Source of the DNA: Gemmata sp.
GTDB lineage: Bacteria; Planctomycetota; Planctomycetia; Gemmatales; Gemmataceae
Direction: 5' to 3'
DNA length: 64,000 bases
Assembly: GCA_025055115.1 (NCBI GenBank)
Contig: JANWYJ010000087.1
Coordinates: 1 to 64,000, forward strand
Part shown: positions 1 to 64,000 of the stretch, piece after piece
How the letters are laid out: every line of letters starts with the position of its first letter
How positions within the stretch are numbered: the stretch's first letter is position 1
Notes under the pieces: generated by a model
The model's database searches: none
The model's input: only the letters and a program-made list of their open reading frames with translations
What the model was told of the DNA's origin: nothing
Position numbers and translations under genes: made by a program

Positions 1-124
1 CGTGGGAAGCGTTGGGGGTTCGTAGTGGCTGAAGAAACGCTCCGTGGGAAGCTTTGGGGGTTCGCAGTGGGAGGTTCGCAGGGGTTGGGGAAACGCATTG
101 CTGGCCAAAACACGTTGCTGGCCA
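1..124. repeat. Local direct repeats in leading intergenic DNA
   Basis: Two direct-repeat families lie in the non-coding DNA before the first gene. A 28-bp unit beginning CGTGGGAAGC occurs at 1-28 and 43-70 with two mismatches. A 17-bp unit beginning AAACGCATTG is repeated head to tail at 91-107 and 108-124. The rest of the interval up to 341 shows no gene; it ends in a strong ribosome binding site (GGAGGA at 331-336). Confidence 0.75.
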
Positions 125-341
125 TGGTATTGAAGCGCGAATAATCCGCGCGTGTCGGTTTTCCTTGCACTCAGAAAGCCGGAGGCTGCTCTTCTCATGT
201 TTCCTTAATAAAATGGTGAGAAACCGGCTGTATGGTGATGGTGTTTGTTATCCCGTGCGGATGTGATGGGTGATTTTTCTAGGGTGCTAGCACTGCCGGA
301 TCGGTCAAGCCGCGTGTCCACGGCTCTCCAGGAGGAATGCC

Positions 342-1643
342 ATGTCCGACTCATCGCGCCGGCCCGCGCACAGCCTGCGGCGGGGTCTTGAAGCATTGGA
401 GGACCGGATCACACCCGTGTTTCTGCCACGCGGTGATCCCGCGTCGATCAATTTCGCACTGGGCACGCCCTTGCAGCCCGTTTCAGTCCCCAGTGGTGGG
501 CTGAGCATTGCCATCGGTAACTTGATTCCCGAAGGAACTACTGCCGCCCGGAACGAATACGTCACCGGCACGGGACCGGGCCGCGAAGGATTGGTTCGCG
601 TATGGGACCTCGACGGCAATCTGTTGCGGCAGTTCGTCCCTTTCGCGGGCTTCCAAGGTGGCATCAATGTAGCGGTGGGCGATGTTCTGGGGGATGGGGC
701 TTTGGAAATCATCGTCGCGGTCGCTTCCAACGGCCCGCCCCATGTGAAAGTCTTCACCGTCAATGGTGATGAGTTGGCAAGTTTTTACGCCTTTACCGAT
801 GCGGCCGGCAATCCGAATTATAACGGCGGCTTAAACATTGCTGTCGGCAACGTGCTGAACGAAGGCCCTGGTGGTCCGGATCGCGGCGTGGGTGCGGGGG
901 GCTTCTTTGGCGGCAACAATGCCTCCTTCAAAGCGGAGATTATTGTCGGCTCCGCCGGGGGCGGTGTTCAGGGCCACGTCAAGGTGTTCGATGGCAACGG
1001 TAAGGAGTTTCGCAGCTTCCATCCGTTTGTGGGCGGTTATTTGGGCGGTGTCTCCGTAGCCGCGGCCAGTATCGACACCACCCGGACACCTGGTTCCACG
1101 GGCGGTGGGGGTGGTTTCGGTGGGGGTAACCAAAACCGCCCGCGCGATACGAATTCCTACGCGGAAATCATTGTTGGCGCGACAGTTACGGCGCCGCATG
1201 TGAAGGTTTTCAGCGTTTGGGAAAGCGACATCCCCAGAGAATTGCAATCCTACTACGCATTCGACCCGAACTTGGGGGTGGGTATCACGGTGGCCGCCGG
1301 CAGTACCGACGGCAGCCGCGGCGCTGAAATCTACGCTGCCCTCATCGGGGGCGATTACATCACCGGTGCTCCGATTCGCATCTTCAATGGCGAAACACGG
1401 GTCTTGCGGGGTCAGTTTTTCGCCTTCCCGCCCAACTACTCCCGGGTGGTGAATATGGCGGTCGGCAATGTCATCAACTTCGACCCGCAAGACGATGATA
1501 CCCCCGGCTTTGGTAACAACGGCAACCCCTTCTTCAACACCCAAGATTTGGCTGTGGTCGCAGGCGATGGGCCGTTCGAACAACGTCCCCGATTGTTCCT
1601 GGGCCGAGCTGGATCGCCCGCCGGCCTCAACGGCCCTCCGTAA
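342..1643 (+). CDS. FG-GAP-like beta-propeller surface protein with N-terminal LExLEDRxxP motif
   Basis: 433 residues. After a short basic start the motif LEALEDRITP appears at about residues 16-25; N-termini of this kind are common on large surface proteins of Gemmata relatives and may act in export or anchoring (recalled, not proven). The rest is built from about five repeats with a core resembling AEIIVG...PHVKVF followed by an FxxF-like element, as in FG-GAP/integrin-type propeller blades. Gly-rich linkers interrupt blades 2-3. No classical signal peptide is visible. GGAGGA lies 5 bases before the ATG. The gene is monocistronic and followed by a repeat-rich gap. Likely a cell-surface structural or adhesion protein; the ligand cannot be read. 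Confidence 0.8.
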   Translation: MSDSSRRPAHSLRRGLEALEDRITPVFLPRGDPASINFALGTPLQPVSVPSGGLSIAIGNLIPEGTTAARNEYVTGTGPGREGLVRVWDLDGNLLRQFVPFAGFQGGINVAVGDVLGDGALEIIVAVASNGPPHVKVFTVNGDELASFYAFTDAAGNPNYNGGLNIAVGNVLNEGPGGPDRGVGAGGFFGGNNASFKAEIIVGSAGGGVQGHVKVFDGNGKEFRSFHPFVGGYLGGVSVAAASIDTTRTPGSTGGGGGFGGGNQNRPRDTNSYAEIIVGATVTAPHVKVFSVWESDIPRELQSYYAFDPNLGVGITVAAGSTDGSRGAEIYAALIGGDYITGAPIRIFNGETRVLRGQFFAFPPNYSRVVNMAVGNVINFDPQDDDTPGFGNNGNPFFNTQDLAVVAGDGPFEQRPRLFLGRAGSPAGLNGPP

Positions 1644-1715
1644 TCGCCCCAATCGCTTGACCCCACGGAGGAGGGCGACTCGCGATCGGCACACAGAACA
1701 ATTTGGGACGACACT

Positions 1716-1777
1716 CCCGTTCGGACGCGCGGATTGTTCTTCCGAACCCGTTCGGACGCGCGAAGTGTTATCCCGAA
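1716..1777. repeat. 31-bp tandem direct repeat
   Basis: A 31-bp unit beginning CCCGTTCGGACGCGCG is repeated head to tail (1716-1746 and 1747-1777), with divergence in the second half. It lies in the 578-base gene-free stretch 1644-2221. Confidence 0.75.
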
Positions 1778-1938
1778 GATGATTCCTCATCCGTTCCCAG
1801 AACAGCTCCGTCACGGATGCGGGGCTGTTTCCATTGTGAACATTTGGTTCATGATGTGCAACAAGTCTTCGGCCTTGGGTCTTCCAGGAATGGAAAGGCT
1901 GTTCACATTTTGGACAACGGTTGCAACCTTTCTGGCGT

Positions 1939-2059
1939 GAATGTCGTTCTCCTCGTCCTACCACGAATGTCGTTCTCCTCGTCCTACCACGACTGCGGGC
2001 CGGGCAGCTCAGCCGTCGCGTCCGACCTTTCTCGCGTGAATATCGTTTTCTTCGTCCCC
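1939..2059. repeat. 26-bp tandem repeat plus third degenerate copy
   Basis: A 26-bp unit beginning GAATGTCGTTCTCCTCGTCC occurs identically at 1939-1964 and 1965-1990; a degraded third copy (GAATATCGTTTTCTTCGTCC) starts at 2038, 73 bases after copy 2. No gene is supported in 1644-2221; the stretch ends in GAGGAAAAGAC just before the next ATG. Confidence 0.75.
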
Positions 2060-2221
2060 ATCCCGATCCTTGCGGTCGTTCTGGTCGTAACGACAGTGCG
2101 GGCTGTTTAATCAGCCCAGTTTCCGCAGTTTACCTTTGACGGATTTTTTCTCCAGTTCTACCATCGTTAACGGGGTTCTGTCGCGTTTCGCTCGATCCGT
2201 TTGTCTTGACGAGGAAAAGAC

Positions 2222-3187
2222 ATGTACAGCATCGTGATGCTCACCGCATTGTCGGCCGGCTCCGACGTGACGCCGCCGACCGCTCCCCCCCCGCGTGCGA
2301 CCGATCCGGCACCGATGGCCATGGGCTATGGCGGTGTCGTGATGGCCGGTTGCAACGGTTGCTATAGCGCGTGTTACGGCTCGTGCTTGGGGTCCTGTTT
2401 CGGCTCCTGTTATGGGTCCTGCTACGGTTCGTGCTTCGGTTGTGGTTGTATCGGCCATCGCATTGGCTTGTTTGGGAAGCGTTTCCACAAAGGCTGCCTG
2501 GGCTGTGTGGGGTATTCCTGTGCCGGGTACAATTGCTTCGGCTCGTGCTACGGTTGTACTGGTTGGCATGGCTCGTATGTGGAGACGGGCTTTGTTGTAC
2601 CCGGTTATTGGCACGGAACGAACATCACCCGCGGTCAGTACCCGCTGGGCTACTCGTGCGCAGGTAGCTGCCATGGAGGGGCGTTGGTGATTTATGGTCC
2701 GGAGTCGGGGCCGCCGATCGGTGCGCCAGCTTGGAGCCCGCGTGGTTACTACACCCCCGTGGCGCCAGTATGGGGTGCGGGAGCACCCGTGGTGGTGGGG
2801 CGGTTGGCCGATCCGCCGGAAACCAACGGCAATGCCTACTATCCCAACAAACCGCCCGCGGTGACGATCCCGCCCGAGCCGATGAAGAAACCCGGTTCGG
2901 ATACCGCACCGAAAGGCGCTCATCTCAAATTCAAAGTCCCGGCGGAGGCGAAACTCTTCGTCGATGGCCAACTCACAACCTCCACCGGCACAGAACGGAC
3001 CTTCTACACGCCGCCGCTGGAACGGGGGAAGAAATTCTACTATGAAGTGAAAGCCGAAATGGTTCTCAATGGTCAAACCATCACCGAAGAGAAGAAGGTT
3101 ATCCTCGAAGCCGGGGCGAACATCACCGAAGAATTCACGGTCTTGCTCGCCGCGGTAGCCAAGGCCAATAGCGTTGCTGGGAAATAG
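2222..3187 (+). CDS. Cys-rich TIGR03000-domain protein
   Basis: 321 residues in three parts. Residues 1-40 form a short hydrophobic/Pro-rich lead without a clear signal peptide. Residues 44-150 hold 18 cysteines, mostly as CYGS/CLGS/CFGS tetrapeptide repeats rich in Gly and Tyr, which could bind metal or cross-link. Residues about 232-310 match the planctomycete TIGR03000 domain: beta-rich, with a VDG turn and a YYEVKAE strand, ending in a short hydrophobic tail. TIGR03000 has no assigned function that I know of. The start is set by GAGGAAAAG 3-4 bases upstream. Probably an envelope or wall component. Confidence 0.75.
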   Translation: MYSIVMLTALSAGSDVTPPTAPPPRATDPAPMAMGYGGVVMAGCNGCYSACYGSCLGSCFGSCYGSCYGSCFGCGCIGHRIGLFGKRFHKGCLGCVGYSCAGYNCFGSCYGCTGWHGSYVETGFVVPGYWHGTNITRGQYPLGYSCAGSCHGGALVIYGPESGPPIGAPAWSPRGYYTPVAPVWGAGAPVVVGRLADPPETNGNAYYPNKPPAVTIPPEPMKKPGSDTAPKGAHLKFKVPAEAKLFVDGQLTTSTGTERTFYTPPLERGKKFYYEVKAEMVLNGQTITEEKKVILEAGANITEEFTVLLAAVAKANSVAGK

Positions 3188-3203
3188 CCGTCGAGAGCAG
3201 TCC

Positions 3204-3428
3204 CAGAAGACTCCTCCAAGGTTGCACGACCTCTTGCGACTTGGGGTCGTGGCGCAAATTTCTCACAGCGACAACAATCAGAAGACCTCCCCAGGGTTGC
3301 AAGACTCCTTGCGACCCTGTTCATTTTTTGCACAGGCTGCAGCTTCACCTCTCTTTCTTCCAAAGCGCTATTCCCTACCTTGTCCCCCGTGACGGTATCC
3401 GCCGGCTGGTGACGGTATCCACCGACTT
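3204..3428. repeat. Two direct-repeat pairs before the phosphatase gene
   Basis: A roughly 40-bp imperfect repeat beginning CAGAAGAC occurs at 3204-3244 and 3279-3319 (offset 75). Each copy can fold a 5-bp stem (CCAAG/CTTGG in copy 1, CAGGG/CCCTG in copy 2). A 20-bp unit beginning GTGACGGTATCC is repeated head to tail at 3389-3408 and 3409-3428. The gap 3188-3503 holds no supported gene. Confidence 0.7.
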
Positions 3429-3503
3429 CAGGAAGGCCATCGGATAGTCGCCGGATAATTGGATAGTAGCCAGATAACAGCCAGACAAGGGAGGAGGTCG
3501 ACC

Positions 3504-4166
3504 ATCGAACCAACAACCCTGTGGTTGGTGCGACACGCGGAAAGCGCCACACCGACCCTTTTTCACGGTGCCGAATCCGATGTGGAACTTGGCGCCCACG
3601 GTCACCGTCAAGCCAAGGCGGCGGCCGAGTGGTTTCGCCAGCTTCAACCGACGCTGGTCGTCTCGTCGGCGATGCGGCGTGCGGTACAAACTGCGGCACC
3701 GATTGCCGCGCTCTGCGGCGTTGCCCATGTGATTGAGCCGCTTTTGCACGAACGTGCGGTGGGGCCGTTGTCAGGCCGTCCCCGCGACGAGGGCGAGCCG
3801 ATTTGGCAAGAAACCTTGGCGAAGTGGCGCAGTGGCGAAACTGCCTATGCCCATCCCGGGATGGAATCGTTCGATGCCATCCGCCAGCGCACGCTGCCGG
3901 TGTTACAGCGGATCGTGACGGATTATGTTGGTGGGCGGATTGTGTTGGTCAGTCACGGCGTGGTGTGTAAGGTGTTGCTGTTGACGCTATTACCGGGCTA
4001 TTCCGCGGCCGATTGGCTTCGTATCGGTGTGGCGAAAAACGTGGCAGTGAGCGAACTGCTTGCGACCACCGACGGCTGGCATGCTCGGCAGTTGCTACAG
4101 GTGCCAGCACCGGTGCAAGCGGTCGATGCCGCGCGGGCGCAAGCGGTTGCGATGACCGAAGCATGA
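3504..4166 (+). CDS. Histidine phosphatase family protein (phosphoglycerate-mutase-like), probable ATC start
   Basis: About 220 residues. The histidine-phosphatase signature LWLVRHAES stands near the N-terminus (RHG-type motif with RHA), followed by a conserved arginine region (SSAMRRAVQTA) and the second catalytic His in VLVSHGVV. The family removes phosphate from small molecules or proteins; the substrate cannot be read. Start choice: AGGAGG at 3492-3497 sits 6 bases before an in-frame ATC at 3504, giving a protein that begins (M)EPTTLWLVRH. There is no in-frame ATG nearby; the only upstream alternative is TTG at 3459, which lacks a ribosome site. An ATC start is rare and unproven. A hairpin terminator follows at 4214. 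Confidence 0.8.
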   Translation: MEPTTLWLVRHAESATPTLFHGAESDVELGAHGHRQAKAAAEWFRQLQPTLVVSSAMRRAVQTAAPIAALCGVAHVIEPLLHERAVGPLSGRPRDEGEPIWQETLAKWRSGETAYAHPGMESFDAIRQRTLPVLQRIVTDYVGGRIVLVSHGVVCKVLLLTLLPGYSAADWLRIGVAKNVAVSELLATTDGWHARQLLQVPAPVQAVDAARAQAVAMTEA

Positions 4167-4213
4167 AACCCTGAGATACTCCGGTTGGCGAAAGAAGGCT
4201 TGTCGATCAGCCA

Positions 4214-4246
4214 AGGGCTGAGGCTTGAACCTCAGCCCTATTTTGG
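4214..4246 (+). terminator. Hairpin terminator after histidine phosphatase
   Basis: A perfect 10-bp stem (AGGGCTGAGG at 4214-4223, CCTCAGCCCT at 4230-4239) with a 6-base loop is followed by ATTTTGG. The T-run is short, so intrinsic termination is likely but not certain. Confidence 0.65.
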
Positions 4247-4446
4247 GGGGAGCATTTCTCAGTTTCGTTCCGATTGTGCGCTTCGTATGAAGACGCCGGG
4301 TGAAGGAAGACGATACCTGTTTTCAGCGGAGAACGGTCTGGACAGGTGGTCGGATCGGCAGGCGGCCCTTGATGGCGGTGACTGCCGAAGTGGCGATGCC
4401 GACACAAGGTGCGAAGTTCGGGATCAGCCGGCACGGAGGCACGGAC

Positions 4447-5208
4447 ATGACCAGCGAAGAGCTTCTCGCTCCTACCAACGAAGCCGAAACCCTGCGGCAA
4501 CAACTGCTGCAAGCGCAGCGGCTCAGCAGTGTCGGCGAATTGGCCTCCAGCATCGCCCATGAATTCAACAATATCCTGACAACTATTATTAATTCGGCCA
4601 AACTCGGCAGTCGCAATCCCGATGTTCAGGAGAAGCAGCAGGCCTTCGAGCGGATCATCAAAGCTGGGCAACGGGCGGCAGCGATTGCGGCGGGCATGCT
4701 CGGCTATGCCCGGAAAAGCGGTACCCACCGACAGCGGACCGACATAGCTCGGCTGGTGGAAGAAGTGTTGATTCTCACGGAAAAAGACCTTGCCAAGCAT
4801 CATGTGGTGGTGGAAACAAAGTTCCTGGCCCGTCCCATGGCCTGGGTTCTGCCGGGGCAGATCGAGCAGATTCTCATCAACCTCATCATCAACGCGCGGC
4901 AAGCGATGCCCAACGGCGGGCGATTGCGCATCGAAGTACGCGAGAATCGGGAAGCCGATACGGTGGAAATCCAAGTCGCTGATACGGGCGTGGGGATTCC
5001 GCCGGAACAGCTCCGCATGATCTTTGAACCCTTTTTCACCACCAAACAGCCGGATGAATACGGCCGCGGCGGCACCGGTTTAGGTTTGAGCGTCTGCCGG
5101 CAGATCATCGAACAGCATCACGGGCGGATTCGCGTCGAAAGCATCGTCGGGAAAGGTTCTACATTCACCGTCAAACTTCCGAAACGGCTGCCGGACGATC
5201 CGGAATAA
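4447..5208 (+). CDS. Sensor histidine kinase (soluble, no sensory domain)
   Basis: 253 residues from the ATG at 4447, preceded by an ACGGAGGCACGG ribosome site; the frame is open further upstream but without kinase features. Residues 1-30 look like a short coiled coil. The phospho-acceptor box is SSIAHEFNN with His38. The catalytic domain has an N box (NLIINARQAM), G1 (ADTGVGIPPE), F box (EPFFTTK) and G2 (GGTGLGLSV). It resembles the cytoplasmic core of NtrB-like kinases. No membrane segment or PAS domain precedes the His box and no response regulator is adjacent, so it is an orphan that may take its signal from a partner protein. Confidence 0.88.
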   Translation: MTSEELLAPTNEAETLRQQLLQAQRLSSVGELASSIAHEFNNILTTIINSAKLGSRNPDVQEKQQAFERIIKAGQRAAAIAAGMLGYARKSGTHRQRTDIARLVEEVLILTEKDLAKHHVVVETKFLARPMAWVLPGQIEQILINLIINARQAMPNGGRLRIEVRENREADTVEIQVADTGVGIPPEQLRMIFEPFFTTKQPDEYGRGGTGLGLSVCRQIIEQHHGRIRVESIVGKGSTFTVKLPKRLPDDPE

Positions 5209-5309
5209 GGCCCTCGTTTGTGGGATCATTGCGATGGCTACCCCAGGGTGGCCGTTCACCCTCAGATGATCACCGCGGGGACTTCAACGCTCGCTCGCAG
5301 CCCGCGGGG

Positions 5310-7190
5310 TTAGTGGCCTGACTCGAGCCAGGGGTCCACTCGGCGGGCTACAGTGCCCACGATGGGTAAACAGCGACAGCCACATTCCGCACACACACCG
5401 ATGAACGGGGCAAGCAATCGCGGCGCGACCCGTACCTCGTCGTTCCAATACAGTGTGGGATATTCGCCCAAAACCATCGACCGGAAGCGGAGCCAACCTT
5501 TGATCAGCTGGACCCACTCGGGGGCCAAGGGCCGCGTCAGATGATGACGAGTGGTGCCAATAAGAAGTTCCCAGCCGTTGTTCAGCATGCGGATATCCGC
5601 GTTGGCATCGAGCAGCGTTTCTGAACCGATGCGGACACCGCCGAGGGTGACAAGTACCGGGCCGAGGATTTCTTCGAGTTCTGGCGCGGTGGTACAAACG
5701 AGCAAAAGTCCGGGTTCTTCGAGAAGTAAACGACAAGCCCGCTGAGGCGAACGTTCCGCCACTTCGAAAACCGTTTGGGCCTCATCGATGCGTTTCCAAG
5801 GTCGGCTGGGTTGATGGGTCCAGATGCCGTACAGCATCGCCAGTTGATGCGGGGGCCATGTGAATGCCCGGGCCACATGTGGCGCCGCGGCGGCGAAGGC
5901 TAAAACATCGCGGGGGGTCAGACCGGCGGCGAAGGCTGCGGCTAACATCAGAATGCGCAAGCGTTTCCATTCTCCCGCGGGACGCGGTTGGCTGAGATAA
6001 GCCGCCAGAACATATTCGGCGAACGCGGCCGGCCGATCGCCCTGTAAGGCTCGGCCCACAAGTTTGGCGATGCCTTCGGGGCCATCGCGGCCAAAGCGGG
6101 TGCTGTCGTGGATCTGTAAGCTTTGCGCGGCGGCCCACAGGGGTAGTTCTTCCAGCTGGGACCGTGCCCGCATGACGAGGAATTGGAGTGTGTTCGCTCG
6201 TTCTAGGGGGTCGCCACGGCCCCAACTTGTCAGGCACAGCCGCGTCAGCCAGCGGGCGGCTTGGCGGCGGTCGGCCCACGACGGGGCCAGCGTTTTCCAG
6301 GCGGTGGTGATGGCGGCGTCGTCGGGAGATTCACCAGGGCAGCAGAAAAAATAGGTGAAGCCATAGGCGGCCAGTGCCAGAACAACACCGATACCCAAGT
6401 GCAGAAAACCACCGATGAGTACCAGCGTGGCGGCGGCCACCAGCGTGGCCGACAAGCGCGGCGGAACTCGCGGCACAACGCTCACCACATGGCCATCGCC
6501 CGCGAGGCGACCGCCGGCCAAAGCCAACGGGGGGGGCAATGGCGGTAGCGCGGGGGGGACGTCGGCGTAGCAGTCCGGGCAGAGAGCTACACCCCGCTGG
6601 CCCGCCGCAGTGAGCAGCGCGTGGGTTTCATCCGGCGTGGCGGTGCTGGCGGCCCATTGACCAAGGACGCGTTCGCTCAGTTCGGCGACGGTCTCGAAGG
6701 ATGCGGGGTCGTTGTGGTGGGCGTACTCGGCCCGCCGCATTTGTGCGATGCGATCCAGACGGCGGGTTTTTCCATCTACCAACCAGAGGCGATGTTCGTG
6801 CCACAGGTGCTTCACCATGTCGGCGTGGGGCAAGACCGCGGTGCAGCGGGGGCAACTCTCGACGAATTCATTCGCGGCCTCGTCCACCAGGGCATCGAGG
6901 GCGTCACTTTTTTCGACGCGATTCTGCAGGTCGCGCAGGCGTTGCAGTTTCTGCACCGCTGGCAATCCCTCACTCAGGATCGCGACGATGTCGCGAATCG
7001 CCGTGATCGCATCCGGAAGTGATTCGATCGCTCGTGCGGCTGCTGCCAGTCGCAGCGGGCTGGGGATGGCTTCATTGGCTAACAACGGCAACAGCCCCGC
7101 GATCATGGTGCTGCGCTCATGCGGCGGCCGCGAACGCAGCTGAATGACCCACTTTGCCAGCAATTCACTCGGATCGTTGGATGCGATCAT
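5310..7190 (-). CDS. Hypothetical membrane protein with zinc-finger-like CxxC motifs
   Basis: 626 residues from the ATG at 7190; the frame stays open upstream, but that part has the composition of an unused frame and overlaps the next gene. I do not recognise a family. Visible elements: a helical N-terminal third; a Cys2His2-like motif (CPRCTAVLPHADMVKHLWHEH); a CPDC pair followed by a Pro-rich stretch; two adjacent hydrophobic segments in the middle (ATLVAAATLVLIGGFLHLG and VVLALAAYGFTYFFC), suggesting a membrane hairpin; and a C-terminal CAECGC. It starts 8 bases after the stop of the gene at 7199-7543, so the two are probably co-transcribed. Confidence 0.72.
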   Translation of the reverse strand: MIASNDPSELLAKWVIQLRSRPPHERSTMIAGLLPLLANEAIPSPLRLAAAARAIESLPDAITAIRDIVAILSEGLPAVQKLQRLRDLQNRVEKSDALDALVDEAANEFVESCPRCTAVLPHADMVKHLWHEHRLWLVDGKTRRLDRIAQMRRAEYAHHNDPASFETVAELSERVLGQWAASTATPDETHALLTAAGQRGVALCPDCYADVPPALPPLPPPLALAGGRLAGDGHVVSVVPRVPPRLSATLVAAATLVLIGGFLHLGIGVVLALAAYGFTYFFCCPGESPDDAAITTAWKTLAPSWADRRQAARWLTRLCLTSWGRGDPLERANTLQFLVMRARSQLEELPLWAAAQSLQIHDSTRFGRDGPEGIAKLVGRALQGDRPAAFAEYVLAAYLSQPRPAGEWKRLRILMLAAAFAAGLTPRDVLAFAAAAPHVARAFTWPPHQLAMLYGIWTHQPSRPWKRIDEAQTVFEVAERSPQRACRLLLEEPGLLLVCTTAPELEEILGPVLVTLGGVRIGSETLLDANADIRMLNNGWELLIGTTRHHLTRPLAPEWVQLIKGWLRFRSMVLGEYPTLYWNDEVRVAPRLLAPFIGVCAECGCRCLPIVGTVARRVDPWLESGH

Positions 7191-7198
7191 GGTTTGCG

Positions 7199-7543
7199 TC
7201 AGCCGATGTCGTGGATCGGCTCGGTACCGGTCGGTTGGGGCAATTGCGGGCGGAGTAAAAACGGTCCTGTTTGGAGTTCGCCGATCGACCACCGGCCGAT
7301 GATACTGCCCTCGCCGTCCGGCTGGCCGACATACACCACGCGGTGCTGGCCAAGGTACTGTTTGATCATGCGCACTTCGCCTGTGAGTTCGTTGTAGTCT
7401 CCGTGGAAGGTGAATACACCGACCCGGTCGCGTCCTTGCCCTGTTACGTGGCCGTGGGCAAACTGCAGGATCAACGGCGCCATCGCTTGCCGACCCCAGC
7501 CGTCTTGTACCCAGAAACCGTCCCAGCGACCGGATGGATACAT
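7199..7543 (-). CDS. Small hypothetical beta-rich protein
   Basis: 114 residues from the ATG at 7543, which follows GGAGAACACCTC. The sequence is rich in Gly, Trp and alternating hydrophobics (for example GRWDGFWVQDGWGRQAM, VGVFTFHGDY, HRVVYVGQPDGEGSIIGRW), suggesting a small antiparallel beta-barrel in which the ligand or fold is marked by repeated G-x-W elements. I cannot name the family. It is the first gene of a probable two-gene unit with the membrane protein downstream. Confidence 0.65.
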   Translation of the reverse strand: MYPSGRWDGFWVQDGWGRQAMAPLILQFAHGHVTGQGRDRVGVFTFHGDYNELTGEVRMIKQYLGQHRVVYVGQPDGEGSIIGRWSIGELQTGPFLLRPQLPQPTGTEPIHDIG

Positions 7544-7637
7544 GAGGTGTTCTCCCGAAGTGCTCTGCCAGCGATTGTACAACGGGGCGTGCGAAGTCGC
7601 CTACCCATGTTCGCCGTGAGTGTGTAAGGTTTCCTTT

Positions 7638-8654
7638 ATGACCCACGCTGACGCACGGCCGTACATCTGGATGTTGTGCGGTTCGTTTTCTTTTTCCGTG
7701 ATGGCCGTTTTGGCCGAAGCCCTCACCCATGCAACGGCGGAATCGCCCCCATTATGCGATTGGCAAACCGTGGCCGTCTTCCGCGCTGCATTGGTGGCGA
7801 TTTTCGCAGCCATTCTTGCGAAACAGGCGAGCGTGCGTTTGGTATGGTGGCGACCCGCACGGTTGTGGGTGCGAAGCATCGCCGGCAGTTGCAGTATGGT
7901 GTGTACGTTTTATGCTTTTGGGAATTTACGATCCAGCGATGTCGTGACGCTCAGCAACACCTTTCCGTTGTGGGTGGCGGTGTTGTCGTGGCCGCTGTAC
8001 GGTCGCTTACCCAGTCGGAAAACGTTTCTAGCCATCATCATTGGGGTTATCGGGGTTGCCTTAGTCGAACAGCCGCACTGGGAAACCGGCAACTGGGGCG
8101 TGGCGGCGGCATTGGCCGCGGCGGCGTTCACCGCGATCGCCATGTTGGGCTTACACCACCTGCACGACATCGACCCTCGCGCGGTGGTGGTGCATTTTTC
8201 CGTGGTGGCCACAGGTTTCTGCGTGGCGACGTATTTCCTCACCCCACGCAGCTATACGCTACACAGCTTGCTGGATTATCGGGTGGCCCTCATGTTGCTT
8301 GGGATTGGTATTTCCGCAACCATTGGGCAAGTGTTTCTGACCCTAGCCTTTGGCCGCGGCGCACCAGCCAAAGTGTCGGTCGTTGGCCTGATGCAAATTG
8401 TTTTCGTGTTGCTGATGAGTATTGTGATTTTCGACCATCCGGTGAACGGCCTGACGCTGCTTGGAACGGTGTTGGTTGTAGCTCCGACGGCGTGGCTACT
8501 GACGCAACCCAAAACGGCGGTTTCTCCAGCAAGTTCCCCACATCCCGGCCCAACCGCGGACGCCATCCCCACAGTCAAGGTGGCCGGGCCGCCACAGGCG
8601 GCGCACGCTGTCGCTCAGGATCACCCTCTGGATAGCCCCGCGCTGCAGCCATGA
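7638..8654 (+). CDS. EamA/DMT-family transporter
   Basis: 338 residues from ATG 7638 (AAGG 8 bases upstream). Ten hydrophobic helices in two five-helix halves, typical of the drug/metabolite transporter superfamily. The first half contains a conserved-looking RSIAGSCSMVCTFYAF helix and SNTFPLWVAVLSWPLYG, and the second ends in LLGTVLVVAPTAWLLTQP, as in EamA proteins. The last ~50 residues form a Pro/Ala-rich cytoplasmic tail. Substrate unknown; relatives move amino acids, purines or other metabolites. It is convergent with the glycosyltransferase at 8665, with only 10 bases between the stops. Confidence 0.85.
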   Translation: MTHADARPYIWMLCGSFSFSVMAVLAEALTHATAESPPLCDWQTVAVFRAALVAIFAAILAKQASVRLVWWRPARLWVRSIAGSCSMVCTFYAFGNLRSSDVVTLSNTFPLWVAVLSWPLYGRLPSRKTFLAIIIGVIGVALVEQPHWETGNWGVAAALAAAAFTAIAMLGLHHLHDIDPRAVVVHFSVVATGFCVATYFLTPRSYTLHSLLDYRVALMLLGIGISATIGQVFLTLAFGRGAPAKVSVVGLMQIVFVLLMSIVIFDHPVNGLTLLGTVLVVAPTAWLLTQPKTAVSPASSPHPGPTADAIPTVKVAGPPQAAHAVAQDHPLDSPALQP

Positions 8655-8664
8655 ATCGCCCCCG

Positions 8665-9591
8665 TCAACCCGCGACGGCCCGCAGTCGCCCCATCAACCA
8701 CGGTAGAAAGGTGCCCTCTTGGAAACGTCTCATCGCTTTGCCAGCCAAAACTGCGGCGTGGCGGGGCAAATACTTCCACCGCAGCCGCCCGCGCACGTTT
8801 CGCCAGAACACCCGCTCTTCATTGCACGATTGCCGCTCTAAGGTCCGTCGCCCGGGTTTTCGACCATAACTGCTGGAGAGGCGATGCCAGACGACCGACC
8901 GCGGTTCATAAACGATGCGGCCGCCCAAACGCTGTAGGCGGAACGACAGATCGATATCCTCAAAGTAGGCACCAAAATGTTCGGGGAAGCCGCCAGCGGC
9001 TAGCAGAGCGTCCCGCCGGTAGAAGGCGGCACACGCCGAAGCACCGAAAACAAACTCGGGAGCGGGAAAAGGAGCATGCCGCCATGACTCCGGTTGCGGG
9101 GAGCAATCCACGGTTGGGCAAGCGGATAGTGGCCAGAGAAGCCCATGACCCCGTTTGCGGGCAAAACCGCCAAAATCGTAGTCGTCTCCGGCAGTGTCGA
9201 TACGCGGTGGTAATCCCCGTTGGCGGCGAATGGGGTCATTTTGTAACACCAATGGGGCGACGGCGGCAATACGCCGATCGGCAAACCACGCCAGTGCGGC
9301 TTCGGCCCAGCCCGGCGTCACTTCGCTATCGTCGTTGAGCAATTCCACCACCGGGGCCGAGGCGACGGCGATTCCCGCGTTAGCTGCCGCACAGAATCCG
9401 CCCGCCCGAGAGCGTCGGACCACCTTGACGCCGTCGACGGCCGCGGCACGTTGTGAAATACAGCCGTGCGGCGAGCCATCATCCACGACAATGATTTCTG
9501 TACCCGGGGGGGCAAAGCGTTTCACACTCGCCAGGCACAATGCCAGAAGGTCCGGCCGTGCGTGCGATGGAATCACTACCGACATTTGCAA
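8665..9591 (-). CDS. Family 2 glycosyltransferase
   Basis: 308 residues. GT-A fold start MSVVIPSHARPDLLALCL with VVDDGS at about residue 38, an acceptor region with LLNDDSEVTPGW (DxD-like metal-binding element), and the GT2 rhamnosyltransferase-like motif GAYFEDIDLSFRLQRLGGRIVYEP. It would transfer a sugar from a nucleotide sugar onto a polysaccharide or lipid carrier at the inner membrane face. A basic amphipathic C-terminus may aid membrane binding. The upstream glycosyltransferase ends 5 bases before, so both are very likely one transcript and act on the same glycan. Confidence 0.88.
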   Translation of the reverse strand: MQMSVVIPSHARPDLLALCLASVKRFAPPGTEIIVVDDGSPHGCISQRAAAVDGVKVVRRSRAGGFCAAANAGIAVASAPVVELLNDDSEVTPGWAEAALAWFADRRIAAVAPLVLQNDPIRRQRGLPPRIDTAGDDYDFGGFARKRGHGLLWPLSACPTVDCSPQPESWRHAPFPAPEFVFGASACAAFYRRDALLAAGGFPEHFGAYFEDIDLSFRLQRLGGRIVYEPRSVVWHRLSSSYGRKPGRRTLERQSCNEERVFWRNVRGRLRWKYLPRHAAVLAGKAMRRFQEGTFLPWLMGRLRAVAG

Positions 9592-9596
9592 AGCCG

Positions 9597-10781
9597 TTAT
9601 TCTCCGTTCTGATAACAGTCAGGAGCATCGAGGACCGGTCGTTGGTCGAAGCGGTCATCTTGCTCCGCCGCAATCGACTGAAGGAAACCGGCGGCGTAGC
9701 GCAGCCGCTTGACCTGTTGCGTTGTGCGTCCCGCAACGACATCCACCACCAGTCGGCGGAGTTCGCGGTAAATGCGGGCGGGGAGGTTTTGCCCCAGCAC
9801 CGCAGCGGCCAGTTGCCGCGACGCGGCTTCGATCCCGATCAACCCGGCCAGCAGATACGTTTGCCATCGCGGCCAGTATCGTTGGGCATATGTCAGCAAT
9901 GCATGCCGGGTGATCAAGCGCAAGGGGGCTGGCACCGGTCGCGCATGCAACGGCCAATGATGTGTCACACTCAAGCGTGGCTCGAACCACACTTCCCATC
10001 CGGCTTGGGTGGCACGGTGGCAGAAATCCACATCTTCGTAATACAGAAAAAACGCTTCATCCAATCCAGCGAGTTGCTCGAAGCAGCGGCGGCGAATCAA
10101 CAAACACCCGCCGGTGGCCCAATCCACTTCACCGCGCTCGTGCCCGGGATAGGGTCGGCACTTTCGCCGCTGGCGTGGGCGAAACAAACCGGTCAGTGTT
10201 CCACCCAGTGTGGGGAAAACGCCCGTGGACGGCTGCGGTGAACCATCGCGATTGCGTAAAGCCAAGCCGATGATACCCACGCGGGGGGAAGGCTCGGTCT
10301 GCACTATCAAATTCTGGACATCATCAAGGAATCGAGGAGGAACCGTGATGTCGGGGTTCAAGAGAAGCAGCCACGTCGCGCGGCTGCGCCGGCAGGCGTA
10401 ATTCACCGCCGCGGCAAAGCCGTGATTGCTTTCCAACCGACCAACCGAAACCCCGTGCTGTTCCGCTAAGCGGGTGGCCCAAGGATGGAACGGCGAACCA
10501 TTATCAACGATCTGAATGTGTGCGGTTTCTGTCGCAATGGCTGCCGATTGCCGTAATTGCTCGACCAGCCGCGCCGTGTTATTCCACTGACAGAAGTTGA
10601 CGATCACCACCGCTAATGTGGACCCGTCGGTTGATGGGGCGCGTATCCCCGGCGGGGGTGTGGTGTCGCGAGGATGGCGGGAGGTAGATTCGGCTGGCGT
10701 TGCTTGGTCGATCACCACACCGGCGCCGCGCGGCATGCCTAGGTTCGTTGTTGGGTGTTCTGGCGGCTGCGCCCGGACCAT
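9597..10781 (-). CDS. Family 2 glycosyltransferase (rhamnosyltransferase-like)
   Basis: 394 residues from ATG 10781, with GGAAGG about 7 bases upstream. An unusual ~50-residue Pro/Arg-rich N-terminal extension precedes the GT-A domain, which begins at LAVVIVNFCQWNN. Visible motifs are IVDNGSPF, LLLNPDITVPPRF (DxD-like), and the catalytic-region motif FFLYYEDVDFCHRATQAGWEVW. The C-terminal helices (TYLLAGLIGIEAASRQLAAAVL) resemble the membrane-associated tail of WbbL/RfbN-type enzymes. With the downstream gene it forms a two-gene glycan unit; a later in-frame ATG (MPRGAGVV) is a possible alternative start. Confidence 0.87.
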   Translation of the reverse strand: MVRAQPPEHPTTNLGMPRGAGVVIDQATPAESTSRHPRDTTPPPGIRAPSTDGSTLAVVIVNFCQWNNTARLVEQLRQSAAIATETAHIQIVDNGSPFHPWATRLAEQHGVSVGRLESNHGFAAAVNYACRRSRATWLLLLNPDITVPPRFLDDVQNLIVQTEPSPRVGIIGLALRNRDGSPQPSTGVFPTLGGTLTGLFRPRQRRKCRPYPGHERGEVDWATGGCLLIRRRCFEQLAGLDEAFFLYYEDVDFCHRATQAGWEVWFEPRLSVTHHWPLHARPVPAPLRLITRHALLTYAQRYWPRWQTYLLAGLIGIEAASRQLAAAVLGQNLPARIYRELRRLVVDVVAGRTTQQVKRLRYAAGFLQSIAAEQDDRFDQRPVLDAPDCYQNGE

Positions 10782-10966
10782 GTGGGTTCCTTCCCAGTCC
10801 CAATCCTGTCCGCGGGTTCACCCGCGAGTCGCGCGATGATACGCTGAGCAGCTGATCCTGTGCAAGCGGAACTTGGACCGCGCCGGCTACGCCGGACACT
10901 TGCACTTTTTTCGCGTGGTCACCAGAGTTAAACTACGTTCCGCTTGTTATCCACGGAAGCAATCCC

Positions 10967-11746
10967 ATGGCCACCGCCCCCAGCCCCCACGATCTGACAC
11001 GGCAACAGCTCGACGAACTCGATGCCTTGCTGCAACGGATGTTGTCGTTGCCGTTGACGCCAGCGGAGTCATCGTCACCACCGGCGTCGTCGGCGTTCGC
11101 TGCCCCACCGCTGCCGCCGGGTGTCACCGCGCAGGGGCGGATCGATACGGCGGTGAATCCGCCAGCGCCACAGCTATCTTTGCTCGAGGCTCCATCGTCG
11201 GGTTCGATCAAAATTGAGGAACCGCCGCCGTTACCACCACTGACACCGCCACCAGCGCCCGTGAAGAAGCCAGTAGCGGCACCAACTCCTGCGGCCCCAG
11301 TATCCCCGGCGACACTGCCTGCCTCCCAAGCCAATGCCTCTGCGAGCGCGGAGGCGTTGCCAGTGAGTTCGGCGTCGGTTACGCCACGGCCGTCGGTGCC
11401 GGAGAATTCCCTCACCCCCTCCGGCCGCGGAGCGCTTCATTCGGCCACATCGGCAGAAAGTGGGCAAGCCGCCCAGACTCTCGACAGTGCCAGGCCCACG
11501 CGGCCGATCACCCCGCCACCGATGGCACCGCCAATCCCCGTGATCTTTTGGCCGTTGCTTGGCATCACAGCGCTGTTCGACGCCTTCTGCGGGTTATTGG
11601 GGCGGCCAGGTCGCTGGCTACGGTCCCCATTTTTCAAACATCTGTATGGTGCTGCGGGTCTGGGGCTGTTGCTGTATACGGGTGCTTACATGGCGCAGGT
11701 GAACGGCTGGCTGACGCTGCCCGTACAGCTCCCTTGGCCGAAGTGA
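10967..11746 (+). CDS. Hypothetical Pro/Ala-rich protein with C-terminal membrane hairpin
   Basis: 259 residues. Residues 1-25 form an amphipathic helix (HDLTRQQLDELDALLQRML). Residues 30-180 are low-complexity Pro/Ala/Ser, likely a flexible linker. Residues about 185-250 hold two hydrophobic segments (VIFWPLLGITALFDAFCGLL and LYGAAGLGLLLYTGAYMAQV). The architecture suggests a membrane-anchored tether that presents its N-terminal helix to a partner. No family recognised. It heads a plus-strand group of small membrane proteins and may share a transcript with the gene at 11844. Confidence 0.7.
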   Translation: MATAPSPHDLTRQQLDELDALLQRMLSLPLTPAESSSPPASSAFAAPPLPPGVTAQGRIDTAVNPPAPQLSLLEAPSSGSIKIEEPPPLPPLTPPPAPVKKPVAAPTPAAPVSPATLPASQANASASAEALPVSSASVTPRPSVPENSLTPSGRGALHSATSAESGQAAQTLDSARPTRPITPPPMAPPIPVIFWPLLGITALFDAFCGLLGRPGRWLRSPFFKHLYGAAGLGLLLYTGAYMAQVNGWLTLPVQLPWPK

Positions 11747-11843
11747 ACTGAATTCTATAATCTGGCCAGAGTGAAAATCGCCCGGCTGCGCGCGGCTACG
11801 CACGTGGTCGGGTCTGTCGTCTTCGGCTTGTTGAGAGCAACTG

Positions 11844-12533
11844 ATGGCGTCGACGCCAGGTTCGGATGCAGCGCTTCCTCCAGTCCAGCTCGACCCGCTG
11901 GCGGCTGTCCTCAGCTATTTGATCCCCGGCTTAGGCCAGATTTATCAGGGCCGCGTCGGCAAGGGGCTGCTCTTTTTCGGCGGACTGTACCTGCTGTTCT
12001 TCTACGGCATGTGGATGGGGCAGTGGAAGAACGTATGGATGCCCGATGCGACAGAGCTGCCCGATGTCGCCATTGCCGGCCAGAATTTGGGCGGAGCAGC
12101 GAAATCGGTGGCCTATCGGTGGCAGTTCCTGGGGCAATTTTGGATTGGTATTGCGGCTTGGCCCGCGGTGTACCAATACGCCGTTTTCGACAAAACCAAA
12201 GACGCCGGGCCGATTTTTGGCAAATTCCAGCGGATGCCCGACGAAAAAGAACTCAACGAGCTACAACGCAACGGCAACAAACGCTGGGACTTAGGCTGGG
12301 TCTATACGGTCATCGCGGGGGTGTTGAACTTACTGGTGATCTACGATGCCCTGGCCGGGCCGATGTTCCGCGAGCCGCCGGCGGTGCAGCCACCGGCCGA
12401 ATCCGCTACGGCATCAGCCGGGCCGTACGTCCCGCCCCCACCGCGTGCCACCGAAGGTCCGGAAGCTGCCCCCGCGCCCGGATGGCCCCCCGTACCGCCA
12501 CCTCCGGCATCCTCTGCGACGGGAGGTTCCTGA
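11844..12533 (+). CDS. DUF6677-type multi-pass membrane protein (TM2-like start)
   Basis: 229 residues. After 15 residues comes a TM2-like motif, AVLSYLIPGLGQIYQGRVGK, then a hydrophobic segment GLLFFGGLYLLFFYGMWMGQ, a second membrane helix near FLGQFWIGIAAWPAVYQYAVF, and a third at DLGWVYTVIAGVLNLLVIYDAL. The C-terminus is a Pro-rich tail. I place it with the planctomycete DUF6677 family from memory; function unknown. Its stop TGA overlaps the ATG of the next gene (sequence TGATG), showing translational coupling. Confidence 0.75.
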   Translation: MASTPGSDAALPPVQLDPLAAVLSYLIPGLGQIYQGRVGKGLLFFGGLYLLFFYGMWMGQWKNVWMPDATELPDVAIAGQNLGGAAKSVAYRWQFLGQFWIGIAAWPAVYQYAVFDKTKDAGPIFGKFQRMPDEKELNELQRNGNKRWDLGWVYTVIAGVLNLLVIYDALAGPMFREPPAVQPPAESATASAGPYVPPPPRATEGPEAAPAPGWPPVPPPPASSATGGS

Positions 12534-12721
12534 TGCTTTTGGGTGTGAGTATTTACTGGGATTTACCCGTTTTGTTGGTCGTGGTCAGTTTCGTGTATGC
12601 CGCCACGCGGCATGACCGCTGGGACAAAATCGTTCACGAAGCCCTCGGTTGGGGGCTGCGGATCGCCTTATTTCTCACGGGCATCGGCTCAGGGCTGTAT
12701 TTGCTCTCGACCTACCTCTAG
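12533..12721 (+). CDS. Small two-helix membrane protein, coupled to upstream gene
   Basis: 62 residues. The ATG at 12533 overlaps the upstream stop codon by one base, with GGGAGG just before it inside the upstream gene. Two hydrophobic helices, WDLPVLLVVVSFVYAAT and GWGLRIALFLTGIGSGLYLL, flank a charged loop (RHDRWDKIVHE). Too small to assign, but the overlap and clean ribosome site make it a real gene and a likely partner of the upstream DUF6677-type protein. Confidence 0.75.
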   Translation: MLLGVSIYWDLPVLLVVVSFVYAATRHDRWDKIVHEALGWGLRIALFLTGIGSGLYLLSTYL

Positions 12722-12804
12722 TGTGGCTTGTTACACAACTCGGTCTGTTCACCCGGTCGCTTCCCATACATTATCTCCGGTATTTCCTCAGCGGAGGATG
12801 AATC

Positions 12805-13557
12805 ATGCGCTGGATACTTGGGGCACTGGCGGCCTGGGCGACGGCTGGACCGATGCCCGCAGCGGACAGTAAGCCGGGCTTACCCGTCGGTGTGGCTATT
12901 GTGTCTCCCGATGTGAAGGTGATTTATGCTCCGGCCAAAACCGGTGGCATCGAAGCCCTCGATCTGGCTACTGGGAAGGTCCTTTGGCTGAATAAGGATG
13001 CGAACAAACTGGCCGGAGTCTCGGACAAGTTCGTCTTCACCTGGACCAGTGACGACAAAAAGCCCAATGTCTTCCGGGTTTTGGCCCTCGATGCCGCCAC
13101 GGGCAAGACGATTGGCCAATCAGAGCCGATGACCCTCCCGGAGTGGGCCTCCACGCGCAAAACCTGGGGTCGGACATTCCGCATTGCCGCGCGAGCCGAA
13201 GGGGAAGGGGCCGTGGTCTACTGGCACGCGGGGGCCTTCTACGCCGGCGGTGCCCGCCCCTCCCCAGAGATTGAAGCAGCTGCTCGCAAAAATGAGATGG
13301 GCGCAACGAAAATCGACTTCAAAACGGGTAAAACGACCCCCCTCGACACCAAACCCAAAGACGACGACTTCCAATACGGCCCCGGCGCATTGCACGACAA
13401 AATCCACGATTACGAATTTGTCCTCAACGAAGAAATTCCCGGCTTTCGTCCGGGCGCCGCTATGATGACGAAAGTCACCCTCGTTGTGCGCAAAAACGGC
13501 CAAGACCTCTGGAAGCGGGAACTGGCCGGCAATCCGTTCAGCCCACCGCCGCCATAA
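12805..13557 (+). CDS. Secreted PQQ-like beta-propeller fragment protein
   Basis: 250 residues. A signal peptide (MRWILGALAAWATAGPMPAA) leads to a mature protein with PQQ-propeller-like blade motifs: GGIEALDLATGKVLWLN and VLALDAATGKTIGQ. The remainder (DDFQYGPGALHDKIHDYEF, TLVVRKNGQDLWKREL) continues the strand-turn-strand pattern. It is too short for a full eight-blade propeller, so it may form half a propeller or act as a binding module. GGAGG precedes the ATG. Its last 14 codons plus stop are tandemly duplicated downstream, and a strong terminator follows. Confidence 0.75.
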   Translation: MRWILGALAAWATAGPMPAADSKPGLPVGVAIVSPDVKVIYAPAKTGGIEALDLATGKVLWLNKDANKLAGVSDKFVFTWTSDDKKPNVFRVLALDAATGKTIGQSEPMTLPEWASTRKTWGRTFRIAARAEGEGAVVYWHAGAFYAGGARPSPEIEAAARKNEMGATKIDFKTGKTTPLDTKPKDDDFQYGPGALHDKIHDYEFVLNEEIPGFRPGAAMMTKVTLVVRKNGQDLWKRELAGNPFSPPPP

Positions 13558-13600
13558 GCGGGAACTGGCCGGCAATCCGTTGAGTCCGTCGCCGCCATAA
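13515..13600. repeat. 43-bp tandem duplication of a gene 3' end including the stop codon
   Basis: Positions 13515-13557 (the end of the PQQ-like gene, including TAA) and 13558-13600 are head-to-tail copies with four mismatches. The unit begins GCGGGAACTGGCCGGCAATC. The second copy also ends in TAA. Confidence 0.9.
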
Positions 13601-13638
13601 GCGGCTATCGGCTCTGAGAATCATTACCGCAAAGGTAT

Positions 13639-13676
13639 GAAGGCCGAAGCAGAACTTCGGCCTTCGGTTTTTTTTT
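13639..13676 (+). terminator. Intrinsic terminator
   Basis: An 11-bp perfect stem (GAAGGCCGAAG at 13639-13649, CTTCGGCCTTC at 13655-13665) with a 5-base loop is followed by GG and nine T. It ends the plus-strand group 10967-13557 and is the best intrinsic terminator in the window. Confidence 0.9.
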
Positions 13677-13708
13677 CGTCATCGGTGGTGTAGGCTGATT
13701 GCAAGGCC

Positions 13709-15097
13709 GTGTACTCGATGGGCTTTCGTCCCATGCCGTCGTCATCGCAACCACCGCCGAACCGGGGCCGACCGCGCGGTTCCAGTAGCTTCGCCTGGCG
13801 CTCCTTTTTTGAACAGACCACAACACCCCTGTTTGTTCTGGGAAAAAACCGCCGGCTTCGCTACGCCAATGCCGCTTGGGAAAAACTCACGGGTTTGTCG
13901 CGGGAAGAAGCGTTCGGCATGGTCTGCTCGGCTCGGAAACGTAGCTCACCGCTACCAGCGGCTCTTGCCCCCAGCCCCGCCGCGCTGGCGGGCCAAGTGG
14001 ACACAAGCCGCCGTCCGGCGGCCCCGCACCGCAATGGCCCACCGTGGTGGGACATCACCTTTGTTCCCCTGCGCACGATCGACGGTCTATTCGGGATTGT
14101 GGGCATCATCACGGTGGTCGGCGACGCCGTGGTGGCCGCGGCCAAGAAAATTCCTCCCCAGGTCGTGGCCCTGCGTGAGGAATGTACAAAATATTACAAT
14201 TTTGATCTATTGACGGGCGAATCGATGGCCGCGGAACGGTTGGTGGCCCAAGCTCGCTTAGCCGCGTCTCTGACGGCTCCGGTGTGGTTGGTCGGCGAAC
14301 CAGGAAGCGGCAAAGAAACCACAGCTCGCGTCATCCATGCCCATAGCCCCTGGCGCGAACGAGCGTTCGTTGCTATCGATTGCCTGGGGCTGCAGCCGTA
14401 CTTGATCGAGGGGCTTCTGTTTGGTCATGGCGGGTTGGCCCCGGCGGATCGCGTCGGAACGATTTACCTCAAGGAACCTTCGGCCCTGCCGCGGGATTTG
14501 CAACAACGTCTGGCCGACGAGTTCGCTGACCGCGTCCAGCCACGCTTGATCTGCGGTTCGCGGTCCTCGGCCGCGCACGCCGTCGCCGCCGGGACTCTCG
14601 TACCGATGTTCCAGTCGGTCTATTCGGCGTTCGAAATCCACGTGCCCCCTCTGCGGGAACAGCTCGACGACTTGCCGCGCATCGCCGCCCGCTATTTGCC
14701 GCACCGCCCTCTCGACCCCGCCGCACTCGCGGTATTGCGGATGCACCCGTGGCCCGGTCAACTGCGTGAATTCCGCACGGTGCTCCGCGAAGCCGCCGCG
14801 GCGGCCCCGAACGGTCCGATTCTGCGTGAACATCTGCCTCTCGCACTGCGCCTGCGGGCCGAAGCTGTGCGGCTGCCGCCGAGCAAAACCTTGTCGCTTG
14901 ATCGTATCCTGCAAGCGGTCGAACGGCGCTTGATCGAATTCGCGTTGCAGAAAACCCAGGGGAACCAGACCGAGGCCGCGGAGCTGCTCGGCATCTTCCG
15001 CACCCGACTCCATCGACGGTTGGAAGCTTTGGGAATAACCAGTCCGCCCAATTCTTCCCTCAGGAAACATGAACAACGGAAAAATGACGAAGGCTAA
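13709..15097 (+). CDS. PAS + degenerate sigma54-type AAA+ + Fis HTH regulator
   Basis: 462 residues. A PAS domain at about 30-140 starts FEQTTTPLFVLGKNRRLRYA. The central domain resembles sigma54 activators: Walker A GEPGSGKET and a FGHG element. However, the GAFTGA loop and surrounding segment are missing (the protein runs from LLFGHGGLAPADR straight to the Walker B region), and Walker B reads GTIYLKEPS, where the family has a DE pair. The tail (LDRILQAVERRLIEFALQKT, NQTEAAELLGI) is a Fis-type DNA-binding helix-turn-helix. Inference: it binds DNA but cannot activate sigma54 polymerase in the usual way. The next gene starts 5 bases after its stop. Confidence 0.8.
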   Translation: MYSMGFRPMPSSSQPPPNRGRPRGSSSFAWRSFFEQTTTPLFVLGKNRRLRYANAAWEKLTGLSREEAFGMVCSARKRSSPLPAALAPSPAALAGQVDTSRRPAAPHRNGPPWWDITFVPLRTIDGLFGIVGIITVVGDAVVAAAKKIPPQVVALREECTKYYNFDLLTGESMAAERLVAQARLAASLTAPVWLVGEPGSGKETTARVIHAHSPWRERAFVAIDCLGLQPYLIEGLLFGHGGLAPADRVGTIYLKEPSALPRDLQQRLADEFADRVQPRLICGSRSSAAHAVAAGTLVPMFQSVYSAFEIHVPPLREQLDDLPRIAARYLPHRPLDPAALAVLRMHPWPGQLREFRTVLREAAAAAPNGPILREHLPLALRLRAEAVRLPPSKTLSLDRILQAVERRLIEFALQKTQGNQTEAAELLGIFRTRLHRRLEALGITSPPNSSLRKHEQRKNDEG

Positions 15098-15102
15098 CGA
15101 CG

Positions 15103-15603
15103 ATGCGCACACCGCACGTGGTGATTCTGGAACCGGACGGGTGGTTGGCCCGGAATTTGAGCGAACTGGCGGCCGAGGATGGCTGGTTGATCCGCCGCGC
15201 TCGCACTGTGGAGGCAGCCCGGTCGTTGGTGGGTGAGCGGCAGCCGTGTGTTTTCCTCGTGCAAGTGGAACTGACAGAAGAATCGCTGTCGTCGTTTCAG
15301 TTAATCGTCGAGATTCACCAGAAATACCCGGAGATACCGGTCGTGGTGATCAGCGAAACCAAGTTGAATGATGCGGACCGGGTCGCCTGGACGGCCACAC
15401 TCTTCGAACTCGGTGCCCGTTTCGTGCTCTTCCCGCCGCTGACACGCCCGGTGGTGGAAGATGTTGTCAGCGGGTTGATGGCGGCCACCATTCGCCGCAC
15501 GGTGGGCGAACTGGCTCCACCGGTGGAACGGACCACGAAAACTGCCCCCACCCCCGAGCCAAACGAAGTGATCGATCTGGCCGATGAGGATGTGTACGAA
15601 TGA
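15103..15603 (+). CDS. Pseudo-receiver (response-regulator-like) protein without phospho-acceptor Asp
   Basis: 166 residues. The CheY-like fold can be followed: HVVILEPDGWLARNL (strand 1), CVFLVQVEL (strand 3), PVVVISET (strand 4) and GARFVLFPPLT (strand 5). The acidic pocket is reduced, the strand-3 acceptor position carries no Asp (QVEL), and the strand-5 Lys is replaced by Pro. Phosphorylation by the usual route is therefore unlikely. The last 40 residues form a disordered acidic tail (NEVIDLADEDVYE). It is co-transcribed with the degenerate sigma54-type regulator; a phosphorylation-independent partner role is inferred. Confidence 0.75.
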   Translation: MRTPHVVILEPDGWLARNLSELAAEDGWLIRRARTVEAARSLVGERQPCVFLVQVELTEESLSSFQLIVEIHQKYPEIPVVVISETKLNDADRVAWTATLFELGARFVLFPPLTRPVVEDVVSGLMAATIRRTVGELAPPVERTTKTAPTPEPNEVIDLADEDVYE

Positions 15604-15612
15604 ACTTGGTGG

Positions 15613-15632
15613 CGGTTGCCTGTTTGCAACCG
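15613..15632 (+). terminator. Weak hairpin after pseudo-receiver gene
   Basis: A 7-bp perfect stem (CGGTTGC / GCAACCG) with loop CTGTTT starts 9 bases after the stop codon. There is no T-run, so read-through into the ferredoxin gene is possible. Confidence 0.4.
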
Positions 15633-15710
15633 TGGTTGGGGTGTTGATGGGGCCGACAATCGACTGTCAACAACGCGAGAGTTGGCGGGAATCGTCACGA
15701 TGTCCGGCCG

Positions 15711-16004
15711 TTGATGAGAGGGTTGGTGCCTGTGAATCACTTGGGGGCGCTGCCGCAATTGGAGAGCCGCCGCTGTACCGGATGTGGGGATTGTGTCGCA
15801 GTCTGCCCGGCGGATTGTCTGGCCATGGCGGGAGGGTTGCCATGGTTACCGCGACCCCACGAGTGCCTCAGCTGTTCGGTGTGTGAATGGATTTGCCCGA
15901 CTGATGCGATCGCGATGACGCCGATTCTCCATCGAGAGGACGAACCCCGGGGGCCGATGCCGGGCGGCGCAGCGCGTGAAGCGCAAGAAAAACGCCGGGA
16001 GTGA
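15711..16004 (+). CDS. Two-cluster 4Fe-4S ferredoxin
   Basis: 97 residues. Two cluster motifs: CTGCGDCVAVCP and CLSCSVCEWICP, each followed by an A-x-A-M element, as in bacterial 2[4Fe-4S] ferredoxins. About 20 extra residues precede the first cluster and a ~25-residue charged tail follows the second. It would carry electrons in the cytoplasm; no dehydrogenase partner is adjacent. A GTG 21 bases inside is a possible alternative start. Its stop codon lies in the loop of the hairpin that terminates the convergent sigma factor gene. Confidence 0.85.
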   Translation: MMRGLVPVNHLGALPQLESRRCTGCGDCVAVCPADCLAMAGGLPWLPRPHECLSCSVCEWICPTDAIAMTPILHREDEPRGPMPGGAAREAQEKRRE

Positions 16005-16014
16005 CTCCCGGCGT
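15986..16014 (-). terminator. Intrinsic terminator for the ECF sigma factor, overlapping ferredoxin 3' end
   Basis: A perfect 10-bp stem (ACGCCGGGAG at 15992-16001, CTCCCGGCGT at 16005-16014) has the ferredoxin stop TGA as its loop. On the minus strand the stem is followed by a T-rich run (complement of CAAGAAAAA), so it serves the minus-strand sigma gene that ends at 16050. Confidence 0.8.
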
Positions 16015-16049
16015 GGCATCAGTTCCCCGGATCCCAGGGGACCGATGGC

Positions 16050-16646
16050 TCAGACCGCGACAGCTTCCTCGACAGGGCTGGCGAATCGCTCCGCCAGCAA
16101 CGGGTCGAGATCATCCAGTTCTTTTTTCAACCGCAACCGGGCGGTGTGCAACCGCCGCTTGATAGTCCCGGTGGGAACATTGAATTCCTTGGCCATCAGT
16201 TTGAGGCTGCGACCATGCAGGTAGTACGCTTCGAGCGTCTGCCGATCGAGCGGCTTCATCTGAGCCATCGCCCGTTTCAGTTGTTCGATGTCTTCCCGGC
16301 TGTTGCAGGCTTCGTCAGCGGTGGGACCCTTAGCTTTGACCACTTTCAGGTGTTCCGAAGTAGTACCCATCCACGGGGTTCGCCGCGTCAGCCGGTTGAT
16401 CGCCATCCGGGTGGTCATCCGTCGCAACCAGCTGACAAAGCACCGCGCGTCGCGCAGTTGGGCCAGTTTATTCATCGCGTGGATGAAGACATCCTGGGTC
16501 AATTCCTGGGCATCGCACGGGTTGCGCAGGTGCTTAAAAGCCGTACCGTAAACGGTGTCCTGGTATCGGCTGACCAATTCGCCGAACGCTTCTCGGTCAC
16601 CGGTTTTGGCCCGTTCCACCAAATGCGTCATTTCCGTCCAGCTCAT
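16050..16646 (-). CDS. ECF-type RNA polymerase sigma factor
   Basis: 198 residues from ATG 16646, preceded by GAGAGGAACCGCTT. Region 2 spans about 10-75 (VERAKTGDREAFGELVSRYQ, DAQELTQDVFIHAM, SWLRRMTTRMAINRL). Region 4 spans about 120-175 (MKPLDRQTLEAYYLHGRSLK, TGTIKRRLHTARLRLKKEL). It directs polymerase to a small regulon. No anti-sigma factor is adjacent; the short acidic C-terminus (SPVEEAVAV) is an extension of unknown use. The frame stays open upstream, but that part lacks sigma homology. Confidence 0.92.
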   Translation of the reverse strand: MSWTEMTHLVERAKTGDREAFGELVSRYQDTVYGTAFKHLRNPCDAQELTQDVFIHAMNKLAQLRDARCFVSWLRRMTTRMAINRLTRRTPWMGTTSEHLKVVKAKGPTADEACNSREDIEQLKRAMAQMKPLDRQTLEAYYLHGRSLKLMAKEFNVPTGTIKRRLHTARLRLKKELDDLDPLLAERFASPVEEAVAV

Positions 16647-17274
16647 GAAGCGGTTCCTCTCCCGATCCGGTTTGGTGGAGAGGCCGAAGTTGTGCTGGGA
16701 AAAGGGAACCGAGGCAGGGGCGAACCGCTGCGGTTGTTCGGTGAACTTTTCCTCAGAAACCTCGCCTTCCTCACAGTCTTGGTCAGCGCGGCGCCGGGCA
16801 GAACGGGGTTCGCCTCGAATCGGGAAAGGGAACCGGGTTGTTCTCGCTCCGGGCGGCGGCCGGTGTTCGCTCGACCAACAGCCGGCACCACACCTCCGCG
16901 GGGAGGACGTGGGCGCGAACAACTATCGGGAACGAACACCGGGGCAGCCGCAGCCGCATTCGCCCTGTGTCGTGACCACTCCGCCCGGACGACCGTTCGT
17001 CACATGCGCCGGCTAGGATCAGGAAGCGACTGGAAGAAGGAGCAATCCTCCGTCTGCTTCCGCTTACCAGCGCACCGTGCGAACCGTCGCGGCACGGAGA
17101 TGCGGTCCGAGATCAGTAGTCAGTGAACGTTCAGACACTCTGGAGTGACCGACGGTACAGGCCTGCTGTCCGGCGGTGGAGCGCCGCGGGTGCGGAGAAC
17201 CGGGGCATTCCGCCGCTGGTGAGCGTGGCGTGGTAGCCGGTGGACACTTCAGTTTTCGGCCGTCGCCGTCGAAG
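16647..17274. other. Gene-free 628-base interval
   Basis: High-GC DNA between the sigma factor and the small gene upstream of it. Long open frames on the plus strand here are antisense shadows. I see no convincing ribosome site, promoter or hairpin; the sigma gene's promoter presumably lies within it. Confidence 0.5.
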
Positions 17275-17685
17275 CTATGCCGGTCGCCAAGCCGATTGGG
17301 TCGTCGAACCGCTGTTGCGATGGCGAATCGCAAGTGAGGCGGTTAGGGACCCGGCTTGTCGCAGCGACTTGGGCTGAGCCGATGCGCGTGGCCGAAGCAG
17401 GGGGGATGAACTTCCGGCCCAACTGGCCGGTCCGGCCTGCGGCACATTCGCTGTGCCGGCCGCGTACGCAAGCATGCGCTGTGGCGACGCGGCGGCTTGT
17501 GGCCGTAACCCCGGTTGTTCCGGCTCGCGATAGGGGGGCAGCAAGCACGCCCCAGGGGACAGGTAGCCTGCTGGATACGCTAGCCCCATGCCCAACTCCA
17601 GACCGATGCGATCGGCCGGGACGACGAGCGTTACGCTGGCCACCGTCGCGGTCTTCTTCACGGTCTTGTGGTTGGTCAGGGTCAT
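17275..17685 (-). CDS. Small hypothetical protein
   Basis: 136 residues from ATG 17685, with a clean GGAGGTGCGTG ribosome site five bases upstream. The first 55 codons have strongly G/C-biased third positions, as expected for coding DNA here. The protein starts with a basic, Thr-rich stretch (MTLTNHKTVKKTATVASVTL), then LVVPADRIGLELGMGLAYPA, then a Pro/Ala-rich remainder with low sequence complexity. No family recognised. The second half could be non-coding; the reading depends mainly on the ribosome site. Confidence 0.45.
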   Translation of the reverse strand: MTLTNHKTVKKTATVASVTLVVPADRIGLELGMGLAYPAGYLSPGACLLPPYREPEQPGLRPQAAASPQRMLAYAAGTANVPQAGPASWAGSSSPLLRPRASAQPKSLRQAGSLTASLAIRHRNSGSTTQSAWRPA

Positions 17686-17952
17686 CACGCACCTCCAGCA
17701 GACTGTTCAGGCGGTACTCTAGATAAGACCGCCCGAAGTGAAGGAAACAGTCATCTCATTCTCTTCAAGGAAGATTGAGGCCCACAACAGTACGAGTCAG
17801 GGAAAAACTAGCCAATTAAGTTATTGTAACTGGACGAATTCCATTTGGCAACGGATTGATGACCGTTTTTCCCGTTTTTTTCACCCTTCAAAAGTTGGCG
17901 CGGAAGCCTCCTGGCGCCTTCCTTGCCACTTTGGACACATCCAAGACGTCCC

Positions 17953-18074
17953 GGTTCGCCCGGAGTTGCAAAATTTTTCTCGTTTTTCCCTGGAAGCCTC
18001 TCATTGAGAGGGTGGTGTGGTGTGAGGGTTCGCCCGGAGGGGCACGATTTTTCTCTTTTTTTCCCTTCGCTTCA
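17953..18074. repeat. Direct repeat pair, offset 74, before the M28 peptidase gene
   Basis: An approximately 47-bp imperfect unit beginning GGTTCGCCCGGAG and containing a T-rich core starts at 17953 and again at 18027. A related Cgttttt...CGGAAGCCTC segment stands at 17861-17910. The interval 17686-18203 otherwise shows no gene; it is poorer in GC than its surroundings. Confidence 0.7.
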
Positions 18075-18203
18075 GAGCTCCGCATATTTCCAGGGATTTT
18101 CTACGAATCGGTCGCACCGTGGGGGTGGCTCTTGCCCGGCCCAACGGCTTCGCACCATAATACCTTCATCCTTCCGCGTTCTGGCCTTTCACAAGGACAC
18201 GCT

Positions 18204-20108
18204 ATGTCCCGAATTCCCCGTCGGATCATCGGTTGTTTGGTTCTCATTGCCATTGGGGTTTGGGCCAGTTCGGCGATGGCCCAGAAACCCTTCGATGATC
18301 CGATCTTAGAACGGATGCGGAAGGATTTGTTCTTCCTCGCTAGCCCCGAATGCGAAGGTCGGGGCGTGGATACCGCCGGCATTGACAAAGCCGCCGACTA
18401 CATCGCCGCTGCGTTCCAAGCCGCCGGGTTACAACCCGCAGGTCCCAAGGGAACCTACTTTCAGCCGTTTAAGATCACGCTGTCGTCCAAGTTGGCGAAG
18501 GAGAACACCCTGATTCTCACCGGCCCCAATGGCCAGAAACTCGAACCCAAGTTCCGCACCGATTATACCCCCATGGGCTACACCGCGGCCGGTCAGGTGC
18601 AAGCGCCGCTGGTCTTTGTGGGCTATGGCATCAGTGCCCCCAACCTGAAGTATGACGATTACGATGGTGTGGATGTGGCGGGCAAGTTCGTCGTAATCCT
18701 CCGCCGCACACCCCGTTATGGCGAGAAGGGCGAGCGCCGTTTCGACACGACCGTCGCCCGGGACGACGACAGCCCGCATGCGGCCTTCGCTACCAAAATC
18801 GAACTGGCCACCAAGAAAAAAGCCGCCGGGCTGATTATTGTCAACGACTCCACGGCCGCTGGGCGGACGGACCCACTTCCGGCCTATGAACTGCACGCCA
18901 GCGGCACCACACCGGCGACAATCCCAGTGCTGTTTCTGAAGCGGTCGGTTGTTGACGAGATACTGGCCGCTGCTGGTCAGAAGTCCTTGAAGGACATCGA
19001 GGACACCATCAACGCGAAGCTCCGCCCAGTTGCCTTTCCGATCCAGGGTTGGACAGCTGACACGACCGTTTCAATCGAACGTAAGCAAGTGGGGGCCAAG
19101 AACGTTGTCGGCGTTCTCGAAGGTTCTGGCCCACTGAAGGACGAAACCGTGATTCTTGGGGCCCACTACGACCATGTAGGCTATGGAAACTTTGGCAGCG
19201 CCGGTGGCCCCAGCGCGCGCGGTAAAATCCACTACGGTGCCGACGACAACGCCAGTGGTACCACCGGCTTGATCGAAATGGCTCGTCGTTTGGCCGCCAT
19301 TCCCAACCGCGAAGGCCGGCGGATCGTGTTCATCGCCTTCTCCGGCGAAGAAATCGGTCTGTTGGGTTCGTTGCACTATTGCAAAGAACCCCTCTATCCT
19401 CTGGAAAAAACGGTCGCCATGATCAACATGGACATGATCGGCCGCACCAAACCCGTTCCGGTTGATTGGTTGGGGCTGTTTGGGAAGAAAGATCGTCTGG
19501 TGATCTACGGCACCGGCACGGGTGATTACTTCGAGGAACTGGTCAACAACGTCAGCCGGGGGGCCGACTTCAAGCTCTTCAAAGTTCGAGCCAGCGCCAG
19601 TAATAGCGATAATCATTCTTTCTATCTGAGGAAAATCCCGATACTGTTTTTCTTCACCGGCTTGCATCCGGAGTATCATCGGCCGACGGATGTGCCCGAG
19701 AAGATCGATATTCCAGGGATGAAAAAGGTGGTCGATTTGGTCGAGAAAATCCTCCATGAAGTCACGACGCGGGAAACAGCGCCGAAATTCACCGTGGTGC
19801 GCGAAAGCGCTCCTCTCGATCCCACCGTCCCACAACCGGAACCCAAACGCACCGGTCCCCGCCTGGGAATTCTTCCCGATTACGCTTACGAAGGAGCCGG
19901 CGTACGGCTGGAGGGTGTTGCTCCAGGTAGCATCGCAGAAAAGACGGGCCTGAAAGAGGGTGATGTGATTGTCGAAATCGCAGGCAAGCCGGTGCCTAAT
20001 ATCACCGCCTACATGGAAGCGATGGGCACGAAACGCCCTGGCGAAACCATCGACGTTGTGGTCGAACGTGGCGGCAAGAAACTGACTCTCAAAGCCAAGT
20101 TGGAATAA
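18204..20108 (+). CDS. Secreted M28 family metallopeptidase with PA and PDZ domains
   Basis: 634 residues from ATG 18204 (AAGGA 6 bases upstream). The signal peptide ends near SSAMA. Residues about 90-250 form a protease-associated (PA) insert (PLVFVGYGISAPNLKYDDYD). The M28 domain carries the zinc ligands in HYDHVGYG, GADDNASGTTG, SGEEIGLLGS (catalytic Glu), NMDMIGR and EYHRPTD. The C-terminal ~90 residues are a PDZ domain (GVAPGSIAEKTGLKEGDVIV). M28 enzymes are di-zinc aminopeptidases; this one probably trims peptides outside the cytoplasmic membrane. The gene stands alone. Confidence 0.92.
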   Translation: MSRIPRRIIGCLVLIAIGVWASSAMAQKPFDDPILERMRKDLFFLASPECEGRGVDTAGIDKAADYIAAAFQAAGLQPAGPKGTYFQPFKITLSSKLAKENTLILTGPNGQKLEPKFRTDYTPMGYTAAGQVQAPLVFVGYGISAPNLKYDDYDGVDVAGKFVVILRRTPRYGEKGERRFDTTVARDDDSPHAAFATKIELATKKKAAGLIIVNDSTAAGRTDPLPAYELHASGTTPATIPVLFLKRSVVDEILAAAGQKSLKDIEDTINAKLRPVAFPIQGWTADTTVSIERKQVGAKNVVGVLEGSGPLKDETVILGAHYDHVGYGNFGSAGGPSARGKIHYGADDNASGTTGLIEMARRLAAIPNREGRRIVFIAFSGEEIGLLGSLHYCKEPLYPLEKTVAMINMDMIGRTKPVPVDWLGLFGKKDRLVIYGTGTGDYFEELVNNVSRGADFKLFKVRASASNSDNHSFYLRKIPILFFFTGLHPEYHRPTDVPEKIDIPGMKKVVDLVEKILHEVTTRETAPKFTVVRESAPLDPTVPQPEPKRTGPRLGILPDYAYEGAGVRLEGVAPGSIAEKTGLKEGDVIVEIAGKPVPNITAYMEAMGTKRPGETIDVVVERGGKKLTLKAKLE

Positions 20109-20353
20109 TGGTCCAACCGGGCCGAGCCGCATCCCCATCATCTGTTGGGATTGGCACGCGCAGGGGAGGAATTTTCGACCAGCCACCCAGGGGAACACCT
20201 GCTGCCCATTGGCTTGCAACGATGCCGATGCCCAGATCGCTAGCGCGGTCCCTTCCCGACGCCGGGATGGGCTGGTGAGGACCGCGGCGCGGCCTGTTCC
20301 TCTGAGGAACTTTCTTGACTTGAACCTCACACCCAACTTTCACTGAGATTGCT

Positions 20354-21652
20354 GTGAAACTTCCGCTGATTCAGCTGGTTCGTCAAACCGCTCCGCAGCC
20401 GGTGGTGGCGGATGTGGCCGGGGAAGTGCGGCGGCAGTGGCTGCATTCCAAAACCGCGGCTCGTATCCGTCCAGGGATGCGGATTGCTGTCGGCTGTGGC
20501 AGCCGCGGCATCAACAACTATCTGACGATCACCCGGGCCACAGTGGCGGCTCTCCAAGAACTGGGGGCGCGGCCGTTCATTGTGGCGGCGATGGGGTCTC
20601 ACGGTGGCGCGACCGCGGCGGGTCAACGCGAACTGCTCGCTAGTTACCATATCGACGAAGCCCATCTGGGCGTACCGGTGGTGACGGATATGGAAGCGGT
20701 CAACATCGGTACCAATTCCTGGGGCCAACCGGTCTGGTGGGACAAAAACGCTCTGGCGGCTGATGGCGTTGTCACGGTGTCGCGCGTCAAACCCCACACG
20801 GATTTCCGCGGCCGTTTCGAAAGCGGCATTCTCAAAATGCTCGTCATCGGCCTGGGCAAGCAACGGGGGGCGGACCAGGTGCATAGCTTCGGAACTCGCG
20901 GCCTGCGCGATATGATTCCCGAGTCGGGCCGCGTGATTCTCGAAAAGACTCGGTTCCTCGGCGGGCTGGCCATCCTGGAGAATGCCCACGAACAAACCGC
21001 TCATGTCGAAGTGATCGACCGCGACGATCTCTACGACCGCGAACCCGTGTTGCTGCAACAAGCCGCCCAGATGATGGGGCGCTTGCCCTTCAAAGGTATG
21101 GATGTGCTGATTGTGGGCGAATGCGGCAAAAACTACTCCGGGGCTGGACTCGATCCCAACGTCATTGGGCGCATGCTGATTGAAGCAACACCAGAAGCCG
21201 AAACCAACGATCCGCGAATCGTTCGCATCGCCGTACTCGATGTGTCGCCGGAAAGCCACGGCAACGCCACTGGCATTGGCTTGGCCGACATCACCACCAC
21301 TCGGGCGCTCAACGCCATCGATCCCATCCCCTTCAAGATGAACAACTTCACCGCCCGGTCGCTGTGGCGCAGCAAACTCCCCTTTGCTTTCGACACTGAT
21401 CGCGAAGTGATCGAAAAATGCATCGAAACCTGCTGGCAGCCCGATTACGACGCGGTCAAACTTGCTATCATCCCCAATACGTTGGAAGTGGCGGAAATCT
21501 GGGTTACTGCCCCGCTGGCCGCGGACGCTCAGGAGCATCCGCACCTGGCATTGGTTGGCGAACCCATCCCCATCCCGTTCGACGCCCACGGAAATCTGGT
21601 GCAGGAAAAGCTCTTTCCCCACTGTGTTCGAGCACGCCGTTCTCACTCCTGA
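20354..21652 (+). CDS. LarA-like (nickel-dependent lactate racemase family) protein
   Basis: 432 residues from a GTG start at 20354 with only a weak ribosome site. The N-terminal half resembles the DUF2088/LarA domain: VAVGCGSRGINNYLTITRA-like nucleotide/cofactor segment, AAMGSHGGATAAGQREL, and VSRVKPHTDFRGRFESG. LarA racemises lactate with a nickel-pincer cofactor; many relatives have other or unknown substrates, and no larB/C/E genes are adjacent, so the reaction is not assigned. The final residues (CVRARRSHS) are encoded by a repeat that recurs 103 bases downstream, so the native C-terminus may have been rewritten by repeat insertion. Confidence 0.75.
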   Translation: MKLPLIQLVRQTAPQPVVADVAGEVRRQWLHSKTAARIRPGMRIAVGCGSRGINNYLTITRATVAALQELGARPFIVAAMGSHGGATAAGQRELLASYHIDEAHLGVPVVTDMEAVNIGTNSWGQPVWWDKNALAADGVVTVSRVKPHTDFRGRFESGILKMLVIGLGKQRGADQVHSFGTRGLRDMIPESGRVILEKTRFLGGLAILENAHEQTAHVEVIDRDDLYDREPVLLQQAAQMMGRLPFKGMDVLIVGECGKNYSGAGLDPNVIGRMLIEATPEAETNDPRIVRIAVLDVSPESHGNATGIGLADITTTRALNAIDPIPFKMNNFTARSLWRSKLPFAFDTDREVIEKCIETCWQPDYDAVKLAIIPNTLEVAEIWVTAPLAADAQEHPHLALVGEPIPIPFDAHGNLVQEKLFPHCVRARRSHS

Positions 21653-21773
21653 CGGAAAAGGCTCTGTCACTGACGGTTCATTCCCCTCGTGCGTCTCGGA
21701 GAGGAGCAACAACACCGCCACGTGAAGTGTTCGAGCACGCCGTTCTCATTCCTGACGGAAAAGGCTCTGTCAC
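21624..21773. repeat. 47-bp direct repeat spanning the LarA-like stop codon
   Basis: Copies at 21624-21670 and 21727-21773 begin GTGTTCGAGCACGCCGTTCT and differ at one base. The first copy contains the gene's final codons and TGA. Confidence 0.92.
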
Positions 21774-21831
21774 AACTACACTGGCGAAGTTCTATGAGAT
21801 GGCTTCGTCATCGCTGAACCGGAAGCGAAGA

Positions 21832-22063
21832 CTCTGTCACGATGGCACTCCGGCTCCAGCTTGGCCTCGGTGCCATCCCTCGTCATCCGAGGTCAAGGGA
21901 AAGGCTCTGTCACGATGACACTCCGGTTCCTGCCTGCCGTTGTCGCGCGTCGTATCCTGTACCGCGATGGGAAGTCCATGTCGCCGCGTGTCGGACCCTG
22001 TCGGACCCTGATGCGGCAATCGGGAGTCGATGTCGCTGACCGTCCAACCCTGTACCGCGATGG
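21832..22063. repeat. Further direct repeats downstream of the LarA-like gene
   Basis: A unit beginning CTCTGTCACGATG occurs at 21832 and 21905 (offset 73); its first half is shared with the 47-bp repeat upstream. CCTGTACCGCGATGGG occurs at 21956 and 22049. The interval is non-coding; apparent short frames change with each copy. Confidence 0.75.
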
Positions 22064-22142
22064 GGGTAAGATGAGGAGCGTTGTGACTTGGGTCGTTGCC
22101 AGGTGATCACCGCGTACCGTGGCTATGGGCTGGATGTATCAC

Positions 22143-22222
22143 CTGGATGTAGCGCGGAGCGATGTATCGGCTGGATGTAGCGCGGAGCGATGTATCAGCT
22201 GGATGTAGTGCAGAGATACGGG
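22143..22222. repeat. 28-bp tandem repeat, about three copies
   Basis: The unit begins CTGGATGTAGCGCGGAGCGA; copies lie at 22143-22170, 22171-22198 and 22199-22222 (degraded), with a partial copy from 22130. Copies 1 and 2 differ at one base. Confidence 0.9.
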
Positions 22223-22367
22223 TGGGACGAATTCCACGGGACGCGGCGGGGATTTCGGTCGTTGCCGGGTGATCCGTTCACCTCGCTCCACAGTGTTCGA
22301 TGGTCCAGATGGTGCGTTTCAATCGTAGGATGACGTGGCTTATGGCGATGCTGGCGTCTGGCAGCCC

Positions 22368-22481
22368 GGTCACTGGCACGGTCGTTGTTGCTTAAGCCAA
22401 TCGAGACGGTTCCAAGCCGAAGAGCAAGCCAAGCTGCAAGAGGGGTCACTGGCACGGTCGTTGTTGCTTGAGCCAATCGAG
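22368..22481. repeat. 38-bp direct repeat pair, offset 76
   Basis: Copies at 22368-22405 and 22444-22481 begin GGTCACTGGCACGGTCGTTG and differ at one base. A flanking element (ATGGCGATG.TGGCGTCTGGC) also occurs on both sides, near 22342 and 22494, so a longer ancient duplication is likely. Confidence 0.9.
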
Positions 22482-22542
22482 TGCCGCAGCTCATGGCGAT
22501 GTTGGCGTCTGGCCGCGGTGGCGATGTCGACTTTTGGCGAAA

Positions 22543-22558
22543 TGTTCCACGTGGAACG
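22543..22558. promoter_or_regulatory. parS: parS-like ParB binding site
   Basis: TGTTCCACGTGGAACG contains the perfect 14-bp palindrome GTTCCACGTGGAAC. This matches the conserved chromosomal parS core (GTTnCACGTGnAAC) bound by ParB/Spo0J for origin segregation. It is the only such site I found in the window and lies in a 1.3 kb gene-free region. parA and parB are not in view, so binding is inferred from sequence alone. Confidence 0.75.
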
Positions 22559-22940
22559 TCGGCGAATGTTAGAATGTCGCGCCGAAGTGCTGGTAGTTAT
22601 TGAACATATGAATATACCAGGTTTTTCCTGGGGTTTAGGATGCGGGCGAAAATGCGCAAAAAGAAATCGCCCATTCCCAACGAAAATATACAAAAGTATA
22701 CATGCCGTCAACCTGGTCTGCACCGACTCTGGATAGTTTCCTATGATGTGTTTCCATTTCATGTGCTTCCTTTTTCTGCTTCTATTTCTTCATGTGCTTC
22801 TGTTCCATGTGCTTCCTTTGCACAGGGTTGCATCTTATTGTTCATATGAAATTTTGCTCATTTGTTCCTGGGGCATTTCTGCAGGGTTGCGTGCTGTTCG
22901 AATTTCTATTAAGCTGTCATATTACTGTCTGTGATGATGA
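22559..22940. other. AT-rich gene-free tract beside the parS-like site
   Basis: Visibly richer in A/T than the rest of the window. It contains CATGTGCTTC three times (22760, 22791, 22806), a small hairpin CCAGG-TTTTT-CCTGG near 22617, and two related ACATATGAAT / TCATATGAAA segments. I found no consensus DnaA box. The end must hold the promoter of the protease gene. Confidence 0.55.
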
Positions 22941-24344
22941 ATGCCCATGAAAACGTTGTGCCCCTTCTGCCAGGTGGAGTTGCAGCCGGCCGGCGCCAAG
23001 GCCGGCCCTGGGCTGAGGTGTCCGAAATGCCAGCGGATGTGGACTTCTGCAGAAGCCCAGAATCATGTCGCCGTTGCGGCTGCAGCTCCGACGACTGCCG
23101 TCAAGCAGGTGATCGCCTGCCCCCGGTGTGCCATTCGTTATGCGGTTCCGACGACGGCGGGGGGGCGTTCGCTCACCTGCCGGAAGTGTCGTAATCCTTT
23201 CAAGATTCCCACCGTGCGGGCCATTTATCAGCCCACACCAACGAGCCGAGGACTGCCGGTCCGCTGTCGTTACTGTGGCCGAGGGTTTTCCGTGCCACAA
23301 AGTGCCATGAATGAGTGGACAATGTGTCCAGGGTGTTCTGTTGTCGCGATCGCCGTGGCAGCGCAACCCGTGGCGTCTTCGCCACCTTCACAACCGCCAC
23401 CTTCACAGCCGCCATCTATACAGCCGTCGGTTCTTGAGTTGGACGACCTTCCGGAGGTATCGGTTTCACCACCGCCATCGACGATGTCTTTATCCTCGAA
23501 CGACAAGGAGGGAGCGGACGACTTCACCGCGCGTTCTTCGGTTAATCCCCACCTTGGTCAATTACCGATGCCGTGGTTGATTGGATTGGGTGTAGTTGGT
23601 TTTGTCGTGCTTGCGATGAGTGTGGCCATTTATTTCGTCATCCAATCGACTTGGTCGCGGCAGTCGGCTCGCTCGTTGGTGGCGAGCACGCCTTTGAGCG
23701 GGGAAGAACTGTATCCGCGGCTGGTTCGCGGAACCGTGTTGATCGCCTCCCCACAAGGAATGGGGAGTGGATTTATCGTAGATTCAGTTAATCGTTTGGT
23801 CATTACGAACTACCATGTGGTTGGTCGTCAGAAACGGGTGACAGTGGTTTTCCCGATCTACGATTCGGCGGGTACACTTATCACGGATCTCAAGAGCTAT
23901 GAGTCTCACATCCAGAATACCGCATTGCGAGGAAACGTTCTGGCGGTCGATCCGAAACGCGATCTGTGCTTAATCCAAGTGGAGCAGTTGCCGACACGGG
24001 CCGTGTCTGTGCCACTGGCCGAACATCCGGCGAAACCGGGGGCGGTGGTTTATTCTGTGGGCGGTTCAGGAGCCGGCGACAACTTGCTGTGGCGGTTGAC
24101 GAAAGGAACTGTCCGTGGGCGTGTTCAGCGTCAGCAATTCGCGGACTTTGGTTCTATCGATTGTATGATTTTGGAGACCGATGCACCGGTGAATCCGGGC
24201 GACAGTGGCGGTCCGGTGGTCAACGACCGCTGTGAGCTGGTCGCAGTGGTGTCGCACCATCGTTTAGGCAATCGTCTGGTCAGTGGCAATATCGACGTCG
24301 AGGAGGTGCGGCATTTCCTCCGCACCCATTCCTCGCGGCGTTAG
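22941..24344 (+). CDS. Zinc-ribbon, membrane-anchored trypsin-like serine protease
   Basis: 467 residues. The cytoplasmic N-terminus has three MJ0042-like zinc ribbons: Cys7/10/27/30, Cys60/63/80/83 and Cys109/112/129/132. A Pro/Gln-rich linker follows to about 180, then one membrane helix (211-234, WLIGLGVVGFVVLAMSVAIY). The external part is a trypsin-like HtrA/DegP-type domain with the triad His292 (ITNYHVV), Asp341 (DPKRDLCLIQV) and Ser422 (GDSGGPVV). No PDZ domain follows. It would couple cytoplasmic metal or nucleic-acid sensing to proteolysis outside the membrane (inference). A second ATG two codons in is an alternative start. Confidence 0.88.
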   Translation: MPMKTLCPFCQVELQPAGAKAGPGLRCPKCQRMWTSAEAQNHVAVAAAAPTTAVKQVIACPRCAIRYAVPTTAGGRSLTCRKCRNPFKIPTVRAIYQPTPTSRGLPVRCRYCGRGFSVPQSAMNEWTMCPGCSVVAIAVAAQPVASSPPSQPPPSQPPSIQPSVLELDDLPEVSVSPPPSTMSLSSNDKEGADDFTARSSVNPHLGQLPMPWLIGLGVVGFVVLAMSVAIYFVIQSTWSRQSARSLVASTPLSGEELYPRLVRGTVLIASPQGMGSGFIVDSVNRLVITNYHVVGRQKRVTVVFPIYDSAGTLITDLKSYESHIQNTALRGNVLAVDPKRDLCLIQVEQLPTRAVSVPLAEHPAKPGAVVYSVGGSGAGDNLLWRLTKGTVRGRVQRQQFADFGSIDCMILETDAPVNPGDSGGPVVNDRCELVAVVSHHRLGNRLVSGNIDVEEVRHFLRTHSSRR

Positions 24345-24371
24345 TGACTCGCCGCTATTTGGCAGCGAATC

Positions 24372-24452
24372 GGCCCAGCAGGATGTAACAACACAGTACA
24401 GAGACCTTGACTGAGGTCGTGAAACTCAGCTACGGCGAAGGAATGCTGGGCC
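24372..24452. other. Long-range inverted repeat between convergent genes
   Basis: GGCCCAGCA at 24372-24380 is perfectly complementary to TGCTGGGCC at 24444-24452, with a nested CTGAG/CTCAG stem inside. It may serve as a structured terminator between the convergent protease and HEAT genes; no T-run is seen. Confidence 0.35.
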
Positions 24453-24516
24453 TGGTGTTATGGAACAACGATACGGTATCTATTGTCGGAGGTTATGAAA
24501 CGGCTCAGCGGGCCGA

Positions 24517-27500
24517 TTATTTCTGCTGATTATTAATTGTTTCTGCGGAGGATTTCGAAGCCGCGGCCTCGATGGTGGCGATGGCGGTGATGGCGGCATC
24601 GCAAATCTCCTTTTTGGGAGCCGTTTTTAGCTTTTTGAGCGTGGGTAAGGCGGGTTTGGCGTCGGCGCCAAATCCTTCCAGGGTTTTGATGACTTCGCGA
24701 GTCAACTCCTCATCTTCTAAAGCAGCAAGCAGAGCTGCGACTTTCTCTGTGGTCGTGGCGTTGATAATCGGCAGTTGGGCCAGGGCGGCGGCTCGCCGCA
24801 TCCGGAGTTTCGGCAGAGCGTTGTTATTCCGAGTTGCGATGTAGTTAAGAACCATGGCTGCGAAACGTTTGTCTTCAGGTGCGATTTGGGCGATGACAGG
24901 GAGCAAATCTTCGTAATGAATACCAGCACGGGGATTCCCGCCCCCCCACAGCCGGACATTGTCGTTACAGCGCAGCAGCAGTGGGATGGCGATAGTTGCA
25001 TCCCTTCCCAAATCTTTTAATCCATAAAGGGCTTCCCGTTTCTTGGTACCATGAAGGATCTCATGAACATACGGTTGCAGGCGCGGGTGTATGGCTTTGA
25101 GGGCATCGTTTGCTGCGATTTGCACCGCACCGACAGGGTCACTCATCGCCTCGATAATTTCTTCACCGACCACAAGAGCATCCGGGCCATACTCGGCCAA
25201 GTTGCGTAAGGCTTTGACGCGGTCTTCGGGTTGGGTAGCTTTCAGTCCTTGGGCGACGGCAAGGATGGTTTGACGAAGACGGTCGGCTCGTGTTTGGGCT
25301 AAGAGAGTCAGATGTTTGAAGATTTTTTCGGCCAGTTGTTGAACGATCGGATCGGGATCGTGAACGGCTTGACCGATGGCTTTGACCGCCGGTTCGGCAT
25401 CATCACCCAAATCGACTAGCGCTTGTGCGGCTTTGCGACGCAGTTCAACATCCGAATGTGTCAAGAAGGTAGCTACTTTTTCCACATGCCGGTGGCGCGC
25501 GGCTTGATCAGGATTCTTCGCAGCGACCACCGCTTGCTCCAAAGTGGCCATGTCGGCCCTGAGTTTCTCAGCCGCTTTGATGGTGAGAATGACATAGTGG
25601 GTGATATTCTCACCGATGATTTGCACTAGGGTGAGGGCTAGTTCTGCCGGGGAGCGAGCCATGATGCGGAACGGCGCATCGGGATCGGGCAGATCGTACA
25701 TCACCGCCAACTGCGGAATAACTTCTTGGCAGTTCAACGCCACCAGGGCTTCCGCAGCATGTTCTACAACGTATGGCAGTGGGTAGCGCATATACTGTAG
25801 CAACTGCTCCGCGACTGGGTGCTTTTGGCGTACGCGGAGAGCCTCGATGGCAGCAGCACGAATCTCGGCTTCGGTCTCAAAGACCGCCCAGCGGACGAGG
25901 GCTTCGGTCGACTCAACACTCTCAATCTGGCGCAGCATCTCGCAGGCGAGCCGACGAATGTCCCGGTTCTCCGCACACAGCATTTGCTGGATACAAGGAA
26001 CAGCTTCTGCTGTGCGCAACTTCACTGGATCGAAACGATTTACGAATCCGAAACGTCCGTCATTGCCCAACAAAGCACTATTGCCCAACAAAGCACTATA
26101 GAGTTGCTGAGTATTGGGGCGCGGATCGCCCGGTTGGAGGCACGATTGCACAACTTCCCGCATCAGGCGCGACGTGGCATGGAGGGCTTCTGCTTTCTCT
26201 TTGCTGAGTGTGGCGTCATAGCTCATTCGGAATGGCAAGCCTGCCAAATCCGGTCGATGATTACAGATGACCATCGGGCCATGGTAAACGTCGCGTTGGC
26301 TGGCTCGCCGCTGGGCCAGACGAATCAGAGAATTGGTGGTTTCACGTGTCTCTTTGTCCAGATCGATTTCACGTATCCCCAGTAATTGTTTCTCTAAGTT
26401 GGCTGATATTCGTTTATCTAATTTTTTATTGAGGGTATAGACAGGCAGACCGTACTTGTCGGTGGACGATGCCCGCGCACCTTCACCGAGGCTGGATCGT
26501 GGAAAAGTGGTATCGGGGGGAAGGGTAACGGGGGAGTTGGATATAATCGCTTTGGCGAACTCGGTGGGCAGTTGATCATCCGCGGATCGGCTGGTAGCGA
26601 CCTCCAGCAAGCGAACGGCCTTGACACGGGAGGGATTATCCCCTGTTCTGGTCAGCGGAGTCAGATAAGCAATCAAGGCGGCCCGTGTGGCGGTGGCACC
26701 GTATTTGTCTTGCATGTTCTTGATAGCCGCTTCGAGTTCCTTTTCCGTCAGGTCAAACAATGGTTTGCTAAACTCCTGGGCTTTCAAGTGGAGGATAGCT
26801 TGGGGTTCGGTTTGCAAACTGATGTACCGGGCGACGTCGACCAGTGACGTATCGGGCAGAGAAGCTGCCTTCTTCTTTTGCTGGTTCAGCCATGTGGGGT
26901 CGTTCGAAAAATCGCGACCCGAAAGTTCCCGTAGCGCGAAGGCAACGGCATGGCGGTACGGGCTATTGGGTGAAGGCCCCAGAGCTGGTGGAGCATCCAC
27001 TTTCTTAATCGTGACAAAGTAATCGTAGCGTTGATACTGAGGCCATTTCCCCGGGTACTGAACCGGCTGCACAACTGAAAAATCTTGTCGCAGGTAAGTG
27101 GTCGTCGCCGTCACAAATTGACGACCTATGTTGTAATACTCCTGCGTGATTGGAGGAGGAAGTGGCTGATTGGGGTCTGGCACGGCCCCCCGTACAAGAT
27201 CGCTCTGTTCGAAAGACGGTGGATGGCACAGCACACAATTGCGCGAATGATTCACACGAACGACTTCCCGTTGATAGGTCGCTGTAAAGGGATGCAGCGA
27301 TTCAGGAAGTGGCGGCATCGGTTGTGAGACCACCGCCGGCGGAGGAGGTGTATACGGTGGCCCTGGCGGCGTTTCAGCCGGCGGAGGGGGTGTATACGGT
27401 GGCCCTGGCGGCGTTTCGGCCGGCGGAGGAGGTGTATACGGTGGCCCTGGCGGTGTCTCCGACGGAGCCGTCCGGGGTGCTGGAGCGATGCCAGTTGTTA

Positions 27501-28197
27501 GGTTCGGTGTTTCTGCCGCATTCGGTTGCGGCGTAGGGGTAGGTTCTGGCGCAGGAAGCGTAGGGACAGGTGCTGGCGCACGAGTTGTTTCGAGGTTGGC
27601 GTTTTGTTGGACTGTTTCATCGGCGGACCTGTTGTACGCCACGTCTGGCTGCGCGGCCGGCTGTTGCGGGAACCACAATTCTTGAACCATGAAATAGCCA
27701 AGACCCACCGAGGCTACGAGACAAATCGCCACCACGGCGGCAATAAGACCATACGAACTCCTTTGTGGCGGATCTGCCTCTCTTGACACCATCACCGGGG
27801 AAACACCCGCGTCGGGCTGCGACAGGGTTCGCGGTGGGATGACCGGCTGGGACGCAGAATTGGGGGCCGCGACGGGTGATGGCTTGGCCGCGACGGGTGA
27901 TGGCTTGGCCACCGGTCGGGCAGGGCGAGGTGGGTTCGGTGCCGCATGGGCCGGCTGCGACGGACGAGGGGGAGCTACGGAGGTTCGGTTCGGTCCGGAT
28001 AGGACGGAGGACTCTTGGGTGACACCCGACCCAGTCGTGGTAGATGTGGCTGCTGCCGGTGATGACTCTATCAAAAGGTTGTTACGGCTCACGGCGATGA
28101 GTTGCTTGGTCCGTGGGCATGAAACTGCAAGACCAATGTCGTCAGGGTTGACCGGAATCAGCTGGTTACAACAACGGCATTTCACATAGGCCGGCAT
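24517..28197 (-). CDS. Giant zinc-ribbon / membrane / CxxCH / HEAT-repeat protein
   Basis: 1226 residues from ATG 28197, chosen for the strong AGGAGGAGGAGCGTT site. Order: a Cys-rich N-terminus (CRCC at 7-10 and Cys27, an incomplete zinc ribbon); Ser/Pro-rich linker; one membrane helix about 149-170; Pro-rich spacer with ETPPGPPYTPPPPA three times (247-288); a c-type heme motif CVLCH (Cys321, Cys324, His325); a middle region of unknown fold; and a C-terminal half of HEAT-like helical repeats (for example VELRRKAAQALVDLGDDAEP). The external part could bind heme and protein partners. Convergent with the zinc-ribbon protease, with which it shares domain style. Confidence 0.82.
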   Translation of the reverse strand: MPAYVKCRCCNQLIPVNPDDIGLAVSCPRTKQLIAVSRNNLLIESSPAAATSTTTGSGVTQESSVLSGPNRTSVAPPRPSQPAHAAPNPPRPARPVAKPSPVAAKPSPVAAPNSASQPVIPPRTLSQPDAGVSPVMVSREADPPQRSSYGLIAAVVAICLVASVGLGYFMVQELWFPQQPAAQPDVAYNRSADETVQQNANLETTRAPAPVPTLPAPEPTPTPQPNAAETPNLTTGIAPAPRTAPSETPPGPPYTPPPPAETPPGPPYTPPPPAETPPGPPYTPPPPAVVSQPMPPLPESLHPFTATYQREVVRVNHSRNCVLCHPPSFEQSDLVRGAVPDPNQPLPPPITQEYYNIGRQFVTATTTYLRQDFSVVQPVQYPGKWPQYQRYDYFVTIKKVDAPPALGPSPNSPYRHAVAFALRELSGRDFSNDPTWLNQQKKKAASLPDTSLVDVARYISLQTEPQAILHLKAQEFSKPLFDLTEKELEAAIKNMQDKYGATATRAALIAYLTPLTRTGDNPSRVKAVRLLEVATSRSADDQLPTEFAKAIISNSPVTLPPDTTFPRSSLGEGARASSTDKYGLPVYTLNKKLDKRISANLEKQLLGIREIDLDKETRETTNSLIRLAQRRASQRDVYHGPMVICNHRPDLAGLPFRMSYDATLSKEKAEALHATSRLMREVVQSCLQPGDPRPNTQQLYSALLGNSALLGNDGRFGFVNRFDPVKLRTAEAVPCIQQMLCAENRDIRRLACEMLRQIESVESTEALVRWAVFETEAEIRAAAIEALRVRQKHPVAEQLLQYMRYPLPYVVEHAAEALVALNCQEVIPQLAVMYDLPDPDAPFRIMARSPAELALTLVQIIGENITHYVILTIKAAEKLRADMATLEQAVVAAKNPDQAARHRHVEKVATFLTHSDVELRRKAAQALVDLGDDAEPAVKAIGQAVHDPDPIVQQLAEKIFKHLTLLAQTRADRLRQTILAVAQGLKATQPEDRVKALRNLAEYGPDALVVGEEIIEAMSDPVGAVQIAANDALKAIHPRLQPYVHEILHGTKKREALYGLKDLGRDATIAIPLLLRCNDNVRLWGGGNPRAGIHYEDLLPVIAQIAPEDKRFAAMVLNYIATRNNNALPKLRMRRAAALAQLPIINATTTEKVAALLAALEDEELTREVIKTLEGFGADAKPALPTLKKLKTAPKKEICDAAITAIATIEAAASKSSAETINNQQK
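27335..27460. repeat. 42-bp in-frame minisatellite inside the HEAT gene
   Basis: Three head-to-tail 42-bp units (27335-27376, 27377-27418, 27419-27460) encode the repeated 14-residue Pro-rich peptide. Units are nearly identical in DNA, which suggests recent expansion or homogenisation. Confidence 0.92.
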
Positions 28198-28625
28198 AAC
28201 GCTCCTCCTCCTGAACACCGTCATTCAGAAGACAAGATTACCGCTTGTCTGTACCATCCGCCAGACCTTTGTTCGGGAAAAATACACAAAATTCTGCACA
28301 CCGGCACAATTTTGATTTGACTTTGGCTCCCAATTGCGCAAAATCTTCATGAATAGTAAATTCTTGTACATTATTTCGCAGCGCCCGGGGGTATTTCCTA
28401 CTCCCGGCTCAACCGTCCCTTTGTCCTGAGGTATTTGTCCTGAGGTATTGGAATTCTGTCATGACAAGAAGTTTCACCTATTGACGGCCCCGAAGGAATG
28501 TCGGTTGCCAATGTTTTGGGCAAAAGGATCGTTGTAAAGCAGACAAGACACTTCGAGATGCTGGATGGCGGCTATTGCGGAGTGTCGGCGGAGCTAGAAG
28601 AATCCCGGAGCCAGCAGACGGAAAG
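28198..28625. other. 428-base intergenic region with a 14-bp tandem repeat
   Basis: No gene is supported. A/T-rich DNA at 28270-28380 probably contains the HEAT gene promoter. TTTGTCCTGAGGTA is repeated head to tail at 28420-28433 and 28434-28447. Confidence 0.6.
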
Positions 28626-29405
28626 TTAGCCAAAAAGGCGGCTGAACCAACTGACGCGGCGGGGTTGCGGCGGAGGGACCTCGACGGGGCGGCCTTGCAG
28701 CACGGCTCGGCCCCATTCGCTGGCGATGCGATCGGCCTGGGTCGAACCGACCCACCGGGCCAAACGGCGGTACCCGGCCCGCATTTGTGGGCGACGTTGG
28801 TCGATACCGTGCCCATCAGAACCTAATAGGTGGATGAAGCCACCTTGCGCCCATCGTTTGAGGGCCGATTCCAAACGTTCATCGCGTGGTTCGGCGAGAG
28901 CACAAGCGGTCACTTGAAATAGGCATCCTGCCGCGATCCACTTTTGCGCCAGTTCCAGATTGTCCAGGAGTGGCTCATAGCGTTCCGCGTGGGCAATGAT
29001 CAGCCGCACGCCGTCGGCCGTCAACGATTTTGCAAGCGGCAAGACGTCGAGGAAATCGCCGTGGGGCATCTCGACCAACAGCCACTGCCTGTGATCGCCG
29101 ACCGACAACAACTCCCCGGCCCGCCATTCCAACGGGGTGTTCCACGACAGCATTACCTCGGCCGCCGGATAGACGGTGAGGGGGATTTTCTTGTCGGCCA
29201 GCATGGCCCGTAAAAAGACGGCTGACGAATAGACCCGGTCGGCGTGGTTGTCGGGGTAGTCGCGGTTCTGGTGGGCGACAGCCGCGGCGTCAGTGACGCC
29301 TTCGCGCACTAGCATGCGGCACATCGCTAGCGCAATTTCCGCATTCGGCGGACCATCGTCCATGCCCGCCAGTAGATGAACGTGCGTATCAGCCAGAGCC
29401 GACAT
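28626..29405 (-). CDS. CpsB/CapC-type (PHP fold) tyrosine-protein phosphatase
   Basis: 259 residues, the usual length of the family. Metal-binding motifs of the PHP fold: DTHVHLLAGMDDGPP at the N-terminus (His8, His10), VAHQNRDY, a Glu in LLVEMP, IIAHAERYE and GSDGHG. CpsB/YwqE enzymes are manganese-dependent phosphatases that dephosphorylate tyrosine kinases controlling capsule or exopolysaccharide export. No capsule genes are adjacent, though two GT2 enzymes lie 18 kb away. The basic C-terminus (RRVSWFSRLFG) may touch the membrane. Confidence 0.88.
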   Translation of the reverse strand: MSALADTHVHLLAGMDDGPPNAEIALAMCRMLVREGVTDAAAVAHQNRDYPDNHADRVYSSAVFLRAMLADKKIPLTVYPAAEVMLSWNTPLEWRAGELLSVGDHRQWLLVEMPHGDFLDVLPLAKSLTADGVRLIIAHAERYEPLLDNLELAQKWIAAGCLFQVTACALAEPRDERLESALKRWAQGGFIHLLGSDGHGIDQRRPQMRAGYRRLARWVGSTQADRIASEWGRAVLQGRPVEVPPPQPRRVSWFSRLFG

Positions 29406-29604
29406 GACCAGATATTCAAAAAATCGGACAACGCGAACGAACCCTTATCTTAGTCGAAAATTTCGGCGACGATCATCGGAACCACGAAATTTCTAGCGCA
29501 TCGGTGCTCTCACGACGGCAGGCATGCGAAACATCATTGCCTGACGCATCGAAACGCATCAAACTAGCGGCAGTAATCTGTATTCCTCGTGTTGGGGGGG
29601 AGCC

Positions 29605-32600
29605 ATGTGGCGAATCGTTCTTCTTGCGTTGGTGGCCGTAACCGGAGTGGTTTCAGTGCTTTCGGCGGCGGACGAGATTCCACCCTCCCAGCAGTATCAG
29701 CGTTTCATTCAAACGCAAGCCGCCGAGCGACGGAAAAACGACCAAGCTCCGCCAACGCTAGAGGCTTGGACGAAACACGAAGCGGAGCTGCGACAGAAGC
29801 TGTTGGCGGCATGGGGGGGAGAGGCGTGCTTCCCTCCCACCCCCTGCGATCTGGACCCGCAAACCCACGGCGAACCTCTGCAACGCGATGGCTATACCGT
29901 TGAGAAGATCACGTTTCAAACGCGGCCTGGCATTCGCATGACGGCGAATCTTTATCTTCCCGATGCGGCCAAGAAAAAGCCGGCCCCAGCGATTCTCATG
30001 GTTCATGGGCATTGGCGGGGGGCCAAGCAGGACCCAACGGTTCAAGCCCGCTGTATCGGGGCCGCCAAGTTGGGGTTCGTGGTGCTGTGCGTGGATGCCT
30101 TCGGTGCCGGCGAACGCGCTATCGGCACTGCGTTGGGTGAATATCACGGCGAAATGACCGCGGCGACACTGCTGCCGCTGGGTTTGACCCTCTCCGGCTT
30201 ACAAGTGTATGAGAACATGCGGGCGGTGGATTATCTCGAAACCCGGCCTGAGGTGGACAAAAACCGCATCGGCATCACCGGGGCCAGTGGTGGCGGCAAT
30301 CAGACGATGTACGCCGCCGCGTGGGATAAACGCTTCAAATGTGCTGTTCCGGTTTGTTCCGTCGGCAACTACCAGGCCTATTTGCACGTCGCGTGCTGCA
30401 TGTGCGAAGTGGTGCCTGGAGCGTTGCAATTCACGGAAGAATGGGCGGTGTTGGGATTGATCGCCCCGCGACCGCTCATGGTGATCAGCGCCACAGGCGA
30501 TAGCATTCAGTTTTCCGTCGCGGAAGCGAAAAAATCCCTGGCCCTAACACGCCCGATATACAAACTTTTTGGGAAAGACCATCACCTCGTACACACCATT
30601 ATCGAAAGCCGGCACGACTATAACAAACCGATGCGCGAAGCGATGTACGGCTTCATGACATTGCATCTGAAAGGTGAAGGCCACGGCGAACCGATCCCAG
30701 AACCTGAGCTGAAAACCGAGAACCCCGAAGACCTCCGTTGCTTCCCAGGCACGACTCGCCCGAAAAACTTCCTGACACTGCCGCAATTCGCCGCCCAAGA
30801 GGCTAAGAAGCTCCGTGACCAAGCCCCCGCGATTGGCCCGAACAACAACAACCTGGCGGCCATGCAGCAGCGGCTGCACCATATGATGACCTGGGCTGGC
30901 AACTTGAACCCACCGGGCTTACCCCCATCTGTTTGGAAACCAGACGGCCACGGCCGCTGGAAGGCAACAATTCCGACGGCTCCCGGCCTGGCGCTAACGG
31001 CCACAGTCGAGGGCGGAAAAAATGACGACGGACCGGTTGTGATACTTCTGCATCTCGATGGCGCGGAGGCGGCCCGCCGAGGAGAACTCTACGCCGCCTT
31101 GCAGCAAGCCAACGTGCGTGTCATCACCTGCGATCTGCGCGCCACCGGCGCGTTGGCACCAGAACGCAACCGGGTTGGTCGGGCGCCCGATCATAACGCT
31201 GCCCAATGGGCCTTGTGGCTCGGTTGGCCCCTGTTGGTACAGTGGGTGGGCGACGTGCACCATGTGATGCAGGCCTATCAGAAGCACCAGGGGCGAACAC
31301 GCCAAGGTGAGTTCATCTTGCTGGGCGAAGGGCCGGCTGGGTTAGTCGCACTGGCGACATCCGCATGGACGCGTGATGGCAGCGTCGGTGGTGTAGCGAT
31401 GGTCAATACCCTGGCCACACTCGTGACTGATCGTCCGTATACGGATCAGCGTTTGGGTATTCTCGTACCGGGCTTTCTTCGCGATTTCGGCGACATCGGC
31501 CACTTTGCCGCACTCGATGTGGCCACGCCGCTCGTTATCGCTGGCGGTGTCCGGGGGGATGGTGAGAAACTGTCCCCAGAACAGTTGCGCGAACTTTATC
31601 AACCGGTGTTTAATTCAGCCCAGGCGACCGGCTCGCGGCGGCGGATTGTCATCACCACCCCCGAGAAAGTCCTCACGGAGTTGGGGCTGATCGCGGAGCA
31701 AGAAAAGAAACCCGAGCCGATTTTCGCGCCGGGCGCACAGTTGCAGAAGCTCGTCGGTGATGGCGCTGCCGGCGAAGGGCCGGCATGGGATAAAGAACTC
31801 GGCGTTCTCACCAGTGGCCAGCGCGGCATCCACCAGTGGACACCCACGGGCCAGGCCAAGGTGTGGCGCGCCAACGCCGGCACCAACGGCTTGCTCTTCG
31901 ATCGTGAAGGCCGCCTGGTGTGCTGCGAACCAGCGACACGCTCCGTCAGCCGCATCAGCCGCGATGGCCAACGCACCGTGTTGACCGATCGCTTCAACGG
32001 CAAAAAATACAACACTCCCAACGACCTCACCATCGACCGCCACAACCGCATCTACTTCAGCGATCCCCGCTATGGCAATCGCGATGATATGCAGCAAAAG
32101 GACGACCAAGGCCGAACCATCGAAGGGGTCTATCGCATCGATCCTGATGGCACGGTTCACCGCGTCATCGGCCGTGAGGTGCAGCGAGCCAATGGTGTGC
32201 TAGTGTCCGCCGACGACAAGTATCTGTTCGTGGCCGATAACAACAACAATGAAGTGGGTGGTGCTCGCAAGTTGTGGCGCTTCGATCTGAAAGCCGATGG
32301 CACGATCGATCCCAAAAGCCAAAAACTCCTCTACGATTGGGGCACCGGCCGCGGACCCGATGGCATCAAGCAAGACATCCAAGGGCGGCTCTATGTCGCT
32401 GCCGGGTTGAATAAACCGAATCCACCCGCTGAACCGGCTACCGATGTGAAAGGGGGAATCTATGTGATCGACCCCGAAACCGGTAAGCTGCTCGCTTTTC
32501 TTCCCGTGCCCAGCGATGAAGTAACCAATTGCGCCTTCGGCGACGACGACCGCAAAACCCTCTACATCACCGCCGGCGGTACCCTCTATAGCATCCGCAC

Positions 32601-32649
32601 CACCACCCCGGGTCGCGTCTTGTGGCCATCCAAAGAGCCTGGGAAATGA
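29605..32649 (+). CDS. Secreted fusion: alpha/beta-hydrolase (acetyl-xylan-esterase-like) + SMP-30/gluconolactonase
   Basis: 1014 residues. Signal peptide 1-21 (ALVAVTGVVSVLSAA). Residues about 90-360 form an alpha/beta hydrolase with LMVHGHW (oxyanion region), VDAFGAGER, and nucleophile elbow GASGG (Ser228); DHHLVH may supply the catalytic His. A second hydrolase-like segment without a clear nucleophile spans about 440-690. Residues about 720-1005 are an SMP-30/gluconolactonase propeller: GEGPAW, NTPNDLTIDRHNRIYFSD, RANGVLVSADDKYLFVAD, GPDGIKQD. The combination suggests de-esterification of plant or algal polysaccharide coupled to lactone opening, outside the cell. It stands alone on its strand. 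Confidence 0.85.
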   Translation: MWRIVLLALVAVTGVVSVLSAADEIPPSQQYQRFIQTQAAERRKNDQAPPTLEAWTKHEAELRQKLLAAWGGEACFPPTPCDLDPQTHGEPLQRDGYTVEKITFQTRPGIRMTANLYLPDAAKKKPAPAILMVHGHWRGAKQDPTVQARCIGAAKLGFVVLCVDAFGAGERAIGTALGEYHGEMTAATLLPLGLTLSGLQVYENMRAVDYLETRPEVDKNRIGITGASGGGNQTMYAAAWDKRFKCAVPVCSVGNYQAYLHVACCMCEVVPGALQFTEEWAVLGLIAPRPLMVISATGDSIQFSVAEAKKSLALTRPIYKLFGKDHHLVHTIIESRHDYNKPMREAMYGFMTLHLKGEGHGEPIPEPELKTENPEDLRCFPGTTRPKNFLTLPQFAAQEAKKLRDQAPAIGPNNNNLAAMQQRLHHMMTWAGNLNPPGLPPSVWKPDGHGRWKATIPTAPGLALTATVEGGKNDDGPVVILLHLDGAEAARRGELYAALQQANVRVITCDLRATGALAPERNRVGRAPDHNAAQWALWLGWPLLVQWVGDVHHVMQAYQKHQGRTRQGEFILLGEGPAGLVALATSAWTRDGSVGGVAMVNTLATLVTDRPYTDQRLGILVPGFLRDFGDIGHFAALDVATPLVIAGGVRGDGEKLSPEQLRELYQPVFNSAQATGSRRRIVITTPEKVLTELGLIAEQEKKPEPIFAPGAQLQKLVGDGAAGEGPAWDKELGVLTSGQRGIHQWTPTGQAKVWRANAGTNGLLFDREGRLVCCEPATRSVSRISRDGQRTVLTDRFNGKKYNTPNDLTIDRHNRIYFSDPRYGNRDDMQQKDDQGRTIEGVYRIDPDGTVHRVIGREVQRANGVLVSADDKYLFVADNNNNEVGGARKLWRFDLKADGTIDPKSQKLLYDWGTGRGPDGIKQDIQGRLYVAAGLNKPNPPAEPATDVKGGIYVIDPETGKLLAFLPVPSDEVTNCAFGDDDRKTLYITAGGTLYSIRTTTPGRVLWPSKEPGK

Positions 32650-32802
32650 TAGGCGGCGCTAGCTTCTCTTGTGATGGGTTGCAGTAACCGCAGCCCGTGA
32701 TAGCGCCATCTGGAGCACAAGAAAAAGTTGCGGCCGAACGCTTGTGGTGGGCGACCGAAGCTGCCGCCAGCGGTACAGCCGCAACTTGTGGCGGGCGAAA
32801 AC

Positions 32803-34371
32803 TTACCGGACCTTCGCCTTGAACTTCACCGTTCCGGTTTGGCCCGGTAACAGAACCCCTGGCAGTTCCCAACGGAGAATCAATGAGCCAACTTCGTTTT
32901 CTGCCGCGGAGAAATTCGCGGGACGGTCGGTTTGCGCTGAACCCGGGATATACTCCAAGCGCGGGCTAAGGTTGTCGCTAACCACCAAATCGCTCACCGG
33001 TTTGGTACCAGTATTGGCGTAACGAATAGTGATGGTAACGACTTCGCCGGGTTCTTTCGGCCCGGGTGGATCGACACTCTTGGTCACTGTCAGCGGGCAG
33101 AGCGTCGGATAGGCGGTCAGTTGCTCCGGTTCCACAACCGCGGCAGTCACCTTCAACCCATCCACCTGCCCCACGACCAACGGCCGCGTGCTACCAATGT
33201 AGAATGACAGACCCACCTTGCCGACGTATCCCGACGCCCGCACGCTCCCTTGCACCCCGCCAGTCCGCACGCTGCCGATGCCGACCATGGCCGCCTGGCG
33301 GTCACGGAATAGCCCTGGTCCGTGCACGCCGACATGCGCTGCCAGGAATCGGGCTTGTTCAAAACCACTGGGTAGAAGTTCAGACCGACGGATCATGAAT
33401 CGTGGCGAGCAAATGCACACCACGTTCGATGTCGTCACCTGCCGCTTGCCACCGATGGTGAATTCAACCGCGACATCGGTAGGGTCCAGACCGCCGAGTT
33501 GCCCGTTGCGGCCAATGCCCAAGGGGAATTCTTTGTCGCCCCCGTCGATGAAGCATTCTTCCTTTGGCCCTTTGGGGCCTAGCAGTGGATCGTACATCGG
33601 GCACAATCCGATCGGCAGCGACGGGGGAATCGCTGGCGATGGCAGCTTCTTCTCGCCGGGCAAAAGGATGGTGCCGTCGATCGCCAACGGCTGCAGTTGT
33701 TCGGCCGTTGGCTTCAGGTTCCCCACGCGGATGATGGCCATGAGCCGGCCGTTGGCCAGGGCTTGTTGGATGGCGTCGGACTCGGTCGTGTCGGGCATTT
33801 CAATGACCGCATCACGACCAACTTCTGTTGGCAGGGCTTTCTCCGGGTCTTCCAAATAGACGACCTTGGTGATGACCACCCCCTTGAGCACGCGCTCGAT
33901 GTCGGCTTCGGAAAGAGCAATCGGAATCGGATAGTCCATGTACTTCATCCCCGGCCGCGGGACGAGGGTTCCGCGCACTTCAATTTCCGGAAACAGCGAC
34001 TGCCCCGGCCGAAATGGCAGATTGCTCAACTCGAAGCGATACACATAGCCCGGACGAAGTCCCAGAACGACCGGCGCTTCGTAAATGCGGCTCCTCGTGG
34101 TGCCCGGATACGCCGTGACACGAACCCCCTTGGGCACCAGGAACTTCGCGGCCACCAGCGGCGCGGGCATGGGATGGCCTATCCCCGATTCCAGGACCGG
34201 AGCATGGGCCGGAGCATGGGCCGCGCGGTCCGACAATCCGCCATACGCTGCTACACCCGACGGCGAACCCGAACCAGCAACCGGCTGCGCACCCCACGGC
34301 CGCGCTTGCCCTGCCGCCAACGAAGCCCCGACTGCCAGCAAGCCCAGGAGAGTGAGTGATTTCCCATTCAT
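32803..34371 (-). CDS. Secreted DUF11-type repeat protein with shared N-terminal domain
   Basis: 522 residues from ATG 34371 (GGAGTTGCC upstream). Signal peptide MNGKSLTLLGLLAVGASLAA. Residues about 100-240 form a domain with the pattern YVYRFELSNLPFRPGQ ... ITKVVYLEDPEKA ... LMAIIRVGNL, which clearly parallels the lipoprotein encoded just upstream. The C-terminal ~100 residues are a DUF11-like Ig-fold repeat (PGEVVTITIRYANTGTKPVS, VVSDNLSPRLEYIPGSAQ), typical of large envelope proteins. The product is expected in the cell envelope. It follows the lipoprotein gene after 172 bases on the same strand, so joint expression is possible. Confidence 0.8.
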   Translation of the reverse strand: MNGKSLTLLGLLAVGASLAAGQARPWGAQPVAGSGSPSGVAAYGGLSDRAAHAPAHAPVLESGIGHPMPAPLVAAKFLVPKGVRVTAYPGTTRSRIYEAPVVLGLRPGYVYRFELSNLPFRPGQSLFPEIEVRGTLVPRPGMKYMDYPIPIALSEADIERVLKGVVITKVVYLEDPEKALPTEVGRDAVIEMPDTTESDAIQQALANGRLMAIIRVGNLKPTAEQLQPLAIDGTILLPGEKKLPSPAIPPSLPIGLCPMYDPLLGPKGPKEECFIDGGDKEFPLGIGRNGQLGGLDPTDVAVEFTIGGKRQVTTSNVVCICSPRFMIRRSELLPSGFEQARFLAAHVGVHGPGLFRDRQAAMVGIGSVRTGGVQGSVRASGYVGKVGLSFYIGSTRPLVVGQVDGLKVTAAVVEPEQLTAYPTLCPLTVTKSVDPPGPKEPGEVVTITIRYANTGTKPVSDLVVSDNLSPRLEYIPGSAQTDRPANFSAAENEVGSLILRWELPGVLLPGQTGTVKFKAKVR

Positions 34372-34543
34372 GGCAACTCCGCTTGTCATTCGCGAGGCCT
34401 TTGCGTTCCATTTCGGTATTTCTGCGCCGGCAATGCCCAAGTTCCAAGGAGAAGACCCGATCGGAGTGCTTCCACTTGGAACTTCGAGCACTGGCCCGTG
34501 GGTCGAAAGGTCCCACGGGCCTCAACCGGAACGCCACGACAGG

Positions 34544-35866
34544 TCATTTCGCTTTGGGTGCTGCGGGGGGCAGCGGTGCCAGAGGTGCTGGAGGAAGATC
34601 GGTCGGCCCGGATGGTGGCTCAGGCAGCGACAGCGGCGGATTGACGGTCGCTGTGCCCGGCGGATTGAGGGGAGCTGATGGCCCCGGTGGTAGATCACCC
34701 AGCCCCGCATTGGGCAGCGGTTTGGGGTTCGGCAATGGCATGCCGGCCGGCGGCATCATGCCCGGCGGGGGAGCCGTGATGGGCGGCGACGATTTGTTCT
34801 CCAGGTCGATATTACCCATCCGCACGATCGCCAGGATGGTTCCGCGACGCTGCGCTTCGGCGATCGGGTCGGCTCCAGGTTCTAAGCGGGTGGAAACGAT
34901 CTCCTCCGCACCAATGATCGTGCTGAAATCTTGGTTGGCCGGATCGGGCAAGTATACCACCTTCACGACGAGATTGCCCGCTTTCGCTTGGGCGAAGTCG
35001 TCGGCGGTGAACGTGATCGGCACCGACGCATGCGACAAGAAGGTGAGCGTCTTGGGAGTAGCCGGAGCCACTTCAAGGGTGGGGTAGAAGGCTCGGCCAG
35101 GGAAGTCGGGCAGAATTTGCGTCAGTCGCAACCGGTAGATCTGCCCTTGCACGAAGTTGTATTCCTTCGGCGCGGTCAGACCGTCTTTCTCCTCGCTGAA
35201 ATTGCCATCGGGCAACTGCCAGGTAATTTTCATCCCAGCCGGACCGGTGAAGTTGATCGAAGTACGGCCGCTGCCGACCCCTGGGCGACCCATCATCCCG
35301 CCATGCTGACCGGGCATCAAAGCCCCGTAGGCTGCGACAGCCCCGGGGACACCTTGGCCGGGCACCGGCAGAATGCCGTAGCGAGGCATCGGCGGCATTT
35401 GCGGCCCGTATTTCGCAGGAATGCCCGGATCGTAGGGAATGCTGGTTTTGCCGTAGCCATCGGGCATCGCGTAGCCCCCGGCCGGCGCACCGCCTTTGAT
35501 AATCCGCCCACCGATCCCCGGTACCGAGCAATTGGTACAACCCTCACCCGAGACAATGCGGCTGCCACCAATAGCCCCCACGGGGCGGAACACCCCTTGC
35601 TCGCCGATCAGCGTGGTTGTTCCTCCCGCGGGCATCACGCCGCCCGCCGTGCTGACGCCGGGGGTAGCCCCGCGAGCTTGTGTCTGCATCACCGGTTCAC
35701 CCAACGGACCTTGAACCGACGGCACCGGTTGCCCGCGGGTGACGGTTCCGAACCCGCCCCGGTGGGTGGTTTGCGCGTAGCTGCCGTGCGAATGGGTGTC
35801 GGAGCTGACGCAGCCACCGCCCCCCAATCCGGCCAATAGAATTAACGTGGTCGCGGTTCGCTTCAT
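34544..35866 (-). CDS. Lipoprotein, Gly/Pro-rich, with domain paralogous to downstream gene
   Basis: 440 residues. The N-terminus is a lipoprotein signal (LILLAGLGGGGC; lipidated Cys19). Residues 25-205 are a Gly/Pro/Met-rich low-complexity stretch. Residues about 215-370 contain the shared domain: YRLRLTQILPDFPGRAFYP, NLVVKVVYLPDPANQD and ILAIVRMGNI, aligning with the same elements in the 32803-34371 product. The C-terminus is Pro-rich. It is probably held in the outer or cytoplasmic membrane with the long Gly-rich stretch as a spacer. Function unknown. Confidence 0.8.
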   Translation of the reverse strand: MKRTATTLILLAGLGGGGCVSSDTHSHGSYAQTTHRGGFGTVTRGQPVPSVQGPLGEPVMQTQARGATPGVSTAGGVMPAGGTTTLIGEQGVFRPVGAIGGSRIVSGEGCTNCSVPGIGGRIIKGGAPAGGYAMPDGYGKTSIPYDPGIPAKYGPQMPPMPRYGILPVPGQGVPGAVAAYGALMPGQHGGMMGRPGVGSGRTSINFTGPAGMKITWQLPDGNFSEEKDGLTAPKEYNFVQGQIYRLRLTQILPDFPGRAFYPTLEVAPATPKTLTFLSHASVPITFTADDFAQAKAGNLVVKVVYLPDPANQDFSTIIGAEEIVSTRLEPGADPIAEAQRRGTILAIVRMGNIDLENKSSPPITAPPPGMMPPAGMPLPNPKPLPNAGLGDLPPGPSAPLNPPGTATVNPPLSLPEPPSGPTDLPPAPLAPLPPAAPKAK

Positions 35867-36026
35867 GTCTCCCCCCGACTAAGTGCGATGATGTCGAGCA
35901 TCAACACCACTTTCGGCATCCGCATCTCTGAAACTTTGCGTAAACTCGGAATTTACGCTGAAACCGAATACCTTAGCGCCATCGCTACTATCGGCGTACC
36001 GCGACGGAATCCTGACTCGGTGGGCC

Positions 36027-36220
36027 GGAATCCTTCCGCTTTCAGCCAGAGCGTAGTAATTGGTGATCCTTCGGTTTTCAGTCAGAACGTGGTCATTGGT
36101 AATATGGAGAGCTTTGTTGGGTATCTGGGCGCTCGGGTGATCCTTCCGTTTTCGGCCAGAGCGTGGCGATTGCCCAGCACTTTGTTGCGCAATTGTTACA
36201 TAGTGGGCCGCCGGACGAAC
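36027..36220. repeat. Three-copy direct repeat, 36-37 and 74 bp apart
   Basis: An approximately 37-bp unit begins at 36027, 36063 and 36137; the core reads CCTTC.G.TTTCAG.CAGA.CG. Copies 2 and 3 also share a following ...CTTTGTTG.G element, so the full unit is about 74 bp. Each copy can form a small hairpin around the loop TTCAG.CAG. The 609-base interval 35867-36475 holds no supported gene; short frames through it are built from the repeats. Confidence 0.8.
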
Positions 36221-36475
36221 TCCGATGGCAAACTGACACGCCCCAGGGTTATTTCGCGTTGGATTGATCGTCGGAATCATGTGGGCAGCGATAAGTAACG
36301 GACCTTCGTAAAAGACCTTGCGCCGCTTCCGTCATCGACCCAATCTGGCGAAACTCTCAGGACGCCAAAACGATAGCGCCTCTCGTTTCGTCGTATTAGC
36401 GTCGTCAGAAGCCAGTGACAGAGACGATCGGCCCGTGTCTCTGGGCTTCCCCTGGGGGTCTGCTGGGAGTTTCCC

Positions 36476-37216
36476 ATGCCCAAAGCCCGCATTGTGGTTA
36501 TTGAAGATGAAGTGGCGATTCGCCGGGGGGTCGCAGATGCTCTGCGGCTGAGCGGTTATGAAGTGGTAGAAGCCGCCGATGGGCCGTCGGGTTTACGAGA
36601 AGCCTTGGCGGCCAGTGTGGACCTCGTCTTGCTCGACATTATGCTGCCCAAGAAGGACGGCTGGGAAGTGCTCAGCGAACTGCGCCGCATCGACCCGGCC
36701 CGACCGGTGATTCTGCTGACCGCCCGTGGCTGTGAAGAGGATCGAGTTCGCGGCCTGAAGATGGGAGCGGATGATTATGTCGTTAAACCCTTTTCAGCTA
36801 AGGAGTTAATTGCTCGCGTCGAGGCAGTGCTGCGGCGCACGCGCAAGCCCATGCCAGAAGTGCGCCTCGTCGAATTGGGCAGTGGCCTCATCGACTTGCA
36901 CCGGCGGGAAATTCGCTGGGCCGACGGTTCGCGGGCCGATTTATCAGAAACTGAATCGGCTTTGTTAAAATATCTTGTGGCCAATCGGGAACGGGCGGTT
37001 TCCCGCGAGGAGCTGCTGTCGCGCATTTGGGGCATTGGAACCGCGGGGCTGGAAACACGCACCGTCGATATGCATGTGGCCCGTTTGCGAGCGAAACTCC
37101 GTGATCCGGCGTGCCCCGACGATCCGCCGGAAGCCATCGTGACGGTCCGTTCGCACGGTTATATGGCAGGTCCAGCCCTGGTGGTGGTGGCCGAATCGTC
37201 GCCGGTGGGGCATTGA
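36476..37216 (+). CDS. OmpR-family response regulator
   Basis: 246 residues. Receiver domain 1-120 with acidic pair Glu10-Asp11, phospho-acceptor Asp54 (LVLLDIMLP), Thr82 and Lys104 (DYVVKPF). DNA-binding winged helix about 135-235 (SRADLSETESALLKYLVANR, TRTVDMHVARLRAKL, VTVRSHGYMA). The kinase gene begins about 20 bases downstream, so this is a two-component operon. In this family the regulator dimerises on direct repeats; the repeat cluster 300-450 bases upstream is a possible but untested target. Confidence 0.93.
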   Translation: MPKARIVVIEDEVAIRRGVADALRLSGYEVVEAADGPSGLREALAASVDLVLLDIMLPKKDGWEVLSELRRIDPARPVILLTARGCEEDRVRGLKMGADDYVVKPFSAKELIARVEAVLRRTRKPMPEVRLVELGSGLIDLHRREIRWADGSRADLSETESALLKYLVANRERAVSREELLSRIWGIGTAGLETRTVDMHVARLRAKLRDPACPDDPPEAIVTVRSHGYMAGPALVVVAESSPVGH

Positions 37217-37237
37217 GGCGAACCGATCCGCTGGCCC

Positions 37238-39535
37238 TTGGCGCTGGCCCTTGGCGTTCGCGGTGGCTTGGGAGTTCTGGTGGTGGTGGGCGTGTGGCGT
37301 TCGCTGGGCTGGATGCGCGGCCTGCTGGTAGTGGGCATGGTGGCCGCATTGGTCTTCGCTGGGCTAACGTGGGTCAGCGTGGTGGCTTTGCGGGTCGAAG
37401 CGGCCCAGCGGCAAACCGAGGCCGTCGCCGAATTGGACCGCAACCTCCGCTTGGCCTTGTGGCGCTTAGATGGCCGCATGCTCCCGGTTTTGGGTGTTGA
37501 AGACAGCCGCCCGTATCATCATTATTTGTCGTTGGAACCCGGAACTTCGCCGTCGGGTCGCCTCACTGTGCCCACGCCGCTACTGGCGGCCCCATTGCCC
37601 GACTGGATGACACTGCACTTCCAACTCGACCCGGTCAACGGTTGGACCTCGCCACAAGTCCTCACGCCGCAAGCGGCTGGGCGGATCGCCCTGTTGTGGC
37701 CGGATTTTCCCTTGCGGAATAATACCCCGCAGCGGGCGGCTGTTCTCCAGAGGCTCCACGACCAATTCCCCCCCGTGCGAACCTGCGAAATCCTGGCCGC
37801 GCGGGAACGAGCGTTTCCTTCCGACGAACGCCCCTTTGCGGCCCCGTGGCTGGACCCGCAACGGTTGCCCGATGCGGCGATGAACTCGCGGCCGCCGGTG
37901 TCGGCCCCCAAACCGCCTCCACCACCCGACATGGGGCCGGTGCCCGTTCCGCCAGTCGGGAGTGAGTCTCCCCCGTGGCGTCTGTGGGGTTGGGAATGGC
38001 CCGCGCGGGTTCATCCGACCGTTCAACCCGTGCCCTCGGCGCATGCTCCAACGACACCACCCCCGGTGGCCAAACCTCCCGCGTTTCCTCCGGCCGCGCC
38101 GCCTCCGGGCGGGGCTGTGGGCCGGCCGGCATTCCCGCTGGGTGAACACGAACGGTTGTGGCTCGAATTTCGCCATCGTGCCTTGATGAACCAGCGCGCT
38201 GTTGACGAGGCCAAAAATGCCGGGCAAGAATTCCCATCGCTTGACCGCACGCCGACACCGGCAACGCCTCACCCACCGTTGCTGGCTCCGCGCACAAGCG
38301 TTGCTGTCTTCGGGTGGGCGTGGCGGCTGGCCCTGGGCAGCTTGGGTGGCACAGAATCCGCCCCCGCGGTGGCTCCGGGGGTTGAACGGCCGTTGCCGGC
38401 TTCTCCCTTTGACGATGAGATCGTGCTTCGCCCTCCGCACAATATTCACCTGGGGGCCATGCGGCCTTATTGGCTGACGGCTACCGACGGCAGCTTACTT
38501 CTGGTGGTGGTTCGGGCTGTTCGCACCGATGACCAAACGATCTATCAGGGGGTCGTTCTCAATTGGCCTCAGCTCCAAGTTCTTCTCAAGCAAGAAGTGC
38601 ACGACATCTTTCCCCAAGCGCGTCTGGTCGCGATCACCGACCCGGCGCGGGTGACCCCCGATCGCACTATGACCGTCTTGCCGGTACAACTCGATATTGG
38701 TGAACTTCCCCCCTTACCGGCCGCCGGATGGACGCCGCTACGAATCGGTCTTGTTCTCGCGTGGGCAGCGGCGATTCTCGCCTTTGCCGCGATTGGTTGG
38801 AGCAGTTGGTCGCTGGTGGATTTGGCCAACCGGCGGATTCGTTTCGTCTCCGCGGTCACCCATGAACTGCGCACGCCGCTGACTTGCCTGCGGTTGTATC
38901 TGGATTTACTCTCCAGTGGCTTAATCCGCGACGAAGCCCAACGTCAGGAGTATCTGCACACGCTTTCGCTCGAATCGGACCGACTGCATCGGTTGATCGA
39001 TAACGTTCTCAATTTTGCCCAACTCGAAAAACGCAGCCAACACTACGACTTAAAACCGGTTCTGGTGCGCGATTTGCTCGATCACCTCCAATTGACGTGG
39101 GAAGAGCGGCTCGCCACCGACGGCTATGAACTGATCGTCAATTCCACCCTTCCGCCCCATCTCGAAGTGCGAACCGATCCGGCAATTGTGTATCAGATCG
39201 TGGCGAATTTGATCGACAATGCCCGCAAGTACAGCCGGGATGCCAAGGATCAGCGCATCTGGCTATCCGCCAAGGCGGCTGAGAACGGGCGGGTGGCCAT
39301 TGAAGTGGAAGATCGTGGCCCCGGGGTGCCGCCGCGGGAACGCAAAGCGATTTTCCAGCCGTTCCGCCGGGGTTCTCAGGCGGAATCGACTGGTGGTGCG
39401 GGCTTGGGGCTGTCGCTGGCACGCCAATGGGCCGAACTGATTGGTGGTTCGCTCGGTTATCGTCCGCCGGAGGGGGGCGTGGGGGCTTGCTTCCGTTTGG
39501 AACTGCCGCGGCCGCCAGCAGACCCCTACGGTTGA
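37238..39535 (+). CDS. Membrane sensor histidine kinase with long Pro-rich periplasmic region
   Basis: Up to 765 residues. Two membrane segments: near the N-terminus (LLVVGMVAALVFAGLTWVSV) and about 505-530 (GLVLAWAAAILAFAAIGW-like). Between them lies a ~430-residue sensor region with a Pro-rich insert around 215-300 and no domain I recognise. The kinase core has the H box VSAVTHELRTPL (His542), NLIDNARKYS (N box), EDRGPGVPP (G1), FQPFRRG (F) and GAGLGLSLA (G2). The start is unsure: TTG 37238 has no good ribosome site; ATG 37313 directly before the first helix is a strong alternative. Partner of the upstream regulator. Its final codons (DPYG) and stop fall inside a downstream repeat. Confidence 0.88.
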   Translation: MALALGVRGGLGVLVVVGVWRSLGWMRGLLVVGMVAALVFAGLTWVSVVALRVEAAQRQTEAVAELDRNLRLALWRLDGRMLPVLGVEDSRPYHHYLSLEPGTSPSGRLTVPTPLLAAPLPDWMTLHFQLDPVNGWTSPQVLTPQAAGRIALLWPDFPLRNNTPQRAAVLQRLHDQFPPVRTCEILAARERAFPSDERPFAAPWLDPQRLPDAAMNSRPPVSAPKPPPPPDMGPVPVPPVGSESPPWRLWGWEWPARVHPTVQPVPSAHAPTTPPPVAKPPAFPPAAPPPGGAVGRPAFPLGEHERLWLEFRHRALMNQRAVDEAKNAGQEFPSLDRTPTPATPHPPLLAPRTSVAVFGWAWRLALGSLGGTESAPAVAPGVERPLPASPFDDEIVLRPPHNIHLGAMRPYWLTATDGSLLLVVVRAVRTDDQTIYQGVVLNWPQLQVLLKQEVHDIFPQARLVAITDPARVTPDRTMTVLPVQLDIGELPPLPAAGWTPLRIGLVLAWAAAILAFAAIGWSSWSLVDLANRRIRFVSAVTHELRTPLTCLRLYLDLLSSGLIRDEAQRQEYLHTLSLESDRLHRLIDNVLNFAQLEKRSQHYDLKPVLVRDLLDHLQLTWEERLATDGYELIVNSTLPPHLEVRTDPAIVYQIVANLIDNARKYSRDAKDQRIWLSAKAAENGRVAIEVEDRGPGVPPRERKAIFQPFRRGSQAESTGGAGLGLSLARQWAELIGGSLGYRPPEGGVGACFRLELPRPPADPYG

Positions 39536-39708
39536 GGGCGTCGAATCCTCATCAGGTCATCCGAGCATTGGTCGCTGCCCCTGCGCCCGCACGGGACCTA
39601 CGGTTGAGGGCGTCGAATCCTCGTCAGGTCATCTGTTGGAAAAGCAAGGCTTATAAATCCAACAACCCACCTATTCCTACGGTTGAGGGCGTCGAAACCT
39701 CGTCAGGG
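39525..39708. repeat. Three-copy 33-38-bp repeat overlapping the kinase stop codon
   Basis: Copies begin CCTACGGTTGAGGGCGTCGA at 39525, 39597 and 39676 (offsets 72 and 79). The first covers the kinase's last codons and TGA. Each copy contains a GAGG/CCTC stem. Copy 3 is degraded at its 3' end. Confidence 0.9.
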
Positions 39709-39948
39709 ATCCGCTGCGTCTGTGCGACATCGCTGCCATCGCCGTGATGCCCGAGGCCGATTCGCGATTCGGGGTTTCTCAACCACATCCACACATTCCA
39801 AAACACACCGATCGCGGGCATCTCCAAGGCCGATTCGATCCCAGAGGTTCTTTCAAAACTCCGTGAATGGTGTGAAAAGTCGGTTAGTGTCCGGTTTTTT
39901 GGGGGGGCAACAGCCTCCAGGCTTCTGGGCATTGGATACCTGGAACCG

Positions 39949-40086
39949 ATCATCGGATGGGGTTTACTTCCATTTATCATCGGATGGGGTTTACTTCCAT
40001 TTCACGGGTTTACTTCCATTTCACGCTTGATGGGAATTCGAAAAGACGAACCACCTGGGGGTTCGAAAAGACGAACCGCCGCCTGG
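39949..40086. repeat. Nested tandem repeats in the 1-kb gap 39536-40558
   Basis: A 27-bp unit beginning ATCATCGGATGGGGTTTACT is repeated at 39949-39975 and 39976-40002, followed by partial copies of its second half near 40006-40026. A 24-bp unit beginning TTCGAAAAGACGAACC occurs at 40037 and 40062 (offset 25). No gene is supported in the gap; its last part (40440-40558) presumably holds the promoter of the next gene. Confidence 0.85.
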
Positions 40087-40558
40087 GGGGCAGGCGGCGG
40101 TAGGGGGGAGTGTACGGGGGACAGGGGAACGGATGTGCTATGAGAAAGGTTCAGGAGAGGGGGGATTCTCTCCTGTGGCCCCGACCGGGGGAAGGGTCGT
40201 AAGGGCCATTGGCGTTCTGGCGGTGCTGGCCCGCCGCCGAGGGGCGGAATCGTGGGGGAACGGTTCCGCCAGGCGACCCGGCACCGATCCGCGACTTGCT
40301 TGGGGGATGGCTTGTCGCGGACGAAAAGGGTTAATGCAGTGTTCGTGCCAATCGCGTCGGTCCGCGGCTATTTTTCGCCAATAGTTGACGGATGTTATTT
40401 TCCGCGTTCAACTTAGGAAAAAATTGGCTCGATCATCAACCGCGCGCCCGTCCTTCAGCGCGTGGCTGGCCCGAGCGTCGATTGTAAATTTTGCTGGGTT
40501 GTCTAAGACGGAGGACAGGTAAAAATGACAAAGTTTGCCCCTTTTTACGGAGAGCATT

Positions 40559-41815
40559 ATGCCGGCTGATCAATTGGTCCAAAATCTCGAATCTGCGCTC
40601 TCCAAGATTCCCTTGATCGATCCGCATTCGCATATCGACCCGCGCGCGCCTGTGGCGCGATCGCTCGATGATATTCTCGGCTACCACTACTACACCGAGC
40701 TGGCGCACTCGGCGGGCATGAGCCAAAAACTTCTGGCCCAAGACGCCGATCCGCGCGAACGGGTCCGCGCGATTATGCAGTTTATGGATCGCTACGATAA
40801 TACCGCGCAGTACGGTTGGTTCCTCGACATCGTTCGCACCTTTCTGGGTTGGGAGGAAGAACGCCGCATCAGTGCGGCCGATGCCGACGCTCTTTTCGAC
40901 GCGGCCCAAAAAACGTTCTCCCAAAGTGATTGGGAGCAGCAAGTCTTCGAGAAAACCCGCCTGGAGAAGATTTTTCTCACCAACGAATTTGATGATCCGC
41001 TCAGCGGTTTCGACACCACGCGCTACGTTCCCTGTTTGCGGACCGATACGTTGGTATTTCACATGGATAAGCCGGAAACCCGGCGGCGTGTCGAAGTGAT
41101 GACCGGGATCCGCATTCGCGATGCCGCCACGCTGCGGCAGGCCTTGGTGAAAATCTTCCTGCACTTCACCCGCAACGGGGCCAAGGCTTGCGCCATCTCA
41201 CTGCCGCCCAACTTCCATCCCGCGAAATTCGACGACGAACACTTCTACGAACAGATGCAGTTTCATGATTTCCACGATCTGGCCCCGGGTATTTTTTGGC
41301 AAATCGCCGAGTTCTGTCGCGATTTTAAGTTGCCGTTCGACCTCATGATCGGCGTGAACCGCCGCGTGTACGAAAAGGGTGTCTATCAGGGGCAAGACCT
41401 CTTCGATCAGCGCACCAGCTTGCTGCAGTACAAAGACTTGTTCAACGCCTTCCCCGATGTGACATTCCCCATTTCGGTCCTCACCAGTGCCCAGAATCAG
41501 GAACTGGTTGCGTACGCGTGGATTTTCCCCAACGTGTTGCCTAATGGCCATTGGTGGTATTCGAATACCCCACCGTATATCCAGAAAGATTTGGTTGAAC
41601 GGTTGACAGCCGTCCCCAAAACGAAGCTGATTGGTTACTACTCCGATGCATACAAGTTGGAGTTTGTGAAGCCGAAGTATGCGATGTACCGGCGGATTTT
41701 GGCGAACGTGCTGGCCGATGAGTTCGTTCGCCCTGGGGTGCTGAGTGAAACCGAGGCGGTCGCCCTCGGAACCCGCCTCCTCCGCGACAACGTCAAAGAG
41801 GTGTTCAAAGTTTGA
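40559..41815 (+). CDS. Uronate-isomerase-like amidohydrolase-superfamily protein
   Basis: 418 residues from ATG 40559 (GGAGAG 5 bases upstream). The metal site starts with LIDPHSHIDP near residue 20, and TNEFDDPLSGFDTTRYVPCL resembles the segment after the early helices in glucuronate isomerases (UxaC). Further similarity is in the C-terminal half (GHWWYSNTPPYIQ, LIGYYSDAYKLEF). UxaC interconverts uronates and keto-uronates in sugar-acid catabolism. No other hexuronate genes are nearby, and planctomycetes hold divergent copies, so the substrate stays open. Its last codons and stop are part of a 19-bp tandem repeat. Confidence 0.8.
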   Translation: MPADQLVQNLESALSKIPLIDPHSHIDPRAPVARSLDDILGYHYYTELAHSAGMSQKLLAQDADPRERVRAIMQFMDRYDNTAQYGWFLDIVRTFLGWEEERRISAADADALFDAAQKTFSQSDWEQQVFEKTRLEKIFLTNEFDDPLSGFDTTRYVPCLRTDTLVFHMDKPETRRRVEVMTGIRIRDAATLRQALVKIFLHFTRNGAKACAISLPPNFHPAKFDDEHFYEQMQFHDFHDLAPGIFWQIAEFCRDFKLPFDLMIGVNRRVYEKGVYQGQDLFDQRTSLLQYKDLFNAFPDVTFPISVLTSAQNQELVAYAWIFPNVLPNGHWWYSNTPPYIQKDLVERLTAVPKTKLIGYYSDAYKLEFVKPKYAMYRRILANVLADEFVRPGVLSETEAVALGTRLLRDNVKEVFKV

Positions 41816-41973
41816 ACTGCTGTTCAAAGTTTGAACTGCTGGCTCCGCTCGGAACTTCGGTCCGGATATACTCACCGAGAAACTGGGGCAGACCTCGCCC
41901 AGGGTCTGTTCAAAGTTTGAACACCCTCTCCGCTGCGGTCACTTCTCAGTCCGACTGTCGTTCCGACTGTCGT
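41802..41973. repeat. Palindromic tail repeat after the uronate-isomerase-like gene
   Basis: TGTTCAAAGTTTGAACTGC occurs head to tail at 41802-41820 (with the gene's TGA) and 41821-41839. A longer degenerate unit starts at 41821 and 41907. The core TTCAAAGTTTGAA is itself an inverted repeat. A 12-bp unit TCCGACTGTCGT is duplicated at 41950 and 41962. Confidence 0.9.
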
Positions 41974-42033
41974 TGGCGGCGCCAGCGGCAGCCTGCGATT
42001 GGCTTGGCTGGCGCTACTGAATCCAGCCTGTTT

Positions 42034-43884
42034 TTATTTCGTTGCCGGCGGTGGAGCCGTTTCGGCTTGTTCGCCAGCACGCCGAGTCACTCGCGACAAC
42101 TCGAAGGATATCTGCTTGTGGTCGGTGGTGTCTTGGGCTGGGGCGAGGAAGTCCATCGGGCGGGCAGCGCGTTTGCCGGTCAGACCGATGACCAATTTCA
42201 GGCCGTTGCGGGTGATCTCGTAGCTTCCGTAGAGCTTGCTTACTCCCTCGGCGAGGGGATGGAAAAGCGTAATGTCGATACCGGCGGGCTTGCGGGTGGT
42301 GTCGACGGTGTAGGTTCCACCGATCCAATCGCTGTGGTCGGTGAGGCCGGGCAGATTGCCAATGAAGATGAGGCCATCGTAAATTTCCACGCGTGCCAAC
42401 ATCGCTTGCCCGCCCCTGAAGGTGACACGGGGGGTCCGATCGGTCAGACGGCGGAACTCGTGGACTGGCTGTTCCCACGAGCCGACCAATTCCGGGACGC
42501 CCGCACTCGGGGGGTATTGCCGCACTCGGCGCATCTCCAACGAAAGAAGCGGGGTTTCGCGGTCTTGGGGGTTGAACTCGGCCGGACGAATGGAATGGTC
42601 GAGGGGTACAACGATCGCGAAGCGGTCGTCGGCCTCGTAACTGTAGATCGTCCGGTCGGGAGTCAGTTCCTCATCGCGACCTGGGGACCAAGTTTTCAGA
42701 TCAATCCACTTCGGATTTTTGTCAGTATGGAGGGTCGCGATCTGCGGTCGGATGGTGTGACCCCAGGCCCCATGAGTGGCGATATGCCACCACAGATGAC
42801 CGTTGATGTAGAACATCTTGTGCCCGGTCAAGCCGTTCAACTGTGCGGATATTTTGGCGTCGACCGCTTGCGTCTGGTGGATTTTTTCCAACACCCACCA
42901 TCCTTGTAACGCTTCGAGATCGTTATGGGTTCGGGCGGGCGGAGTGTTCGATGGCAACTGGGCCGTGGTTGGGCGCGAGGGGGGTGAAGGGGGAAGCGAC
43001 GAGCCAGCGGCGCTGGGGGGCGGTGATTCCGTGCCGGGGTGTGCGGCTACCAGACCGAAAGTGGTGGCGACGAAGGCCAGCACAATTCCGGCTATCGTCC
43101 GTACTTTGGCCAATAACATCATCTTGAGAACCTCATCTGTCAGGCGAGCGACTCCCGCCGGGACCACCCCGGTGGAGACCCCCGCAACCACTTGTGCCAG
43201 TTCGGCCGTTTGGGTCAGCAGCGTCAGGGGAACGGTCGCCCGACTGATTCCGCTGGTGGTCAAAAGTGCAGTCAATCCGCCGGCTGGCAAGAGTGTGCCG
43301 TGTTTGAGCAACCGCTGCCGCAACAGGGACCGCCCACGGGCCAGCCGGCTGGAGAGCGTTCCTTCCCGCACGCCGAGCTGCCGTGCCGCCTCTCGCCGCG
43401 ACAGGCCTTGCAGTTCGCACACAATCAGGGCCTCGCGGTACTTCGCCGGCAAGGCGGCCAGTTCGGCATCCAGAATCGGTAGCCAATCGAGGGATTCCGC
43501 GGGTGTGGTGCGGGTGGGGATCATGGCGGCGTTCTCGCTCAGGGAAACGGCCCGTTGCGCGGCTTGGGCCTGGGCCTTGAGTGCCACCCGGTAGGCGACC
43601 CCGTAGAGCCACGGACCGAGCCGATCGGCCCGCTGCAACGCGGAGGCCTTGCGAATCAGCACCAGAAAGGTGGCCTGGAAGGCATCGTCGCGATCGGCGC
43701 TGGTGAGCATGCGCCGACATAGCCCCCAGACCATCGGCCCGTGGCGGCGGAGAATCGCCTCGAACGCTGCCTGATCGCCATAATGGGCGAACCGTTCGAG
43801 CAATTCGCGATCCGGGCTGCTATCGAGTGGCGAACCGATGGCCTCACGGAGGGGAAGAAGCGGTCGAGAGTGCAGTCGATTCAT
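42034..43884 (-). CDS. ECF sigma factor fused to membrane anchor and TIGR03067-like domain
   Basis: 616 residues from ATG 43884, with AAGGAGG 5 bases upstream. Sigma region 2 is about 25-105 (RHGPMVWGLCRRML, DRDDAFQATFLVLI) and region 4 about 135-195 (LPAKYREALIVCELQGLSRR, EGTLSSRLARGRSLLRQRL). A membrane helix follows at 261-281, then a Pro/Ser-rich spacer and a ~290-residue external domain of TIGR03067 type (ALQGWWVLEKIHQTQ, MEIYDG-like and LIFIGNLPGLTDHSDWIGGT segments). Sigma, anchor and sensor in one chain suggests release by proteolysis or membrane-tethered transcription; this layout is known from Gemmata relatives. Confidence 0.88.
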   Translation of the reverse strand: MNRLHSRPLLPLREAIGSPLDSSPDRELLERFAHYGDQAAFEAILRRHGPMVWGLCRRMLTSADRDDAFQATFLVLIRKASALQRADRLGPWLYGVAYRVALKAQAQAAQRAVSLSENAAMIPTRTTPAESLDWLPILDAELAALPAKYREALIVCELQGLSRREAARQLGVREGTLSSRLARGRSLLRQRLLKHGTLLPAGGLTALLTTSGISRATVPLTLLTQTAELAQVVAGVSTGVVPAGVARLTDEVLKMMLLAKVRTIAGIVLAFVATTFGLVAAHPGTESPPPSAAGSSLPPSPPSRPTTAQLPSNTPPARTHNDLEALQGWWVLEKIHQTQAVDAKISAQLNGLTGHKMFYINGHLWWHIATHGAWGHTIRPQIATLHTDKNPKWIDLKTWSPGRDEELTPDRTIYSYEADDRFAIVVPLDHSIRPAEFNPQDRETPLLSLEMRRVRQYPPSAGVPELVGSWEQPVHEFRRLTDRTPRVTFRGGQAMLARVEIYDGLIFIGNLPGLTDHSDWIGGTYTVDTTRKPAGIDITLFHPLAEGVSKLYGSYEITRNGLKLVIGLTGKRAARPMDFLAPAQDTTDHKQISFELSRVTRRAGEQAETAPPPATK

Positions 43885-43928
43885 AAAAGCCTCCTTGCGG
43901 TGTGATATTACTGCCGCCAACGGTCTGA

Positions 43929-44040
43929 GCGCGTCCCGATTTTTGGCATCGGCCGGAAAGTTTCTGCATCCGCGTCGCCGTCACGACTGCCGATGATTTC
44001 CGCGCGTCCCGATTTTGGAGCGTCGGCGGGAACGTTGCTG
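43929..44040. repeat. 38-bp direct repeat pair, offset 73, upstream of the fused sigma factor
   Basis: A unit beginning GCGCGTCCCGATTTT starts at 43929 and 44002, imperfect in its second half. It lies 45-156 bases upstream of the sigma start codon and so could overlap its promoter. Confidence 0.8.
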
Positions 44041-44131
44041 TCTGCAGGGAGGAGGTGCTCAGGCCTCTAGGGGTGGGTCAGGGCGGCGCGATGAGCAAGT
44101 ATAACAGCCACAGGTAGTGCCAGAGTGCGGG

Positions 44132-44539
44132 TTAGGGGGCTTCGTGAGGGGGTGGGGGAGGGGACGCGGGCTGTTCCAGGTGAACGGCACAGTAAGCAAA
44201 CAGGCGGGGAAAAAGCGGCAGAGCGATGTGGAGGGAACGGGAGATAAACGGGGCACGGAGATGGAGTTTGTGCCAGCCGCGGGCTTGTTGGACGGCGGGG
44301 CGGTCGCAAAAGCTGCAGCGCAGGGCTGTTCCGTCGGGCAGGAAAATGGCGGTAGCCCGCCGGTGGGCTTCGTGGGCGCGGATATCGGCCCGAGACAGTC
44401 CGCGGCGGTCGAGTTCACCTTCCATTAAGTCCAAAGCGGCCGGTTCCATACCCGCGCGGTAGATGGTGACTCGGTCGAGTAATTCCTCGGTATCGGCCCG
44501 GCGAATATATTCGGCCACTCGTTTGAGGTTGAATTCCAT
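44132..44539 (-). CDS. Small zinc-binding hypothetical protein
   Basis: 135 residues from ATG 44539. Helical N-terminal part (VAEYIRRADTEELLDRVTIY, AALDLMEGELDRRGL), then CSFCDRP at about residue 82 and YCAVHLEQP near the C-terminus, together a likely Cys3His or Cys4-type zinc site, ending in a Pro-rich tail. Family not recognised. The start region is duplicated: an identical out-of-frame ATG-GAATTC lies 16 bases upstream, nearer to the GGAGG, which could reduce translation. Confidence 0.65.
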   Translation of the reverse strand: MEFNLKRVAEYIRRADTEELLDRVTIYRAGMEPAALDLMEGELDRRGLSRADIRAHEAHRRATAIFLPDGTALRCSFCDRPAVQQARGWHKLHLRAPFISRSLHIALPLFPRLFAYCAVHLEQPASPPPPPHEAP

Positions 44540-44555
44540 TGAAGTTGAATTCCAT
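44528..44555. repeat. Duplicated translation-start segment
   Basis: GTTGAATTCCAT occurs at 44528-44539 and 44544-44555. On the minus strand this gives two ATGGAATTCAAC starts 16 bases apart in different frames; only the downstream one opens the zinc protein. The gap 44540-44840 holds no other gene. Confidence 0.85.
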
Positions 44556-44840
44556 ATCCTCCAGCCGCAAAAGTGCCCCCGGACTCGTTCCCCACCAGGG
44601 CGGTTGCCAGCCGCCGGCATCCCTGGGCGGGCCGGGGCCAGTCCACGATGCTCCAACGGGTTCGGGAACTTCACAAGGGGCTTCTGCGTCAGACATATTA
44701 GAAAGTTGTGCCGTGAGCGTAAAATATGATAGGCCCGTGGGCGAGAACTGGTCTAAACTACAGGAAGTCCAACCGCCGTTGCCCCACTCCGAATCCAACC
44801 GGCACCACCCCGAGATTCGACGGAACCTGAGGAACTCCCG

Positions 44841-46736
44841 ATGATCCGCCATGTGCTCTTCACCGGCTTGGCCACCGCCCTTCTGTTGGCCGTTCGCGGC
44901 GCCGCTGCGGGCCAACAACCGGCACCGATGGGCGGGATTTCCGAGCAGACGCAAAAAATCAATGAATTTATCGCCAAAGGCTACGAAGCGGCCGGAATCA
45001 AAAAACCAGCGGCCAAGTCGACGGATTTGGAATTCATGCGGCGCGTGTTCATCGACCTCATCGGCCGCATCCCAACCGTCGAAGAAATCTACGACTTTGA
45101 GAACGACAAATCCCCCAACAAACGTGTCAAACTCGTCCAGCGGCTGTTGTACGAGAAGAAGTACACGCCCAAAGGTCCTGGTGGCAAACCGGTGACCGAC
45201 ATTCCGGCCTTGCGGAAAGTCCCGATCGACTATTCCGCCCAATATGCCAGCAATTTCGCCGATCTGTGGTCGGTGTGGCTTCTGACCCGCAGCGGGGTCG
45301 ATGAAATCTATCGCGAACAATTCCAAGTGTGGCTGGAAGAACAACTCGATGCCAACGTGCCCTATCGCGATTTCGTGACCGGGCTGATCACGGCAACCGG
45401 CAAGAGCAACGAAAACGGTGCCGTTCACTTCGTCTTCCGGCACTTGGGCGATCCTTTGCAGGCCGATCAAAAGGGCCAACGGGTCGATCTGGAACGCTTT
45501 GGCAAATACGACAACGTGCCGATCACCTCCCGGGTAACGCGGATTTTCTTGGGCATTCAAACGCAATGCACGCAGTGCCACGACCACCCGCAGGCCAAAG
45601 AGTGGGTACAAGCCGATTTCTGGGGAATGAACGTCTTTTTCCGGCAAACCGAAAGGATCGGCCAGCAAAGTGCGATGGGCAAAAAAGGCACGGCGGGTGT
45701 GGCCAATGCCGTGGAATTGATCGACATGCCCAATTGGAACAAAGACGGGCTGGTTCTCTACGAACGCCGCGACGGTCAACGCAAAGCCACCTATGGCGTG
45801 ATGCTCAAAGACTTAGCCCAGGCGGAGAATGAAGAAAAATCGACCAAATTCCTCAACCCCTCGACCCTGGGCAAGAAAACCCGGCGGCAACTGCTGGCCG
45901 AATGGATCATCCAACACGACAACTTCGAGCGCGCCTATGTCAACCGTATCTGGGGGCACTTGTTTGGCCGCGGACTGAACAAAGAACCCAGTGTGGACGA
46001 TTTCCGCCTCGATAATCCCGTGGTGCATCCTGAATTGCTCGATTATCTCGCAACCGAATTCAAAAACTACAATCACGATATGAAGAAACTGCTCGAATGG
46101 ATTTGCACCAGCGATGTGTATCAGCTCAGCCACGTCGCCTCGAAAGAGAAAGTCAACGGCAAGGCCATCACCGAAGTCGATTTCGACCCCTACTTCGCCC
46201 GCATGCCACTGAAGGCCATGACGCCCGAAGTGATCTTTGAATCGCTTGCGATTGCCACCCGCGCCCGGGCACGCCTGACGGATGAAGCCTTCAAAAACCT
46301 CAAACGCAGCTGGAGCGATCGCTTGGTCCGCAACTTCGGCGACGATGAAGGCAATGAATCCAACTTCAATGGCACGATCGTCCAAGCCCTGTTGATGATG
46401 AATGGCCGCGATCTGAACGATCAGATTCGCTCCGACAACACCAAGGGCGTTGTGACGGAGGTGATGAAGAAGCACACCCGCGGTGGCAATGTCATCCCGT
46501 CCGCGGTGTACGACGAACTGTTCCTCATGACGGTCAGCCGGCACCCCACCCGCGAAGAAATCGCCAAACTCGAACGGATTCGCAACGGACTGGATCGGTT
46601 CAACCTCGGCTCCTCCGACCCCAAGAAACCCAGCACCGGCGTGCCGGTTCCCGGAGCGATGCCCAACGATGTCAACTTCTACGTCGATGTTTTGTGGGCC
46701 TTGTTGAACACAAATGAATTCATGCTGAATCACTGA
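44841..46736 (+). CDS. DUF1549/DUF1553 domain protein with CxxCH motif
   Basis: 631 residues. Signal peptide about 1-23 (VLFTGLATALLLAVRGAAAG). The DUF1549 part begins near residue 35 (SQQ-like INEFIAKGYEAAG) with FMRRVFIDLIGRIPTVEE; the CTQCHDHP motif (Cys243, Cys246, His247) is the usual c-heme-like site of this family. The DUF1553 part follows from about 345 (TRRQLLAEWIIQHDNFERAY, VNRIWGHLFGRGL). These abundant planctomycete proteins are usually paired with a DUF1501 gene and are linked to polysaccharide breakdown; here no DUF1501 partner follows. The last codons plus stop are tandemly duplicated. Confidence 0.9.
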   Translation: MIRHVLFTGLATALLLAVRGAAAGQQPAPMGGISEQTQKINEFIAKGYEAAGIKKPAAKSTDLEFMRRVFIDLIGRIPTVEEIYDFENDKSPNKRVKLVQRLLYEKKYTPKGPGGKPVTDIPALRKVPIDYSAQYASNFADLWSVWLLTRSGVDEIYREQFQVWLEEQLDANVPYRDFVTGLITATGKSNENGAVHFVFRHLGDPLQADQKGQRVDLERFGKYDNVPITSRVTRIFLGIQTQCTQCHDHPQAKEWVQADFWGMNVFFRQTERIGQQSAMGKKGTAGVANAVELIDMPNWNKDGLVLYERRDGQRKATYGVMLKDLAQAENEEKSTKFLNPSTLGKKTRRQLLAEWIIQHDNFERAYVNRIWGHLFGRGLNKEPSVDDFRLDNPVVHPELLDYLATEFKNYNHDMKKLLEWICTSDVYQLSHVASKEKVNGKAITEVDFDPYFARMPLKAMTPEVIFESLAIATRARARLTDEAFKNLKRSWSDRLVRNFGDDEGNESNFNGTIVQALLMMNGRDLNDQIRSDNTKGVVTEVMKKHTRGGNVIPSAVYDELFLMTVSRHPTREEIAKLERIRNGLDRFNLGSSDPKKPSTGVPVPGAMPNDVNFYVDVLWALLNTNEFMLNH

Positions 46737-46754
46737 TAGCGGAATCACTGATAG
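46727..46754. repeat. 15-bp tandem duplication over the stop codons
   Basis: GAATCACTGATAG occurs at 46727-46739 and 46742-46754 (period 15). Each copy carries TGATAG, a double stop; the first is the DUF1549/1553 gene's own end. Confidence 0.9.
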
Positions 46755-46771
46755 GCCCGCCCCATGAAACT

Positions 46772-46815
46772 CAATTGCGGGGAACCTCTTTCAAGGTTCC
46801 CCGCAATTGTTTCTT
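46772..46815 (+). terminator. Intrinsic terminator after the DUF1549/1553 gene
   Basis: A perfect 16-bp stem, CAATTGCGGGGAACCT (46772-46787) with its complement at 46794-46809 and a 6-base loop, is followed by TTTCTT. Confidence 0.88.
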
Positions 46816-46932
46816 GAGATCGTGCGGTTCTCGCCGCGGCTGAGCCAGTGGGACGAGTGCGACGCCAGATATTCCCAGTGGTCCTTTCAACCGATCGTGC
46901 TATGGGCGGGCGGATGTGCTACAAAAGCTCAT

Positions 46933-48381
46933 ATGTACGATGTCGCTTATCAGAAATGTATTCACCCAACCTGCGCGGCCACCGTCGCCGTTGCCGACAC
47001 GTCGTTTACCTGCCCGCGCTGTGGGGGGCTGCTCGATGTGGCTTATGAGTGGGACCGGGTGCCGGTTCCATCGTCCCTGCGGCATTTTGAAACCAAGTGG
47101 TCCGATCGTCACCATCCACTGAACTTTTCCGGCGTGTGGCGGTTCCGGGAACTGTTTCCGTTTGCCCCGGAGGAAAAGATTGTCACCATAGGCGAGGGCC
47201 AAACGCTCTGCCAACCGGCCGATGCGGTGGCGCGGTATGTGGGGCTGAATCCGGGCCGGCTGTGGCTGCAATATGAAGGGATGAACCCCAGTGGCAGCTT
47301 CAAAGATAACGGCATGTGTGCCGCGTTCACCCATGCCCGCCTCATCGGGGCAACCCGGGCCGCCTGTGCCAGCACGGGGAATACCTCCGCCAGCCTGGCC
47401 ATCTATTGTGCCGCCACGCAACGGATGCGCGGGATTATCTTTATTGGCAGCGGCAAAATCAGTTATGGCAAGCTCTCGCAAGCGCTGGAACATGGGGTGC
47501 GCACCATCCAAATTCAGGGGGATTTCGACGATGCCCTGCGCCGCGTGCGCGAAGTGAGTCGGCAGTTGGGCCTTTACTTGGTCAATAGTATCAATCCCTT
47601 CCGGCTGGAAGGCCAAAAGACCATCATGTTGCGGGTGCTGGAGGCGCTCCGCTGGGAGCTGCCCGATTGGGTGGTGGTGGCGGGCGGGAATTTGGGTAAC
47701 GTGTCGAGCTTTGCGAAAGCCTTTCAGGAACTCTACGAACTGGGGCTGATCCCGCACAAACCGCGCTTGGCAGTCATCCATTCCACCGGCGCCGATACGT
47801 TCTATCAACTGTATGAAAAACGTGGCCTGCGCTGGCAACAGGGACAGTACGACCGCGGTGCGATCGACGTTTACTACCAGGAATTGGACGCCGCCGGCCG
47901 CAAACCCAGTACATTGGCCAGTGCCATTGAAATTCAGCGCCCGGTCAATTGGCCCAAAGCCCTCCGCGCGCTGGAGTGGTGCCAGGGGGTGGTGCGCGCG
48001 GTTCCTGATGCGGACATTCTCGATGCGAAAGCACAAATCGGCGCCGGCGGGCTGGGCTGCGAACCGGCCAGCGCCGCGAGTGTGGCCGGGCTGCGACAAC
48101 TCGTCCGCGAAGGCCTGATCAGCAAGAATGAGCGGGTTGTGTGTGTGTTGACCGGCCATGTGCTGAAAGACCCCGATGAAACCGTGGCCTACCACACCAC
48201 GGATCGGGCCATCTTCGACGCCAAACTCGGCCGCCACGGCATCCGCCGTGTGGCTTTTGCCAATCATGCGGTGGTTGTGCCCAATGATCTGGCCGCGATC
48301 ATCCAAGCCATCGAACAAGACGCGGAAGATGCTACAATGCCCAACAGGACGGATTCTGGGCCGTGGCCACGCCATCCCTGA
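46933..48381 (+). CDS. thrC: Threonine synthase
   Basis: 482 residues from ATG 46933; the frame extends upstream but through the terminator region. An N-terminal zinc site (Cys9, Cys14, Cys27, Cys30) is typical of one threonine-synthase class. The PLP-binding lysine is Lys124 in [29 protein letters not shown] is the phosphate-binding loop. The enzyme converts O-phosphohomoserine to threonine in the cytoplasm. The last ~15 residues ([15 protein letters not shown]) look non-conserved. dapB, also from the aspartate family, follows on the same strand. No clear ribosome site is visible. Confidence 0.9.
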
Positions 48382-48460
48382 TGGCGGTTTCCCAAGCGGG
48401 GTCGAGTGCCGCCCCGCGGCGTTTATTGAGGGTTGTTGAAGGTGTCAACCGCGCACGCCG

Positions 48461-48526
48461 CGGTCACTGAATGCTGGCCTCGTGGTCACTGAATGCTGAC
48501 CTTGCGGTCACTGAATCCCGGCCTCA
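48461..48526. repeat. Three perfect-period 22-bp repeats in the dapB leader
   Basis: Copies at 48461-48482, 48483-48504 and 48505-48526 share the core GGTCACTGAAT. The array ends 19 bases before the dapB start codon. Confidence 0.9.
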
Positions 48527-48545
48527 GGGTAGGTCGTTTGCAACC

Positions 48546-49337
48546 ATGAATATTCACCTCGCGATCAACGGTGCCTGCGGGCGCATGGGTCAACGGCTCA
48601 TTGCCTTGGCGAAGAACGATCCGGAATTGCTTGTGGTCGCGGCCATCGACGCCCCCACCAACCCCCTCCAAGGTGCCGACGCGGGTGAAGTCGCCGGCGT
48701 GGGCAAGCTCGGTGTGCCGGTGCGCTACGATCTGCCCCTGAACGTACGCGTCGATTGCCTCATCGACTTCTCCACCCCTGCGGGGACCATGGCCGTACTG
48801 CCCGTGTGTGTCGATCGGCAAATTCCCATCGTGATCGCGACGACCGGTCACAGTCCCGAACAGAAAGCTGAGATCGAAGCAGCGGCCCACCAAACCGCGG
48901 TTCTGCTCGCCCCCAATATGAGCTTGGTCGTCAACTTGCTGTTCAAATTGGTCCGGCTGACGGCTGAAGTCCTGAAGGGCAAAGGATTTGATGTCGAAAT
49001 TATCGAGCGCCACCACCGCTTCAAGAAAGACTCCCCCAGCGGCACGGCCATGCGCTTCGCTGAGATCATTCGCGACGTGCAAGGCGGGGAGTTCATTCAC
49101 GGTCGTGAAGGCCTCATCGGCGAACGCAAACCTGGCGAAATCGGCATCCACGCGGTACGCGGTGGTGATAATGTCGGCGAACATACGATCATCTTCACCA
49201 CCATCGGCGAAACGTTAGAGCTGGTCCACAAAGGCCACAGCCGCGACAGCTACGCCAAAGGAGCGTTGTTGGCCGCCAAATACATCGCCAACCGCCCCGC
49301 CGGCCGCTACACGATGGACGATGTCCTCGGATTGTGA
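48546..49337 (+). CDS. dapB: 4-hydroxy-tetrahydrodipicolinate reductase
   Basis: 263 residues from ATG 48546. Rossmann start IHLAINGACGRMGQRLI, nucleotide-adjacent FSTPAGTMAVL and ATTGHSP, and the catalytic/substrate segment EIIERHHRFKKDSPSGTA with the His-His pair and Lys. Reduces the DapA product in lysine and meso-diaminopimelate synthesis, using NAD(P)H. Length is normal. It follows thrC after 164 bases containing a 22-bp tandem repeat and a weak ribosome site, so co-transcription is possible. Confidence 0.95.
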   Translation: MNIHLAINGACGRMGQRLIALAKNDPELLVVAAIDAPTNPLQGADAGEVAGVGKLGVPVRYDLPLNVRVDCLIDFSTPAGTMAVLPVCVDRQIPIVIATTGHSPEQKAEIEAAAHQTAVLLAPNMSLVVNLLFKLVRLTAEVLKGKGFDVEIIERHHRFKKDSPSGTAMRFAEIIRDVQGGEFIHGREGLIGERKPGEIGIHAVRGGDNVGEHTIIFTTIGETLELVHKGHSRDSYAKGALLAAKYIANRPAGRYTMDDVLGL

Positions 49338-49347
49338 ACGTCGCTGG

Positions 49348-49407
49348 CCTGTTCAATAACTGAACAATTATTCAAGACCTGTTCAATGACTGAACATTTA
49401 TTCAAAC
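49348..49407. repeat. 30-bp tandem repeat after dapB
   Basis: A 30-bp unit beginning CCTGTTCAAT lies head to tail at 49348-49377 and 49378-49407 and contains CTGAACA.TTATTCAA. The inverted GTTCA/TGAAC pair inside each unit could form a hairpin. Confidence 0.9.
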
Positions 49408-49445
49408 TGCTCAGCTCTTGAACACATTTCTACTCCTCGATATCC

Positions 49446-49555
49446 GGGTTGTCACATCGAACGGCCACCGTGGGCCGCTACGGCGAGCAACTCCTCGAAG
49501 AACTTGCTTCAGGCAAGAAAACTGGGTTGTCATCGAACGGCCACCGTGCGCCGCT
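49446..49555. repeat. 32-34-bp repeat at the 3' end of the GGCT gene
   Basis: A unit beginning GGGTTGTCA and containing TCGAACGGCCACCGTG occurs at 49446-49479 and 49524-49555 (offset 78, 2-base length difference). The second copy encodes the last part of the convergent GGCT gene; the first touches its stop codon. Confidence 0.88.
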
Positions 49556-49885
49556 CCGGGCCTTGGGAGGAATCGCTTGGTTCCAGAAATACGCCCAGGC
49601 TAAACTGCCACTCATAAGCTCTATCGCTTTGCGGATGAACAACTCCGGCACTTCCTCGAAGTCGTCCAACTCCGCCAAGTTATCAGCACCGACAGCGTAC
49701 AACTCACCATGAATGGCTAGCCCGGTCGCTTCGTCGTGGATCAATCCCGGATAACAGCCCAGGTCGATGAGCCGATATCGTGGCGCGGAGACCACTTCAC
49801 CCAGAAACTCTTGACCCACTAACAACCGATGATTGCGGCCACCACGTTTGAGTGTGCCGTAGACGAAAAGAATCGCTTTGCTCAC
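49478..49885 (-). CDS. Gamma-glutamylcyclotransferase-like (AIG2/GGCT family) protein
   Basis: 135 residues. The family signature FVYGTLKRGGRNHRLL opens the protein; LIDLGCYPGLI, IHGELYAV and LDDFEEVP follow, the last carrying the expected catalytic Glu. The family cyclises gamma-glutamyl amines or peptides with release of 5-oxoproline. The C-terminus after about residue 105 (ARSGARWPFDDNPVF) is encoded by the local repeat and is not conserved-looking. The start overlaps the upstream side of the divergent DMFase-like gene, 59 bases from its ATG. Confidence 0.8.
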   Translation of the reverse strand: MSKAILFVYGTLKRGGRNHRLLVGQEFLGEVVSAPRYRLIDLGCYPGLIHDEATGLAIHGELYAVGADNLAELDDFEEVPELFIRKAIELMSGSLAWAYFWNQAIPPKARSGARWPFDDNPVFLPEASSSRSCSP

Positions 49886-49944
49886 GGGGCTTCTCGGTGG
49901 TTAAACTAGGGGCAACGTCCTCACATCCTCAGGGTTGTTCAGTG

Positions 49945-51372
49945 ATGAACCCGATGTTGACTCGCCGCCAAGCCCTGCAATCGGCCTCTGCTCTCGCTGT
50001 GGCTGCGACTGGCCCATTGCCGGCTTCTGCGCAACCTCCCAAACACACCGTCGAAGGTTACACCGACCAGCTCAGCTACCACGCTGGCGACACGGTGAAC
50101 CTGCATCTCTCCGCGTCGAAGCCAACGACGGCGACGCTGACGGTTTTGCGCATTGGCGCTAAGCCGGAATCGGTACTGGCCGATGTCGCGGTGAAAGTCG
50201 AGCCGCAGCCGGTGCCCAACGATGCGTCGTCGCACGGTTGCCGCTGGCCGGTGACGGCCAGTTTCCCGGTGAAAGACCACTGGCGGTCGGGCTACTACCT
50301 GGTCCAATTTCACGATGCCGCCGTGAAACCGTCCCTGTTGCTGGGGACTGTCTTCTTCGTGGTTCGTCCGAAAGACCCCGGGCGGCACGCGAAAATCCTC
50401 CTGCAACTGGCGACCAATACCTACAACGCTTATACGAATTGGGGGGGCTACAGTCTTTATGCCTACCACGGCCGGCATAAGGTACAAGGCCGCCGTGTCT
50501 CCTTCAACCGGCCCCAGTATTCGCAGTTTTCCCGCTGGGAAGAACCGTTTGTCAAATGGGCCGAAAGTCAGGGTTATGCCCTCGATTATTGCGTCAACTC
50601 GGACCTCGAATTTCACCCAGAATTGTTGAAGCCGTACCGATTGGTCGTCAGTGTGGGGCACGATGAATATTGGTCGGCCCCTATGCGCGATCATCTCGAA
50701 GCCTTCATCGAGAAAGGTGGGAATGTGGCCTTCTTCAGCGGCAATACCTGCTGCTGGCAAGTACGAAGTGAAGAACAGGGGCGGGCGCTGGTTTGCTGGA
50801 AGCAGAATTTTGGCGACGACCCAGTCTACAAAACCGGCAACTACCGAACGCTCAGCACCCTGTGGAGCCATTATTTGGTGAACCGCCCGGAGAATACACT
50901 GACGGGTGTGGGGTTTCTCTGGGGTGGTTATCACCGCAGCCACGGACAATTCATGGATGGCAGCGGTGCCTACACCCTGCACCGCCCAGAGCATTGGCTG
51001 CTCGCTGGGACGAACCTCCCACGCGGCGCGCACTTCGGAGCCAAACTACCCGATTACAAAGTCGTGGGCTACGAATGTGATGGCTGCGAACTGGTGTGGA
51101 AAGATGGTTTACCCTTCCCCACCCATGCCGATGGTACGCCCAAGAACTTCGAGGTGGTCGCAACGGCCCCTGCCCGGTGGCACCCGGACGATTGCGAATG
51201 GTACGAAAAATGGGAGAAAGGCCGCACCGGCTATGCGGTGATGGGCTGCTACACCCGCGGCGGTACTGTGGTGACTGTCGGTAGCACCGATTGGAGCTTC
51301 GGCCTTCGCGGTAACGATCCAGCTATCACCCGCATCACCCAAAACGTGCTCAATAAGCTCAGCGAGGGATAA
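49945..51372 (+). CDS. Secreted N,N-dimethylformamidase-like protein
   Basis: 475 residues from ATG 49945. A Tat-like signal (TRRQALQSASALAVAATGPL) ends near PASAQ. The body resembles the C-terminal domain of the N,N-dimethylformamidase large subunit: ATNTYNAYTNWGGYSLY, YALDYCVNSDLEFHPELL, VSVGHDEYWSAPMRDHLEAF and NVAFFSGNTCCWQV. True DMFase hydrolyses dimethylformamide with a mononuclear iron site; secreted planctomycete relatives are common and their substrate is unknown. No small-subunit gene is nearby. Confidence 0.8.
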   Translation: MNPMLTRRQALQSASALAVAATGPLPASAQPPKHTVEGYTDQLSYHAGDTVNLHLSASKPTTATLTVLRIGAKPESVLADVAVKVEPQPVPNDASSHGCRWPVTASFPVKDHWRSGYYLVQFHDAAVKPSLLLGTVFFVVRPKDPGRHAKILLQLATNTYNAYTNWGGYSLYAYHGRHKVQGRRVSFNRPQYSQFSRWEEPFVKWAESQGYALDYCVNSDLEFHPELLKPYRLVVSVGHDEYWSAPMRDHLEAFIEKGGNVAFFSGNTCCWQVRSEEQGRALVCWKQNFGDDPVYKTGNYRTLSTLWSHYLVNRPENTLTGVGFLWGGYHRSHGQFMDGSGAYTLHRPEHWLLAGTNLPRGAHFGAKLPDYKVVGYECDGCELVWKDGLPFPTHADGTPKNFEVVATAPARWHPDDCEWYEKWEKGRTGYAVMGCYTRGGTVVTVGSTDWSFGLRGNDPAITRITQNVLNKLSEG

Positions 51373-51441
51373 TTCTGCGCCGAGGCGAATGTCTGCCGTC
51401 AATCCCGGCGGTACCCGCGGCTACCCCCCGGACCCGACCCC

Positions 51442-51616
51442 TCCAGCTGGAGTGACTGATGCTCAGCTGACTGCAGTCGGCGAAAGCACTTCGTCTGGCC
51501 CTGGATCAGGCCCCCAGCCGGAATGACTGACGCGGCCACACCCCCACTTTATCTTCATCTTCTTCTCTTGTCTTCATTCTCCCCCCAGCCGGAATGACTG
51601 ACGCGGCCACACCCCC
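51442..51616. repeat. Three-copy repeat with 71-bp spacing
   Basis: CAGC.GGA.TGACTGA occurs at 51444, 51515 and 51586 (offsets 71 and 71). The last two copies extend to 35 bp (beginning CCCCCAGCCGGAATGACTGA). Confidence 0.85.
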
Positions 51617-51732
51617 CTGGCCGGTTGCCGTGCCCATGGTCGTTGCGACCAACGGAGCCGTTGACTTGACGAAAGTTCTTCCCGGCCCCCCTGGCCGGTT
51701 GCCGTGCCCATGGTCGTTGCGACCAACGGAGC
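51612..51732. repeat. 47-bp identical direct repeat, offset 74
   Basis: Copies at 51612-51658 and 51686-51732 are identical and begin CCCCCCTGGCCGGTTGCCGT. Each contains the hairpin GGTCG-TTG-CGACC. Confidence 0.95.
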
Positions 51733-51740
51733 GGGGCGAA

Positions 51741-51855
51741 CGGAAGGGTTTTCAACGATGCTTCCAGAACGACCAGTGAAAACCTGGACCAGTGAAAACC
51801 TTTCTGAAGTCCAACGGAGAAGATCGAGCGGAAGGATTTTTCAACGACGCTCCTT
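51741..51855. repeat. Nested repeats continuing the same gene-free block
   Basis: CGGAAGG.TTTTTCAACGA-like units start at 51741 and 51829; a 16-bp unit GACCAGTGAAAACCT occurs head to tail at 51771 and 51787. The whole interval 51373-51967 is non-coding. Confidence 0.8.
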
Positions 51856-51967
51856 CCCGCCACGCGCGTGCCAGCGGTTGTTCCGATCGCGGTGAGAGTT
51901 GAACCCATCCCACCACTGGTTGGCCTCCGCAGTATTTCGTGTCTGGCAGAAAATTTTCGCTCTGGGC

Positions 51968-52747
51968 TTAACGATGGCACGACCACGGTGCCGGCTTCTT
52001 CTCAAAAAAGGCGGTCAGTCCATGGCGGCATTCCTCGGTGAGCCGGGGTTCGGCGCTGCCACGAGCCAGTTCTTCAACGGACAGACTCTGCAGTGAACAT
52101 CGGTAGAGAAGCTTTTTGGTTTGGGCCAGGGCTTGGGGTCCGCCTTCGGCTACTGCGCAGGCCCAGGCATCCGCGGTTTCTAAGAGTGTTTCGGGCATGG
52201 TGATCTGGTTGATCAACCCGGCGCGCAGGGCGGTGAGGCCGTCGATCAATTCGCCGGTCAGCAGCAGCCACCGGGCCATCCGTTCACCGACATGCCGCAG
52301 CAGATGCGGCATGACCATCGCGGCGACCAATCCGCGGCGCACTTCCGGATAACCAAACTTCGCCTCAGGCACGCTGACGGCCAGATCGCAGACGGTGACC
52401 AATCCGGCTCCGCCGGCGACGGCTGCTCCGTTGACTGCGGCAATGGTGGGTTTGGGCAAGGTGTAGATGAAATCATAAAGCGTTGCGAGTTTCTTTGCGT
52501 CGTCCCAGACCTGGTGGGCATCGGCTCCGAGGGTGCCGCGCAGTTCGTCGAGGTCCATGCCGGCGCAGAAGGCTGGGCCGTTGCCGGTGAGGATGACACA
52601 GCGGGCCGTCGGATCATCGGCGGCGCGTTTGAAGGCATCCAAGAGAGCGGCGATCAATGCGCGCGATAGGGCGTTGCGTTTGTCGGGGCGGTTGAGGGTG
52701 ATGAGTGCTGCGGGGCCACGGTGGAGGTAGTGTACAATATCGGACAT
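51968..52747 (-). CDS. Enoyl-CoA hydratase/isomerase family protein
   Basis: 259 residues, normal for the crotonase family. Oxyanion-hole segments AFCAGMDLDEL (about 60) and AVNGAAVAGGAGLVTVCDLA (about 105), followed by FGYPEVRRGLVAAM. The position usually holding the second catalytic Glu is occupied within PEVRRGL, suggesting hydratase rather than pure isomerase activity (inference). Last gene of a minus-strand unit behind AtuA-like genes, consistent with breakdown of a branched or unsaturated acyl-CoA. Confidence 0.88.
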   Translation of the reverse strand: MSDIVHYLHRGPAALITLNRPDKRNALSRALIAALLDAFKRAADDPTARCVILTGNGPAFCAGMDLDELRGTLGADAHQVWDDAKKLATLYDFIYTLPKPTIAAVNGAAVAGGAGLVTVCDLAVSVPEAKFGYPEVRRGLVAAMVMPHLLRHVGERMARWLLLTGELIDGLTALRAGLINQITMPETLLETADAWACAVAEGGPQALAQTKKLLYRCSLQSLSVEELARGSAEPRLTEECRHGLTAFFEKKPAPWSCHR

Positions 52748-52864
52748 GGCAGATCTCCTGGGGGTGGCGAATCTGTCACGCGGCTGTGGCGGTTGCGGAC
52801 TATCGTGATGGCGTTGGGCAGGACCGCGGGATGAAGTCGCATGCCCGCCGAGTTCGGGCGTCGG

Positions 52865-53182
52865 TTAATCGCGCTGGCATTCCATTTGTAGCAAGGCGAG
52901 GGCGAGGGCTTTGCCTTGGGTGTCGCTGCGCAAAGAGCGGCTGGCACCACCGGCCAGGACATCGTAGAGCACGAAGTTGAGGGCATGAAGGTTGGGCACT
53001 TCGTACCGTTCCACCCGCGATGGCTTCAGAGGGGCGAAATAACGTTCCACGACATCGGCCGTCAGGTGACGCTGCAGCCAAGCGTAATCGCCGGGGGTGT
53101 TGGCGATAATGGCGATGTTGGCGTGATTGCCTTTATCGCCACTACGGCCATGGGCGATGTCGAGGAGACGGAAGGTGGCCAT
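52865..53182 (-). CDS. AtuA-like C-terminal domain protein (split subunit)
   Basis: 105 residues. Its ATG overlaps the stop of the AtuA-like gene (TGATG). Visible motifs: LLDIAHGRSGDKGNHANIAI, where the SGDKG loop is characteristic of the small domain that is fused to AtuA in some bacteria, and HALNFVLYDVLAGGASRSLR. Presumably it forms a complex with the upstream product. Function by association: acyclic terpene or related branched acyl-CoA metabolism. Confidence 0.82.
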   Translation of the reverse strand: MATFRLLDIAHGRSGDKGNHANIAIIANTPGDYAWLQRHLTADVVERYFAPLKPSRVERYEVPNLHALNFVLYDVLAGGASRSLRSDTQGKALALALLQMECQRD

Positions 53183-54537
53183 CAGAGGATCTCCACAATG
53201 GGTTGGACGGCGGCTTTCGCGATCAAGGCGGGCCAATAGGCGAAGACTTCGCGAACCGGGGGCCGACCGGTGGTGTAGCCGGTCGTGCCGGCGAAGCCGC
53301 TGGTTACCAGAGGGGCGAATTCTTTGGTGAACCGTTCCACGGCGGCCTTTCGCTCATCGCGCACGGCGACCCGCAAAACCACTTCCGGTGGGTCGCTTGT
53401 GGCCGTGATCACTCCCGGGACACAAGCGCCCGCACCCAAAATTTCCACATAACTTTCCGCGAACGTGCAACCGGCTTGCCGCAGTTTCGCGAGGATGATT
53501 TCCCCGGAACGGCGCGCCTTCCAGACGGCATTCGGGCCAGCGATCACCAGTGTACCGGCCGACATGTAGCCATCGCGATAAGCCACGGACACTTTGTAGG
53601 TGTTGGTGATGCCATTGGCCGTGCCACCACGAACCGCAACGACATCGGGTTGCACTTGCTCCAGGCGAACGGTGGTGAAATCGGCGACGACATCGGGGGT
53701 GTAGTAGTGCCGTGGGTCGGCGACTTCGTAGAGCAGTTGTTCGGCGATTGTTTCGACATTGACCACGCCGCCGCTATGGGGTGGTTTTGAGATGGTGAAG
53801 GTGCCGTCTGCGGCGATTTCCGCGATGGGATAGCCGATGTTTTCCAGTTGTGTGGCGTCGTTGGCATGGATCCACAGCCCGCCGGTGGCTTGGGCACCAC
53901 ACTCGATGAGGTGGCCGGCGACGGTGCCGGCGGCGAGCCGATCCAGATCGGCGGCGCCAAAGCCCCAGCCGAATTCATGAACCGCCGGACCAACGGTCAG
54001 CGAGGCATCGGCCACACGCCCGGTGATCACAATGTGTGCACCTTGTTGGAGGGCTTGGACAATCGGTTGGGCGCCCAGATAGGCATTGGCGGAAACCACG
54101 CGGTCGCGAAGGGCCGCCAGGGGGGTACCGTTGTCGAGGTGATTGAGGGTGTGCCCGGTGGCGAAGAGTTCGTCGAGTTGGGGGAGCAGGTCGTCGCCAG
54201 TTACGACGGCGATCCGGCGGTGCAGACCGGCGTGGGCCAGGATGTGTTGAGCCTGTCGGGCACAGGCGTGCGGATTCATTCCACCGGCGTTGGTGACGAT
54301 GAGAAGGCCGGGTTGTTGGCGAAGGATGGGCACCAGCCGCTGCAGCACGTCGAGGAAATCGGTAGCGAATCCAGCGTCCGGGTTCTTCGCCTTCTGAAGG
54401 GCGAGGATCGACATGGTAAGTTCGGCGAGGTATTCGAGGGTCAGGTAGTCGAGTTGCCCGGTTTCCGCCAGCCGAACGGGAGCGTCGAGGTTATCCCCCC
54501 AGAAGCCGCATCCGTTGCCGATTCGTATTCGCTTCAT
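53182..54537 (-). CDS. AtuA-family protein (DUF1446)
   Basis: 451 residues from ATG 54537 (GGAGGAAAG upstream). Motifs of the family: IGNGCGFWGDNLDAPVRLAE, YLTLEYLAELTMSIL, IVTNAGGMNPHACA and VITGRVADASLTVGPA. AtuA belongs to the citronellol/geranyl-CoA pathway in pseudomonads, though its exact reaction is not clear to me. Here it lies with a split C-terminal partner and an enoyl-CoA hydratase, but no geranyl-CoA carboxylase is in view. The GH15 gene ends 61 bases upstream on the same strand. Confidence 0.85.
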   Translation of the reverse strand: MKRIRIGNGCGFWGDNLDAPVRLAETGQLDYLTLEYLAELTMSILALQKAKNPDAGFATDFLDVLQRLVPILRQQPGLLIVTNAGGMNPHACARQAQHILAHAGLHRRIAVVTGDDLLPQLDELFATGHTLNHLDNGTPLAALRDRVVSANAYLGAQPIVQALQQGAHIVITGRVADASLTVGPAVHEFGWGFGAADLDRLAAGTVAGHLIECGAQATGGLWIHANDATQLENIGYPIAEIAADGTFTISKPPHSGGVVNVETIAEQLLYEVADPRHYYTPDVVADFTTVRLEQVQPDVVAVRGGTANGITNTYKVSVAYRDGYMSAGTLVIAGPNAVWKARRSGEIILAKLRQAGCTFAESYVEILGAGACVPGVITATSDPPEVVLRVAVRDERKAAVERFTKEFAPLVTSGFAGTTGYTTGRPPVREVFAYWPALIAKAAVQPIVEIL

Positions 54538-54598
54538 GAGGCTTCTTTCCTCCACGGGTATTGTACGCACACGACAGGCACGCTAGGGGGCGACGTGG

Positions 54599-56440
54599 TC
54601 ACCATTTTCCGCTTAAAGCGCGGTCGAGGTTGAACGCGGCGGAAATAAGTCCTAGGTGGGTGAAGGCTTGGGGGAAGTTACCCAGGGCTTCGCCGCTAGG
54701 ACCGGTTTGTTCGGCGTAGAGGCCCAGATGGTTGGCGTAACCGAGCATTTGTTCGAAACGTAGGCGGGCTTCGTCGAGCAGTTTCGGGTCGGTGCGGCCA
54801 GCGCGGGTGAGGGCTTCGATCAGCCAGAAGGTACACATGTTGAAGGTGCCTTCTTCGCCGGGCAAGCCATCGGGGGCTTCGCGAGGGTCGTAGCGATACA
54901 CCAGACCATCTAACGCCAGTCCGCCGAGGCGGTGGGGGGTCCGGATGGCGTCGAGTGTTTGCAGCATGCGGGGATCGTTGGGGGCGGTGAAAAAGACCAG
55001 GGGCATTAGCAGCAGGGAGGCGTCGAGGGCCTCGGCGCCGTAGCTTTGCACGAAGGATTTTCGCCGTGGATTCCAGCCCTTGGTCATGACTTCTTCGAGA
55101 ATGGCATCGCGGGTGGCCAGCCAGCGGCTGCGGTTGGCCGGAAACGAGCGTTTCTCGGCCAGGCGCAAGCCACGATCGAGAGCGACCCAACACAGTACGC
55201 GGGAGTAGACGAAATCACGCCGGCCGCCGCGCACTTCCCAAATCCCTTCATCAGGCCTTTGCCAGTTATCACAAACCCAATCGATCATGGCGCGCAGGCG
55301 CGTCCAATCGTCGTAACTGATGGGGTTGGCGTATTTGTTGTAAAGATAGACGGCGTCCATCAATTCGCCGAAGATGTCGAGCTGGAGTTGGCCGTGGGCG
55401 CCGTTGCCGATGCGAACGGGTTGGGAGCCGCGATAGCCCTCGAGGTGGGGCAGTTCGAATTCGTCGAGTTCAGAGCAGCCGTCGATGCCGTACATCAGTT
55501 GCAACGGCCCGTCGCTGTGGGAATCGGGATGACGCCAACGTTCGCGGAGCCACTCTTGGAAGTGCATGGCCTCCTCGGTGAAGCCGATCCGCAACAGGGC
55601 ATAGAGGGTGAAGGCCGCATCGCGAATCCATGTGTAGCGGTAGTCCCAATTCCGTACCCCGCCAATGCCTTCGGGCAGGCTCGTGGTGGGTGCGGCGATA
55701 ATCGCCCCGGTGGGTTCATACGTCATGAGCTTCAGAACCAACGCCGAGCGGTAGACATAATCACGCCAGCGCCCCGTATAGGTGCATTTGCGGAGCCAGC
55801 GTTGCCAGTAATCTACGGTGCGTTGGAACAAGGCAGCAGCGCCAGCGGGTGTGGGGCAGGCACAAGGCTTTTGGCCGCGCTGGAGTACTTGCAGCACGAA
55901 GGTACGTTCTTCCCCGGCATGCAGGGTCATTTCCCCCACAACGCCCCCGTTGGGTTCGATACGCAAGGTGATCGGCGTGGTGAGAACGAGAGTCAGGTCG
56001 GGGCCTTCAAAGCGAATACCACAATTGTCCGGCAGTGTGCGATGGGCTGCACGGGCATAATCAAACGCCGGACGGCATTCCACCCGCAGCGCCAATTCCC
56101 CCGCGACAACATGCACGCGGCGGATGATCTGATGCTCACACTCATCCGCTGGTTGTGGAATGGGCATAAAGTCGATGACTTCCGCAATTCCATCCGGGTG
56201 TAAGAATCGCGTGACCAGAACGTTCGTTTCCGGCCAGTAAAATTGTTTCTGTCGGGCACTGGCGATCGTTGGGGCGATCCGGAAACGGCCACCTTGCTTA
56301 TCGTCGAGAATGGCGGCAAAGACGCTGGGGGAATCAAAACGCGGCAAACACAGCCAGTCGATGGAACCATCCAGCCCCACCAAGGCCGCGGTGCGCATGT
56401 TGCCGATGATCCCGTAGTTCTCGATCGGTTGATAGGGCAC
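54599..56440 (-). CDS. Glycoside hydrolase family 15 protein (glucoamylase/trehalase-like)
   Basis: 613 residues, the standard length of bacterial GH15. N-terminal beta-sandwich starts [20 protein letters not shown] with [20 protein letters not shown], the family hallmark. The (alpha/alpha)6 barrel includes [20 protein letters not shown], the likely general acid in [10 protein letters not shown] and the base in [16 protein letters not shown]. Such proteins hydrolyse trehalose or alpha-glucans; no signal peptide is present, so it acts in the cytoplasm. It may share a transcript with the AtuA group downstream. Confidence 0.92.
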
Positions 56441-56722
56441 TGTTCACCTCCTTCGGTCCAGAATGGCTTGCTCCAGGGTATGACCGTTGTATGTCTCAGC
56501 GCAGCTAGTAGCACCATCTGAGCCAAACACACCTCCTCAGACAGGTAGCGTTGTCATCCCGCTTTCTGGTCATCAACCCAGGGCCAGGCCATTATTCATA
56601 CGTTCTTGACATTCTTTTCGCGGCTCACCCATTTTTTAAGAAATTGATTGAATAACTCCCCCCTAGATCGGTATAACGAAGTGCCATTTCTTCAAAGCAG
56701 CTCTGCGGGTGAGGATACGATC

Positions 56723-58066
56723 GTGCCGATCATCAACTGCCCAACATGCCCGACCAAGCTCAGAGTGCCGGATGGTGTTCAGGGGAACGCGAAATGTCCC
56801 AAGTGTGGCACGGTGTTCGCCGTTGTAGCGTCCTCACCGGCGTTTGAACTGGTGACGGACGAACCTGCCGCATCACCACCGCGACCAAAAACCAACCCAC
56901 CGCCACCCCCAGCCCAAGTCCCGCCTGCGCGGGATGATGAACCGGATTTCGAGATCATTGACGACGAGAAGCCGCAGCGGAAAAAGAAGGCTGTCGTGGT
57001 TCAAGTGGACGACGAGGACGACGATTCCGACGCGCAGGACGATCGGCGTGTGCGTCGCCGGAAAAAAGGTCCGCGGGGTATACAATACTATGATGATGAC
57101 GATTATCATAATTCCCGGCCCCGTCCCGCACGCGGCTTCGGGATGGGCAAAGTGGGTATGCTTCTTGTTTCCATCTCGCTGTGGTTGTACTTGGCCACGT
57201 ATGCCTCGTTGTCGCTTTTCTTACTTGGCGCCTGGGCGTTCCGATTTGTCATTCTCAATGGGTTGATGCTCCCGTTGGGGTTGCTGGGTTTAGCCAGTTG
57301 GATTGTGGGGTTGGTTGGCTTGTCCTTCTGTATTGCTGGGCCGGCACGCGCCCGCGGATTGGCCATTTTGGCGACAGTGGTTGCGTCTGTACATTTGATT
57401 CTTGTATTTGTTGTCGCTCAGGATAAAACCTTTTACCCGTTGAGCACTCCCAGCCTTCGCGAGGTGAGTCGGTACAATAGGATTGCCAATTATCACGACT
57501 TATCAAAAAGAATTCAAAATGAAAAAAATCCCGACAGACGCCAAGAACTGGAAAAACAACAGAGTCGGATGTGGTGGAAGGGCGTCGAGTATAAGTTCGT
57601 TGGCTATTCTCCGGATGAAGAGATGCGCTGGGCCGACATTGCAACTGTCTGCCCGTCGGCGGACAAGTTGATTGCTCTTCTCGTGTATGATTCGAAGGAT
57701 ATCAGCAAAATCCTCCTGCCTTTGCTGTCAGGTCTGGTCGAGGTAGCTCGTCTCGTTGTGATGATTCTTCTGATCGGTTACGTGGCCTCGGCAGCCAAGC
57801 AAGAAGTTCTGGAGCAAAAATCGTTACTCAGCAACTGTGCTGTTGGGGGAGCAACAATCCTATCGATGATTGTGATGCTGATTGTGTGCCTCATCCTCTT
57901 TGAAACAAAATCGAGCAAGGCGCCAATGGGGGACACGCCGAAGTTGGGGATCGTCAATTGGTTGGTGGCGGGGGAGTTGTTGTGTTACCTGCTGCATACG
58001 GCTTCGCTCATTCTTCCCGCCATCGTGGCCTTGAGTGTATCGCTGGCCTGTGGCCGCCGGCGGTGA
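56723..58066 (+). CDS. MJ0042-type zinc-ribbon multi-pass membrane protein
   Basis: 447 residues from a GTG at 56723, chosen because GAGGA lies 7 bases before it and because the protein then begins with the zinc ribbon (MPIINCPTCPTKLRVPDG ... CPKC); a TTG at 56648 is possible but lacks a site. After a Pro-rich and acidic/basic linker come several hydrophobic helices (KVGMLLVSISLWLYLATYA, LMLPLGLLGLASWIVGLVGL, and a C-terminal pair). A charged coiled-coil stretch near NEKNPDRRQELEKQQ stands between. Paralogous to the next gene, 32 bases downstream. Function unknown. Confidence 0.8.
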   Translation: MPIINCPTCPTKLRVPDGVQGNAKCPKCGTVFAVVASSPAFELVTDEPAASPPRPKTNPPPPPAQVPPARDDEPDFEIIDDEKPQRKKKAVVVQVDDEDDDSDAQDDRRVRRRKKGPRGIQYYDDDDYHNSRPRPARGFGMGKVGMLLVSISLWLYLATYASLSLFLLGAWAFRFVILNGLMLPLGLLGLASWIVGLVGLSFCIAGPARARGLAILATVVASVHLILVFVVAQDKTFYPLSTPSLREVSRYNRIANYHDLSKRIQNEKNPDRRQELEKQQSRMWWKGVEYKFVGYSPDEEMRWADIATVCPSADKLIALLVYDSKDISKILLPLLSGLVEVARLVVMILLIGYVASAAKQEVLEQKSLLSNCAVGGATILSMIVMLIVCLILFETKSSKAPMGDTPKLGIVNWLVAGELLCYLLHTASLILPAIVALSVSLACGRRR

Positions 58067-58098
58067 CGTTTTTCCCGAACTGATCGAGGGATCGGCCC

Positions 58099-59223
58099 AT
58101 GCTCTTGGTCTGCCCGCAGTGTCACAGCGGCTTGCAAGTGCCCGACGGTACGACGGCTTTGGTGCGGTGTCCGGCCTGCCAAACCGTTTTCGCCCCGACC
58201 GCCAGTGTCGCTGCTGGCGACGAGGAGCCACCCCGGTCCGCGAAACGTCGGCTACCCCCGGCAGCGGACGCATCCCCCCGCCGTCAGGACACACGTCCGA
58301 CCACGCCGCCACCGGCCCGCCATCGTGACATTGACCCCATCGCCGAGGACGACGACCGCCCCCTGAAGCGGAAGAAACGCCGCGTGGAAGCCGACCGTTC
58401 GCTCACCGCCGAGGAGAAAGCCGCCAAGCGAGCCGCCTTTCGCCGCGCAGCCGGGGGAGCCACCCTCATATGTGTGGCGTTCGCCTGCTTCATCCTGTCG
58501 ATGCTATTTATTATCGTTTACTTCTTCCATAGCGCATTCGCCGAGCCGAGCCCAGGGTGGATTGTCGCCGCGGGATTCTTTGGCGTGTTCCACTGGTTGT
58601 TATCGGCCGTCGGCTTGGGGTTGTGTGTATCCGGGCCACCCTCTCCGGGGCACTGGGGCTACAGTATCGCGGCCATCGTCGTGGTGGCGATTCATAGCTT
58701 TCTGGTTATGGCGTTGATGATTCAAGGAAGTGAATTCGCGGTGGTCAACGATAACAGCGGCGAGCCTTTGAGCTGGGGATACATCCCGACACGGTTGAAC
58801 GCAACCATGTTCTTCCTCACATCGGTCGTTTATCCGGATGAACAAGGCATCACTCCCCGTGGGAGAATGACGCTCTCGATGATCACCGGGGCCGTGGAGA
58901 TGCTTCGCGCGGTGCTGATCCTCATGGTCCTGTCGGGGTTAGCCCGAGCGGCATTGGATGACGAGCTGGCCCAACGCTGCACCCGCGCCGCGGGGGTCGT
59001 GTCGATCGGACCGGCTTTGATTTCCTTGCTGATCTTCGCGTTTGTGACCACTGTTGTAGAAACGCATGCCGGAATGAACTTGTTCACCCGCATTCTCTTA
59101 GATACTGTACAGATGGGAGTTTACGCGATCCTCATCGGCGTAATCTTCCCAGCTTTGATGGCCGCCCGCGATGTCGTGGATGCTTGTAACGAACCGTATC
59201 AATCGCTCGCCCCGCAACTGTGA
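58099..59223 (+). CDS. MJ0042-type zinc-ribbon multi-pass membrane protein (paralogue)
   Basis: 374 residues. N-terminal ribbon LVCPQCHSGLQVPDG ... CPACQTVF, then a Pro/Arg/Asp-rich linker with RKKRRVE, and about six hydrophobic segments (TLICVAFACFILSMLFIIVY, IVAAGFFGVFHWLLSAVGLG, YSIAAIVVVAIHSFLVMALM and three later). Order and ribbon spacing match the preceding gene, so the pair arose by duplication. The next gene starts 6 bases after its stop, so three genes likely share a transcript. Confidence 0.82.
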   Translation: MLLVCPQCHSGLQVPDGTTALVRCPACQTVFAPTASVAAGDEEPPRSAKRRLPPAADASPRRQDTRPTTPPPARHRDIDPIAEDDDRPLKRKKRRVEADRSLTAEEKAAKRAAFRRAAGGATLICVAFACFILSMLFIIVYFFHSAFAEPSPGWIVAAGFFGVFHWLLSAVGLGLCVSGPPSPGHWGYSIAAIVVVAIHSFLVMALMIQGSEFAVVNDNSGEPLSWGYIPTRLNATMFFLTSVVYPDEQGITPRGRMTLSMITGAVEMLRAVLILMVLSGLARAALDDELAQRCTRAAGVVSIGPALISLLIFAFVTTVVETHAGMNLFTRILLDTVQMGVYAILIGVIFPALMAARDVVDACNEPYQSLAPQL

Positions 59224-59229
59224 TCGAGT

Positions 59230-60675
59230 ATGCCCCCACCCACACCCTTGGCGAATTATCAACCGTACCGGAACCTGCCACCGCTGGCAGGGCTTTGTAC
59301 CATCGAGGAAGCCACGAAGCCGGGCCTGCTCGTGGAAGAATGCGTCCGCCGCTTGAAGCGGTTGCACTACAGTTTCCAGCGCTTGCACCAGATTCTCACG
59401 GCCCGCATCACCGCCGAGCCGATCTATGAGCTGAAAACCGGCTTTGCCCATCATGCGTATCTATGCGCTGAGCATGTCACCACACTGCGTACGCGCATCG
59501 GCGAGATGCGTGAACCACCCTTGGGCTTGGAGGAAGTTCCCCACCCAGCCCTGGAAATGTTCTTCGATGAGATTCTCAACGCCCCCACCACCGAGGAATT
59601 GCTCCAGGGGATTTACGAAATCGCCCTGCCGGCCCTGGCCTCGGCCATCAACACCTATCTGGCCGATACCAACCGCCTGACCGATGCGCCGAGCGTCCGT
59701 GTCTTGCGGTGGGCACAGCTCGAAGTCGGCGATATGCTCGATTGGGGTCGCCGCGCCACCGCGGCCCTGATCACGCCGGCCCAGCACACCGCCTTCCAAC
59801 CGTGGACCAAACTGCTGGGCCAACTGCTGGCGGCCGCGGGGAAGGTCGATGGTACGGCCCCAGTAGCCAATGAATGGCCACCGCGGCACTACTCCGCCCA
59901 ACCCTACGTTTACGATCCCATTCCCAAACGCGATGAACGCTTCAGCGATCCGTGGAATCAAGGGGTGAACGCGGAAAGCTTCCTGTACAACGAAAACTAC
60001 CCGGCACGCGCCAAAGCCCTGATGATGCTCTACAAACGCCTCCGCGAAATCGACGTCCCCGAGATGATGGCACGCATCATCACGCAAACACCGGGGCAAC
60101 CGTGGGGCTACTACCGCGATATGTCCCGGCAATTGTGGGACGAAGCCCGGCACGCGATGATGGGTGAAGTCGGTTTTGTCGCCTTGGGTGTGGATTGGAC
60201 CAAGGCCAAAATCACCCTCAATTGGTCATACCGGCTCAACACGGAATGCACCCCCAAGGAAGCCCATGGGGTCCTCTACTTCATCGAACAAGGATTGATG
60301 CCCCGCACTGGCAAACGCTATGAGTTCGAGGTGGCGCAACAGTCTGGTATCCCGCTCATGGCCACCTTGCAAGACTTCGATTGGGCCGACGAAGTCCTCC
60401 ACGCGCAAATCGGCCGGCAATGGTACGTCCCACAATTCCGCAACTTGCAAGAGGCCCTGCACTATGGCGATGTCGCTTGGTCGAAGATTCTCTCGAACTG
60501 GGCCACGGTCAAAGAGAAGGGGTTGACACAACACGAGAACTGGTGGCCCGCGGTCTATGAGATGGCCTGCCGAGCCGCCCACGAAGAACCCGACCCGGCG
60601 GTGCTGGCGTTTTGCGAAACCTATGAGGGCAAGCGTGCCGACCTCAAAGACGTGACGGAAGCGTTGAGCGGCTGA
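59230..60675 (+). CDS. Putative ferritin-like (diiron) helical protein
   Basis: 481 residues, almost wholly helical. Two DExxH motifs, DEARH (Asp304-Glu305, His308) and DEVLH (Asp387-Glu388, His391), lie 83 residues apart, with candidate partner acids in CAEHVTTLR (Glu81) and QLEVGDM. This spacing fits a ferritin-like four-helix diiron site embedded in a longer protein. I cannot name the family. The N-terminal 75 residues are extended and Pro-rich. It follows the zinc-ribbon pair closely and may need the same membrane partners. Its last codons and stop recur 98 bases downstream. Confidence 0.6.
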   Translation: MPPPTPLANYQPYRNLPPLAGLCTIEEATKPGLLVEECVRRLKRLHYSFQRLHQILTARITAEPIYELKTGFAHHAYLCAEHVTTLRTRIGEMREPPLGLEEVPHPALEMFFDEILNAPTTEELLQGIYEIALPALASAINTYLADTNRLTDAPSVRVLRWAQLEVGDMLDWGRRATAALITPAQHTAFQPWTKLLGQLLAAAGKVDGTAPVANEWPPRHYSAQPYVYDPIPKRDERFSDPWNQGVNAESFLYNENYPARAKALMMLYKRLREIDVPEMMARIITQTPGQPWGYYRDMSRQLWDEARHAMMGEVGFVALGVDWTKAKITLNWSYRLNTECTPKEAHGVLYFIEQGLMPRTGKRYEFEVAQQSGIPLMATLQDFDWADEVLHAQIGRQWYVPQFRNLQEALHYGDVAWSKILSNWATVKEKGLTQHENWWPAVYEMACRAAHEEPDPAVLAFCETYEGKRADLKDVTEALSG

Positions 60676-60780
60676 ACGTCGGGGTGCCGTCTTGGACGAA
60701 GGTTCAACCTGACAGTTTCTTCCCCAGGTAATTCAATTTCTTCCCCCAGTCATTCGAAGTGTTGAGCGGCTGAATGTCGG
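60658..60780. repeat. 25-bp repeat of the ferritin-like gene tail
   Basis: Copies at 60658-60682 (containing the gene's TGA) and 60756-60780 share GTTGAGCGGCTGAA and differ at two bases. TTCTTCCCC-type tandem units lie between them. Confidence 0.9.
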
Positions 60781-60861
60781 GTCGCGGACACGGACCGTGG
60801 GTCGATGGCGCGAGCAGAATTGGCGCAAAGCCGCCAACGGCATTCACCCCACACCACCGTA

Positions 60862-60966
60862 TTTTGGACGAAATCCGAGGCGGCGAGGGGATGGGCGACC
60901 GCAGCGCCACCATCTTTTGAGTGCAATCTGAGGCGGTGAGGGGATGGCGACCGCAGCGCCACCATC
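60862..60966. repeat. 52-bp tandem repeat before the serpin stop
   Basis: Units at 60862-60914 and 60915-60966 share GAGGGGATG and GCGACCGCAGCGCCACCATC. The interval 60676-60997 between the convergent ferritin-like and serpin genes is otherwise empty. Confidence 0.9.
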
Positions 60967-60997
60967 CCCCGCCCCGACCGTGGCATGGACGGATCGA

Positions 60998-62230
60998 TCA
61001 GTGGGTCGGTTCCGTCAGGCGACCCATAAACAGCACGCTTTGTGTCCGAAGGTCGCGGATGAGGAACAAAAACGGGTGGTCGGCCCGGAAGTACTTCGGC
61101 TTGGGCGGCTCCGCCACACTGGTGGGCGCAACCACAACACCTGTAGCCGCCGCCGCTTCGGTTCCCTCTTCGTTCACATCGACATACGCTTTGTGGATGA
61201 CCGCGGTGATGTGAAGGTCCTCTCCGCCGGTGTGCATGCCGCTGAAGTCAGCGTCGCGTTGGAAGGCGGTTCTCATTCCTAAGACCTTGAGCGGTTCATT
61301 GAGGGTGAAGGATTTCTCCACTTTGAATTTCGGCAAATGCACGTGCACTTGCTTTTCGTAGCGGAGCGATTGGAGCAGGGTGGTCAGTTGGGCGCCGGTC
61401 AATTCCTTCTCCACCGCCGGTAAGCCATCGGGCTTTCGGGGGAGAATCACCGTCATGCTGATCCGCTTGCCGACATAGGGCAGATCGAGCACTTGGTAGC
61501 GGTCGGTTTCCGCGTAGTTATAGCCGCCGACGCGGAACATCAGGGGGGTATTTTTCTTCGTACCATCGGCGAGGATGAAGGGTTGTTCCTTGGTGTCCTC
61601 TTTCTTGAACTGAACGTCCCAATCGCCTTTGAAGTAGATGGCGTTGGTCAACACCAGGCGGGTGAGCATGGTGATACTGCCGGGGGGCAGAAGATTTTTG
61701 ATCTTGTCGCGGGTTTCCTTTTCGACCCAAGTGTTGATCGTTGCCCGCGCGGTTTCCGGGTCGGTTTGATAATCGACATCGAATAAACCGGCGGCAAAGT
61801 CGGTGGCGACCAGGGTTTTGTATTCCGGCCGCCACGGGTAGCCTTTTTGCGCCCACAGCGCATTGGCGGTTGAGAGGGTGAAGCCGCGTTTCTTGGCATC
61901 GGGTTCGTCGTTGAGGCTTTTGAGGACCGCTCCGAAGGCCGCCGGGGCGTTCGGGGGCAGGTGCAGCACTTTCTCCATCTCTTCCCAGGTTTTGCCCTTG
62001 GCTCCGGCGGCGGTCATCGCCAAAGCGGTGGAAATGCTAAACGGGGACAAGAACAGGTTGCCGCGTTCGGATTGGAGTTGGCCGTACAGATCGCACCCGA
62101 AGGCGGTGTTACCCGCAACCAACTTGGTAATATCGGGTTTTTCTTGTGTCAGGCCCCAACGCGGCGCGAGTGTGCCGGCAGCCATAGCGGCGGAAGCTGC
62201 CAACATCTGACGACGGGATAGCGTGTTCAT
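60998..62230 (-). CDS. Secreted serpin (serine protease inhibitor)
   Basis: 410 residues. Tat-like signal SRRQMLAASAAMAAGTL. Serpin hallmarks: NLFLSPFSISTALAMTAAGA, LVLTNAIYFKGDW and the C-terminal HPFLFLIRD. The reactive-centre hinge reads EEGTEAAAATG from Glu354, matching the inhibitory consensus (small residues at P15-P9). Counting as in alpha-1-antitrypsin puts P1 near Thr370 with Pro at P2 and Ser at P1'; the distal hinge is about five residues longer than usual, so P1 may shift. It probably protects envelope proteins from proteases; the zinc-ribbon protease at 22.9 kb is one possible but untested partner. Confidence 0.93.
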   Translation of the reverse strand: MNTLSRRQMLAASAAMAAGTLAPRWGLTQEKPDITKLVAGNTAFGCDLYGQLQSERGNLFLSPFSISTALAMTAAGAKGKTWEEMEKVLHLPPNAPAAFGAVLKSLNDEPDAKKRGFTLSTANALWAQKGYPWRPEYKTLVATDFAAGLFDVDYQTDPETARATINTWVEKETRDKIKNLLPPGSITMLTRLVLTNAIYFKGDWDVQFKKEDTKEQPFILADGTKKNTPLMFRVGGYNYAETDRYQVLDLPYVGKRISMTVILPRKPDGLPAVEKELTGAQLTTLLQSLRYEKQVHVHLPKFKVEKSFTLNEPLKVLGMRTAFQRDADFSGMHTGGEDLHITAVIHKAYVDVNEEGTEAAAATGVVVAPTSVAEPPKPKYFRADHPFLFLIRDLRTQSVLFMGRLTEPTH

Positions 62231-62316
62231 CAGTCGACCCCTCAGAGGTGAAAATCGCCACCAGCGGCGACACTCCTAAGACGATGGACCGGCCGCGAAC
62301 GATTGCCCCAAATCAC

Positions 62317-62357
62317 CGGGGTGACGTGGGCGGTGTTGGCCATCCCGCGTCACCCCG
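62317..62357 (-). terminator. Strong hairpin after glnN
   Basis: CGGGGTGACG (62317-62326) pairs with CGTCACCCCG (62348-62357); an inner GGG/CCC extends the stem to about 14 bp around a 13-base loop. It lies 24 bases past the glnN stop but lacks a T-run, so rho-independent termination is uncertain. Confidence 0.55.
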
Positions 62358-62380
62358 ACCCGCCTCGACCAGTCGTCAGG

Positions 62381-64000
62381 TTACTTCATGAACAGCATCT
62401 CGCGGTAGGTCGGTAGCGGCCACAGATCATCGGCTACGAGAGTTTCGAGTTTGTCGCCATAAGTACGCAATTTGTTCATCTTGGGCAGGATGTTATCGCG
62501 GACACTCTTGGCGTGGCTGTACGGGTCGCCGCCGTGGGTGTGGTGCAATTCCTGATCCAATTCGGCCAACGCGGCTTGGAATTCGGTGATGGTGCGGGTC
62601 AATTCCTTGAGATGTTCCATCTGGGCGCTGGCATCCACGCCCGCGGCTTTGGTCGCGTTGACGGCCGTGGCCACTTCGCCTTGATAGCGCAAGGCGGCCG
62701 GCAAAATCATCGTCCGGGCCATGTGGACCATCATGTTGGCTTCGATGGTCACTTCCTTGGCGTATTTTTCCGCGAAGATGTTGTAGCGAGCGACCAGTTC
62801 TCGTTCACTGTACACTTTATACTTGGTGAACAATTCAATCGTATCTTTGCGAATGATGACGGGAATGGCATCGACCGTGTTTTTCAGGTTGGGCAGGCCG
62901 CGGCGTTCCGCTTCCTTGTGCCATTCTTCACTATAGCCATCGCCGTTGAAGATCACTTTTTTGGACTCTTTGAGAATCCCCGGCAAGAGGTCTTGAATCG
63001 CTTTGTTGAGCGGCGTGCCACTGGCCGTGGCTTTTTCCAGATGGGTGGCGATGTAATCGAGCGATTCGGCGACGATGGTGTTCAGAACGGTATTGGGTCC
63101 GGCGATGCTGAAGCTGCTGCCCACGGCGCGGAATTCGAACTTGTTGCCGGTGAAGGCGAATGGGGAGGTGCGGTTGCGGTCGCCGGCGTCGCGGGGAAGG
63201 GGGGGCAAAACGCTGACGCCAACTTCCATATAGCCGCCAGCTAGGGTTTTCTCGGGTTTGCCTCTCTCCAGTTGGTCCATAATGTCTTGCAACTGGTCTC
63301 CCAGGAAGATCGAGATAATCGCCGGCGGGGCTTCGTTGGCACCGAGGCGATGGTCGTTGCCGGCACTGGCCACCGAGACACGCAACAGTTCGGGATACCT
63401 GGCCACCGCGCGAATGACTGCGACGCAGAATACGAGAAACTGAGCATTGTCATGCGGGGTATCGCCAGGGTTGAGCAGGTTTTCGCCGGTATCGGTGGCC
63501 ATGCTCCAGTTGTTGTGCTTGCCGCTACCGTTGATACCCGCAAAGGGCTTTTCGTGGAGCAAGCACACCAGGCCGTAGCGGTCGGCGACTTGCCGTAACA
63601 CGTCCATGCACAATTGGTTATGATCGGTGGCGAGGTTGGAATCCTCGAAAACGGGGGCAATTTCGTATTGGCTGGGGGCGACTTCGTTGTGCCGCGTCTT
63701 CACAGGGACGCCGAGCTTAAATAGTTCGGCCTCACACTCGGCCATACAGGCCAATACCCGTTCGGGGATGGTGCCGAAGTATTGGTCTTCCAGTTCTTGA
63801 CCCTTGGGCGGCTTAGCCCCGAAGAGGGTTCGGCCACAGTTGAGCAAATCCGGGCGGGTATAGAGGAAATTCTTGTCAATCAGGAAGTATTCTTGCTCCG
63901 GCCCCACGGTGGTGAACACTTTCTTGGCTTCGGTATTCCCAAACAGCCGCAAGATACGCAAGGCTTGGTTGGAAAGAGCTTCCATGCTCCGCAGAAGCGG
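62381..64000 (-). CDS. glnN: Glutamine synthetase type III, partial (N-terminus outside window)
   Basis: The last ~540 residues are present and the frame is open to the window edge. GSIII chains are usually around 700-730 residues, so roughly a quarter is missing. Characteristic segments: [11 protein letters not shown] (GSIII signature), [40 protein letters not shown] and [14 protein letters not shown]. It makes glutamine from glutamate, ammonia and ATP in the cytoplasm. An internal ATG at 63985 is not the true start. It is the first minus-strand gene after the serpin, with 150 bases between. Confidence 0.95.

Follow-up and report, generated by a model that had tools for sequence, protein, structure and literature searches.

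Dispersed composite parS cassettes in Gemmata and their possible role as chromosome-wide ParB loading sites

A parS core within a composite cassette

The window, which here denotes the entire analysed stretch of 64,000 nucleotides, belongs to contig C91 (125,563 bp) of a Gemmata-type planctomycete draft genome (G000; 4.93 Mb, 100 contigs, 98% complete). The gap between an ORF that ends at 21652 and the trypsin-like ORF that begins at 22941 contains the perfect 14-bp palindrome GTTCCACGTGGAAC, an exact parS core, at positions 22544-22557; in 64 kb, chance alone would not be expected to produce an exact 14-mer of this kind. The first-pass annotation had reported a perfect parS palindrome in a repeat-rich gap between genes; the palindrome and the gap are both real, and only the ends of the palindrome, which had been placed at 22543-22558, have to be moved inward by one base. 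The 16-mer TGTTCCACGTGGAACG agrees with TGTTCCACGTGGAACA, the proteobacterial parS consensus, at 15 of 16 positions. The gap holds 12 families of short direct repeats, chiefly to the left of the parS site; those at 21.6-22.5 kb seem to have arisen by local duplication and lie outside the parS cassette (approximately 22523-22703), which consists of the following parts:

22523..22537, + strand: left arm GATGTCGACTTTTGG (family consensus GATGTCTAYTTTTGG), kept to the left of dispersed sites in two genomes
22544..22557, no strand assigned: parS core GTTCCACGTGGAAC, a perfect palindrome with low mismatch compared to adjacent positions
22558..22567, + strand: 10-nt linker GTCGGCGAAT of fixed length; in five genomes, almost all sites that carry the box have its start 10 nt past the core
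22568..22579, + strand: second box GTTAGAATGTCG, present at dispersed and parB-proximal sites; among 297 genomes of the class, its combination with parS at fixed spacing was found in this genus only
22600..22614, + strand: spacer motif TTGAACATATGAATA, recognised by column conservation in 20 and 48 copies
22683..22703, + strand: right arm AAAATATACAAAAGTATACAT, which carries A-tract repeats and has the opposite orientation to the left arm

The dispersed copies, oriented on their flanks, share one architecture of approximately 145-190 bp, in the order T-tract left arm, parS, exactly 10 nt, the box GTTAGAATGTCG, spacer motif, and A-tract repeats phased at 10 bp. Almost every match to the left-arm motif in the source genome falls within a cassette, and the right arms of dispersed copies carry CAAAAGTAGACAT-type repeats; in the right arms of the sister MAG G017, ACAAAA units are spaced by 10 bp in 23 of 30 cases and by 20 bp in 4 of 30, as expected for phased A-tracts. 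A search for parS and box together (allowing up to 3 mismatches) found the pair in 7 of the 297 class genomes, every one of them in this genus, and a search of viral contigs for the exact composite gave no match. At +10, the box likewise follows the parB-proximal cores in G000, G017 and G001, and one of the four in G004; this shared feature ties the dispersed cassettes to the partition locus of the host. It recurs after many dispersed cores in G001, G004 and G015, where the outer flanks are otherwise different.

Several other repeats and genes were observed around these sites. The dense direct repeats at 21624-22540 of the window (a 28-nt tandem triplet, and pairs of 47 nt and 38 nt) are unrelated to the parS family. 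The trypsin-like zinc-ribbon gene to the right of the site (22941-24344) is intact, and the syntenic place in the sister genome (L259, 9720-9948) matches it as a fragment only. Outside the window, at approximately 96.67 kb of contig C91 (L179), there is a second, decayed cassette with the core GTTCCTTATGGAAC. G004 and G001 (L210, L211, L067, L070, L216) contain a different parS-bearing repeat in which parS is followed by GTTGTTTGTCGCTACGAA.GT..GAAACAAG.

Copy number, constraint and ancestry

The exact 14-mer is present in 24 copies in the source genome, four adjoining parB and 20 dispersed as single sites, and in 48 copies in G017 (three at parB and 45 dispersed single sites); the reversed control pattern is absent from both genomes, both of which are drafts. 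Of the G017 assembly, 82.6% consists of contigs on which one or more perfect dispersed sites are located. When perfect and imperfect dispersed sites are taken together (52 sites in G017), nearest neighbours are at least 10.4 kb apart, gaps below 8 kb are absent (0 observed vs. 4.3 expected, p = 0.0065), and site density is more variable than chance (p = 0.028). Elsewhere in the genus, where genomes are mostly larger, 0-4 sites were counted in each genome, apart from G001, G004 and G015 with 9-16.

For 43 classifiable G017 sites, gene gaps were classed with a simple codon-usage gene caller, so that the calls are heuristic; 26 sites fall in convergent, 14 in tandem, and three in divergent gaps, compared to a background of 14.5% convergent and 27% divergent gaps (convergent excess by base pairs, binomial p = 3e-13). 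The cassettes avoid promoter regions; this convergent bias would be expected both under selection against ParB spreading over promoters and under simple tolerance of a repeat. Cassette orientation relative to local GC skew (13 to 25) is not significant by itself.

Constraint on the core was assessed in copies that had been collected by linker and box only (up to 3 mismatches), with the core inspected afterwards; candidates that matched the core at fewer than 8 of 14 positions were discarded as non-elements, and the parB-proximal copies were retained in the G017 set. Of the 54 G017 cores, 47 are perfect, and mismatch per core position is 1.6%, vs. 26% in the 8 bp on the left side of the core and 34% in the spacer; the source genome has 19 perfect and 14 imperfect cores among 33, with a mismatch of 9.3% vs. 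29% and 34%, respectively. Since core mismatch is low in copies ascertained without reference to the core, the core is the best-kept part of the cassette, strongly so in G017 and moderately in G000; the conservation of linker and box in this set is partly built in by the search.

The site neighbourhoods of G000 and G017 share approximately 80% nucleotide identity, and for most G000 sites a cassette occupies the same gap in G017. Across 15 orthologous pairs with perfect cores on both sides, identity is 27% (unaligned) in the unalignable flanks 30-150 bp left of the core, and 53% in the spacer; in certain other pairs the core is perfect in one species and decayed in the other. The counterpart of the window in G017 is the syntenic region C1:275-305 kb, where the cassette has decayed to GTTTCACATGGCAC, 10 nt, and GTCAGAACGTCA; the alignment runs without gaps across core, linker and box, and none of 500 shuffles reached its score. 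Sites also persist beyond this species pair: parS occurs in orthologous gaps of G017 and G004 (L077 with L214; L088, together with L014 of G000, with L212), in an orthologous gap of G000, G017, G001, G004 and G015 at the L199/L023 locus, and one G004 site corresponds to a site at 2.27 Mb in the closed genome G002. In the ParB tree, the groups G000+G017 and G001+G004+G015 are supported, and the remainder is unresolved. Because parS gaps are orthologous across species, the dispersal has an old and at least partly shared origin. The two flanks of the cassette L007 match different sister loci (L110 and L082), each with a cassette of its own, which suggests a rearrangement breakpoint at or near L007.

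ParB and the candidate function of the dispersed sites

A chromosomal ParB, which the first-pass annotation had presupposed as the reader of this site, is indeed encoded once in the source genome (TIGR00180, E = 1.5e-52), with the domains ParB_N, HTH_ParB and ParB_C; its gene and the adjacent identical cores lie on a separate contig:

C33:46807-47340: parB, TIGR00180 match
C33:47833-48081: four parB-proximal parS cores, exact 14-mer

The Gemmata ParB is of canonical type; it contains the GERR motif, its closest solved relatives are chromosomal ParB/Spo0J proteins, and its N-terminus carries the motif RLARGLNALLGD, which we take to be typical of ParBs that contact ParA. A parA gene was not among the six tested neighbours of parB. 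R230 and G258 are the equivalents of R173 and G201, which read parS in Caulobacter, and the equivalents of Caulobacter K171, S172 and R204 differ (L228, D229 and K261); R and G at the two positions of R230 and G258 give a ParB its specificity for parS instead of NBS (PMC7383237). A full-length SMC of 1203 amino acids is encoded approximately 2.4 kb from a parS site in G017.

As judged from sequence comparison, the site in the window probably belongs to an ancestral set of dispersed composite parS sites that is predicted to load ParB and SMC throughout the chromosome, in a layout resembling that of Noc. In every cassette, the chromosomal ParB would load onto parS as a CTP clamp; the box at its constant distance and the A-tract arms with their helical phasing would bind a further protein and/or bend the DNA, and might in this way help ParB loading or confine its spreading; loaded ParB would then recruit SMC at many points of the chromosome. 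The presumed benefit to the cell would be chromosome-wide anchoring or compaction, with sites laid out like those of Noc and served by an ordinary ParB and ordinary parS. Extended to a clade of Gemmata, the proposal that an ordinary ParB acts as a chromosome-wide organiser, with dozens of composite cassettes in convergent gaps as predicted ParB/SMC loading sites, is offered tentatively. Some observations run against chromosome-wide loading. Many sites decay, as in the imperfect G000 cores and in the G017 orthologue of the window's site, which retains no intact core; single sites are therefore dispensable. The arms resemble terminal inverted repeats (TIRs) and would fit a mobile origin. Caulobacter and Pseudomonas show little tolerance of parS sites that lie far from the native cluster (PMC5815017, PMC7333895), and SMC collisions are the presumed result of scattered loading (PMC8357415).

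The Gemmata sites resemble conventional chromosomal parS sites (ParABS; GTTCCACGTGGAAC / GTTTCACGTGAAAC type) in their identical 14-bp core, a single canonical ParB, and three to four cores beside parB in G000 and G017; they differ in that most of them lie far from parB, with 20-45 dispersed sites per genome, and in that the core forms a unit with A-tract arms and with a second box at a constant distance. An origin-proximal location, which is usual for parS although not defining, does not apply to most of them. Known high parS counts, up to 20-23, are found near the origin (PMC7333895). With Noc, which has about 70 NBSs in Bacillus subtilis (PMC4331003), they share a set of single palindromes that numbers in the tens and extends over most of the chromosome and, if the predicted binding is correct, a ParB-family system; yet the Gemmata site is parS, the ParB residues R230, F236, S241 and G258 stand against Q, K, K and R in Noc, and the terminus side is not clearly spared. 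Scattered parS sites are restricted to few lineages (PMC8357415); those of Bacilli likewise include multiple parS outside one tight cluster, whereas the Gemmata sites extend over most of the assembly and form a genus-specific composite cassette. The half-parS sequences of Pseudomonas aeruginosa, among them GTTCCAC, are scattered ParB targets (PMC10419367); the predicted ParB targets of Gemmata are similarly spread through the genome, but consist of full palindromes in conserved cassettes, not 7-mers.

In the open-licence papers searched, no report of dispersed parS sites in Gemmata was found. parS has been described as located almost exclusively near the origin, with extra sites in Caulobacter and Pseudomonas tolerated within about 500-650 kb of the native ones (PMC5815017, PMC7333895); a natural counter-example to this origin-proximal rule would be provided by a lineage whose chromosome carries 20-45 conserved, single and widely spread parS sites. 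If the dispersed sites act as proposed, the rule would be broken, and it would become testable how cells deal with numerous loading points for ParB and SMC. With its highly condensed nucleoid (PMC3440768) and division by budding (PMC2656463), Gemmata is a fitting place for such sites, and the fixed-spacing box points to a further partner of ParB.

As the main rival, which we consider rather unlikely, the cassette would descend from a non-autonomous MITE-like repeat, mobile in the past, which picked up a parB-proximal parS together with the right flank of that site and multiplied in an ancestor; parS may have been retained because bound ParB does no harm or benefits the repeat, and the sites would now be inherited passively in permissive convergent gaps. 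Like MITEs and REP-type repeats, the cassettes are short, dispersed members of one family with subfamilies, many copies have inverted, TIR-like ends ATGTCTACTTTTG...CAAAAGTAGACAT, some have decayed cores, and they are enriched in convergent gaps away from promoters, as are many tolerated repeats. In contrast to such repeats, they occupy orthologous positions and are not insertion-polymorphic, and their functional-looking core is much better kept than the ends; no autonomous partner was found, as a motif search of G000 (up to 1 mismatch) returned nearly only cassettes, and no longer element with the same ends. By eye, target-site duplications were not seen in the flanks listed, and the copies are old. 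In G001, G004 and G015, moreover, parS and box occur at dispersed sites that lack the cassette repeat. The MITE-like origin accounts for the inverted ends and the multiplicity, but neither for the differential constraint nor for a box that is shared outside the repeat. It can be combined with chromosome-wide loading, if the cassette spread as a repeat and was later kept as a set of centromere-like sites. A recent mobile element was rejected on the orthologous positions and on the lack of an autonomous copy in G000, and a phage or plasmid origin on the absence of the exact composite from viral contigs and of any plasmid match.

It is improbable that the cassette serves in regulation or is itself transcribed, be it as a binding site for a transcription factor, as a promoter repressed by ParB, as a terminator or as a small RNA. 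Its orientation, intergenic position and conserved spacer motifs would suit such a function, and a TAGAAT within the box would suit the ParB-repressed promoter; yet divergent gaps are depleted (3 of 43), and neither a promoter nor a terminator was called over core or box. Promoter and terminator were rejected on this result, and an RNA element was rejected given no covariation (term 0.25 kcal/mol), a fold z-score of -1.1, and no Rfam match.

Position relative to the replication origin

According to the first-pass annotation, the window's site is a canonical origin-proximal parS, and the window therefore might lie close to oriC; the suggested GC-skew check shows a window without the skew minimum, parB resides on C33 and not on the window's contig, and the cores are dispersed over most of both assemblies. 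In the closed G002 chromosome (mapped in 40 sampled 20-kb stretches, one of them all N), the genes 2-6 kb left of the window's site correspond to 1.80 Mb, and the neighbours of other cassettes to 2.25, 3.83, 4.28 and 7.2-7.65 Mb; these positions are approximate because of rearrangements. The match at 4.28 Mb is a collinear gene run near the maximum of the coarse sampled cumulative GC skew, and the site neighbourhoods map all around the chromosome. Decayed parS-box composites were not found in the sampled G002 stretches.

The perfect parS sequence does speak for an origin-proximal window, as does its glutamine synthetase gene, which is found at 659 kb in G002 (parB-proximal parS at 63 kb), at 786 kb in G008 (parS at 57 kb), and 633 kb from parS in G012; its distance to parB in these three genomes is 0.6-0.73 Mb, on chromosomes of 9-10 Mb. 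Proximity to oriC is nevertheless very improbable, with cores on contigs that cover 83% of the sister assembly, the genes beside the site at 1.80 Mb in G002, and those of another cassette close to the sampled skew maximum; as an inference from the window's site it was rejected on dispersal, skew, and mapping in relatives. Since the cassette neighbourhoods are dispersed in the closed relative, the window's parS is no evidence for oriC; its own distance from the origin we infer from relatives only.

The full dnaA gene lies approximately 0.28 Mb from the start of the closed G002 sequence, and in both drafts on a contig other than that of parB, which is shared by gyrB and a short DnaA paralogue. 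This paralogue, which consists of the ATPase and the C-terminal domain (L264, 4363-5262, and L256), is located near parB and gyrB, and it is with this paralogue that the sequence records of the closed relatives begin.
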